DNA from: Campylobacterales bacterium
Lineage (GTDB): Bacteria; Campylobacterota; Campylobacteria; Campylobacterales; Campylobacteraceae
Assembly (NCBI GenBank): GCA_014859645.1
Contig: JACUTV010000012.1
Span: 1-41,431, forward strand
Direction of reading: 5' to 3'
Length of the DNA stretch: 41,431 nucleotides
Within the stretch, counting starts at the first letter, position 1, and every line of letters begins with the position of its first letter. A model generated the notes under the pieces. That model had not been told where the DNA came from. It was given only the letters and a program-made list of their open reading frames with translations, and searched no databases. The translations under genes and the position numbers were made by a program. Below are positions 1 through 41,431 of the stretch, piece after piece.

Positions 1-248
1 TTGTGGCATTTGGCGCAACCAATGGTAACCTCGGCGCGTGTTTGGTAGGTGCTTTTTTGCACATGGGTGATGGCGGCTTGATAGAGCGGGTTTTTATCTT
101 CATGGGAATTAGCATGCCAAGAAGTTTCCCACTGGGAAACATGTTCTGGGTGACAGGCTTGGCAGTTGGCGGGGTTAATGAACCGTTGATTGATGTTGGC
201 CCACAGGCACAAAGGAAGTAGCGCGAGTACCACGAAGTATTTGCCCAC
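1..248 (-). CDS. Multihaem cytochrome c, N-terminal part only
   Basis: The reverse strand reads from a GTG at 248 out through the left edge. The first ~20 residues form a hydrophobic signal peptide (VGKYFVVLALLPLCLWA), so the product is exported to the periplasm. Two haem-attachment motifs follow, CQACH and CAKCH, with further His residues suited to distal haem ligation. The spacing of two CxxCH motifs within about 80 residues indicates a multihaem electron-transfer or respiratory reductase protein; the family (NrfH/NrfB-like, octahaem, other) cannot be named from this fragment. The GTG start is preferred because AAGGA lies 6 bases upstream; the ATG that overlaps it is in another frame. It diverges from dapC across an AT-rich gap. 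Confidence 0.8.
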   Translation of the reverse strand, partial: MGKYFVVLALLPLCLWANINQRFINPANCQACHPEHVSQWETSWHANSHEDKNPLYQAAITHVQKSTYQTRAEVTIGCAKCH

Positions 249-463
249 ATAGAATCCTTAATATAAAATATTTTTGTGATAATTTAATGTTCGGAGTATA
301 GCATTAACTTTTTAAAGCTATTCTTTTATTAAGACTTCTCGTGAAAAACGTATGCGAAAATGATTAAAATAGTAGAGATTTACACAATATGGGACGGACA
401 AAAAGAGCACGACTTAAGAGAGGAAAAGGTATACTATCCCTTTTGTTACATGTAAGGAAAACC
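249..463. promoter_or_regulatory. Divergent promoter region, cytochrome / dapC
   Basis: This AT-rich gap separates the leftward cytochrome gene from the rightward dapC operon. On the plus strand TTAAAAT at 364-370 is a plausible -10 element; epsilonproteobacterial promoters often have a recognisable -10 and a T-rich upstream tract but no clear -35. An exact TTACATGTAA palindrome at 446-455 runs directly into the dapC Shine-Dalgarno sequence. No RNA gene or small reading frame was recognised. The -10 assignment is by eye. Confidence 0.4.
446..455. repeat. TTACATGTAA palindrome, exact
   Basis: The copy runs straight into the dapC Shine-Dalgarno (ATGTAAGGAAAACC before ATG 464), so its right arm supplies part of the ribosome-binding site. 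Confidence 0.9.
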
Positions 464-1594
464 ATGCATTTTGAACCCTACCCCTTTGAAAAACTTGACC
501 ATCTTTTAAGCACATCCACCCATCAATGCGACCTTTCACCCATTGCGTTAACCGTTGGCGAGCCGCAGTTTCCCACGCCAGATTTTATTCAAGAGGCTTT
601 GGCAAAGAATGCTTCATTGCTCAATAAATACCCTAAAACTGCGGGTGAAGATGCCCTGCGAGAAGCCCAGCGCGGATTCATGCAACGTCGCTTTGGCGTC
701 CCCCTTGAAAAAGAGATGCTCTTGCCCACCTTTGGCACCCGCGAAGTGCTGTTTAATTTCCCTCAATACGCGTTGTTTGATGTGCCTAATCCCGTGATGG
801 GGTTTGTGAATCCTTTTTATCAGATTTACGAAGGCGCGGCCATCGCGTCGCGTGCGCGGGTGGTGCATTTGGAGTTGCACGAAGAAAACGATTTTTTGCC
901 TGTGTGTGACCCTGGCGCACTCAAAGCGTGCGATTTGATTATATTAAACTCCCCTTCTAATCCTACAGCACGGGTCATGGACCTTGAAGCGTTGAAACCT
1001 TGGGCGCGCTTGGCGAGCGAACAAAACGTAATTGTTCTTAACGATGAATGCTACAGTGAAATCTACACCACCACGCCACCTCCTTCACTGCTTGAAGCGG
1101 CTAGGGCTGTTGGCAATACCACCTACCGCAACACCTTGGTGGTGAACTCCATCTCTAAGCGCAGTTGCGCTCCGGGACTTCGTTCGGGGTTTATCGCAGG
1201 GGATGAGGCGATTTTAAGTGGCTATGCCAAGTACCGCACTTACGTGGGATGTGCTTCGCCTTTGCCCCTACAAATGGCGGCCATCAAAGCGTGGGAAGAC
1301 GAAGCCCACGTAGAGCACGCCCGCGGGTTGTACGCGCAAAACATGGCGCTAGCACAGGAGATTTTAGGTGTTGCGCCCTCGGAGGCAACCTTTTATCTAT
1401 GGTTACATGTAAGGGACGGGGAAGCCTTTGCCAAAGGATTATATGAAGCCAAAGGGGTTAAAGTATTGCCTGGAGGCTATCTAGGACGCGGTGGAATGGG
1501 ACATGCTTACGTACGCATAGCGTTGGTTGAAACCCCTGCGCGCGTAGAAGAAGCATTACTGCGGCTACGAGATTTCTTAAAAGGGTGGGCGTGA
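464..1594 (+). CDS. dapC: Succinyldiaminopimelate aminotransferase (class I/II PLP enzyme)
   Basis: This fold-type I PLP aminotransferase of 376 residues probably makes N-succinyl-L,L-diaminopimelate for lysine and peptidoglycan. Visible features are the substrate-loop GEPQFPTP near residue 33, NSPSNPT, DECYSE, and the PLP lysine in NSISKRSCAPGLRSG (Lys about 232) with the following phosphate-binding Arg. The start at 464 has AAGGA seven bases upstream; an upstream in-frame ATG at 389 would add a basic, non-conserved leader that reads through a TTACATGTAA repeat, so it was rejected. The last four bases overlap the murC start (GTGA), pointing to translational coupling. The succinyl-DAP assignment rests on family resemblance and on dapE in the same run; a generic aspartate-type aminotransferase is the alternative. 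Confidence 0.82.
   Translation: MHFEPYPFEKLDHLLSTSTHQCDLSPIALTVGEPQFPTPDFIQEALAKNASLLNKYPKTAGEDALREAQRGFMQRRFGVPLEKEMLLPTFGTREVLFNFPQYALFDVPNPVMGFVNPFYQIYEGAAIASRARVVHLELHEENDFLPVCDPGALKACDLIILNSPSNPTARVMDLEALKPWARLASEQNVIVLNDECYSEIYTTTPPPSLLEAARAVGNTTYRNTLVVNSISKRSCAPGLRSGFIAGDEAILSGYAKYRTYVGCASPLPLQMAAIKAWEDEAHVEHARGLYAQNMALAQEILGVAPSEATFYLWLHVRDGEAFAKGLYEAKGVKVLPGGYLGRGGMGHAYVRIALVETPARVEEALLRLRDFLKGWA
1403..1412. repeat. TTACATGTAA palindrome, exact
   Basis: Inside dapC, read as Leu-His-Val in WLHVRDG. Confidence 0.9.
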
Positions 1595-2904
1595 AAAAAG
1601 TACATTTTATTGGCATCGGCGGCATCGGACTCTCAGCACTAGCGCGATTTTTAAAACAACAAGGCCACCATATTACAGGCTCAGACATCAAGCAAACAAC
1701 CATCACTGATGCCTTGCAAAAAGAGGGCATTCAGTTGTGCGTGCCCCACGACAAAGCGATGATTGCGGACCAAGATTATGTGGTCTATTCGGCGGTGATT
1801 AAGCCAGACAATGTGGAAATGGTCGAAGCAAGACGTCAGGGCAAGTTGATTGTTTCGCGAAAAGAAGCGTTGCTGTTTATCTTAAAAGAAAGACGGGTCT
1901 TTTCCGTAGCAGGAGCCCACGGGAAAAGTACCACGAGTGCGATGCTAGCGTCTATGGTAGAAGGCAGTGTGATTATCGGGGCTGAATCAAAGCAATTTGG
2001 CACCAACATGGTCTACAAAGAAGGCAAAAACGTTATTTTTGAAGCGGATGAGAGTGATGAAAGTTTCTTAAACTCCAACCCTTACGTAGCGGTTGTGACC
2101 AATGCTGAACCTGAACACATGGAATATTACAACTACGATTACGAGCGCTTTTACGGGGCGTATCGCCGTTTTTTAGAGAGCGCTTCGTTGCGGGTTATTA
2201 ACGCGGAAGACCCGTATCTTGGAAGCCTTGAAGGGCTAGAAGCCATTCGTTTGTACCCTAGTAAAGACATCAAAGACCTCACGACAGTGATTCGTCACAG
2301 TGAACCCTTTACGCGCTTTAACTTGAAAGATTTGGGCACGTTTGAAGTGTGGGGCATTGGGGAACATATCGCTCTGGATGCGTCTTTGGCCATTTTGGCG
2401 AGCTTGACAGAATACGACATCGAAACCGTGCGCGAAAAGCTTAAAAACTTTCGGGGCATCAAAAAACGCTTTGATATTTTACGTGTGGATGGGGAGTTTG
2501 CGCTGATTGATGATTATGCCCATCACCCCACAGAAATCAAAGCCACCTTAGCTTCGGCCAAAACCTACGCTAAAGCCATGGGTCTTGAGCGGGTTACAGC
2601 CATTTGGCAACCGCACAAATACTCTCGCACGGTGGACAACCTTGAAGCCTTTAAGGCGTGTTTTGAGGGGGTGGATGAATTGGTGATTTTGCCCGTGTGG
2701 TCGGCGGGCGAAGCGGAGCGGTTTATTGATTTTGAAAAAGAGTTTGCGTGTTATGCGCCGCACTTCGCTTCCCATGTGATGCGCCAAGAAGAGGCGCTTG
2801 TGCTAGGGGACGAACAACATACCTTACTTTCTCGGGGCTTGGTGATTGGCTTTGGGGCAGGGGATATTACCTACCAACTACGAGGAAAATGTCCATGCAA
2901 ATAA
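1591..2904 (+). CDS. murC: UDP-N-acetylmuramate--L-alanine ligase
   Basis: MurC adds L-Ala to UDP-MurNAc in the cytoplasm, the first peptide step of peptidoglycan synthesis. The N-terminus carries the Rossmann UDP-binding motif HFIGIGGIGLSALA, the central domain the ATP loop GAHGKSTTSAML and FEADESDESF, and the C-terminal domain DDYAHHPTEI and WQPHKYSRT, all diagnostic of Mur ligases. At 437 residues the length is normal. GTG at 1591 is chosen (MKKVHFIGIGG) because it overlaps the dapC stop and has AAAAGGG just upstream; a GTG at 1585 would add two residues. It follows dapC and shares the peptidoglycan pathway with it. Confidence 0.97.
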   Translation: MKKVHFIGIGGIGLSALARFLKQQGHHITGSDIKQTTITDALQKEGIQLCVPHDKAMIADQDYVVYSAVIKPDNVEMVEARRQGKLIVSRKEALLFILKERRVFSVAGAHGKSTTSAMLASMVEGSVIIGAESKQFGTNMVYKEGKNVIFEADESDESFLNSNPYVAVVTNAEPEHMEYYNYDYERFYGAYRRFLESASLRVINAEDPYLGSLEGLEAIRLYPSKDIKDLTTVIRHSEPFTRFNLKDLGTFEVWGIGEHIALDASLAILASLTEYDIETVREKLKNFRGIKKRFDILRVDGEFALIDDYAHHPTEIKATLASAKTYAKAMGLERVTAIWQPHKYSRTVDNLEAFKACFEGVDELVILPVWSAGEAERFIDFEKEFACYAPHFASHVMRQEEALVLGDEQHTLLSRGLVIGFGAGDITYQLRGKCPCK

Positions 2905-3242
2905 TTGCTTTTTTAGTGTTACTGTTGGTGGTCGTAGCACTGCTGATGATCGACAAAGAAACCATTGCGCCAAAAGTGAAATGGGGTATTATGGGAGTTG
3001 TTGCAAGCTTGGTTGTCCTAGGCATGCTTTACCACTCTTTTTCTTCCAAGCAACAATTACACAACCGTGAAAAAATCAACCATTTTTCCCAAGGCGGAAC
3101 CCTTACATGTAAGGGCGTTTTAGTGGACGGGACGCGCTTTTCCTATGAAAATGGCACTGCCTCTTTTGTAGCCAAAGGGAGCGCGCGTGAGATTCGCGGG
3201 GTCATCATCCCCTTGCAAGATTGTGAGGTGGCAAGCGAGTGA
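2895..3242 (+). CDS. Small membrane protein between murC and mutS2, unknown function
   Basis: A 115-residue protein begins with two hydrophobic segments (about residues 1-17 and 29-46) separated by a short charged loop, followed by a polar domain of ~65 residues with two Cys (in LTCKG and QDCEV). No enzyme motif was recognised. The start at 2895 is chosen because AGGA lies 8 bases upstream; an ATG at 2889 is too close to it. The gene overlaps the murC end by 10 bases and the mutS2 start by 4. From memory, C. jejuni also has a predicted membrane protein between murC and mutS2, so this is probably a conserved epsilonproteobacterial protein. LTCKG is encoded by an exact TTACATGTAA repeat. Confidence 0.75.
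   Translation: MQIIAFLVLLLVVVALLMIDKETIAPKVKWGIMGVVASLVVLGMLYHSFSSKQQLHNREKINHFSQGGTLTCKGVLVDGTRFSYENGTASFVAKGSAREIRGVIIPLQDCEVASE
3103..3112. repeat. TTACATGTAA palindrome, exact, extended arms
   Basis: Inside the small membrane protein gene, read as Leu-Thr-Cys-Lys. Flanks extend the palindrome to CCCTTACATGTAAGGG, 16 bases. Confidence 0.9.
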
Positions 3243-5443
3243 GTGACCTCTTTAGCCGGCTTGACCTTGAGGGTTACCTTGGGGAGTATCAAGCCTTTTT
3301 AGCCCGTGAAAAACCGATTTTTTTGGAAGGGGATTCTAAGCTTCATTTTGAAATGATTTCCCAGCTTCAAACCTACCTCTACCCTGCACCCCCTGCTGTA
3401 GCAAACCTCGACACGCCGTTGGTGCATTTGACCAAGCAAGGGATTTTGCGCCTTGGGGAGATTGCGGAGTTTGTAAAAATCATTCGCTACTTTCGCCTTT
3501 TGGGGCGTCAACCTTTTGAAGGGCGTCTTGGGGAGTGGATTGCTTCTATCCTCGTGCCTCCTAGTGTTGAGGAGATTAGCGAGTGGTTTAGGGATTCTGG
3601 CGAGTTGAATGAGAGCATCGACCCACGCTTTACGCAGATAAAACAGGCTATGAGTGAGGTCAAAAACCAACTCCAAAGTCAGTTTCGCCAACTTCTTTCC
3701 ACCAAACGTCTTGAACCTTATTTGGTAGACCACCAAGTGCATTTATTGCACTCCCAAGAAGCCTTGTTGGTGCGAGGCGGGTTTAACCATGTGCTCAAAG
3801 GCGCCGTGATTGGCCGCAGTACGAGCGGGTTTTTTTATGTGGTGCCCGAATCCATCGAAGGACTCAAAAAACGTGAAAGCGCGCTTTTGGATGATTATGA
3901 AAGCGTGGTACTGGAATATTGCAAAAAAATCAGCGCCGAATTTACCAAAAAACAACCCTTTTTAAAATTCGTCAACGGGGCATTTGACCGGTTTGACGCC
4001 TACCATGCACGCATTAGTTTTGCCAAGTCGCGCAACTTGGAGTTTTTACTTCCAGGAAAAGGCGAAGCCATTAAACTCTCAGGCTTCAAACACCCTGCCA
4101 TGCACGACCCCAAACCCTTACATGTAAACTTTCAAGGCAGTGTGTTGATGGTCACGGGCGTGAACGCGGGTGGAAAAACCATGTTGCTAAAGTCCATCCT
4201 CAGTGCGGTGTTGATGGCCAAATACCTTTTGCCTCTGCCTTTAAGCGCGGCACAATCAAGCATCGGGTCTTTTAAACACATCGAAGCCATCATCGAAGAC
4301 CCGCAAAATGTGAAAAACGACATCTCTACCTTTGCAGGGCGCATGGTGCATTTTAGTAGCTTGTTTGGGAAAAAAGGGACGACCTTGGTGGGGGTAGATG
4401 AGATTGAACTAGGAACCGACGCGGACGAAGCGGCGAGTTTATTTAAAGTGCTCATCGACCAACTCATGGCCCAAGGGGCGAAGCTTGTCATCACCACGCA
4501 CCACAAACGTCTTGCTTCTCTTTTGGCGACGGATGAACGGGTGGAGTTGTTAGCGGCGTTGTATGATGAAAAAAACCAACGCCCCACTTATGATTTTTTG
4601 CACGGTACCATCGGAAAAAGTTATGCCTTTGAGACGGCACTTCGCTATGGCATCCCCGCATCGCTCATCGGTAAAGCGAAGGTGCTCTATGGCGAAGACA
4701 AAGAAAACCTCAATGACCTCATCCAAAAAAATATTGATTTGGAACTTTCTATGAAGCGAAAACTGCGCACCATGGAAGAAGAAGAGAGCCGCGCTAAGCG
4801 CTTAAGCGAACGGTTGATTGAAAAAGAAGAAGCCCTAGAGCTTTCCTATCAAGCCAAAGAAGCGGGGTTAGAACGGGAGTATCAAAAGGCCATTGACGCG
4901 GCCAAAGAAGCGGTGCGCGCCACCGAATCCAAAGAAGCCCACCGGGCACTCAATCACGCCCACGCGGCCAAAAAACGCGTACCAACACCTCCGCCTTTGC
5001 AAGCAAAAGAACCTTTACATGTAGGCGACGCCATCAAATACGGACGCTCCAAGGGAGTGCTCAAAGCCCTCAATAAAGAAAAAGCCATCATCGAATGCGA
5101 AGGCATTACGTTACATGTACCCTTGCACGCCATTAAACGTAGCGGAAACCCCGCACCCAAGCCAGCTTCTAAAACAAAAATAGACGTCCAACGTACTGGG
5201 CGCGGAGGGATTAAGCTAGACTTACACGGGATGCGTGGGGAAGAAGCGGTGGAAAAACTCGACCAGTTTCTCTCCGACGCGCTGATTCACGGTTTTGATG
5301 AGGTGCTTGTGTACCATGGGATTGGGACGGGGAAGCTCGCGTACGCGGTCAAGACCTTTTTAAAATCCCACCCCAGTGTCAAAAGCTTTACCGACGCGCC
5401 ACCCACCCTTGGCGGGTTTGGTGCAACGGTAGTGACCCTTTAA
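3239..5443 (+). CDS. mutS2: MutS2 family ATPase/endonuclease with Smr domain
   Basis: The protein has 734 residues. The central MutS-type ATPase has Walker A in VTGVNAGGKTML, Walker B in VGVDEIELGTDADEAA and the TTHHK switch, followed by a long Glu/Lys/Ala-rich coiled coil. The C-terminal Smr domain carries LDLHGMRGEEA and HGIGTGKL. MutS2 lacks the mismatch-recognition domain of MutS1; family members act on recombination intermediates or collided ribosomes, and in Helicobacter and Campylobacter are linked to limiting recombination and oxidative damage. GTG at 3239 overlaps the preceding stop. Three TACATGTA-core repeats (4118, 5015, 5111) fall in this gene, each read as Leu-His-Val and two of them in the linker before Smr. 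Confidence 0.95.
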   Translation: MSDLFSRLDLEGYLGEYQAFLAREKPIFLEGDSKLHFEMISQLQTYLYPAPPAVANLDTPLVHLTKQGILRLGEIAEFVKIIRYFRLLGRQPFEGRLGEWIASILVPPSVEEISEWFRDSGELNESIDPRFTQIKQAMSEVKNQLQSQFRQLLSTKRLEPYLVDHQVHLLHSQEALLVRGGFNHVLKGAVIGRSTSGFFYVVPESIEGLKKRESALLDDYESVVLEYCKKISAEFTKKQPFLKFVNGAFDRFDAYHARISFAKSRNLEFLLPGKGEAIKLSGFKHPAMHDPKPLHVNFQGSVLMVTGVNAGGKTMLLKSILSAVLMAKYLLPLPLSAAQSSIGSFKHIEAIIEDPQNVKNDISTFAGRMVHFSSLFGKKGTTLVGVDEIELGTDADEAASLFKVLIDQLMAQGAKLVITTHHKRLASLLATDERVELLAALYDEKNQRPTYDFLHGTIGKSYAFETALRYGIPASLIGKAKVLYGEDKENLNDLIQKNIDLELSMKRKLRTMEEEESRAKRLSERLIEKEEALELSYQAKEAGLEREYQKAIDAAKEAVRATESKEAHRALNHAHAAKKRVPTPPPLQAKEPLHVGDAIKYGRSKGVLKALNKEKAIIECEGITLHVPLHAIKRSGNPAPKPASKTKIDVQRTGRGGIKLDLHGMRGEEAVEKLDQFLSDALIHGFDEVLVYHGIGTGKLAYAVKTFLKSHPSVKSFTDAPPTLGGFGATVVTL
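4118..4127. repeat. TTACATGTAA palindrome, exact
   Basis: Inside mutS2 just before the Walker A region, read as Leu-His-Val in PLHVNF. Confidence 0.9.
5015..5024. repeat. TTACATGTAG, one mismatch
   Basis: Inside mutS2 in the linker, read as Leu-His-Val in PLHVGD; 96 bases before another copy. Confidence 0.8.
5111..5120. repeat. TTACATGTAC, one mismatch
   Basis: Inside mutS2, read as Leu-His-Val in TLHVPL; third copy in this gene. Confidence 0.8.
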
Positions 5444-5454
5444 AAGGAGGCCAC

Positions 5455-6156
5455 ATGGCAAAGATTGTATGCATTAGCGGCGCGGGTCTGAGCGCGGAAA
5501 GTGGGATTCGTACCTTCCGAGACGCGGGAGGCTTGTGGGAAGAATACGACGTTATGGAAGTGTGTTCTGTAGAAGGCTACACGGCTAATCCTCAAAAAGT
5601 TCACGCTTTTTACGACGCCAGACGCAAAGACTTAGAAGACAAACAGCCCAACGCCGCCCATGAAATGCTCGCAAGGCTAAAGCGCGCTTACCCCAATGAC
5701 GTGGCGATTTTGACGCAAAATGTGGACAATCTACTGGAAAAAGCAGGGTGCGAAGAGGTGGTGCATTTGCACGGTACGCTCACACAACTGCGGTGCAAAA
5801 GTTGTGGAGAAGTCTTTGAGATTGGGTATGCGTCCCAAGAGGGCGTTGTGTGTCCTGCGTGTCAGAGCACCTTGGTACGCCACAATGTAGTGATGTTTGG
5901 AGAAGCCGCACCGTTGTACGAAACCCTCCACACTTCCCTTGAAGACGCCAAACTGCTCGTGTGCATTGGCACCTCAGGCCAAGTGATTAACGTCGCGTGG
6001 ATGGCGATGCAAGTGGAGGATTCGATTCTTAATAACCTTGACCCAGACCCTTCGCTTGACCCGTACTTCACCCACTGTTTTCATGCGCCAGCTACCGTAG
6101 CAGCACCCAAGATTGAAGCGTATTGCACCGCATTTTTAGCCACACAAGGAACTTAA
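5455..6156 (+). CDS. cobB: Sirtuin NAD-dependent lysine deacylase
   Basis: CobB removes acyl groups from lysine using NAD+. The 233-residue protein has the NAD motif GAGLSAESGIRTFRD at the N-terminus, TQNVDNL, the catalytic His in HLHG, and a zinc site of four Cys (CKSCGE and CPAC). FYDARRKDL supplies the Tyr-x-x-Arg pair characteristic of class III sirtuins, which also remove succinyl and malonyl groups. ATG 5455 has a very strong Shine-Dalgarno (AAAAGGAGG). It sits between mutS2 and dapE with spacings of 11 and 3 bases, so it is probably cotranscribed. The deacylase call is firm; physiological substrates are unknown. Confidence 0.95.
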   Translation: MAKIVCISGAGLSAESGIRTFRDAGGLWEEYDVMEVCSVEGYTANPQKVHAFYDARRKDLEDKQPNAAHEMLARLKRAYPNDVAILTQNVDNLLEKAGCEEVVHLHGTLTQLRCKSCGEVFEIGYASQEGVVCPACQSTLVRHNVVMFGEAAPLYETLHTSLEDAKLLVCIGTSGQVINVAWMAMQVEDSILNNLDPDPSLDPYFTHCFHAPATVAAPKIEAYCTAFLATQGT

Positions 6157-6159
6157 TAA

Positions 6160-7293
6160 ATGGTTACATGTAACGAAACTTCTCTAGCCAAAACCACGGA
6201 GTTGTTTTTAGAACTCTTGCGTTTCCCCTCGGTAACGCCCAAAGACGCGGGCACGTTGGATTTTCTTGCACACAAACTCCCCCACTTTACGCCCGTGCGC
6301 ATTGACGTGGCGGAGACGACCAATCTTTTTTTGTGCCGCCGTTTTGGCGAAGGCCCGCACCTGTGTTTTGCAGGGCACGTGGACGTGGTGCCTTCAGGCC
6401 AAGGGTGGCATACTGACCCGTTTGAGCCTGTGGTAAAAGAAGGCATCGTCTACGCCCGTGGCGCACAAGACATGAAAAGCGGTGTGTGTGCGTTTGTGCG
6501 TGCCTTGCAAGAGATAGAACATTTTGAAGGCACCCTTTCGGTGATGCTCACGAGCGACGAAGAGGGCGATGCGACCCACGGTACTATTGAGATATTGCGG
6601 TATTTGGAGAAGGTCAACATGTTGCCTGACATGGCGATTGTAGCTGAACCCACGTGCGAAGCGCGTTTTGGGGATGCTATTAAGATTGGGCGGCGCGGGT
6701 CTATTAACGGGGTTTTAGAAGTTTTTGGTGTTCAAGGGCACGCGGCGTATCCTGAAAAAGCCACCAATCCTTTGCACCTCATGGCGTCACGCCTTGAAAA
6801 ACTTGCAGGCCATTGTTTCGACCAAGGGGATGCTCACTTTGCCCCAAGCTTGTTGGTGTTGACGGATTTGCGCAGTGGGATGGAAGTGACTAACGTTAGT
6901 CCTGGCCATTTGAAGCTCATGTTTAACGTGCGCAATTCCACCAAAACCTCGAAAGAAGCCATCGAGGCGTACATTACTTCGGTGATGGAGGGGGTGAAAT
7001 TTACACTCACATTATCTCAAAGTGCGTACCCTTTTGTGGCCAATGCCAAGGCGTCTATTGTCCGCGCTCTTGATGAGGCTATCGCTTCGGTGTGCGGAGT
7101 AAGGCCAAAATACTCCACCGCAGGCGGTACGAGCGACGCGCGTTTTTTAGCACAATTTGGCATTGAGACTATCGAATTTGGCGTGGTGAATGACACCATT
7201 CACGCCCCCAATGAATGTACCCCATTGCGCGATGTAGAAGCCTTGAAAGAGGTATTTGTGCGCGTGATTCAAACCCTTAAGGAGACTGTATGA
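6160..7293 (+). CDS. dapE: Succinyl-diaminopimelate desuccinylase
   Basis: DapE hydrolyses N-succinyl-L,L-DAP to L,L-DAP and succinate, two steps after the transaminase encoded at the start of this operon. The 377-residue M20 metallopeptidase-fold enzyme shows metal and catalytic motifs in order: AGHVDVVPSG, YARGAQDMKSG, TSDEEGDATHGT, VAEPT, and near the end STAGGTSDARF and NDTIHAPNE. The start at 6160 has AAGGA about 9 bases upstream. Codons 2-5 (Val-Thr-Cys-Asn) are made by an exact TTACATGTAA repeat, giving a short N-terminal extension relative to a typical DapE start. The stop overlaps ridA by ATGA. Confidence 0.96.
   Translation: MVTCNETSLAKTTELFLELLRFPSVTPKDAGTLDFLAHKLPHFTPVRIDVAETTNLFLCRRFGEGPHLCFAGHVDVVPSGQGWHTDPFEPVVKEGIVYARGAQDMKSGVCAFVRALQEIEHFEGTLSVMLTSDEEGDATHGTIEILRYLEKVNMLPDMAIVAEPTCEARFGDAIKIGRRGSINGVLEVFGVQGHAAYPEKATNPLHLMASRLEKLAGHCFDQGDAHFAPSLLVLTDLRSGMEVTNVSPGHLKLMFNVRNSTKTSKEAIEAYITSVMEGVKFTLTLSQSAYPFVANAKASIVRALDEAIASVCGVRPKYSTAGGTSDARFLAQFGIETIEFGVVNDTIHAPNECTPLRDVEALKEVFVRVIQTLKETV
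6164..6173. repeat. TTACATGTAA palindrome, exact
   Basis: Starts two bases after the dapE start codon and forms codons 2-5 (Val-Thr-Cys-Asn). Confidence 0.9.
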
Positions 7294-7664
7294 AACCCAT
7301 TTCAACCCCCCAAGCCCCCTCGGCCATCGGCCCGTATTCTCAAGCAATCCAAGCAGGTGGCTTTTTGTTTACCTCGGGTCAAATCGCCCTTACGCCTGAG
7401 GGTGCCTTTGTGAAAGGTGGCATCGAAGCGCAAACCAAGCAAGTGCTTGCCAACCTCGGTGCTGTGTTAAAAGCAGGTGGCGCAACGGCAGGGCAGGTCG
7501 TGAAAACTACCATTTTTCTTGCCAACATGGACGATTTTGCCGCGGTCAATGCCCTCTATGGTGCGTTTTTTGGAGAGCATAAACCTGCGCGCAGTACGGT
7601 TGCGGTGAAGACCTTGCCTAAAAACGCCTTGGTGGAAATTGAGGCGATTGCGCTAATTTCCTAG
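7290..7664 (+). CDS. ridA: RidA family enamine/imine deaminase
   Basis: RidA proteins hydrolyse reactive 2-aminoacrylate and related imines released by PLP enzymes. The 124-residue length and the motifs IGPYSQAI, FTSGQIAL, QTKQVLANL, FAAVNALYGAFF and the final ARSTVAV...VEIEAIA are those of the trimeric family; Arg in PARSTV is the usual substrate-binding residue. The ATGA overlap with dapE implies coupling, and dapC in the operon is a PLP enzyme. The 3' end runs 12 bases into the opposing small gene. Confidence 0.95.
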   Translation: MKPISTPQAPSAIGPYSQAIQAGGFLFTSGQIALTPEGAFVKGGIEAQTKQVLANLGAVLKAGGATAGQVVKTTIFLANMDDFAAVNALYGAFFGEHKPARSTVAVKTLPKNALVEIEAIALIS

Positions 7665-7955
7665 TTTGTTGCGACAGGTCTTACATGTAAGGATAATGCG
7701 AGGAAGTTCTTCACGGATGCGTTGATGCCCCTGTGTCGCTTCCTCTTTGGTGCGGTAACGGCAGTGGTACAAACTGTTGTGGTAGTCGATTTCTTCATCT
7801 CGCGTGGCAAATACCATGGTTTCGTAGACACAAATGCGCTCATGGTCTTTGTGCCACGAGTGGCGCACTTCCATTTCAATGGTGGAGAGGTAATACAAGC
7901 GTTCCTCTACAGTAATAAATTCTTTAAGTTGTAGTGATTCGTTCTCGTGAAACAT
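7653..7955 (-). CDS. Small unrecognised protein, 100 residues
   Basis: I do not recognise the family. The protein is soluble, charged and rich in aromatic residues (several Tyr and His), with a single CxxC near the C-terminus (CKTC). It has no signal peptide or membrane segment. ATG 7955 is preceded by AAGGA with 8-base spacing, which supports real translation. It converges on ridA with a 12-base overlap. Codons for Leu-Thr-Cys-Lys near the end come from an exact TTACATGTAA repeat, so the first Cys of the CxxC owes its presence to the repeat. It reads as a conserved hypothetical rather than a chance frame, but without homologues this stays uncertain. Confidence 0.65.
   Translation of the reverse strand: MFHENESLQLKEFITVEERLYYLSTIEMEVRHSWHKDHERICVYETMVFATRDEEIDYHNSLYHCRYRTKEEATQGHQRIREELPRIILTCKTCRNKLGN
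7681..7690. repeat. TTACATGTAA palindrome, exact
   Basis: Near the 3' end of the small minus-strand gene, read as Leu-Thr-Cys-Lys; 17 bases beyond the ridA stop. Confidence 0.9.
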
Positions 7956-8034
7956 CGTTAAATTCCTTTTTGAAAATATGAATGGTTATTCAGGAAACGA
8001 AGTATAGTTAAATCAGATGAAATTTGTATGAAAT

Positions 8035-8053
8035 CCCCCGCGAAGTGCGGGGG
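8035..8053 (-). terminator. GC-rich hairpin after the TRAP receptor gene
   Basis: CCCCCGC and GCGGGGG form a perfect 7-bp stem with a GAAGT loop. It lies 6 bases past the receptor stop codon (8062-8060) on the minus strand. The following minus-strand sequence starts ATTTCAT, so the U-tract is poor; it is a probable terminator or 3'-end stabiliser. The gap 7956-8059 holds nothing else I can support except the upstream region of the small 100-residue gene. Confidence 0.6.
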
Positions 8054-8059
8054 TGTGGA

Positions 8060-9127
8060 TTATTTGGACGTATTGTTAATGTAAGAATATTCGCCCATCA
8101 TGGTCCAAGGACGTGCACGTTTTAAAAACGCTTGTTGAGAGTCTAAGATCTCTTTAAACAAAGGATCTTTTGCCGCTTCGGCGTTGAGGATTTCCATGTT
8201 GGCTGCCGCGAGTGCGTGCAACACATCATCTGGAAAGCTTGCTACTTTTACCTCAGGGTGCTCTGCTTGGATTTTTTCCCAAGCGGTGACATTAAGGTGC
8301 ATGGCTTTGGTCATAACCCGCGTAGCTACTTGATTGATAGCTGTTTCAAGGATAACTTGCAACTCTTTTGGCAACGATTCATAGGTTTTTTTGCTCACGA
8401 GGTATTGGGTTTCGCTAGCGGGTTCTTGCCAGCCAGTGTAGTAAAATTTGGCGACTTTTTGGAAGCCCATGTTGATGTCAAAAGCAGGACTAATCCACTC
8501 AACCGCGTCAATAGTTCCCATCTCAAGGGCCAGGTAAAGCTCGCCAATAGGCGTAGAGGTTACCATAACGCCAAGCTTTGACATCACTTCGCCACCCATG
8601 CCAGGAATACGGAATTTTAACCCTTTGAGGTCGTTCAACGAGGTAATTTCCCGCTTGAACCACCCTCCCATTTGCATGCCCGTATTGCCTCCTTGGAAGT
8701 GGATAAGCCCTTCTTTGCTATACACTTGTTGGGCAAACTCTTTACCGCCACCAAACTCAAACCACGCGTGTTGCTCTTGAGGTAAGAGACCAAAAGGCAT
8801 AGTGGTGAAAAAACTTAGTTTCGCATCTTTACCCTTGTAGTAGTAAGAAGCGGTGTAGCCAATGTCGTATTGTCCCAATTTGACCAAATCCATGACTGCC
8901 AAGCCCGCTTTGTGCTTGTTGGGATCATCAATGCGCAGTTGCAATCTTCCCTTGGACATGGTCTCCACAAGCTCTTTGAGTTCATTGGGTGCATCCCCTA
9001 AAACTGGAACTGTATTGCCCCAAGAACTTGCCAGTTTGAGTCGGTAAACCTTGTTGTCGTCCGCACTAAGTGTAAGCGCAAACGTGAGCGCCACCATCGC
9101 CGCTAGAAAACGTTGCCATCGTTGCAT
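8060..9127 (-). CDS. TRAP transporter periplasmic substrate-binding protein (DctP family)
   Basis: The 355-residue protein begins with a Sec signal peptide (basic MQRWQR, hydrophobic stretch, likely cleavage after TLSA), then a TRAP receptor domain. Family-typical stretches are LKFRIPGMGGEVMSKLG, which carries the carboxylate-binding Arg, LALEMGTIDAVEW, and ASETQYLVSKKTYESLP. The pattern most resembles receptors for 2-oxo acids or lactate (TakP-like), so an organic acid ligand is inferred. The start at 9127 has TAAAGGAG just upstream; an ATG at 9181 has no such site and would precede the signal peptide. No DctQ or DctM membrane subunit is in the window. The gene diverges from mqo. Confidence 0.9.
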   Translation of the reverse strand: MQRWQRFLAAMVALTFALTLSADDNKVYRLKLASSWGNTVPVLGDAPNELKELVETMSKGRLQLRIDDPNKHKAGLAVMDLVKLGQYDIGYTASYYYKGKDAKLSFFTTMPFGLLPQEQHAWFEFGGGKEFAQQVYSKEGLIHFQGGNTGMQMGGWFKREITSLNDLKGLKFRIPGMGGEVMSKLGVMVTSTPIGELYLALEMGTIDAVEWISPAFDINMGFQKVAKFYYTGWQEPASETQYLVSKKTYESLPKELQVILETAINQVATRVMTKAMHLNVTAWEKIQAEHPEVKVASFPDDVLHALAAANMEILNAEAAKDPLFKEILDSQQAFLKRARPWTMMGEYSYINNTSK

Positions 9128-9313
9128 CAAAACTCCTTTAGAAAATGTTTTGGGTATTGTAGTAAAAATGAGATTAAACACAAAGGGGGTTAGGCGAGAT
9201 GACGGGAAAAATACCTTACTTTAAAAATAACACATTATAATTGTGATGTTTTGTAAGAGTATTGTAATCATCCTTACATGTAAATACAAAAACCACAGCC
9301 AAGAGGAGACCCT
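9128..9313. promoter_or_regulatory. Shared divergent promoter region, TRAP receptor / mqo
   Basis: CACATTATAATTGTG at 9231-9245 is nearly palindromic and gives a perfect TATAAT on both strands (9236-9241 plus, 9234-9239 minus). The two -10 elements overlap, so polymerase binding for the two genes could be mutually exclusive. An exact TTACATGTAA at 9274-9283 lies between the plus-strand -10 and the mqo Shine-Dalgarno (AGAGGAG before 9314). No clear -35 boxes or known regulator sites were recognised. Confidence 0.5.
9274..9283. repeat. TTACATGTAA palindrome, exact
   Basis: Intergenic, in the mqo leader region 30 bases before the start codon. Confidence 0.9.
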
Positions 9314-10657
9314 ATGAGTCAAGTGCATTATGATGTGATTGTGATCGGCGGCGGGATATCAGGTGCGGCGGCTTTTTACGAATTGGCCAAATATACTGAT
9401 GTTCAATCTATTGCTTTATTGGAAAAATACGATACCTTGGCCCCCTTGAACTCTAGCGGCAAGAGTAACTCGCAAACTATTCATTGCGGAGACATTGAGA
9501 CAAACTATACCGTTCAAAAAGCGGGTGCTGTTAAGCGCACTGCTCGGATGATTGTCAAATACTGCTTGCAGTACGGGTATGAAAATAAATTTATGTTTGC
9601 TCACCAAAAAATGGCCATCGGGGTGGGTGAGGCCGAGGTGGCATACATGCGCAAACGCTACGAAGATTTTAAAGAAATTTTTCCCTATCTGGAAGTATAC
9701 GAAAAAGAAAAACTTAAAGAAATCGAACCCAAGCTCGTGCACGATGCTAAGGGTAACGAGCGTCCTGAGCCTATCGTAGGCGTTGGGGTACAAAACGAAT
9801 ACAGTACAGTTGATTTTGGTGCCATGACCAACAGTCTTGTGGAAAATGCCAAGGCAATCGAGGGAAAAACAACAGATGTATTTTTAAACAGCGAAGTGGT
9901 AGAGATTGTTCAAGAAGGGGCTAAGCATCGTCTCACAACACGGGATGGAAAGAGCTTTACGGCGGGCTTTGTGATTGTCAATGCGGGCGCACATTCGCTC
10001 TATTTGGCGCACCAAATGGGCTACGGTCACAATTTTAGTTGTTTGCCTGTGGCGGGAAGTTTTTATGTGACAACCAAGATGATGCTCACAGGAAAAGTGT
10101 ACATGGTGCAAAATCCCAAACTTCCTTTTGCGGCCTTGCATGGGGATCCTGATATTTTACTAGGCGGCTACACACGGTTTGGGCCCACAGCCCTCGTCCT
10201 TCCAAAGTTGGAGCGTTACCATGGAAATAAAACGATTATTGACTTTTTTGTAACCTTGCGACTGGATAGAAAAATCATTAAGATTTTTTACGATTTATTA
10301 AAAGATAGCACCATTCGAAACTATATCTTCCGCAACTTCTTATTTGAAATTCCTTACTTTAATAAACGCCTTTTTCTCAAAGATGCGCGCAAAATTGTCC
10401 CTTCGTTGCAACTTGAAGACATCGAGTATGCCCAAGGATTTGGCGGCGTTCGCCCGCAGGTGCTCAGCAAGACCGAGGGTAAATTAATGCTAGGCGAAGC
10501 ATCTGTCAATCCAGGTACGGGGATTTTGTTTAACATGACTCCAAGTCCAGGTGCCACCAGTTGTCTTGGCAACGCAGAACGCGACGTGAAACTTGCATGC
10601 GCGCACTTGGGAAAAACCTTCGACCAAGCGCGCTTTAATGCGGAGTTGACGGACTAA
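9314..10657 (+). CDS. mqo: Malate:quinone oxidoreductase (FAD-dependent)
   Basis: This 447-residue FAD protein oxidises malate to oxaloacetate and passes electrons to the quinone pool at the inner face of the membrane. The N-terminal dinucleotide motif is VIVIGGGISGAAAFYEL, followed by LLEKYDTLAPLNSSGKSNSQTIHCGD as a region typical of the MQO/DAO fold; C-terminal GFGGVRPQVL and TPSPGATSCLGNAERD fit FAD-cofactor contacts. The ~450-residue length matches the Helicobacter/Campylobacter MQO type rather than the longer E. coli type. A strong Shine-Dalgarno precedes ATG 9314. The gene ends 4 bases inside the opposing coiled-coil gene with no terminator between. A related L-2-hydroxyacid oxidase is the alternative. 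Confidence 0.85.
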   Translation: MSQVHYDVIVIGGGISGAAAFYELAKYTDVQSIALLEKYDTLAPLNSSGKSNSQTIHCGDIETNYTVQKAGAVKRTARMIVKYCLQYGYENKFMFAHQKMAIGVGEAEVAYMRKRYEDFKEIFPYLEVYEKEKLKEIEPKLVHDAKGNERPEPIVGVGVQNEYSTVDFGAMTNSLVENAKAIEGKTTDVFLNSEVVEIVQEGAKHRLTTRDGKSFTAGFVIVNAGAHSLYLAHQMGYGHNFSCLPVAGSFYVTTKMMLTGKVYMVQNPKLPFAALHGDPDILLGGYTRFGPTALVLPKLERYHGNKTIIDFFVTLRLDRKIIKIFYDLLKDSTIRNYIFRNFLFEIPYFNKRLFLKDARKIVPSLQLEDIEYAQGFGGVRPQVLSKTEGKLMLGEASVNPGTGILFNMTPSPGATSCLGNAERDVKLACAHLGKTFDQARFNAELTD

Positions 10658-12189
10658 TACTTCGCCATAAGAGTTTTGGCAACCGCGTCGATGATGAGAT
10701 CGTATTTTTCCATGATCGGCGCGTACATTTGAAGCAGGTTGTCAAGTTTTCTGTGGTGATCGTTGATGTAGCGTTCTAGGGATTGGATTTCTGTGTTGAG
10801 GTTTTTTGTTTTAATGCGCGCGGCTTCAAGGGCGTTGTTGGTTTCGCGAATGGACGTGCGTAACACCTCTTCTTCTTTGGAATATTGCTTAATCTCAATG
10901 GCAAGTTCACCGATTTCTTTTTGCATCGCTTCGTCTGCTTGCCCTTGATTTCGCAAGCGCTTAAGTTCGTAATTTTTATCTTGCAGCTCTTTGCTTTGGG
11001 TGATGGTGCGCTTGATGGCTTCGTCTAATTCCTCTTTTTTCTGACGCACAACCTCGGTTTCTTGGGTAAGAACAAGCAACTTTTCATTGGCTTCATCGTA
11101 TTTTGCTTGGGCTTTTTCAACCCGCTCTTGCAAGGTTTCGTTTTCCTTGTCGCACCGCATTTTTTGAATGACGATAGGCAAGATGGAAACAGCATTCCAT
11201 TTTTGCCCTTTTTCATCAATAATTTCTGGCTTTTGGGCTTGGCGCCCCTCGATGACTTCAATATTGCCGTCATAAAAACGCAGGAAGTTTTCTGCATTTT
11301 TTTCACGCAAAGCATGAAGCCCTAGCAATTTTTGGGAGAACAATTCATGAATAGAATAAAAATGTTCCCTGAAAATATAATTTACAAAAGCATTTTTAAG
11401 GGCAATATGGCTATCTTCTCCCATATACATAGAGGCAACTTGGTAGAGAATATTTTGTACAAAGGGAATAGCATTTTTTCTAAAATATTCATTGGAAATG
11501 ACGGCAAAATTGAGCTTAGTGCTAAGCAGCAAGTCAATGCCACTTTGAATTTCATTTAAAATACTCTGTTCAAAAACCATGGTTTTAAGCTTCTCTAGCT
11601 CTTCAGGAGGTAGCCCATAAGCACGGCGTTCGGATGGATTACCCTCTTGGCTGCTTGCGAATTTTTTAATGGTTAGCTTTTCGTTCATAAAAAAGACCAA
11701 ATCCCGCACTTCGAGGTAAAAAGCAACTTTAGCTGTTTCGCGGTAAAGCTCCTTTTTGATGGCCTCGTCTTCTATGTTTTCATAATCACACCCGTGGGCA
11801 ATAAGCGTTTCTCTAGGAATCATATACACCCCTTCTTTGACGCGGTAACGGTCAAGTTGGGCAAACAAAGGTGTAAGAAGTTTGCTGTTTTCATGAAACT
11901 GTTGGGAGTGCTCTTTGAAGACATGTTTTTTCAAATCTTTGAGCACGATGGTTTCAGAGCCGCGAAAAAAAAGTGAGATTTTTTGGTTAAGGAGCAAAAA
12001 GTAGCTTTTGAACGCTTTGCGTATTTGGGTGCGGTTTTCAAAAATTTCTTCGTCACTAAAATGGTAAGAGAGTGTTGTATAGAGTGCTTTGGTTAAGGCT
12101 CCGTCAAAGGATTCACAGTAAAAACTCTCGTCAATGTGTTGTTCTAAAAAAGCAAAGGTCTCTTTGAAGACATGAGTGGAAGCAGGCAT
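10654..12189 (-). CDS. Unrecognised coiled-coil protein, 511 residues
   Basis: I do not recognise this family. The first ~340 residues look globular and mostly helical, rich in Phe, Tyr and Glu, with no signal peptide, nucleotide loop or membrane span. From about residue 345 to 485 it is a long heptad-like coiled coil dense in Glu, Lys, Gln and Leu (for example VEKAQAKYDEANEKLLVL), followed by a short helical tail. It is probably a cytoplasmic structural or scaffold protein. GAGG lies 6 bases before ATG 12189, but that start codon lies in one arm of an 11-bp inverted repeat. It converges on mqo with a 4-base overlap and lies downstream of the isochorismatase-fold gene on the same strand. Confidence 0.75.
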   Translation of the reverse strand: MPASTHVFKETFAFLEQHIDESFYCESFDGALTKALYTTLSYHFSDEEIFENRTQIRKAFKSYFLLLNQKISLFFRGSETIVLKDLKKHVFKEHSQQFHENSKLLTPLFAQLDRYRVKEGVYMIPRETLIAHGCDYENIEDEAIKKELYRETAKVAFYLEVRDLVFFMNEKLTIKKFASSQEGNPSERRAYGLPPEELEKLKTMVFEQSILNEIQSGIDLLLSTKLNFAVISNEYFRKNAIPFVQNILYQVASMYMGEDSHIALKNAFVNYIFREHFYSIHELFSQKLLGLHALREKNAENFLRFYDGNIEVIEGRQAQKPEIIDEKGQKWNAVSILPIVIQKMRCDKENETLQERVEKAQAKYDEANEKLLVLTQETEVVRQKKEELDEAIKRTITQSKELQDKNYELKRLRNQGQADEAMQKEIGELAIEIKQYSKEEEVLRTSIRETNNALEAARIKTKNLNTEIQSLERYINDHHRKLDNLLQMYAPIMEKYDLIIDAVAKTLMAKY

Positions 12190-12216
12190 TAAAATCCTCG
12201 TAGTGTAATGCCTGCT
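12181..12216 (-). promoter_or_regulatory. Inverted repeat enclosing the start of the coiled-coil gene
   Basis: AGCAGGCATTA (12181-12191) and TAATGCCTGCT (12206-12216) are perfect 11-bp inverted repeats with a 14-base spacer. In the minus-strand transcript the 3' arm contains the AUG and codons 2-3, and the loop contains GAGGAUUU with the Shine-Dalgarno. A TAAAAT just upstream (plus coordinates about 12217-12222) could be a -10, in which case the hairpin would lie at or near the 5' end of the message. It could act as a translation-control element or as a protein operator; neither is shown. Confidence 0.6.
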
Positions 12217-12284
12217 ATTTTACTAACTTTGACATTTATGTGCCATTAATTTTTTCCTATTTATGGAATTCTTTTGCAAGAACT

Positions 12285-12827
12285 TTATTTTATAAGGGCG
12301 CTGATAGCCTTAAATACGGGCTCTTTGGAGCTTTTGCACAGCTCAAACAAAATGGACTCTAGGGTTGAGAGCACAACACCTGCATGGGCCATCCGCCTTA
12401 GGGCTGTTTCGTGGTCGAGAGACTTTCGAGAGCTAACGCAATCTACCACGACTACGGGGAGCACGCCACTGGCGAGTAAATCTAGGCAGGTTTGCATGAC
12501 GCACACGTGGGTTTCGGCACCTACGACTACCACGACTTTTTTGCCACTCTCAAGGATATGTGTGAGCGTGGGTGTGTTTTGGCAGCAACTAAAGGTAGCT
12601 TTCTCGTAGCACTTGACACCAGTGAGCAAGGCTTTGATTTGGGGCAAGGTTTCACCAAGTCCTTTGCGGTATTGTTCGTTTAGGATAGCAGGAATACCAA
12701 GATGGGTAAACCCCTCGATGAGCTTACCAATATTTTCCACCAAAGCGGCATGGTTGGAAACATGCGGGATGAGACGTTCTTGAACATCAACGACCATTAG
12801 CAGGGTGTTTTCTTTTTCAATACGCAT
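12285..12827 (-). CDS. Isochorismatase-fold cysteine hydrolase
   Basis: The 180-residue protein has the family layout: catalytic Asp in MVVDVQERL, a central Lys in CYEKATFSCC, the cis-peptide/oxyanion region VVVVGAETHVCV with the nucleophilic Cys, and the terminal helix. Members hydrolyse C-N bonds in substrates such as nicotinamide, carbamates or ureas; the substrate here cannot be read. Length and motifs resemble the YcaC/hydrolase branch rather than a fused isochorismatase. TAAAGGAGATTTC precedes ATG 12827, and part of that Shine-Dalgarno is supplied by a TTACATGTAG repeat copy. The gene diverges from pyk. Confidence 0.9.
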   Translation of the reverse strand: MRIEKENTLLMVVDVQERLIPHVSNHAALVENIGKLIEGFTHLGIPAILNEQYRKGLGETLPQIKALLTGVKCYEKATFSCCQNTPTLTHILESGKKVVVVVGAETHVCVMQTCLDLLASGVLPVVVVDCVSSRKSLDHETALRRMAHAGVVLSTLESILFELCKSSKEPVFKAISALIK

Positions 12828-12837
12828 GAAATCTCCT

Positions 12838-12847
12838 TTACATGTAG
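12838..12847. repeat. TTACATGTAG, one mismatch
   Basis: Just upstream of the isochorismatase-fold gene; on the minus strand its end forms part of TAAAGGAG, the Shine-Dalgarno. Confidence 0.8.
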
Positions 12848-12940
12848 CGTAGATTATTGTAGCAAAAGGCGGTTACAAAAACGCAATGTTTACTATTTTT
12901 TAAACGAAGATATGCTATTTTGTTACCTTTTAATCGCCTC

Positions 12941-12950
12941 TTACATGTAA
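12941..12950. repeat. TTACATGTAA palindrome, exact
   Basis: In the pyk promoter region, about 22 bases before the proposed -10, where a -35 or regulator site would lie. Confidence 0.9.
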
Positions 12951-12971
12951 GGGTTTTGTAACTCACTCGTG

Positions 12972-12978
12972 TTAAGAT
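12972..12978 (+). promoter_or_regulatory. Probable -10 element of pyk
   Basis: TTAAGAT preceded by TG forms an extended -10 about 30 bases before the pyk start. It overlaps an in-frame ATG at 12977, which would therefore not be in the message; this supports the start at 13007. The gap 12828-13006 also holds two TACATGTA-core repeats (12838, 12941). Confidence 0.45.
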
Positions 12979-13006
12979 GAAAGACACTCTTTTAGGAGCA
13001 TTGCCA

Positions 13007-14452
13007 ATGGAAAAACGAACAAAAATTTTGGCCACCGTAGGCCCAGCAAGCGACAGCGTTGAAATACTCACTGGACTTATTCTTGCGGGTGTCAATGTAT
13101 TTAGACTCAACTTTAGCCACGGTTCTCACGAATACCACGAAGCCACGTTGGCAAAAATTCGCGAAGCAGAACAAAAAACAGGTAAAAAAGTCGGCGTCTT
13201 GCAAGATATCTGCGGACCCAAGATTCGGGTAGGAAAACTCGACTCTGAGTTTTCCCTTAAAGAAGGGGATACTCTTGAGTTTGTGCGCGGGGAGATTGTC
13301 GGCAAGCAAAAGAGCGAAGGCGTGTATGAACTGAGTATTAACCAGCCTCAAATCCTTGCTTTGCTTAACGTGGACGAATACATCTATTTGTATGACGGAA
13401 TGATTCGCACCAAGGTTGTAGAGGCAGGCAAACGGGTGATTGCACGGGTGGAAAACAGCGGCAAGCTGGCGTCCAACAAAGGGGTTAACTTTCCCAATAC
13501 CATGCTCAATATTGACGTGATTACGCCCAAAGATGAAAAAGACATGTTGTGGGCCATTGCCCATGATATTGATTTTATCGCTATCTCTTTTGTACAACGC
13601 GCAGAAGATGTGGTGCGCGCGCGGGAAATCATGCAAGCCAACGGAGGCAAGGCTCAGTTGTTTGCCAAAATCGAGAAGTTTGACGCGGTGGAAAACATCG
13701 ACGCTATTTTGGCGGTGAGCGATGGTTTGATGGTAGCTAGGGGAGACCTTGGCATCGAAGTGCCTTATTATAAAGTACCAAGCATTCAAAAACGCATTAT
13801 TAGAAAAGCCAACGAAGCGTCAAAGCCTGTTATTACAGCCACGCAGATGCTGTTGTCTATGGCGCAAAATGAAACGGCCACGCGCGCAGAAATCAGCGAC
13901 GTGGCCAACGCCGTGCTTGATGGAACAGACGCAGTGATGCTCTCCGAAGAGAGTGCTATTGGTAAAAACCCCATCAAAGTAGTGGAAACCATGGCCGCAA
14001 CCATCAAGGAAACCGAAAGCGTGTACCCTTACGGGAAGTTTGAAAAGTTTGAATTCTTCGATGAGACAGACATGATCGCCTCTTCTACGGCACGTTTAGC
14101 AGTGCAGTTAGGTGCGCGTGCCATTATGTCTCTTACAGGTTCTGGCCAATCGGCAAAAAAAATGGCTAGATACCGTACCAATGTAGATATTTTTGCCGTA
14201 ACCCACGATGAAAAAACAGCGCGTTCTTTGACCATCGCGTGGGGGGTTGAGCCCATCATGACGGTGGAAAAAACAAGCCTGAATCTTATGCTCGCCACAG
14301 CGGTAAAAAAAGCAGTGAAGTTAGGGTTTATAGACCACGACAAAACCTATGTGGCTACAGCAGGATACCCCACGGGCGTGGCGGGAAGTACGAACTACAT
14401 CCGTATTTTGAAAAAAGACCAGATAGATTATTATATTGATATGGTGATGTAG
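13007..14452 (+). CDS. pyk: Pyruvate kinase
   Basis: Pyruvate kinase makes pyruvate and ATP from phosphoenolpyruvate. The 481-residue protein begins MEKRTKILATVGPASDS and carries NFSHGSHEYH, DICGPKIRVG, the catalytic Lys/Glu in FAKIEKFDAVEN, the metal site ARGDLGIEVP, the family signature around KPVITATQMLLSM, and the C-terminal allosteric domain from about residue 350. Start 13007 is chosen because AGGAG lies 8 bases upstream and the N-terminus fits the family; the ATG at 12977 falls in the promoter. Presence of pyk in this phylum is variable, so it informs on glycolytic capacity. Confidence 0.96.
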   Translation: MEKRTKILATVGPASDSVEILTGLILAGVNVFRLNFSHGSHEYHEATLAKIREAEQKTGKKVGVLQDICGPKIRVGKLDSEFSLKEGDTLEFVRGEIVGKQKSEGVYELSINQPQILALLNVDEYIYLYDGMIRTKVVEAGKRVIARVENSGKLASNKGVNFPNTMLNIDVITPKDEKDMLWAIAHDIDFIAISFVQRAEDVVRAREIMQANGGKAQLFAKIEKFDAVENIDAILAVSDGLMVARGDLGIEVPYYKVPSIQKRIIRKANEASKPVITATQMLLSMAQNETATRAEISDVANAVLDGTDAVMLSEESAIGKNPIKVVETMAATIKETESVYPYGKFEKFEFFDETDMIASSTARLAVQLGARAIMSLTGSGQSAKKMARYRTNVDIFAVTHDEKTARSLTIAWGVEPIMTVEKTSLNLMLATAVKKAVKLGFIDHDKTYVATAGYPTGVAGSTNYIRILKKDQIDYYIDMVM

Positions 14453-14459
14453 GGTGGAG

Positions 14460-14477
14460 GGGAGGTGAAAACCTCCC
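14460..14477. terminator. Hairpin between convergent pyk and cytochrome genes
   Basis: GGGAGGT and ACCTCCC form a perfect 7-bp stem closing a GAAA loop, 7 bases past the pyk stop and just before the end of the opposing cytochrome gene. The U-tract is weak on both strands (TTGTTTGC on plus). Its position suits a bidirectional terminator. Confidence 0.65.
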
Positions 14478-14484
14478 TTGTTTG

Positions 14485-15090
14485 CTACTGTTTGCCGTAA
14501 AAGACGGCGAGTTCTTCGATTTCTTCTTTCGTTAATGTCCGTACCTGCGTTTGCATCATCGCTTTCATTGTTCCGCCATAGGTGCCATTTTGGTACCCCA
14601 AAAGTGCTTCTTTGATAGCCTCTGGTGACATTTCACTCATAATCTTACTGCGTCCAAGGGCAACTTTTTCTCCTTTGTTGCCATGGCACGAAGCACATAC
14701 TGAAGCTTTCGCGGGAGTGTTTTCTGTGGGGGTGGCAAGCATAGATGCTGTGGTTTCGAGGGTTTCTTGAATTTTATCATTTCCCTCTTGGGCAGTTTGA
14801 GATAAACGTTCAGAAAGTTCCCTATTGGTTTCTTCCAGTCGCTTGGCCACCTCCTCTTGGGCAGGGGTGAGCACTTGGGCAATTTTTTGTTCGAGTACAC
14901 GTTCTTCTTGGGAAGTGCTTTGGGGTGCAGGCTCTTTGAGTGCAGGCTGGTCGGACGTAGGCTGGCTTGGGGTAGGGGAGGTTTCGCGCACACTAGGTGT
15001 TGCGGGGGCAGACTCGGTTGAAGCTTCTTTAGTGTCGCATCCGCCCAAGAATAAAATGCCAAGTAGTAGCGCTGCAAAAGTGTATTTCAT
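14485..15090 (-). CDS. Lipoprotein cytochrome c, single haem
   Basis: The 201-residue protein starts with a lipoprotein signal whose lipobox LFLGGC puts the lipid-bearing Cys at residue 18. A Pro/Ser/Thr/Glu-rich linker and a helical segment (about residues 60-120, KIAQVLTPAQEEVAKRLEE) precede a small cytochrome c domain with CASCHG and a Met-rich stretch (MKAMMQTQ) that can supply the sixth ligand. It is probably membrane-tethered in the periplasm and carries electrons to a reductase or oxidase. ATG 15090 has GGAGAAACA upstream; an ATG at 15117 would put extra charged residues before the signal. The linker is longer than in simple class I cytochromes. Confidence 0.88.
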   Translation of the reverse strand: MKYTFAALLLGILFLGGCDTKEASTESAPATPSVRETSPTPSQPTSDQPALKEPAPQSTSQEERVLEQKIAQVLTPAQEEVAKRLEETNRELSERLSQTAQEGNDKIQETLETTASMLATPTENTPAKASVCASCHGNKGEKVALGRSKIMSEMSPEAIKEALLGYQNGTYGGTMKAMMQTQVRTLTKEEIEELAVFYGKQ

Positions 15091-15173
15091 TGTTTCTCCT
15101 TTTGATTCATCGGCCATAACTTAACACAGGTCTTCTTAAAAACCAAGCAAAGCCAAGACTAAGCAAGGGTTAG

Positions 15174-15179
15174 TAAAAT
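15174..15179 (+). promoter_or_regulatory. Probable -10 element of the MTHFR-like gene
   Basis: TAAAAT lies 27 bases before ATG 15206, in the short gap between divergent genes. No clear -35 was seen; the upstream tract is purine-rich. Confidence 0.35.
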
Positions 15180-15205
15180 ACGCCTCACATTGCGAGGAGA
15201 ATAGG

Positions 15206-16129
15206 ATGCTAGACCAACACATTCGTCAGAAAAAATCGGGCATTATCTTGTATGGACTCACTCCTCCAAAGGCGAACAACACCCACGAAGAAGTGCAAGA
15301 GATTGCCGCACGCCAATGTGCAAGGCTGGAAAAACGCCCCATTGACGGAGTGGTGGTGTACGATTTGCAAGACGAAGCTGAACGAACAGAATCTGCACGC
15401 CCTTTTCCTTTTTTGGAAACCATTGATCCAGCGATGTATGCTACAGCTTACTTGGGTTCTTTGTCCGCGCCCTCGGTTTTATACCGCGCGGTGGGGAAAT
15501 ATTCCAAAGAACAAACCCGCACGTGGCTAGAAGCGCACAACAAACCCGACTGTTTAAGCGTGTTTGTGGGCGCTGCTTCACGCACTCAAAAAGTTTCACT
15601 AAGCATGCAAGAAGCCTATGCGCTTAAGCGAGACGTTGCTCCCCACTTGCTTTTAGGAGGCATTGCCATTCCTGAGCGCCACATGAAAAAACACGATGAA
15701 CACGAGCGAGTAGTGCGCAAAGTAGAGGAGGGGTGCGCCTTTTTTGTAACCCAAGCGGTGTACGACCTTGAAGCGTCAAAGCGGTTTTTGGATGATTATG
15801 TAGCGCTTTCTCGTGCTAAACATCTTCCCTTGGTGCCCATTATCTTTACCCTCACGCCTTGCGGTTCAGAAAAAACATTGGCGTTTATGAAGTGGTTAGG
15901 TATCCATATCTCACCCTTGGTTGAAGAAATGTTGCTGGGTACGGAAGATATGTTGGAAGTTTCCATGGCACACATGCGGTACGTGGCTAAAATGCTTTAC
16001 ATGTACGGCACATCCAAGGGTATTCCTGTGGGATTTAACATCGAAAGTGTAGCGATTCGTAAGGCGGAAATCGAAGCGTCCATTGCCTTGATTGAGGACG
16101 TAAAGCACATTGTTTTAAACAAGGCTTAA
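15206..16129 (+). CDS. Methylenetetrahydrofolate reductase-like protein, atypical
   Basis: The 307-residue protein resembles the FAD TIM-barrel of MetF: LYGLTPPKANNTHEE at the N-terminus in place of the usual FEFFPP, GVVVYDLQDE, LLLGGIAIPERH, CAFFVTQAVYD and a closing GFNIESVAIRKAEIEAS. The Glu of FEFFPP (Glu28 in E. coli MetF), which acts in catalysis, is Gly17 here. It may be one of the divergent MTHFR-family enzymes or a non-reductase paralogue, so metF is not assigned. GAGGAG precedes ATG 15206 with good spacing. It stands alone between a divergent cytochrome gene and the ribosomal operon. Confidence 0.7.
   Translation: MLDQHIRQKKSGIILYGLTPPKANNTHEEVQEIAARQCARLEKRPIDGVVVYDLQDEAERTESARPFPFLETIDPAMYATAYLGSLSAPSVLYRAVGKYSKEQTRTWLEAHNKPDCLSVFVGAASRTQKVSLSMQEAYALKRDVAPHLLLGGIAIPERHMKKHDEHERVVRKVEEGCAFFVTQAVYDLEASKRFLDDYVALSRAKHLPLVPIIFTLTPCGSEKTLAFMKWLGIHISPLVEEMLLGTEDMLEVSMAHMRYVAKMLYMYGTSKGIPVGFNIESVAIRKAEIEASIALIEDVKHIVLNKA
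15997..16006. repeat. TTACATGTAC, one mismatch
   Basis: Inside the MTHFR-like gene, read in another frame as Leu-Tyr-Met-Tyr. Confidence 0.75.
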
Positions 16130-16139
16130 TTTTTTTTTA
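16085..16139 (+). terminator. Weak terminator-like end of the MTHFR-like gene
   Basis: GCCTTG (16085-16090) can pair with CAAGGC (16120-16125), and a run of nine or ten T follows the stop codon. The loop is long and the pairing lies in coding sequence, so this is a low-confidence call. Confidence 0.3.
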
Positions 16140-16141
16140 GC

Positions 16142-16147
16142 TATTAT
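16142..16147 (+). promoter_or_regulatory. Probable -10 element of the rplU-rpmA operon
   Basis: TATTAT follows a T-rich tract, giving a leader of roughly 85 bases before rplU. The leader (about 16155-16239) contains partial self-complementarity but no recognisable ribosomal-protein leader structure. Confidence 0.4.
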
Positions 16148-16239
16148 GCGCCTCTTATATGCCATATAGGTGCCCCTAAATCTTTTTGAAACGGTTCAAA
16201 AAGTGCCCTGTGGTAATCCACGAGATGCAAGGATTAGCA

Positions 16240-16548
16240 ATGTACGCTATCATCAAAAACGGCGGAAAGCAATACAAAGTGCAAGAGGGCGACTACCTAA
16301 ATGTCGACAAACTTGACGCTTCCCCGAAGGATTTAATCGAGGTCACTGAAGTGTTAGCCATCAACAATGGCGAGCTCACAGTTGGAACACCATTTGTAGA
16401 AGGCGCCAAGGTTGAGCTTGAAGTTATTACTTCTGGCAAAGACAAAAAAGTCATCATTTACAAAAAGCGACGACGAAAAGACTCTAAACTCAAACGCGGT
16501 TTCCGCCGTGAGTTTACCCGAGTTAAAGTCGTAAAAATCGCTAGCTAA
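16240..16548 (+). CDS. rplU: 50S ribosomal protein L21
   Basis: L21 is a 102-residue large-subunit protein that binds 23S r[23 protein letters not shown] at the start, and a basic central stretch around [16 protein letters not shown], are typical. ATG 16240 has AAGGA six bases upstream; an in-frame ATG at 16186 would add an unrelated leader. It is followed after 9 bases by rpmA, the standard pairing. Confidence 0.98.
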
Positions 16549-16557
16549 GGAGAAAAA

Positions 16558-16812
16558 ATGGCTCATAAGAAAGGTCAAGGTAGTACCCAGAATAACCGAG
16601 ACTCCGCTGGTCGTCGGCTTGGTGTGAAAAAATTTGGTGGAGAATTTGTACGAGCTGGTAACATTATCATCCGTCAGCGCGGCACAAAAACACATAAGGG
16701 TAGCAACGTAGGTATGGGCACTGACCATACGCTTTATGCGTTGATTGACGGTTATGTAAAATTTGAACGCAAAGATCGCGACAGAAAAAAAGTCTCTGTT
16801 TACCCCGCATAG
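16558..16812 (+). CDS. rpmA: 50S ribosomal protein L27
   Basis: L27 is an 84-residue protein whose N-terminus reaches the peptidyl transferase centre. The N-terminus [20 protein letters not shown] is typical and has no cleavable N-terminal extension of the kind found in Firmicutes. [14 protein letters not shown] and [14 protein letters not shown] follow. AAGGAG precedes the start. A strong terminator follows. Confidence 0.98.
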
Positions 16813-16825
16813 TTCACTTTCAATC

Positions 16826-16846
16826 GGGTAGGTATGTTACCTACCC
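16826..16846 (+). terminator. Rho-independent terminator after rpmA
   Basis: GGGTAGGTA and TACCTACCC form a perfect 9-bp stem with a 3-base loop, followed by TTCCTCGTTTTATTTT. It begins 14 bases after the rpmA stop and separates the ribosomal genes from obgE. Confidence 0.8.
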
Positions 16847-16877
16847 TTCCTCGTTTTATTTTCATAAATTTCGTTTC

Positions 16878-16887
16878 TTACATGTAA
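16878..16887. repeat. TTACATGTAA palindrome, exact
   Basis: Between the rpmA terminator and obgE; its right arm adjoins the AAAAAAGG Shine-Dalgarno of obgE. Confidence 0.9.
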
Positions 16888-16900
16888 AAAAGGTAGACCC

Positions 16901-18760
<1,860 letters not shown>

Positions 18761-18761
<1 letters not shown>

Positions 18762-19678
18762 TGCGGGTTGTGTTTATGGGGACGCCTGAGTACGCTACGC
18801 GTATTCTTGAGGCTCTTTTGACGTGGGAAAAATGTGAGGTTGTCGGCGTGCTTTCGCAGCCCGATAAGCCTGCGGGGCGAAAAATGGAACTCAAACCTCC
18901 TCACGTCAAAGAGTTTTTACACACCTTTTATCCTGCCGTCCCTTTGTTTCAACCCACTTCACTAAAAACACCCGATATTCAAGAAACCCTACGTGCATTG
19001 GCGCCCGATGTTATCGTAGTGGCTGCTTATGGGCAACTGCTGCCTCAAACGGTCCTAGATATAGCCCCTTGCATTAACTTGCATGCGTCATTGCTTCCCA
19101 AGTACCGAGGCGCTAGCCCTATTCAAGCGGCGATTTTAGCGGGAGATACTTACACGGGAGTGAGTGCGATGTTGATGGAGAAGGGTTTGGACACAGGGGC
19201 AGTGCTTGGGCTTGGCTACCTTCCGTTGAAGATGGACATGTCGGCTCCTGAAGTGTTTGAAGCCTTGGCTTCTTGCGCGGCTAAGTTGACACTGCGCACC
19301 TTGGAGCAACGTAGCACGCTTGCCCCCCTTGCCCAGCGCAATGCCCTTGCATGCTATGCGCCAAAAATCACCAAAATTGATGGCGTAGTTGATTTTTCTT
19401 TAGAAAGTGCGGCGCTGTATCGACGGTTTCAGGCATTAACACCTTGGCCAGGACTTTCTTTGGCAAATGGCGTGAAGCTTTTGACTCTTTCTTTGGAATC
19501 AACCACAGGCGCTTATACTCCTGGAGAGATTCTTGCACTAGACCAAGAAGGTGTGGTGATTGGATGCAAAAAAGGAACATTGCGCGTAATGAGAGTCCAA
19601 GCACCCTCAAAAAAACCCTTACATGTAAAAGAATACCTTACAGGAAAAAGGAGTGGTGTTGGAGCACTATTTTCTTGA
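18761..19678 (+). CDS. fmt: Methionyl-tRNA formyltransferase
   Basis: Fmt formylates initiator Met-tRNA using 10-formyl-THF. The 305-residue protein shows MRVVFMGTPEYA, SQPDKPAGR, AAYGQLLPQ, the catalytic region CINLHASLLPKYRGASPIQ and GDTYTGVSAMLMEKGLDTG, then the C-terminal tRNA-binding domain from about residue 205. AGGAGG ends 4 bases before ATG 18761; the GTG at 18758 is too close. A TTACATGTAA at 19619 encodes Leu-His-Val near the C-terminus. It overlaps birA by 20 bases. Confidence 0.97.
19619..19628. repeat. TTACATGTAA palindrome, exact
   Basis: Near the fmt C-terminus, read as Leu-His-Val in PLHVKEY. The next copy is 9.7 kb away. Confidence 0.9.
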
Positions 19679-20294
19679 AACCATTGCTTCTACGCACGAA
19701 TATGTTATAGAAGGACTCAAAGAAGGTCTTTTGCATCCTCCTTTTATAGTGGTCGCAAAAGAACAAACTCAGGGCAAGGGAAGTCGAGGAAACCAGTGGG
19801 AGAGTGGGAAGGGAAACCTTTTTTTAACATTATGTGTACTTGAGAAACACTTGCCCAATGATTTGTCTTTGGCCTCGGTTTCGGTCTATTTTGCAATGAT
19901 GGCGAAAGAAGTTTTAAGTGATGCAGGTTCGATGGCATGGGTGAAATGGCCCAATGACATCTATGTGGGTGAAAAGAAAATTGGCGGCGTTATGAGTGTA
20001 AAAACAGGGGAAAAGGTTATCGTATCTATGGGAATCAATCTTCAGAGTTCATCCCCGTTGTTTGGGGTTTTGGACGTGCCATTGTGCCCAAAAATATTTA
20101 CGCAAGCCTTGACCCAAAAGATGTCTCCTTTACCACCGTGGAAGAATATTTTTAGTAAATATAAGCTAGAATTCGAGCACAGCAAAATATCAACGTGTCA
20201 TATTGGTGGAGAGAAAGTCTCTTTGAAGGAGGCAATCTTGTGCGATGATGGTTCGATTCAGATTGGAAACAAAAAGGTGTACAGCTTACGATGA
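19659..20294 (+). CDS. birA: Biotin--protein ligase (BirA), no DNA-binding domain
   Basis: BirA attaches biotin to the carrier protein of acetyl-CoA carboxylase. The catalytic domain shows ETIASTHEY, the biotinyl-AMP loop EQTQGKGSRGNQWES, VKWPNDIYV, KIGGVMSV and SMGINLQ. The N-terminal helix-turn-helix of E. coli BirA is missing, so it is not a repressor. The start is uncertain: AAAAGGAG ends at 19653, so TTG 19659 (5-base spacing, giving MEHYFLETIAST) fits best; GTG 19653 and GTG 19656 are in frame but overlap or crowd the Shine-Dalgarno. The stop overlaps parA by ATGA. Confidence 0.93.
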   Translation: MEHYFLETIASTHEYVIEGLKEGLLHPPFIVVAKEQTQGKGSRGNQWESGKGNLFLTLCVLEKHLPNDLSLASVSVYFAMMAKEVLSDAGSMAWVKWPNDIYVGEKKIGGVMSVKTGEKVIVSMGINLQSSSPLFGVLDVPLCPKIFTQALTQKMSPLPPWKNIFSKYKLEFEHSKISTCHIGGEKVSLKEAILCDDGSIQIGNKKVYSLR

Positions 20295-21076
20295 GTGAAA
20301 CAATCGCAATTGCCAACCAGAAGGGTGGCGTAGGAAAAACAACCACGGCAGTGAACCTCGCAGCTTCTTTGGCTGTCGCCGAAAAGCGTGTGTTGCTCAT
20401 AGATATTGACCCGCAAGCCAATGCCACAACAGGTATGGGGTTTAGCCGCAACGATTATGAGTTCAATATTTACCACGTGCTTATAGGCCGTAAACGCTTA
20501 TCGCAAATTATTCTCAAAACGTCTCTTCCCACCTTGCACCTTGCACCTTCAAATATCGGTCTTGTAGGGGTTGAGAAAGAATTTTATGATAACAAAACCA
20601 AAGGGCGAGAGCTTATTTTAAAGACAAAAATCGAAGAAATTGCCGATCAGTATGATTATATTATTATCGATTCTCCTCCTGCACTTGGAAGCATCACCAT
20701 CAATGCGCTTGGTGCAGCAAACTCCATTATCATCCCCATCCAGTGCGAATTTTATGCCCTTGAAGGCTTAGCACAACTTTTAAATACAGTCAAATTAATT
20801 AAAAAAACCATTAACCCAAAATTGGAAATTAAAGGCTTTTTGCCAACGATGTTTAGCATTCAAAACAATCTTTCTAAACAGGTTTTTGCCGATTTGAAAC
20901 AACACTTTAAAAGTAAACTCTTTTTGGACAAACAGGGGGGAGATTACGTAGTCATTCCCCGTAATGTGAAGTTAGCAGAATCTCCGAGTTTTGGAAAGCC
21001 TATCATTCTTTACGATATCAAATCCCCAGGTTCGCAAGCTTACCAAGACTTAGCCCAGTCGATTATGGTTAGCTAA
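20291..21076 (+). CDS. parA: Chromosome partitioning ATPase ParA/Soj
   Basis: ParA is a DNA-binding P-loop ATPase that moves origin-region ParB-parS complexes. The 261-residue protein carries the deviant Walker A NQKGGVGKTTTAVNLA, DIDPQANATTG, and IIDSPPALGS. It is followed after one base by parB. The gene order birA-parA-parB-atp is the usual epsilonproteobacterial arrangement. No ParB-binding parS palindrome was found nearby. Confidence 0.97.
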   Translation: MSETIAIANQKGGVGKTTTAVNLAASLAVAEKRVLLIDIDPQANATTGMGFSRNDYEFNIYHVLIGRKRLSQIILKTSLPTLHLAPSNIGLVGVEKEFYDNKTKGRELILKTKIEEIADQYDYIIIDSPPALGSITINALGAANSIIIPIQCEFYALEGLAQLLNTVKLIKKTINPKLEIKGFLPTMFSIQNNLSKQVFADLKQHFKSKLFLDKQGGDYVVIPRNVKLAESPSFGKPIILYDIKSPGSQAYQDLAQSIMVS

Positions 21077-21077
21077 T

Positions 21078-21935
21078 ATGGCAAAAAAAGCACTAGGAAG
21101 AGGTTTAGGAGCAATTATCGGAGATGTTGAGGATGCATACAACCAAGAGCTAAATGGGCGTAATGCAGATTTGGTGCGAGAAATAGATGTTGAGTCTATT
21201 CGCCCCAACCCTTTTCAACCGCGTACCCATTTTGAAGAAACGGCCCTTGAAGAACTTTCAAAATCCATTAAAAAACACGGACTTTTGCAGCCTATCTTGG
21301 TTGTGGAAAAAGAAGATGGGTTTATGTTGCTTGCGGGTGAGCGTCGGCTTCGTGCAAGTAAACTCGCAGGGGTTCAGTATATTAAAGCGATTGTGGCAGA
21401 CATCGCCTCAGAAAACCTTCGTGAACTTGCACTTATCGAAAATATCCAACGCGAAAACCTTAATCCTGTTGAACTTGCCAATGCCTATCACGAATTGATT
21501 GAAGAGTACGCCATCACGCAAGAAGGGCTTTCTGAAATCATCCACAAAAGCCGTACTCAAATCACCAATACCTTGCGCTTGTTGACATTGAGTGAACAAA
21601 CAAAACGCTACATTAGTGAAGGTAAAATCTCTCAAGGCCATGCAAAAATTATTGTTGGTCTAAAGCCCGAAGAAGAAGAAAAAGTAGTGCAAACCATTTT
21701 GGGGCAAAAACTCAGTGTACGCGATACAGAAGCACTTATTAAGCGGATGCGAGAAGGTAAGCCTTCCGTTAAAAAACCCACCAACTCTGAGACTTCAATC
21801 CTGCTAACTTCCGCAAAAGAGCGCCTCCAGGGATTTGGGTTTAAGGTGAAGATTTCTAGCAACTCCCTTGTAATTGCCTTTAAAAATGAGAAAGAAATAG
21901 AAAGCTTTTTGAAGAAAATGTCACAAATCGTATAG
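21078..21935 (+). CDS. parB: Chromosome partitioning protein ParB
   Basis: ParB is the CTPase that binds parS and spreads along DNA. The 285-residue protein opens KKALGRGLGAIIGD, then has the nuclease-like domain with RPNPFQPRTHF, LLAGERRLRASKLAG and LALIENIQRENLNPVELA, the central helix-turn-helix (TQEGLSEIIHKSRTQITNTLR) and a short C-terminal dimerisation domain. GERR is the CTP-binding motif. Its start follows the parA stop by one base, so the two are coupled. Downstream is the atp promoter. Confidence 0.97.
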   Translation: MAKKALGRGLGAIIGDVEDAYNQELNGRNADLVREIDVESIRPNPFQPRTHFEETALEELSKSIKKHGLLQPILVVEKEDGFMLLAGERRLRASKLAGVQYIKAIVADIASENLRELALIENIQRENLNPVELANAYHELIEEYAITQEGLSEIIHKSRTQITNTLRLLTLSEQTKRYISEGKISQGHAKIIVGLKPEEEEKVVQTILGQKLSVRDTEALIKRMREGKPSVKKPTNSETSILLTSAKERLQGFGFKVKISSNSLVIAFKNEKEIESFLKKMSQIV

Positions 21936-21959
21936 CTTTAATGAAATTTTTTCTTTAGC

Positions 21960-21970
21960 TATGCTAGAAT
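21960..21970 (+). promoter_or_regulatory. Probable promoter of the atp operon
   Basis: TATGCTAGAAT, with TAGAAT as the -10, follows a T-rich tract (ATTTTTTCTTTAG). It lies 85 bases before the first atp gene. The identical 11 bases occur before pal at 30834, which supports a shared promoter type. The leader to 22054 shows no other element I can name. Confidence 0.5.
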
Positions 21971-22054
21971 CCCGTCGACTTTACAAAGTGCTCAATACCA
22001 ATCCACCGTATTTTGACTTTTGTCTTGGGTGTTTAACAATAAAGGAGTAAGCCT

Positions 22055-22477
22055 ATGTTGGATATTAGTCCAGCCCTGTTGCTGATGGCAGTGGCTGTTT
22101 TTTTGGTTATGTTGATTTTGCTAAACAAGGTGCTGTATCGCCCTCTTTTAGAGTTTGTGCAAAATAGGAACAACTCAATTGCAAGCGACTATGAAAATGC
22201 TGGAAAAAACACTAGTGATATTAGTGCGTATCAAGAAGAGGCAGAACGTATTTTGCGTGAAGCTAAGACAGAAGCTGCAAAAATTCGTGCGGAAGTCATT
22301 CAGGAATCAAAAGATGCTGCTTTAAAGAAAATCGAACAGCGCAAAGCAGAGCTCGAAGAAGAGTATGTTGCTTTTTTGGAAGGGTTAGACAAAGAGCGAA
22401 TAGAGTTAAAAAACGGTTTATTGGCCCAAATGCCTCTTTTTAAAGAAGGCATTCAGGGTAAACTAAACCAAATTTAA
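22055..22477 (+). CDS. atpF': ATP synthase subunit b' (peripheral stalk)
   Basis: The 140-residue protein has one N-terminal membrane helix (about residues 5-27), RPLLEFVQNRNNSI, then a long charged helix (EEAERILREAKTEAAKIRAE) that forms half of the peripheral stalk. It lacks the secretion-like signal of the second b protein. Epsilonproteobacteria carry two different b-type subunits, and this is the first of the pair. AAAGGAG precedes the start. Confidence 0.92.
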   Translation: MLDISPALLLMAVAVFLVMLILLNKVLYRPLLEFVQNRNNSIASDYENAGKNTSDISAYQEEAERILREAKTEAAKIRAEVIQESKDAALKKIEQRKAELEEEYVAFLEGLDKERIELKNGLLAQMPLFKEGIQGKLNQI

Positions 22478-22493
22478 AACAAGGAGACATAGC

Positions 22494-23009
22494 ATGACAA
22501 TGATACGATACTTTCTTTTGTTTGTTGCCCCTGTTGCTTTGTTCGCAGCCGGCGGAGGCAGTGGAGAGTATGATATTGTACCTCGAACAATCAATTTTGC
22601 TATTTTTGCTGCAATACTTTACTACCTTCTAGCAGAACCGCTAAAGTCCTTCTATTTTCAGCGCTTGAATGGAATTGCTGAGAGTTTGGATTCGATTCAG
22701 CAAAAGCTAAAAGAGTCAAAAGCAAAAAAAGAAGAGGCGCTTAGTAGGGTTGAAGAAGCTAAGGTTGCTGCAAAATCCCTTATTCAAACTTCTAAAAAAG
22801 AAGTTGAAATGCTAAAGCAGAAATTTCAAAAAGAACTTTCTTTTGAACTTGAAGGTCTTGATAAATCCCACAACGAGCAAGTTGAGATAGAAAGACGACG
22901 TATGACGCGCGTAGCTGTTTCTGAAGTAATGGATGAGATTTTTAAAGGCGACTCAACAGCACTAGACCGTGATAAGTTTGTGAATATTGTCTTGAAAAAG
23001 GTAGCCTAA
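22494..23009 (+). CDS. atpF: ATP synthase subunit b
   Basis: The second stalk subunit has 171 residues. It begins with a signal-peptide-like stretch (LFVAPVALFAAGGG) before the membrane helix (about residues 30-46), as in other epsilonproteobacterial b subunits, and continues as a Lys/Glu/Ala coiled coil. AAGGAG precedes ATG 22494 by 8 bases. The stop shares its last base with the atpH start. Confidence 0.93.
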   Translation: MTMIRYFLLFVAPVALFAAGGGSGEYDIVPRTINFAIFAAILYYLLAEPLKSFYFQRLNGIAESLDSIQQKLKESKAKKEEALSRVEEAKVAAKSLIQTSKKEVEMLKQKFQKELSFELEGLDKSHNEQVEIERRRMTRVAVSEVMDEIFKGDSTALDRDKFVNIVLKKVA

Positions 23010-23539
23010 TGAGAGAGTTAGTAGCAAAGAAATACGTTAACGCCCTCATGCAAAGCCTTCGCGAGGATGAATTGGACGCATTCGCTTCATCACTACATCA
23101 GCTAAGTATGGCTTATGGTATAGCAAAGTTTCAAACCATTATTCATTCCTGTGAGATTTCTGCTTCAAAAAAAGAAGAGTTACTTCTTTCTATGGTATCC
23201 TCGCCAAGTCCAAAATTAATTAATTTAATTAAGTTGCTTAGTGCGAATGATAGGCTTGCAATTTTGCCCGACATCGCGCAAGGGCTTGATTATCAGTTGT
23301 CTATCAAGAAAAATAGTTTTGAAGGTTCGGTCGTGGGAATGTTTGAGCTCACGCAAGAACAATTAAACGAACTTGAGACAAGTTTTGGGAAAAGATTTGG
23401 CGCAACGATTCATCTGGCCTCTCGAAAAAGCGATTATCCTGGTATCAAGATTGAATTGGAAGACCTTGGGATTGAAGTAAGTTTTTCGGTTGAGAGATTG
23501 AAATCTCAACTTACAGAACACATATTAAAAGCAATATAA
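23009..23539 (+). CDS. atpH: ATP synthase subunit delta
   Basis: Delta joins the stalk to the F1 head. The 176-residue protein has the helical N-terminal domain (RELVAKKYVNALMQSL) and a C-terminal domain ending YPGIKIELEDLGIEVSFSVERL, where the usual strand-forming motif lies. Sequence is weakly conserved across the family, so position between b and alpha carries weight. TAATG overlap with atpF. Confidence 0.93.
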   Translation: MRELVAKKYVNALMQSLREDELDAFASSLHQLSMAYGIAKFQTIIHSCEISASKKEELLLSMVSSPSPKLINLIKLLSANDRLAILPDIAQGLDYQLSIKKNSFEGSVVGMFELTQEQLNELETSFGKRFGATIHLASRKSDYPGIKIELEDLGIEVSFSVERLKSQLTEHILKAI

Positions 23540-23557
23540 GAGCTAAGGAGTAATTAC

Positions 23558-25075
23558 GTGGGAGCAAAAATGAAAGCTGACGAGATCAGCTCAATCATCA
23601 AAGAGCGGATCGAAAACTTTGATCTAAGTGTTGATGTGGAAGAGACGGGAAAGGTTCTCTCTACAGCGGATGGTGTTGCTAATGTATACGGACTCAAAAA
23701 TGTTATGGCTGGCGAGATGGTTGAGTTCGAAAACGGTGAAAGCGGCATGGCTTTAAACCTAGAAGAATCTAGTGTTGGTGTGGTTATTTTGGGTGGCGGT
23801 AAAGGCATCCAAGAGGGAACATCCGTTAAACGACTCGGCAAGTTGCTTCGTGTTCCTGTTGGGGACGCTATGATTGGCCGTGTGGTTAACCCATTGGGTG
23901 AGCCTATTGATGCAAAAGGCCCTATTGAGGCTTCTGAAACGCGCTTTGTTGAAGAAAAAGCACCGGGGATTATGGCAAGAAAATCAGTACACGAGCCTTT
24001 GCAAACGGGTCTTAAGGCGATTGATGCCCTAGTGCCAATTGGCCGTGGACAACGAGAGCTTATTATTGGGGACCGTCAAACAGGAAAGACAACCGTGGCG
24101 ATTGATACAATTATCAATCAAAAAGGCCAAGATGTTGTCTGTATCTACGTTGCTATTGGACAAAAGCAATCCACTGTTGCTCAGGTTGTTAAAAAACTTG
24201 AAGAACATGGCGCCATGGACTATACAATTGTTGTCAATGCAGGCGCAAGTGACTCCGCAGCCCTTCAATTCTTAGCACCATATGCAGGTGTAACTATGGG
24301 TGAATATTTTAGGGATAATTCACGACATGCACTTATTGTTTATGATGATCTCTCCAAACATGCGGTTGCATACCGTGAAATGTCTCTTATTTTACGACGT
24401 CCTCCGGGTCGTGAAGCGTATCCTGGGGATGTTTTTTACCTTCACTCCCGTTTGCTTGAAAGAGCAGCGAAAGTTAATGATGAACTAGGCGCAGGTTCTT
24501 TGACTGCATTGCCTATCATCGAAACACAGGCTGGGGATGTTTCTGCCTACATTCCTACGAACGTTATTTCTATTACGGATGGACAAATTTTCCTTGAATC
24601 TGACTTGTTCAACTCTGGTATTCGTCCGGCAATTAACGTAGGTCTTTCGGTATCTCGTGTTGGTGGTGCAGCACAGATTAAGGCGACCAAGCAAGTTTCA
24701 GGAACGTTGCGACTTGACCTTGCTCAATACCGCGAACTTCAAGCATTTGCTCAATTTGCAAGTGATTTGGATGAATCTAGCCGAAAACAACTTGAGCGTG
24801 GACAACGTATGGTTGAGATTTTAAAACAGCCTCCCTACTCCCCACTTCCTGCAGAAAAGCAAGTATTGTTGGTTTATGCTGGTTCAAGAGGCTATTTGGA
24901 CGATATCGATGTGAGCGAAGTAGGTGCATTTGAGGTAGAGCTTTATCCTTTCGTTGAAGCAAAATACCCAGAGATTTTAGAGCAGATTCGAACTAAAAAG
25001 GTGCTCGACAAAGAGATTGAGGATTTACTATCAAAGGCATTAAATGAGTTTAAGACGACCTTTGTTGTAAAGTAA
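23558..25075 (+). CDS. atpA: ATP synthase subunit alpha
   Basis: The 505-residue non-catalytic nucleotide-binding F1 subunit has Walker [25 protein letters not shown], and the family signature [20 protein letters not shown] 23558 has AAGGAG with 7-base spacing; an ATG at 23570 with GGAG six bases upstream would give MKADEISS and is an equally possible start four residues in. Third gene after the two b subunits in the F1 order. Confidence 0.98.
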
Positions 25076-25084
25076 GGATGCTTC

Positions 25085-25969
25085 ATGGCCAATTTAAAAG
25101 AGATTAAGAGAAAGATAAAAAGCGTTCAGAACACTCAGAAAACAACGCGTGCAATGAAACTCGTGTCGACGGCCAAATTGCGAAAAGCTGAAGAGGTCGC
25201 AAAGCAATCACGAGTGTATGCGGCAAAAATCAATGAAGTGTTGTCTGAAATCGCTTACAAAGTCAACCAATACAAAAGTGGGAACTTGGAGAGTCGCTTT
25301 TTTCAACCTATTGAGCACCCTTCAAAGATTGATATTTTGTTTGTAACGGCCGACAAGGGATTGTGTGGAGGTTTTAACGTTCAGACAATCAAAGCAGTGC
25401 GAAACCTTATTGAAACCTATAAGGCAAAGAAAGTCAAAGTGAGACTTCGAGCTATTGGGCGAAAGGGAATTGAATTTTTCAATTTTCAAGGGGTTGAATT
25501 GCTAAAAACCTATGCGGGGGTGAGTTCTTCACCTTCTTATGAAAAGGCACAAGAAATTATTAGCGATGCTATTGATGATTTTAGCAATGGCATTACTGAT
25601 GGGGTTATTTTGGTTCACAACGGATACATGAACATGATTTCTCAAGAGTTGAAAATTAATGACATTGTCCCTGTTGAGCCGCCAGAGATTTCGAGCGATA
25701 CAGCACTTTCTCTCATGGAATTTGAACCAGCGGGCGAGGAAAAAATTCTTGAAGAGTTAATGAGAAAGTATTTTGAATACAACATGTACTATGCCCTTGT
25801 TGATTCACTAGCCGCGGAACACAGTGCGCGAATGCAAGCAATGGACAGTGCAACAAAAAATGCAAAAGAACGTGTTGAGGCGTTAAATATTGCTTATAAT
25901 AAAGCAAGACAAGAATCTATCACTACTGAACTTATTGAGATTATCAGTGGTGTTGAGTCGATGAAATAA
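25085..25969 (+). CDS. atpG: ATP synthase subunit gamma
   Basis: The rotating central shaft, 294 residues. The N-terminal helix ([25 protein letters not shown] is the full conserved stretch) and the C-terminal helix with [13 protein letters not shown] and [16 protein letters not shown] are the two coiled arms; [10 protein letters not shown] lies in the middle. AAGGA precedes ATG 25085. Confidence 0.98.
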
Positions 25970-25980
25970 ATGCAGAGTGA

Positions 25981-27399
<1,419 letters not shown>

Positions 27400-27419
27400 T
27401 TTTGCCTTAAGGATATAGC

Positions 27420-27809
27420 ATGAGTACATTAAAATTAGAAGTTGTTACCCCGCTTGGACTCATCTTTTCTAACGATGTGAAGGCCGTAACCCTTCCAGGA
27501 ACTGAGGGCGAGTTTGGTATTTTACCAGGCCATGCCTCATTTATTTCTATGTTAAAAGCAGGTGTAATGGACATTGAACTTGAAAATGGCAAGCACGATG
27601 TGGTTGCCGTTAACTGGGGATATGTCAAGGTTGATGAAGAAAAAGTGATTGTCTTGGCTGATGGTGCTGTTGCGGTTCATGGAAGCAGTGAAAGTGAAAT
27701 AGCTGCTTCTTTGGAAAGCGCCACCAAGCTCATTGAAAGCATGGGCGATTCGGATGTCGCCATTGCTTTGGCAAAAGCTAAAATTGAGAGCATTGCAAGA
27801 TCACGTTGA
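27420..27809 (+). CDS. atpC: ATP synthase subunit epsilon
   Basis: The 129-residue regulatory subunit has LKLEVVTPLGLIFSNDVKAV, PGTEGEFGILPGHASFI and NWGYVKV in the N-terminal barrel, then a short C-terminal helical part. AAGGA precedes the start. Its stop shares a base with the following exbB-like start (TGATG), so the Tol genes may be read through from the atp operon. No a or c subunit gene is present in the window. Confidence 0.97.
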   Translation: MSTLKLEVVTPLGLIFSNDVKAVTLPGTEGEFGILPGHASFISMLKAGVMDIELENGKHDVVAVNWGYVKVDEEKVIVLADGAVAVHGSSESEIAASLESATKLIESMGDSDVAIALAKAKIESIARSR

Positions 27810-28423
27810 TGAATATGACTTCTGTTGATCTTTTTTTAAATTATATTTTGCGTAGCAATGTGGTTACGTGGGCTGTTTTAACGTGGCTTTCGATCTATTT
27901 TATTACAACATTTACCATCCTTTTTTCCAGATGGACGCAACTCTCTGACTGGGAAAAGCGTGAACGTTCCTCTTTGGAGTCCATTATGATGGGCTCCAAA
28001 AATGTGAGGGACGATTCTATTTTAAGACGTTGCACTTCTTCTGTTTCCCATTCGCCCGATATGTTGAAAGTTTGTAAAAATGTAGCAGAAAAGAATGCCA
28101 CAGTCGGTCTTTCATGGCTTTCGGTGATTGCTTCAACCTCTCCTTTTATTGGTTTGTTTGGAACAGTTGTTTCTATTTTGGAAACCTTTGGAAAGCTAGG
28201 CAGTGCTGCAAGTGCCTCTTTGGGTGTTATTGCTCCTGCTATTAGTGAAGCATTAATCGTAACAGCCGCGGGCATTTTTGTTGCTATTCCTGCTTATTCC
28301 TTTCACATTTTATTGAAGCGAAAAGCGTACGAGGTATTGAGCCTTGTCGAACGTCAAGCGGAAATAGTCGCTTCAAATGCAAAAGCTCATGTGTCAAAGA
28401 GTGAGCATGATCAATTGGGATGA
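27809..28423 (+). CDS. exbB: TolQ/ExbB family proton channel protein
   Basis: The 204-residue inner-membrane protein has three hydrophobic spans (about residues 13-36, 100-125 and 140-168). The second and third hold the family core: STSPFIGLFGTVVSILETF and GVIAPAISEALIVTAAGIFVAIPA, with pore-lining Thr and Glu. With the exbD-like partner it forms the motor that uses the proton gradient to drive TonB/TolA. Its place before tolB-pal argues for the Tol role (tolQ); exbB is the name usual for the C. jejuni counterpart. It overlaps the exbD start by 17 bases. Confidence 0.92.
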   Translation: MNMTSVDLFLNYILRSNVVTWAVLTWLSIYFITTFTILFSRWTQLSDWEKRERSSLESIMMGSKNVRDDSILRRCTSSVSHSPDMLKVCKNVAEKNATVGLSWLSVIASTSPFIGLFGTVVSILETFGKLGSAASASLGVIAPAISEALIVTAAGIFVAIPAYSFHILLKRKAYEVLSLVERQAEIVASNAKAHVSKSEHDQLG

Positions 28424-28796
28424 AACACCGGATTTAAACATCACTCCTCTTGTGGATGTTATGCTTGTCTTGTTGGCAATTTTAATGGTAACTACACCAA
28501 CGTTGGTTTATGAGGAAAATATTTCACTCCCTGATGGCTCTCAAAAAGTAGCTGTTAGTCAACTCCCAGAGATAGAAATACGCGCAGACGCTAGCCGCAA
28601 GATTTATATTAAAAATGATGCTTATTCCTATGCATCATTTGCGGATAATTTTGTTTTGTTCGGACAAGGATTTAGTAAAGATACGCCAGTATACATTAAG
28701 GCAGATAAGCGTCTTTTTTATGAAGACGTAATGTATATTTTAAAAAGTGTGAAAGAAGCGGGATTTCATAAGGTAGCCTTGGAAACTGGTGGTTAG
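28407..28796 (+). CDS. exbD: TolR/ExbD family protein
   Basis: The 129-residue protein has a short cytoplasmic tail, one membrane span beginning LNITPLVDVMLVLLAILMV that contains the essential Asp of the family (DVML), and a periplasmic domain ending YIKADKRLFYEDVMYIL. ATG 28407 gives the conserved short N-terminus; an in-frame ATG at 28377 would add an unrelated leader. It partners the preceding exbB-type protein. Confidence 0.93.
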   Translation: MINWDETPDLNITPLVDVMLVLLAILMVTTPTLVYEENISLPDGSQKVAVSQLPEIEIRADASRKIYIKNDAYSYASFADNFVLFGQGFSKDTPVYIKADKRLFYEDVMYILKSVKEAGFHKVALETGG

Positions 28797-29549
28797 ATGC
28801 AAGTCGCCTCTAAACAAAATAGCCTTCTAGCATTTTTTGCTTCTGTGGCCTTGTACTTTGGAATACTCGCAGGGTTGGTTGCCTATATGGCAAGCAATCA
28901 AGAATGGGTACAGCGTTTTTCATCCAAAAAAGACAATTTTCTAGATGTCACACTCATAGAGCGTCCAAAGCAACAACAGCAAGCGAAACAAGCGCAGAGT
29001 ACTCCTAGGCCTCCCGAACCAAAAACACCACCGCCACCCGCGCTTACGCAACCCAAGCCAACTCCACCAAAAGAGACGAATGTGCGTGACTTGTTTCGAG
29101 GTATTGACACGGCAAAGCTTGCCGATCCAAAGCCAATTCCTACACCTCAACCAAAGACGCAAAGCCGTGCTCAACAAGAAAAAACCCAAACGCCCACCCC
29201 ACCTTTGAACACGGCAAGCAAATTAGTAGGTTCGCTAACCTTTGAAAGTGCCGCAATGGCTTCAAGCTCAACAGGGGTCTATAATGAATACTTGGGTAAA
29301 ATCACCGAGCTTCTTGAGGGCCATTGGCAACAAACAATTGACACTGTTTCGGGAGCTGAAGCGAGCGTACATGTAACGATTGATCGCCAAGGAGTATTTA
29401 GTTATTCTATAGTTAGATTATCTTACAATAACGCTTTTAATGCGAAGCTGCGCGACTTTTTAGAGCGCATGAAGTCGGTCTCCTTCCCTCCGTATGCGGA
29501 AGGTGATTCAACCAGTCTGACTGTAATGTTTAAAGATTTGATGGAGTGA
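28797..29549 (+). CDS. TonB/TolA-type energy transducer
   Basis: The 250-residue protein has a single N-terminal membrane anchor (about residues 10-32), a Pro/Gln/Thr/Lys-rich periplasm-spanning linker from 55 to 135 (PRPPEPKTPPPP), and a C-terminal globular domain with YLGKITELLEGHWQQ and VHVTIDRQGVFSYSIV resembling TolA/TonB C-terminal domains. By position it serves as TolA in the Tol-Pal system, but the Pro-rich linker is TonB-like rather than the long helix of E. coli TolA. Its ATG directly follows the exbD stop. Confidence 0.85.
   Translation: MQVASKQNSLLAFFASVALYFGILAGLVAYMASNQEWVQRFSSKKDNFLDVTLIERPKQQQQAKQAQSTPRPPEPKTPPPPALTQPKPTPPKETNVRDLFRGIDTAKLADPKPIPTPQPKTQSRAQQEKTQTPTPPLNTASKLVGSLTFESAAMASSSTGVYNEYLGKITELLEGHWQQTIDTVSGAEASVHVTIDRQGVFSYSIVRLSYNNAFNAKLRDFLERMKSVSFPPYAEGDSTSLTVMFKDLME
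29367..29376. repeat. GTACATGTAA, one mismatch
   Basis: Inside the TonB/TolA-type gene, read as Val-His-Val. Confidence 0.75.
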
Positions 29550-29551
29550 TG

Positions 29552-30820
29552 ATGAAAAAACTTGTTGTGTTGTTAGCGTGTGTAGTAGGACTGTTTGCTT
29601 CTGATGCAACAGTGGAAATTGTGAAGCGGCTTGAGAGACTTCCTGTGGTTGCCTTGCAAGATGCAACGGAAGAAGATGTAGACGCGGGGCTAAAGCGACG
29701 TTTTTTCCAAATGCTTCTAGGGGATTTGAAAGTTAGTGCCAATTTTGAGGTTAGTGATGAGTATGTAAAAAGTACTTATGGAAGTGAGTATCGCGTAAGC
29801 CATACCACGCAAAAAGTTCCAGACTTGGTACTTCGGTATAAACTTGAACTCTCACGCAATGGGGAAATTTTGGCGCGTGCCAAGGTCATCAACGGGGCAA
29901 CAGGAACGGTGCGTAGCGAACGAAGCTATAAGATTGGACAACCCGAACGGTATCCTTTTTTGGCCCACCGTATGGCGGTCGAATTTAACGATGCATTGGG
30001 GCTCCCTTCCATTGCATGGATGGAACGGTTTATTATTTTTTCTAAATACACAACACCAAAACAAAGCGAAATTGTAATAGCTGATTATACGCTGACCTTT
30101 CAGCAAACGGTGATTACGGGGGGATTGAATATTTTCCCAAAATGGGCCGATGGGCGCCAATCTGGGTTTTATTATTCAGATTACACTACGAAAACACCTA
30201 CACTGTATCACGTCACGCTCTCTACGGGTCGACGTACATATATTGCACAAAGCCAAGGCATGATGATGGCTTCTGATGTTAGCAAAGACGGAAACAGACT
30301 CTTGCTAACCATGGCGCCAAGTGATCAGCCTGATGTTTACATGTACCATACGCAAACCAAACATCTAGAGCGTTTAACTACCTATTCGGGCATTGATGTT
30401 AGTGCGGGATTTATTGACAATGAAGAGCGTATCGTGTTTGTATCTGACAGGTTAGGGTATCCTAATATTTTTTCAAAAACGATTGGGCAGTCTAGCGTTG
30501 AGCAGATGGTGTACCACGGGAGAAATAACAACTCCGTATCTGCCTTTGGTCGGTATATTGTCTATTCAAGTCGAGAAAAATCAAGTGAATTTGGCTCGGG
30601 AACGTTTAATCTCTATTTGATTTCTACACAAACTGATTTTATTCGTCAGTTGACAGCGACTGGTAAGAACCTTTTTCCACGTTTTTCAAATGACGGAGAG
30701 AGTGTTTTGTTTATTAAAGAATACGGAGCCCAAAGTGCCCTTGGCATCATTCGTTTAGGTGCAAATAAAAGCTTCCATTTTCCCTTAAAAGCGGGCCACA
30801 TTCAATCTATCGACTGGTAA
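29552..30820 (+). CDS. tolB: Tol-Pal system protein TolB
   Basis: The 422-residue periplasmic protein starts with a Sec signal (MKKLVVLLACVVGLFASD). An N-terminal alpha/beta domain is followed from about residue 180 by a beta-propeller with TolB repeats such as GNRLLLTMAPSDQPDVY, ERIVFVSDRLGYPNIF and KNLFPRFSNDGESVLF. It links Pal to the inner-membrane Tol complex. GGAG lies 5 bases before ATG 29552, favouring it over ATG 29549. The repeat variant TTACATGTAC at 30337 encodes Tyr-Met-Tyr. Confidence 0.95.
   Translation: MKKLVVLLACVVGLFASDATVEIVKRLERLPVVALQDATEEDVDAGLKRRFFQMLLGDLKVSANFEVSDEYVKSTYGSEYRVSHTTQKVPDLVLRYKLELSRNGEILARAKVINGATGTVRSERSYKIGQPERYPFLAHRMAVEFNDALGLPSIAWMERFIIFSKYTTPKQSEIVIADYTLTFQQTVITGGLNIFPKWADGRQSGFYYSDYTTKTPTLYHVTLSTGRRTYIAQSQGMMMASDVSKDGNRLLLTMAPSDQPDVYMYHTQTKHLERLTTYSGIDVSAGFIDNEERIVFVSDRLGYPNIFSKTIGQSSVEQMVYHGRNNNSVSAFGRYIVYSSREKSSEFGSGTFNLYLISTQTDFIRQLTATGKNLFPRFSNDGESVLFIKEYGAQSALGIIRLGANKSFHFPLKAGHIQSIDW
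30337..30346. repeat. TTACATGTAC, one mismatch
   Basis: Inside tolB, read as Tyr-Met-Tyr. Confidence 0.75.
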
Positions 30821-30833
30821 TTTAAAGAAAAAA

Positions 30834-30844
30834 TATGCTAGAAT
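30834..30844 (+). promoter_or_regulatory. Probable internal promoter of pal
   Basis: TATGCTAGAAT repeats exactly the 11 bases before the atp operon and is preceded by an A-rich tract. It gives pal (and cpoB) a transcript independent of the upstream tol genes. An in-frame ATG at 30835 falls inside it and is therefore not a start. Confidence 0.5.
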
Positions 30845-30873
30845 ACGCCAAATCTTATTTTAAAGGTGAGAAA

Positions 30874-31416
30874 ATGAAACATTTAGTCGTGGCCTCTCTA
30901 GCAACAATGTTGTTAGTATTTACAGGATGTAGCCAAAAAAGCCCTCAAGTAGATATGACACAAAGCACAACAGCACCTAAGACTGTTGATTCAAAAATGG
31001 ACAGCATTTCTGGTATTGATGCCACTAAGGTAGACACTGGATCTGAAGCGGTAGCAAAATTAATTGCCGATCTTGAGCAAAAAGCAGGAAAAGTATACTT
31101 CGATTTTGACAAATATGATATTCGACCAGATATGCAAAAAGTGGTAGAAGCCAATGCAGCATTGTTTAAACAAGCCAATGCAGCAGGATTGTCTATCAAA
31201 GTAGAAGGCAACTGCGACGAGTGGGGAACAGATGAATACAACTATGCGTTGGGCCTTAAACGTGCAAAAGCAGTTAAAGATGCTTTGATTGCCCAAGGTG
31301 TTCCAAGCGACCGCGTGATGGTAGTAAGTTTTGGTGAAAGCAATCCTGTTTGTGCAGAAAGCAACAAGCAGTGTTGGGATCAAAATCGACGCGCAGAATT
31401 CAAACTTCTTCCTTAA
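30874..31416 (+). CDS. pal: Peptidoglycan-associated lipoprotein Pal
   Basis: Pal anchors the outer membrane to peptidoglycan. The 180-residue protein has a lipoprotein signal with lipobox LVFTGC (Cys at 19), a polar linker, and an OmpA-like domain: VYFDFDKYDIRPDMQ, VEGNCDEWGTDEYNYALG with the DAP-binding Asp/Arg pattern, and RAKAVKDALIAQGV. AAAGGTGAG precedes ATG 30874. It follows tolB in the order found across the phylum. Confidence 0.97.
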   Translation: MKHLVVASLATMLLVFTGCSQKSPQVDMTQSTTAPKTVDSKMDSISGIDATKVDTGSEAVAKLIADLEQKAGKVYFDFDKYDIRPDMQKVVEANAALFKQANAAGLSIKVEGNCDEWGTDEYNYALGLKRAKAVKDALIAQGVPSDRVMVVSFGESNPVCAESNKQCWDQNRRAEFKLLP

Positions 31417-31419
31417 TTA

Positions 31420-32340
31420 ATGCGTTTCAATTTTTTCAAGGCGACCTCATTCTTATGGGTCGCCCCCTTTCTTTTTGCAGCAGAAGTTTCTGTTTTTGAA
31501 GCTGGCAACTTACGAAGTGCTACGCCTTATGGATTAACCCAAAATGAAAAATTACTTCTCGAGAAGACCCAGGAGATGGAGAAACTCAGCCGTGATTTAG
31601 CGAATGTTCGAAATGAGTTTAATACCATTAAGGAACAAATGGAAGGCGTACGCTCCGTGTTGGACGGAACCAATACGCGTGTGGGTCGCAGTGATGGAGA
31701 TATGCGCGTACTTGAGGGCAAAATTACTGCACTTGAGAGTAGCTTGGCGCAATTAACCGACCAACTCCTTTCTCTCCAAGCAGCACAACAAGAAAATAAA
31801 ACCATTCAAGAAACTAACAACGAACGTTTGCGTGTTGTTTTGGGTGAAATGAGTTCTTTGATTGATTCTATTAACAATAATTATGCTAGTAAAAGTGCTT
31901 TGAATGCGTTAGTGGAACGTGTCGATGGCATGGAAAGTAAAAAAACACCCCCTGCTCCTGTTGCCTCTAACTCCTCTGCTCTTGAGGCAAAACCTGGAGC
32001 AGAACTTATGCAAGAAGCATTAAATTTTTTCGATGCAGGCAGTTTGGATGAAGCATGGGCACGGTATGATATTTTAGTTAAAAAGAACTATATGCCCGCA
32101 CGTAGCAATTATTTTTTAGGTGAAATCGCTTACAAAAAACAACAGTGGAAAACGGCTATTAAGCATTTTAAAATCAGTATCGATTTGTACGATAAGGCAG
32201 ACTATATTCCACGTTTGCTATACCACACGGCAATTAGTTTTGACAAGAGTGGAGAACCTGCTAGTGCAGCCCCTTTTTACCGTGCACTCAAGACAAACTA
32301 TCCAGACTCAAAAGAGGCGCAAGCTTCCCCAAACCGTTAA
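31420..32340 (+). CDS. cpoB: CpoB/YbgF-like periplasmic Tol-Pal coordinator
   Basis: The 306-residue protein begins with a signal peptide (about residues 1-21). A coiled-coil region rich in Glu/Leu/Asn (about residues 40-175, including EKLSRDLANVRNEFNTIKEQ) leads through a Pro/Ala linker to C-terminal tetratricopeptide repeats (ALNFFDAGSLDEAWARYDIL, YFLGEIAYKKQQWKTAIKHF). CpoB links cell-wall synthesis to outer-membrane constriction in E. coli; here the coiled coil is longer. It follows pal after 3 bases. Confidence 0.85.
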   Translation: MRFNFFKATSFLWVAPFLFAAEVSVFEAGNLRSATPYGLTQNEKLLLEKTQEMEKLSRDLANVRNEFNTIKEQMEGVRSVLDGTNTRVGRSDGDMRVLEGKITALESSLAQLTDQLLSLQAAQQENKTIQETNNERLRVVLGEMSSLIDSINNNYASKSALNALVERVDGMESKKTPPAPVASNSSALEAKPGAELMQEALNFFDAGSLDEAWARYDILVKKNYMPARSNYFLGEIAYKKQQWKTAIKHFKISIDLYDKADYIPRLLYHTAISFDKSGEPASAAPFYRALKTNYPDSKEAQASPNR

Positions 32341-32425
32341 CACAGCACTTCTGCTTGAGGGCTAAAACTCTTCTCCTAAATCCTCTTTAGATGTGAGTAC
32401 TAAGCGTTACTAAAACAAACCTGTG

Positions 32426-32432
32426 TTAAAAT
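32426..32432 (+). promoter_or_regulatory. Probable -10 element of slyD
   Basis: TTAAAAT preceded by TG lies 30 bases before the slyD start in the 121-base gap after cpoB. It is the same extended -10 style seen before dapC and pyk. The rest of the gap shows no strong terminator hairpin. Confidence 0.45.
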
Positions 32433-32461
32433 CCACCCTTACTTTTAACAAGGAGACCTTA

Positions 32462-33055
32462 ATGGCTATTGAGCAAAACAGTGTCGTCTCTATGCATTAT
32501 GAACTTAAAGATGTTCAAAATGGTGAAGTTTTAGACTCCAATCTTGGATCTGCCCCCCTATCTTTTATTTTGGGAAAAGGACATATCATTTCTGGACTTG
32601 AAGCTGAAATTGCCAAACTTGCAGAAGGCGAAGACGCGGAAATCACAGTTGCAGCAGCAGACGCATATGGCGAATATGATGCTGAGGCAATTCAAACACT
32701 TCCTAAAGAGCAATTTGCTGGTATTGAGCTGTTTGAAGGCATGACCCTGTATGGACAAGGCGAGCATGGACAGACAGTACAAGTAACTGTCAAAAGCTTT
32801 GATGATGAAAACGTTGATGTGGACTTCAACCACCCCCTTGCAGGTAAAGACTTAGCATTTGCTGTTTCTATTGCCGAAGTGCGTGAAGCAACCGCTGATG
32901 AACTTGCTACTGGTGTTGTTGGCGGCAGTTCAGCTGGTGGATGTTGCGGTGGAACAGGTGGTTGCGGAAGCCACACACATTCCCACGATGATGAAGACGA
33001 ATGCTGCGGAAGTCATGGCAAAGACCATGGCGGAAGTTGCTGTGGAGCACACTAA
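32462..33055 (+). CDS. slyD: FKBP-type peptidyl-prolyl isomerase SlyD
   Basis: SlyD is a proline isomerase, chaperone and metal carrier. The 197-residue protein has the split FKBP domain (SMHYELKDVQNGEVLDS, PLSFILGKGHIISGLE) with the inserted chaperone flap at about residues 65-130. The C-terminal ~40 residues form a Cys/His/Gly-rich metal-binding tail (GGCCGGTGGCGSHTHSHDD, ending GGSCCGAH). Such tails bind nickel and in other bacteria help mature NiFe hydrogenase. AAGGAG precedes ATG 32462. The tail overlaps the next gene's start. Confidence 0.96.
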   Translation: MAIEQNSVVSMHYELKDVQNGEVLDSNLGSAPLSFILGKGHIISGLEAEIAKLAEGEDAEITVAAADAYGEYDAEAIQTLPKEQFAGIELFEGMTLYGQGEHGQTVQVTVKSFDDENVDVDFNHPLAGKDLAFAVSIAEVREATADELATGVVGGSSAGGCCGGTGGCGSHTHSHDDEDECCGSHGKDHGGSCCGAH

Positions 33056-33815
33056 TTTCATTGCCCGATCACGAGCCTCTTTGGAGGCTCTAAAATCGGC
33101 AAATCTTCTTAAAAGCCTGAATATTAACGCCTTAATACTGGGCGAACAAGGTGTTGGCAAAACAACGTTAGCAACCCATATTGTCCAAGCCCCTGTTGTC
33201 CTTGGTGAAAATGCTCATGAAGTTCTCAAGGCAGTGGAATCCAACCCTAAATTAATTATAAAAAATTTTGATAAATTAGGACAATTTCACTTGTTGAAAG
33301 AGATGCTTTCCAAGTACAATACACGTATCATCGCTACCACTTCTGGAACATTGAGCGAGGCTTTGGTGGATGAGTTTTTTAGTTTAAAAATCACTTTAAC
33401 ACCGCTAAGGGAGCGTCCAGAGGATGTTGGACCTTTGGTGGATAAATTTTTTCTAGAGATTCGTAAGGTTTTTAATGCCAATGAAAGTCAACGGATTTTT
33501 TTAAAGGATTTTGTGCCAGATTTGAGTGAAAATGGATATTCCCTTAGGCGTTCTGTTTACACTTCTTTTCTAGCGAGCTCTTTTGGAGAAACTGAAATCC
33601 TTCTCATGATGCAAAATTATTTGAAAAAAAAGATTGGTAGCGGTAATGATTACCGTGATTTGTTGTACTTGTTTGATGTTCCGTTGATTAAATCAGGGTA
33701 CGAAGCCTTCGGCTCTCAACTGGCGATGGCTGAAAAATTTGGACTCAATCGCAACACCTTGCGCAAAAAAATCACCGAGTATGGACACTACCTTGAGGGG
33801 AAGGAAAAAAAGTGA
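33042..33815 (+). CDS. Miniature NtrC-like protein with degenerate ATPase and Fis-type HTH
   Basis: The 257-residue protein resembles a shrunken sigma-54 enhancer-binding protein. Walker A GEQGVGKT lies at residues 34-41, and the LRERPEDVGPLVDKFF stretch near residue 125 is the hallmark of the AAA+ sigma-54 activator family. The C-terminus is a Fis-type helix-turn-helix (LAMAEKFGLNRNTLRKKITE). There is no receiver domain. The GAFTGA sigma-54 contact loop is missing, and where Walker B (LFLDEIGEL) is expected it reads LIIKNFDKLG without Asp-Glu. It probably binds DNA or a partner but should not drive sigma-54 open-complex formation. GTG 33042 has GGAAG 5 bases upstream; in-frame ATGs at 33027 and 33015 are alternatives. 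It overlaps slyD by 14 and fabD by 4. Confidence 0.75.
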   Translation: MEHTNFIARSRASLEALKSANLLKSLNINALILGEQGVGKTTLATHIVQAPVVLGENAHEVLKAVESNPKLIIKNFDKLGQFHLLKEMLSKYNTRIIATTSGTLSEALVDEFFSLKITLTPLRERPEDVGPLVDKFFLEIRKVFNANESQRIFLKDFVPDLSENGYSLRRSVYTSFLASSFGETEILLMMQNYLKKKIGSGNDYRDLLYLFDVPLIKSGYEAFGSQLAMAEKFGLNRNTLRKKITEYGHYLEGKEKK

Positions 33816-34735
33816 AAACGGCCTTTATATTTCCTGGGCAAGGAAGCCAAAGCATTGGTATGGGGAAAGATTTTTATGATAATAGCTCGTTAGCACAAGC
33901 GATGATCGAGGAAGCTAGCGATGTGCTAGGGTGGGACATGAAACCCCTTCTTTTTGAGCCTAATGAACGCTTGGAGCAAACCCAATATACCCAACCTGCT
34001 ATTTTTTTGGTGGGCGCTATTGCCCATGCACTCTACAAGGAACGCGTTTCTGAAACCCCTGTTTTTACCCTTGGGCACTCCTTGGGTGAGTTCCTATCTC
34101 TTCATGCCACAGGCGCTTTGCCTTTGCGCGAAGGACTAGCACTGGTGCACACGCGTGGTAAGCTCATGATGGAAGCATGTGCAAAAGAGGCAGTGGGAAT
34201 GATGGCTGTTTTAGGCCTAGAGGACATCGATGTTGAGTCTATTTGCACTCGGGCTAGAGACGGCGGCAAGCGCGTTTGGCCTGCCAACTACAATAGCACT
34301 GGGCAGATTGTGGTAGCGGGTATCAAAGAAGACTTGGCGGCATTGGAAGGTGTGTTTAAGGAAGCAGGCGCAAAACGTGCGTTACTTCTGGCTATGTCAG
34401 TAGCTAGCCATTGTCCTTTACTCGAAAGCGTAGGTGAACCCCTGCTAGCTTCGATGCAAGGAGCGCTTAGCCCAACCTTCACAGCGCCTGTTGTCTCCAA
34501 TGTTACAGCAAAGACCTACCAGAGCAAAGAAGAAGCCCTAAGCCTTTTAAAAGAGCAATTAACCATGCCTGTGAAGTACAAGCAATCCATCGAAGCGTTC
34601 GATGTACATGTAGAGTGCTATGTAGAATTTGGCGGTGCGGTATTAAAAGGTTTAAATCGACGCATTAGCCAAAAACCCACCTATGCTATTACAGACATGG
34701 CGTCTTTGGATCAGGCGGTAGAAGCACAGCAATGA
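33812..34735 (+). CDS. fabD: Malonyl-CoA--ACP transacylase
   Basis: FabD loads malonyl groups onto ACP for fatty acid synthesis. The 307-residue protein shows FIFPGQGSQSIGMGKDF, the nucleophile elbow TLGHSLGEF, the catalytic His in VASHCPLL, and the closing VEFGGAVLKGLNRRI. GTG 33812 overlaps the preceding stop, with AAGGA 7 bases upstream. A GTACATGTAG repeat variant at 34604 encodes part of Asp-Val-His-Val. Confidence 0.97.
   Translation: MKTAFIFPGQGSQSIGMGKDFYDNSSLAQAMIEEASDVLGWDMKPLLFEPNERLEQTQYTQPAIFLVGAIAHALYKERVSETPVFTLGHSLGEFLSLHATGALPLREGLALVHTRGKLMMEACAKEAVGMMAVLGLEDIDVESICTRARDGGKRVWPANYNSTGQIVVAGIKEDLAALEGVFKEAGAKRALLLAMSVASHCPLLESVGEPLLASMQGALSPTFTAPVVSNVTAKTYQSKEEALSLLKEQLTMPVKYKQSIEAFDVHVECYVEFGGAVLKGLNRRISQKPTYAITDMASLDQAVEAQQ
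34604..34613. repeat. GTACATGTAG, two mismatches
   Basis: Inside fabD; keeps the 8-base core TACATGTA and reads Val-His-Val. Confidence 0.65.
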
Positions 34736-35490
34736 AGATTGCATTAGCACAAATCTCTCCCGTGTTATCGCGTCACAACGAAGCGTTACATGTAAGGCAT
34801 GTGCGTGCTCATGAACATGCGTGTGATGTTCTGGTTTTCCCAGAATTGTCTTTAAACGGCTATGCCCTTAAAGACGCTGTTTTTGAAGATGCATACACGT
34901 ACGAAGAGCTCGTAGCCCTTCCTTTTGTAAATGCGGCATGTGATGTGGTCTTTGGGTGTGTTTTTAAAGAACAGCACAAAATCTACAACGCTGCGGTGTA
35001 TGCGCGAACTTCTGGCGAAATCGTGGTTTATAAAAAAAGTACCTTGCCAAACTACGGGCTCTTTCAAGAGGCACGCTTCTTTTTTCCTGGGGTTGGTATC
35101 GCTCCTTTTGACACGGTTTTGGGCAAAACGGTGATGGCTGTGTGCGAGGATTTGTTTGATGCATCCTTTGTGGCCTCTGTTGCCAAGGCAAACCCAGATG
35201 CAGTGTTGGTGCTTTCCAACTCTCCTGCACGGGGGTTTGGAGAAAAGCTAGGCATCCAAGAAACATGGGAAAAGCTCTTAAGTGCGTGTGCCATTTACAG
35301 CAGGGCCCATGTGGTCTTTGTGAACCGTGTTGGCTTTGAGGATGGACTGGGATTTTGGGGGGGATCGTGCGTGATGGACCCTTCTGGAAATATCGTTGCC
35401 CAAGCATCTTTGTTTGTGCCAGAATGTTTACATGTAAGCCTCAATCACACCCTCTCGACTGTTCAAAAATACCACTTACGTTACACATAA
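34732..35490 (+). CDS. Carbon-nitrogen (nitrilase family) hydrolase
   Basis: The 252-residue cytoplasmic enzyme carries the Glu-Lys-Cys triad of the superfamily: Glu in VFPELSLNGY, Lys in YKKSTLPNYG, Cys in AVCEDLFDAS. The pattern is close to the glutaminase half of NAD synthetases and to stand-alone amidases, so it probably cleaves an amide; the substrate is unknown. It overlaps fabD by ATGA and precedes mtnN by 9 bases. Two exact TTACATGTAA copies lie in this gene (34786, 35428), each read as Leu-His-Val. Confidence 0.88.
   Translation: MKIALAQISPVLSRHNEALHVRHVRAHEHACDVLVFPELSLNGYALKDAVFEDAYTYEELVALPFVNAACDVVFGCVFKEQHKIYNAAVYARTSGEIVVYKKSTLPNYGLFQEARFFFPGVGIAPFDTVLGKTVMAVCEDLFDASFVASVAKANPDAVLVLSNSPARGFGEKLGIQETWEKLLSACAIYSRAHVVFVNRVGFEDGLGFWGGSCVMDPSGNIVAQASLFVPECLHVSLNHTLSTVQKYHLRYT
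34786..34795. repeat. TTACATGTAA palindrome, exact
   Basis: Inside the nitrilase-family gene, read as Leu-His-Val in ALHVRHV. Confidence 0.9.
35428..35437. repeat. TTACATGTAA palindrome, exact
   Basis: Inside the same nitrilase-family gene, near its end, read as Leu-His-Val in CLHVSL. Confidence 0.9.
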
Positions 35491-35499
35491 GGAAGAATG

Positions 35500-36222
35500 A
35501 TGAAGATAGCGATTATGGGCGCAATGCTCGAAGAAGTAGAGCCATTTTTAAGTCATAGTGAGCACGAGCCGTTGTTAAAACATTTTGTTAAAACCAACGA
35601 AATGCGCTATGGTGGCAACACGTACCATGAGGGAACGTACAAAAATCTTGAGATTGTGCTTGCCTACAGCAAGATTGGAAAAGTAAATGCAACCCTCACA
35701 GCAGCTACATTGTTGGAAAAATTTGGCGCAGACGTATTGCTTTTTACAGGCGTTGCAGGTGCTATCAATCCCGCACTAAACATCGGTGATCTCGTCGCTG
35801 CAACCGCCTTGTGTCAGCATGATTTAGACATTAGTATTTTTGGCCATCCCCATGGGTTTGTGCCAGAAGGCGCGGTCTACGTGAAGCCAAGCACGGAGCT
35901 ACTTGCTACTGCGCAACGTGTGGCAAAAGCCAAGGGTGTGAACTTGCGCCATGGGATTATTGCAACAGGGGATCAGTTTATTGCAAGTGCGAAGCGCAAA
36001 GAATGGGTCGCGCAAACTTTTCAAGCCGATGCCATTGAGATGGAAGGTGCGGCTGTGGCGGTAGTATGTGATGCTTTAAAGGTGCCATTTTTCATCTTGC
36101 GTGCCATTAGTGACGCAGCAGACATGGATGCCCAATTTGATTTTGATGCTTTTTTGAAAGAATCCGCCAAGGTCAGTAGCAGTTTTGTGATTGCGATGCT
36201 TGAAGAACTCTCTCATGGTTGA
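35500..36222 (+). CDS. mtnN: 5'-methylthioadenosine/S-adenosylhomocysteine nucleosidase
   Basis: The 240-residue nucleosidase shows MKIAIMGAMLEEVEPF, the phosphate/purine region FTGVAGAINPALNIGD, ATGDQFIAS, EMEGAAVAVVC and the catalytic Asp in RAISDAADMDA. In Helicobacter and Campylobacter this enzyme also cleaves 6-amino-6-deoxyfutalosine in the futalosine menaquinone route, so it may serve both autoinducer-2/methionine salvage and quinone synthesis; that role is inferred from phylum. AAGGA lies 6 bases before ATG 35500; ATG 35497 is three bases from it. Confidence 0.96.
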   Translation: MKIAIMGAMLEEVEPFLSHSEHEPLLKHFVKTNEMRYGGNTYHEGTYKNLEIVLAYSKIGKVNATLTAATLLEKFGADVLLFTGVAGAINPALNIGDLVAATALCQHDLDISIFGHPHGFVPEGAVYVKPSTELLATAQRVAKAKGVNLRHGIIATGDQFIASAKRKEWVAQTFQADAIEMEGAAVAVVCDALKVPFFILRAISDAADMDAQFDFDAFLKESAKVSSSFVIAMLEELSHG

Positions 36223-36967
36223 ACTGAGTAAGAAAATCTTGCGCCAAACAGGCAAAGCCAACGCGGCGTATGCGCTTATCGGAGAGGGCGATAAAGTACT
36301 TTTGGGGCTAAGCGGCGGCAAAGATTCTTTGGCACTCATGCACGTACTTGCCCATATGCAACGGGTGGCTCCTTTTGATTTTACCTTTAAAGCTGTTACT
36401 ATTTCTTATGGGATGGGGGAGGATTATTCCAAGCTCCATGCCCACTGTGAAGCCTACGGGATAGAACACGAAATAATCGAAACAAAAGTATACGAGCTTG
36501 CTGGGGAAAAAATTCGGAAAAATTCTTCCTTTTGCAGCTTCTTCTCGCGTATGCGCCGAGGGGCTTTGTACACCTATGCCCTTGAACATGGGTTTAATAA
36601 ACTTGCCCTTGCGCATCACCTAGACGACGCCGCGGAAAGTTTTTTTATGAATTTTATCTACAACGGGGCTTTGCGCTCCCTTGCGCCCAAATATACCGCA
36701 GGTAATGGGCTTGTGGTAATTCGTCCTTTTATTCACGTCCGAGAGCGTCAGCTTCGTGATAATGCTACGAAAAATGGGTTAGAGGTAATTGGGGATGAAG
36801 CGTGTCCTGCTATGCGTTTTGATGTCAAAATGCCCCACGCAAGGGCGAGTGCTAAGGTGTTGTTGGCCTCTTTGGAGCGTGAGCACCCAGGACTTTTTAT
36901 CTCACTTAAATCGGCCTTTGAAAAAATCCATACGTCGAGTTTTATGGACCCAGCCTTATTGCGCTAA
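36215..36967 (+). CDS. TtcA-like PP-loop tRNA sulfurtransferase, variant Fe-S motif
   Basis: The 250-residue ATP pyrophosphatase-fold protein has the PP-loop LGLSGGKDSLALMHVL at about residue 28 and a TtcA-like core (ALAHHLDDAAESFFMNFIYNGALRSLAPKY is the longest similar stretch). TtcA makes 2-thiocytidine in tRNA and binds a [4Fe-4S] cluster through a CxxC before SRxRRG plus one later Cys. Here the motif is CSFFSRMRRG, with Phe110 where the second Cys should be; a later Cys remains in ACPAMRFD. The start at 36215 overlaps mtnN by 8 bases. It converges on recO with a 4-base overlap. TtcA-like is firm; the exact product is not. Confidence 0.85.
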   Translation: MVELSKKILRQTGKANAAYALIGEGDKVLLGLSGGKDSLALMHVLAHMQRVAPFDFTFKAVTISYGMGEDYSKLHAHCEAYGIEHEIIETKVYELAGEKIRKNSSFCSFFSRMRRGALYTYALEHGFNKLALAHHLDDAAESFFMNFIYNGALRSLAPKYTAGNGLVVIRPFIHVRERQLRDNATKNGLEVIGDEACPAMRFDVKMPHARASAKVLLASLEREHPGLFISLKSAFEKIHTSSFMDPALLR

Positions 36968-37581
36968 AGCCCTTCTAAAAGCGTTCTCCACAACAGCTCC
37001 ACGTGTGCATCGTCCAAGTGCAACGCGGAGCCCTCGCTCAATAAATGCTCTACGCGAGGACGTGGCATTCCTTCTTGATAGACGCAGGCTGGATGCGCTA
37101 GCAAAAACCCGCGGCTTAACACAACCTTTTCACCCAAAGGTAAATCGCAGACAAAACACCTAAAATCCTCATGCAGTCGCCCTTCATGGGCCAATAACTT
37201 CACATAAGCTTCCAGTGCAATGCGTTTAGGATTTTGCTTTTCCCAACGCACGGCACACCAATCAAGCAGTTCAAGATAAAAAGTTTCTAGCGATTCAATA
37301 TCTTTAAGATGGGGATAAAAAAGGGCAATAAACCGTTGCCATAAGAGCATCCGCTCTCTAGAAGCGTTCCAGCGGTGCCCTAAGTGCAAGACTTCGCGCA
37401 GTTGAGGCAAGGAAGATTTCGTGGAATAGTGCGGTTCAAAGTCGATTTTATAGCCTGCGTGTATCACTGAGTGGCGCGCTCCGTAAAAACGGTAGGCGGT
37501 TTTGAGCTTTGTTTCGGTGAGAATATGGACAATTAAGTCCTCTTCTTTGGCTTTGGTGATATGGACAATATACCCTTGCAT
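36964..37581 (-). CDS. recO: RecO-like recombination protein, epsilon type
   Basis: RecO helps load RecA in the RecF pathway. The 205-residue protein is short for RecO and has a compact N-terminal OB-like part (MQGYIVHITKAKEEDLIVHI) and a helical C-terminal part; CFVCDLPLGEKVVLSRGFLLAHPAC has the Cys-x-x-Cys and later Cys expected of a remnant zinc module. The assignment follows the short RecO annotated in Campylobacter and is moderately sure. No strong Shine-Dalgarno is seen before ATG 37581. It is divergent from gltB. Confidence 0.75.
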   Translation of the reverse strand: MQGYIVHITKAKEEDLIVHILTETKLKTAYRFYGARHSVIHAGYKIDFEPHYSTKSSLPQLREVLHLGHRWNASRERMLLWQRFIALFYPHLKDIESLETFYLELLDWCAVRWEKQNPKRIALEAYVKLLAHEGRLHEDFRCFVCDLPLGEKVVLSRGFLLAHPACVYQEGMPRPRVEHLLSEGSALHLDDAHVELLWRTLLEGL

Positions 37582-37808
37582 GCGAAAAACACCCCTTTTG
37601 CTGGTCGTGAAAGTATACCATTTTTGCTTTCAAAAGACCGCTACATGTAAAGATATTGACACTTAAGCTAAAAAAGAGTACGTAAATGTCTAATAACCCC
37701 TTATTTACTGAATTCATAAAGTATTAAGGGTATTTTTTGTAACATCGAAAAATTTTTGGCTCAAATATTTCTTTGATTCAAGGTGAAATTATCTTAAAGG
37801 GCGAGGCT
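37582..37808 (+). promoter_or_regulatory. recO-gltB intergenic region with terminator-like hairpin
   Basis: This 227-base AT-rich gap contains CTACATGTAA at 37641-37650 and a terminator-like structure: CCCTTA (37698-37703) can pair with TAAGGG (37725-37730), followed by TATTTTTTG. No plus-strand gene lies upstream, so the hairpin would sit in a gltB leader or end a small RNA. AAATTAT near 37786 is a possible -10 closer to gltB. No small reading frame is convincing. Confidence 0.4.
37641..37650. repeat. CTACATGTAA, one mismatch
   Basis: Intergenic between recO and gltB, 60 bases upstream of the recO start on the minus strand. Confidence 0.75.
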
Positions 37809-40800
37809 ATGGAACTCCTTACTAGTTACAAAGACAACTGCGGGTTTGGCTTGTTGGCTAATATTAATAACATCCCAACCCATGAAAATGTCATGGACGC
37901 TATTACGGCACTTGAGCGCATGATGCACCGTGGTGCTATTGCGGCTGATGGCAAAAGTGGGGACGGAAGCGGTTTGCTTTTTTCTTTGCCAGTGGATTTT
38001 ATGAAAGAAGAAGTAAAAAAACTGGGTGTGGATTTGCCCAAGCAATTTGCGGTCGCTATGGTCTTTCTTCAAAACGACGAACAAAAGCATGTGTTTGAAG
38101 AAATCTGTGAGCAAAATGACTTAAAAGTACTTGCTCACCGAGAGGTGCCTGTCAATATTAAAGCCTTAGGCAAACTCGCCCTTGATACCTTGCCTCAGAT
38201 TGTCCAAATCTTTGTTGCACCCAATTCACTCATCGCGACTAAACGTTTTGAAGCCTTGCTTTATTTAACACGTCGGGACATCGAAACAGCCCTAAAAGAG
38301 GAAGAAGATTTTTACATCCCTTCCTTTTCCAGTAAAGTGGTTTCGTATAAAGGGTTAGTGATGCCCACGCATATCAAAGAGTTTTACCCAGACCTCACAA
38401 ACCCAAGCTTTAAATCTACCTTTGCCTTGTTTCACCAACGTTTTTCCACCAATACCCTTCCTAGATGGCGTCTTGCACAGCCCTTTCGCACCCTTGCGCA
38501 TAATGGGGAGATTAACTCCATTTCGGCCAACCGCTTCAACGCGATTACCAAGGGAGGGTCGGTACAAAGTGGCGTTTACTCCAAAGCCGAACTCAAGCGC
38601 TTGTTGCCTATCACTGGAGGCAACCAAAGCGATAGCGCGAGTTTGGACAATATGTTTGAATTTTTGCTGGTTAATGGTTTTGATTTCTTTAAAGCCGCGC
38701 GCTCACTCATCCCTGCTCCTTGGCAAAATGCTCCCCATATGGATTCGGCTTTGCGCGCCTTTTATGAGTATTCGAGCATCAATTTTGAGCCTTGGGATGG
38801 CCCCGCGGCAATCTCCCTTACGGACGGGCGGTATATTGGCTGTATCTTAGACCGAAATGGATTGCGTCCCGCCAAATACATCATCACCAAAGACGGACGC
38901 ATCATCATTTCTAGTGAATACGGCGTGATTGACCTTGAAGAGGAAAATATCATTGAACGTGGAAGATTGCAAAGTGGCCAGATGATTGGGATTGATTTAA
39001 AATTTGGCAAAATCATGAAAAATGATGAAATCAATGATTATCTTAAAGATTCCAATCCCTACACCAATTGGCTCAACCAAAGTTTAGTTTACTTGCAAGA
39101 GTTTGTGGAGATTCCTTTTTCCAAAACAGGGGATTATAAACTTTCTAACCTGCATTACTTACAGCGCTACTACAACATCACACAAGAAACCAAAGAGATT
39201 GTGATTGAGCCGATGATGAAAGACGGCAAAGAGGGAACAGGCTCCATGGGGGACGATACACCTATTGCTGCATTTAGCCAAAAACAACGCTGTTTTAGCG
39301 ACTTTTTTAAACAAAAATTTGCCCAAGTAACTAACCCGCCCATTGACCCGATTCGTGAAAAAGTGGTCATGAGTTTAAATGTTGGCTTTGGAGAAGTGCG
39401 CAATATTTTAGAAGAAACCCCTTTACATGCAAGACGCATCAAATCGATTTCACCTATTTTGATGCAAGAAAAATTTGAAATTCTCAAATCCTTTGGCGAC
39501 ATCACCAAGCCACGCTATAAGAAATACTACAAAAACAAAACCTTTTCCACACTCTACGAAGACAATTTGCGCGGAAGTTTGGAAGATTTGGTTTATGATG
39601 TGGTGGAGTCGGTGAAAAAAGAAGCGATTCGCATCATTTTCCTTGATGACCGCGGGGTAAGTAAGACCCACAAGTGTATTCCGATGATGATGGTAGCCGG
39701 AAGGCTAAATCATGCTTTGCAAGAAGAGGGTGTGCGTCATAAGATTTCCATTGTGGCCATCACGGGCGAAGTATTTGATGCCCATTCAAGTGCGTGTCTG
39801 CTTGCCTATGGTGTGAGTGCTATTTATCCTTATTTACTCTACGCAACGGTGTTGGATGAGTGCAAACACTTGGAACTTGGCAATTACGAGACCAAAACCC
39901 GCCTTAAAAACACCAACCACGCCCTAGGGCAAGGTCTTTTGAAAATCATTTCTAAAATGGGAATCGCGACCATTGCTTCGTACCGTAACTCCGCGCTTTT
40001 TGATGTGATTGGACTTTCTCGCGAGATTGTTAAAGACTGTTTTAGTGATTCTCACGTGTTGATTCCAGGCCTTGGGTATGGGGATATCGAGCAACGTATT
40101 GCGCGTAACCACGCCGAGGCGTTTTCTTTGGATATTACCAAAAAACTTTTTCCGTTGGAGTTGGGTGGATTTTACAAATACCTTGACGGGGGCGAGTACC
40201 ATGATTATGGCCCCAGGGTTGTACATGCTATTCATCATGCTGCTATTACGGGTAAAAAAGAAGATTACGAAACGCTCAAAACGCTTATTAATAAACGCGA
40301 TTTAAAGATGATTCGCGATTTTCTGGAACTTACTCCAGATAAAAAACCTATTGCCCTAGAGGCTGTTGAAGAAAAAGAAGCAATTTGGAAGCGCTTTAGT
40401 ACAGCAGCGATGAGCCTTGGCTCCATTTCGCCCGAAGCTCACGAAGCGCTTGGGGAAGCCATGAATATCATCGGGGCTTCTAGCAACTCAGGCGAAGGCG
40501 GCGAAGCACCTGGGCGATTAAAAGGCCCTAAAAACTCAAAGATTAAACAAATTGCCTCGGGCCGTTTTGGGGTAACACCCGAATACTTGCGCAGTGCCAC
40601 TGAGATTCAAATCAAGGTAGCCCAAGGGGCAAAACCAGGTGAAGGCGGTCAACTTCCTGGTCACAAGGTAACGCCGCTGATTGCCTCCTTGCGCTATACC
40701 ATTCCGGGGGTGACGCTCATCTCCCCGCCACCACATCATGATATTTATTCTATTGAAGATTTGGCGCAGTTGATTTTTGACCTTAAACAAGTCAATCCTG

Positions 40801-41431
40801 AAGCAATGATTGCGGTAAAACTTGTTTCAACCGCAGGGGTAGGCACCATCGCGGCGGGAGTTGCAAAAGCCTATGCGGATAAAATCATCATCTCAGGGGG
40901 CGATGGCGGCACAGGTGCTGCACCCCACACGTCCATCAAATTTGCCGGAAACCCTTGGGAGATTGGCTTAAGCGAAGCGCACAATGCGCTTAAGGTGAAC
41001 CACCTGCGCGACAGCGTATTGCTAGAGACGGATGGGGGGTTGAAAACAGGACTTGACGTGGTAAAGGCGGCAATCTTGGGCGCAGAAAAGTATGCTTTTG
41101 GTACCTTGGCCTTGGCTATTGTAGGGTGCAAAGTGTTGCGTGTGTGCCACCTAAACCGCTGTTCGGTGGGGGTTGCGACCCAAGATGAAAAGCTACGTGA
41201 GCATTTCGTGGGTACCACGGAGCGCTTGATAAATTATTTCACCCTTTTAGCAGAAGACGTGCGTGAGATTTTAGCGGGTCTTGGCTATACCTCTTTGGGA
41301 GAGATTATTGGGCGAACAGATTTATTAAGCAAAGTGGAAGATGTGCGGGCAAACCCTTTTGATTTCTCCTCCATCTTGCGCTACATCGATGGCCCAAATA
41401 CGTGGAGTGGAAAACCTAACCTTCCTTTTGA
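37809..41431 (+). CDS. gltB: Glutamate synthase large subunit, 3' end outside window
   Basis: GltB makes glutamate from glutamine and 2-oxoglutarate with NADPH (through GltD). The open frame runs 1207 codons to the window edge. The N-terminal class II amidotransferase has its nucleophile Cys in KDNCGFGLL after a 10-residue propeptide (MELLTSYKDN), then HRGAIAADGKSGDGSG and HNGEINS. The central domain follows, and the FMN/synthase domain shows SNSGEGGEAPGRLKGPK, KPGEGGQLPGHKV, SPPPHHDIYSIEDL and GGDGGTGAAPHTS. The 3Fe-4S ligands are in GCKVLRVCHLNRCSVGVAT. About 200-300 C-terminal residues (beta-helix) must lie beyond the edge. A one-mismatch repeat copy (TTACATGCAA, 39423-39432) lies inside. 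gltD would be expected next. Confidence 0.97.
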   Translation, partial: MELLTSYKDNCGFGLLANINNIPTHENVMDAITALERMMHRGAIAADGKSGDGSGLLFSLPVDFMKEEVKKLGVDLPKQFAVAMVFLQNDEQKHVFEEICEQNDLKVLAHREVPVNIKALGKLALDTLPQIVQIFVAPNSLIATKRFEALLYLTRRDIETALKEEEDFYIPSFSSKVVSYKGLVMPTHIKEFYPDLTNPSFKSTFALFHQRFSTNTLPRWRLAQPFRTLAHNGEINSISANRFNAITKGGSVQSGVYSKAELKRLLPITGGNQSDSASLDNMFEFLLVNGFDFFKAARSLIPAPWQNAPHMDSALRAFYEYSSINFEPWDGPAAISLTDGRYIGCILDRNGLRPAKYIITKDGRIIISSEYGVIDLEEENIIERGRLQSGQMIGIDLKFGKIMKNDEINDYLKDSNPYTNWLNQSLVYLQEFVEIPFSKTGDYKLSNLHYLQRYYNITQETKEIVIEPMMKDGKEGTGSMGDDTPIAAFSQKQRCFSDFFKQKFAQVTNPPIDPIREKVVMSLNVGFGEVRNILEETPLHARRIKSISPILMQEKFEILKSFGDITKPRYKKYYKNKTFSTLYEDNLRGSLEDLVYDVVESVKKEAIRIIFLDDRGVSKTHKCIPMMMVAGRLNHALQEEGVRHKISIVAITGEVFDAHSSACLLAYGVSAIYPYLLYATVLDECKHLELGNYETKTRLKNTNHALGQGLLKIISKMGIATIASYRNSALFDVIGLSREIVKDCFSDSHVLIPGLGYGDIEQRIARNHAEAFSLDITKKLFPLELGGFYKYLDGGEYHDYGPRVVHAIHHAAITGKKEDYETLKTLINKRDLKMIRDFLELTPDKKPIALEAVEEKEAIWKRFSTAAMSLGSISPEAHEALGEAMNIIGASSNSGEGGEAPGRLKGPKNSKIKQIASGRFGVTPEYLRSATEIQIKVAQGAKPGEGGQLPGHKVTPLIASLRYTIPGVTLISPPPHHDIYSIEDLAQLIFDLKQVNPEAMIAVKLVSTAGVGTIAAGVAKAYADKIIISGGDGGTGAAPHTSIKFAGNPWEIGLSEAHNALKVNHLRDSVLLETDGGLKTGLDVVKAAILGAEKYAFGTLALAIVGCKVLRVCHLNRCSVGVATQDEKLREHFVGTTERLINYFTLLAEDVREILAGLGYTSLGEIIGRTDLLSKVEDVRANPFDFSSILRYIDGPNTWSGKPNLPF

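Follow-up and report, generated by a model that had tools for sequence, protein, structure and literature searches.

The question raised by this locus is what a shrunken NtrC-like protein, encoded between slyD and fabD and called X here, does in the cell. It lies in a 41,431-nucleotide contig of a Campylobacterales bacterium (the window). An earlier note, made from the sequence alone, had described an enhancer-binding protein that could not work as a normal sigma-54 activator and had offered an anti-activator, a sigma-54-independent regulator or a structural DNA binder as its role. The features of the locus are as follows.

32462..33055, + strand: slyD, an FKBP-type prolyl isomerase, the 3' end of which overlaps X (Pfam FKBP_C, 1.1e-12)
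33027..33815, + strand: X, a shrunken NtrC-like regulator of 262 amino acids (open frame and family alignment)
33141..33164, + strand: Walker A, GEQGVGKT, residues 39-46 (GxxxxGK in 41/45 homologues)
33252..33275, + strand: place of Walker B, LIIKNFDK, residues 76-83, lacking Asp-Glu (alignment); the GAFTGA loop is missing between Walker A and this point
33405..33428, + strand: LRERPEDV segment, residues 127-134 (R130 invariant, D133 nearly so; aligns to NtrC1 PPLRERKEDI)
33588..33785, + strand: Fis/NtrC-type dimer and DNA-binding region, residues 188-253, with recognition helix GLNRNTLRKKI (Fis profile match)
33812..34735, + strand: fabD, overlapping the X stop codon by 4 bp (Pfam Acyl_transf_1, 1.1e-31)

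The frame placed between slyD and fabD in the earlier note is real and overlaps both genes, while its start is better put at ATG 33027, favoured by the family alignment, than at GTG 33042; an in-frame ATG at 33015 is also possible. With the slyD stop at 33055 the first overlap is 29 bp, and the second follows from the GTG start of fabD at 33812. A search of the window genome finds one copy of X. Between two species of the genus dN is 0.067 against a saturated dS of about 1.6, and 12 alignment columns are invariant among 40 homologues reaching down to about 26% identity. Judged from these comparisons X is under purifying selection, and the low dN relative to dS together with order-wide conservation rules out a chance frame or a decaying pseudogene. 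The slyD-X-fabD order is retained in most of the close-lineage loci examined. A role tied to slyD or fabD was nevertheless dropped as the main clue, since elsewhere X adjoins nitrogen genes. A nitrilase-type CN_hydrolase gene (window 34732-35490) lies between fabD and pfs; it is found in some relatives and is missing in others.

The anatomy of X is that of an NtrC-family protein from which the working parts of the motor have gone. Its AlphaFold2 model has a mean pLDDT of 90, and the best PDB matches in Foldseek are NtrX, FleQ, NtrC1, VpsR and PspF (E 1e-7 to 1e-5); the structural comparison proposed in the note thus returns NtrC-family AAA+ proteins, and the alignment confirms the loss of motifs. 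Only 37 residues separate the Walker A lysine from the aspartate of LIIKNFD, whereas the corresponding interval spans 65 in two enhancer-binding proteins of this genome that contain GAFTDA. None of the 45 family members carries a GAFTGA-like string and only one has Asp-Glu at the Walker B place; nor does either element occur elsewhere in the chain of X. The Walker A motif itself is relaxed, the canonical GxxxxGK[ST] being present in only 11/45, and the Pfam match to Sigma54_activat (E 6.5e-5) is confined to the first ∼45 positions of that model. The protein begins about ten residues before the AAA+ remnant, and an N-terminal receiver with a phosphorylatable aspartate is absent. X therefore lacks both the parts required for sigma-54 work and a receiver, as the note had held for the former, and the AAA+ remnant is probably a nucleotide-binding or protein-contact module and not a sigma-54 remodelling motor.

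What has been kept agrees with the note as well: Walker A, the LRERPEDV segment and the Fis-type helix are all in place. As in NtrC, the C-terminal DNA-binding domain is of the Fis type (profile match to residues 188-252, E 8e-7; the Pfam matches to HTH_8 and HTH_50 fall below the cut-off). Its helix-turn-helix is the most conserved part of X, with Ser230, Asn241, Arg242, Thr244, Leu245, Lys247 and Lys248 invariant in the family alignment. Sigma-54 activators coexist with X, since contig 59 of the window genome (L380) carries the gene of an enhancer-binding protein that looks NifA-like by eye, with GAFTDA and an N-terminal region resembling GAF.

The search for the family across Campylobacterota that the note had proposed places X in an order-wide family. 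With a family-alignment search and an E-value below 1e-40, X is found in 166 of 397 genomes of the class. The labels of named relatives are Sulfurospirillum, Sulfurimonas, Sulfuricurvum, Hydrogenimonas, Sulfurovum and Arcobacter. In families f1 and f13, many genera with small genomes give only weak profile matches that resemble ordinary enhancer-binding proteins. These genera without X are probably Campylobacter and Helicobacter, in agreement with the note, which did not place X in the C. jejuni gene order. X is a gene of their free-living relatives. That X might be an anti-activator or decoy against sigma-54 enhancer-binding proteins such as FlgR, an option of the note with which the retained parts of the AAA+ surface and the coexisting true enhancer-binding proteins would agree, is very improbable given these weak matches, the invariant DNA-contact residues and the association of X with nitrogen genes and not flagellar genes.

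That association was hidden from the reader of the window because only slyD-X-fabD is visible there. In distant lineages X adjoins amtB, glnK, glnD and a further gene, Y, in several families, the Pfam E-values of these neighbours being 1e-108 (ammonium transporter), 5e-33 (PII) and 5e-26 (GlnD). In the slyD-X-fabD lineages, the window genome included, both X and Y are far from nitrogen genes. Among 200 genomes, the 55 that have X are exactly those that have Y, a count that leaves out two X and four Y matches with E-values above 1e-4 that resemble other proteins. PII is present in 166/166 genomes with X and 44/231 without it, and GlnD (strong matches counted) in 55/55 and 3/145, respectively; as the genomes are related, the p-values of these co-occurrences and of the sites described below overstate independence, which within-family contrasts (f9, f13, f19 and f1) soften but do not remove. 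Three genomes of the Arcobacter-like family f9 (G032, G055 and G204) have PII and GlnD and lack X, Y and exact copies of the palindrome discussed below. In several lineages X also adjoins a gene of family c4 (∼286 amino acids, no convincing Pfam match; L160:5234-6097, L289:2513-3370 and L310:1248-2105). In two other genomes the palindrome lies upstream of a c4 gene, and the product may be a membrane sensor in the nitrogen regulon.

Y is a protein of about 230 amino acids, the gene of which often overlaps X in the distant lineages. Pfam gave no clue to its identity; NCBIfam and fold comparison gave one. It has a PAS domain (the PAS S-box model matches 9/14 members with weak E-values), and the NtrB (NR(II)) model NF008293 matches 5/14 members weakly, with a best E-value of 2e-4. 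The predicted structure (pLDDT 86) matches PAS-histidine kinases, the NtrB catalytic domain (PDB entry 1r62, TM-score 0.72 on the target) and a NifL-NifA entry (9qq6). Y thus appears to be an NtrB-like PAS protein, for which the likeness in sequence is weak and the predicted fold gives support. Only ∼20 residues lie between the PAS domain and the catalytic-like part and there is no long helix pair, so the phosphoacceptor-histidine domain is missing. The N-box asparagine is also missing and no G-boxes are visible in the Y alignment. Because these three elements are absent, Y would be incapable of phosphotransfer signalling. In the window genome Y is on another contig, far from X (G000:C24:40857-41528, equal to L189:5949-6635, + strand). 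In the slyD-X-fabD lineages it has a conserved neighbourhood of its own, with a recurring gene for ∼620 amino acids and a pair of paralogous genes for ∼265 amino acids.

A pattern-free search of the regions before amtB and glnK for enriched gapped palindromes returned TGATTA-N5-TAATCA. In families f1 (which contains the window genome), f4, f6, f14, f15, f16, f18 and f19 it lies about 80 bp upstream of amtB or glnK, in some cases with one or two mismatches, and the 17 bp consensus in genomes with X is TG(A/C/G)TTAANNNTTAA(T/G)CA. Exact TGATTAWWWWWTAATCA sites number 72 in 35/55 genomes with X and eight in 8/145 without it (Fisher 2e-17, overstated to the extent that the genomes are related), while the backwards pattern used as a control gives two and one sites, three in all. 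Among the genes next to the sites are glnA (seven loci, one in the window genome), amtB, NarK-type transporters, the ferredoxin-nitrite reductase gene nirA, and genes for an NrtA-like (nitrate-binding-like) protein, a urea-binding protein, a tetrapyrrole methylase, NifU and PII; before glnA, amtB, narK-like, nirA and the urea- and nitrate-uptake genes the distance is about 85 bp. With up to two mismatches allowed, 30 of 40 glnA upstream regions in genomes with X carry the palindrome, nearly all at -80 to -91, against 3 of 20 in genomes without X, mostly at other places (p 3e-6, subject to the same relatedness). In the window genome the sites are 83 bp before the amtB frame (L317:1707, contig 154) and 86 bp before the glnA frame (L318:2089, contig 227). 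The 41,431-nucleotide window holds no copy, and hence no autoregulation of X is visible.

Some families with X (parts of f18, f9 and f6) have weak or altered sites. Two Arcobacter-like genomes carry the symmetric variant TGGTTA-N5-TAACCA, and a change of the recognition helix to the Arcobacter-type NRIT/NRVT may co-vary with it, a suggestive pattern confined to these two genomes. A CRP/FNR box, in which the spacing is N4, was ruled out, as the palindrome reads TTGAT-N9-ATCAA. In Sulfurospirillum-type genomes, and with one mismatch in the window genome, the palindrome is also found before large chemoreceptor-like or Cache-domain-like genes (L293, L294, L295, L297 and L316), where the -10 spacing is less clear.

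The promoters at these sites have a constant geometry. A sigma-70 -10 box lies 31-32 bp downstream of the palindrome, the best box starting 48 or 49 nt from the palindrome start in 37/71 promoters and in 28/61 after removal of similar sequences. The same spacing recurs at the NarK, NirA, NrtA-like, urea-binding, porin and methylase genes, none of which was used to find it; it is also seen at L280 and L283, where the genes behind the palindrome encode a substrate-binding protein of urea uptake and a porin-like protein. No promoter among the 71 matches the sigma-54 element TGGCAC-N4/5-TTGC, and the loose form GG-N10-GC occurs in four. The palindrome centre would thus lie at about -52 relative to the predicted start site, and the arrangement reads as a sigma-70 promoter with an upstream activator. 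It is a direct observation that, in genomes with X, nitrogen genes are marked by a conserved palindrome at sigma-70 spacing. Of the roles suggested in the note, the sigma-54-independent regulator becomes the best reading, with predicted targets that show sigma-70 spacing and no sigma-54 element; a purely structural DNA binder finds no support.

In Campylobacterota, then, nitrogen assimilation is probably controlled by a reduced NtrB/NtrC pair of which X is the DNA-binding half. The best reading makes X a phosphorylation-free NtrB/NtrC descendant that would bind the palindrome and activate sigma-70 promoters in nitrogen limitation. GlnD and PII would read the nitrogen status, as co-occurrence and established PII biology suggest, and PII would act on Y, the anatomy of which was described above. 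Y may then contact X directly, roughly in the manner of NifL and NifA. A dimer of X is predicted to bind the 17 bp palindrome through its Fis/NtrC-type helix-turn-helix and, from a position near -52 relative to the predicted start, may help the sigma-70 polymerase, as the promoter geometry suggests. The predicted targets are glnA, amtB-glnK and the nitrate/nitrite and urea uptake genes. For the whole scheme, an order-wide two-component system without phosphorelay in which an NtrC-like sigma-70 activator of the nitrogen regulon is governed through direct contact by an NtrB-like protein that answers to PII and GlnD, the balance tips slightly in favour.

Two other readings share the nitrogen context. 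X could be a repressor of nitrogen genes, or a DNA binder that responds to PII or glutamine independently of Y. Fis-type DNA binding, a P-loop remnant and the regulon fit either sign of control, and TyrR-like and FleQ-like enhancer-binding relatives can repress. This is unlikely: activators typically have what is seen here, a site centre fixed near -52, in constant helical phase and ahead of the -10 region, and independence from Y fits poorly with two genes that are never apart in 200 genomes. It is quite unlikely that the palindrome belongs to another transcription factor, with X for example sequestering or tuning a different nitrogen regulator. The tie between motif and X consists of co-occurrence and geometry, and in the slyD lineages X does not adjoin the sites; against this, the three f9 genomes that keep PII and GlnD lack the exact sites as well as X and Y, the NtrC-box-like length and outer TG...CA are expected for a helix-turn-helix of this type, and that helix-turn-helix is where X is most conserved.

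An open-access library yielded no literature on the X/Y system or on the control of nitrogen assimilation in Sulfurimonas, Sulfurospirillum and Sulfurovum, which are important Campylobacterota of vents and sediments. For these, a candidate regulator can now be named together with its partner, a predicted binding site and the regulon it may govern, namely glnA, amtB-glnK and the genes for nitrate/nitrite and urea. The pair would show how, in nature, a phosphorelay and a sigma-54 ATPase can wear down to a simpler sigma-70 regulator under contact control, and the Campylobacter- and Helicobacter-like genera would show its absence.

Among known systems, E. coli NtrB/NtrC exerts PII-linked control of glnA and amtB, but does so by a phosphorelay and a sigma-54 enhancer mechanism, whereas X lacks both the receiver and the motor. 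VpsR, FleQ and TyrR are enhancer-binding relatives in which GAFTGA is degenerate or missing and which can act together with sigma-70, and the first two are among the best fold matches of X; unlike X, all three have an AAA+ domain of full size and, separate from it, an N-terminal domain. The C-terminal 65 residues of X match the helices of Fis with a nearly identical recognition helix, but X has an AAA+ remnant in addition, and the small number and specificity of its predicted sites set it apart from an abundant nucleoid protein. The E. coli NtrC box is 17 bp long, TGCACCAnnnTGGTGCA (PMC8743547), and the palindrome linked to X resembles it in length and in the outer TG...CA.

NtrC of Rhodobacter capsulatus and Caulobacter lacks GAFTGA and acts at sigma-70 promoters, and in Caulobacter it is required for glnA expression (PMC10274813). 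X resembles these proteins as an NtrC-type nitrogen regulator without the sigma-54 contact loop, its sigma-70 role being predicted. They keep the receiver and phosphorylation, which X does not. Loop 1 has lost at least eight residues in them, whereas in X the stretch from Walker A to Walker B is about 28 residues shorter and Asp-Glu is missing. In NifL-NifA of Azotobacter, the system of the 9qq6 match to Y, a partner with PAS and kinase-like parts controls an NtrC-family regulator by direct contact, as is proposed for Y and X. NifL-NifA also has PII input. NifA keeps GAFTGA and drives sigma-54, neither of which holds for X, and in Y, unlike NifL, the phosphoacceptor domain is wholly absent and much of the catalytic domain is gone. 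X and Y would thus combine both simplifications, the sigma-70 use of a GAFTGA-less NtrC and contact control of the NifL-NifA type.
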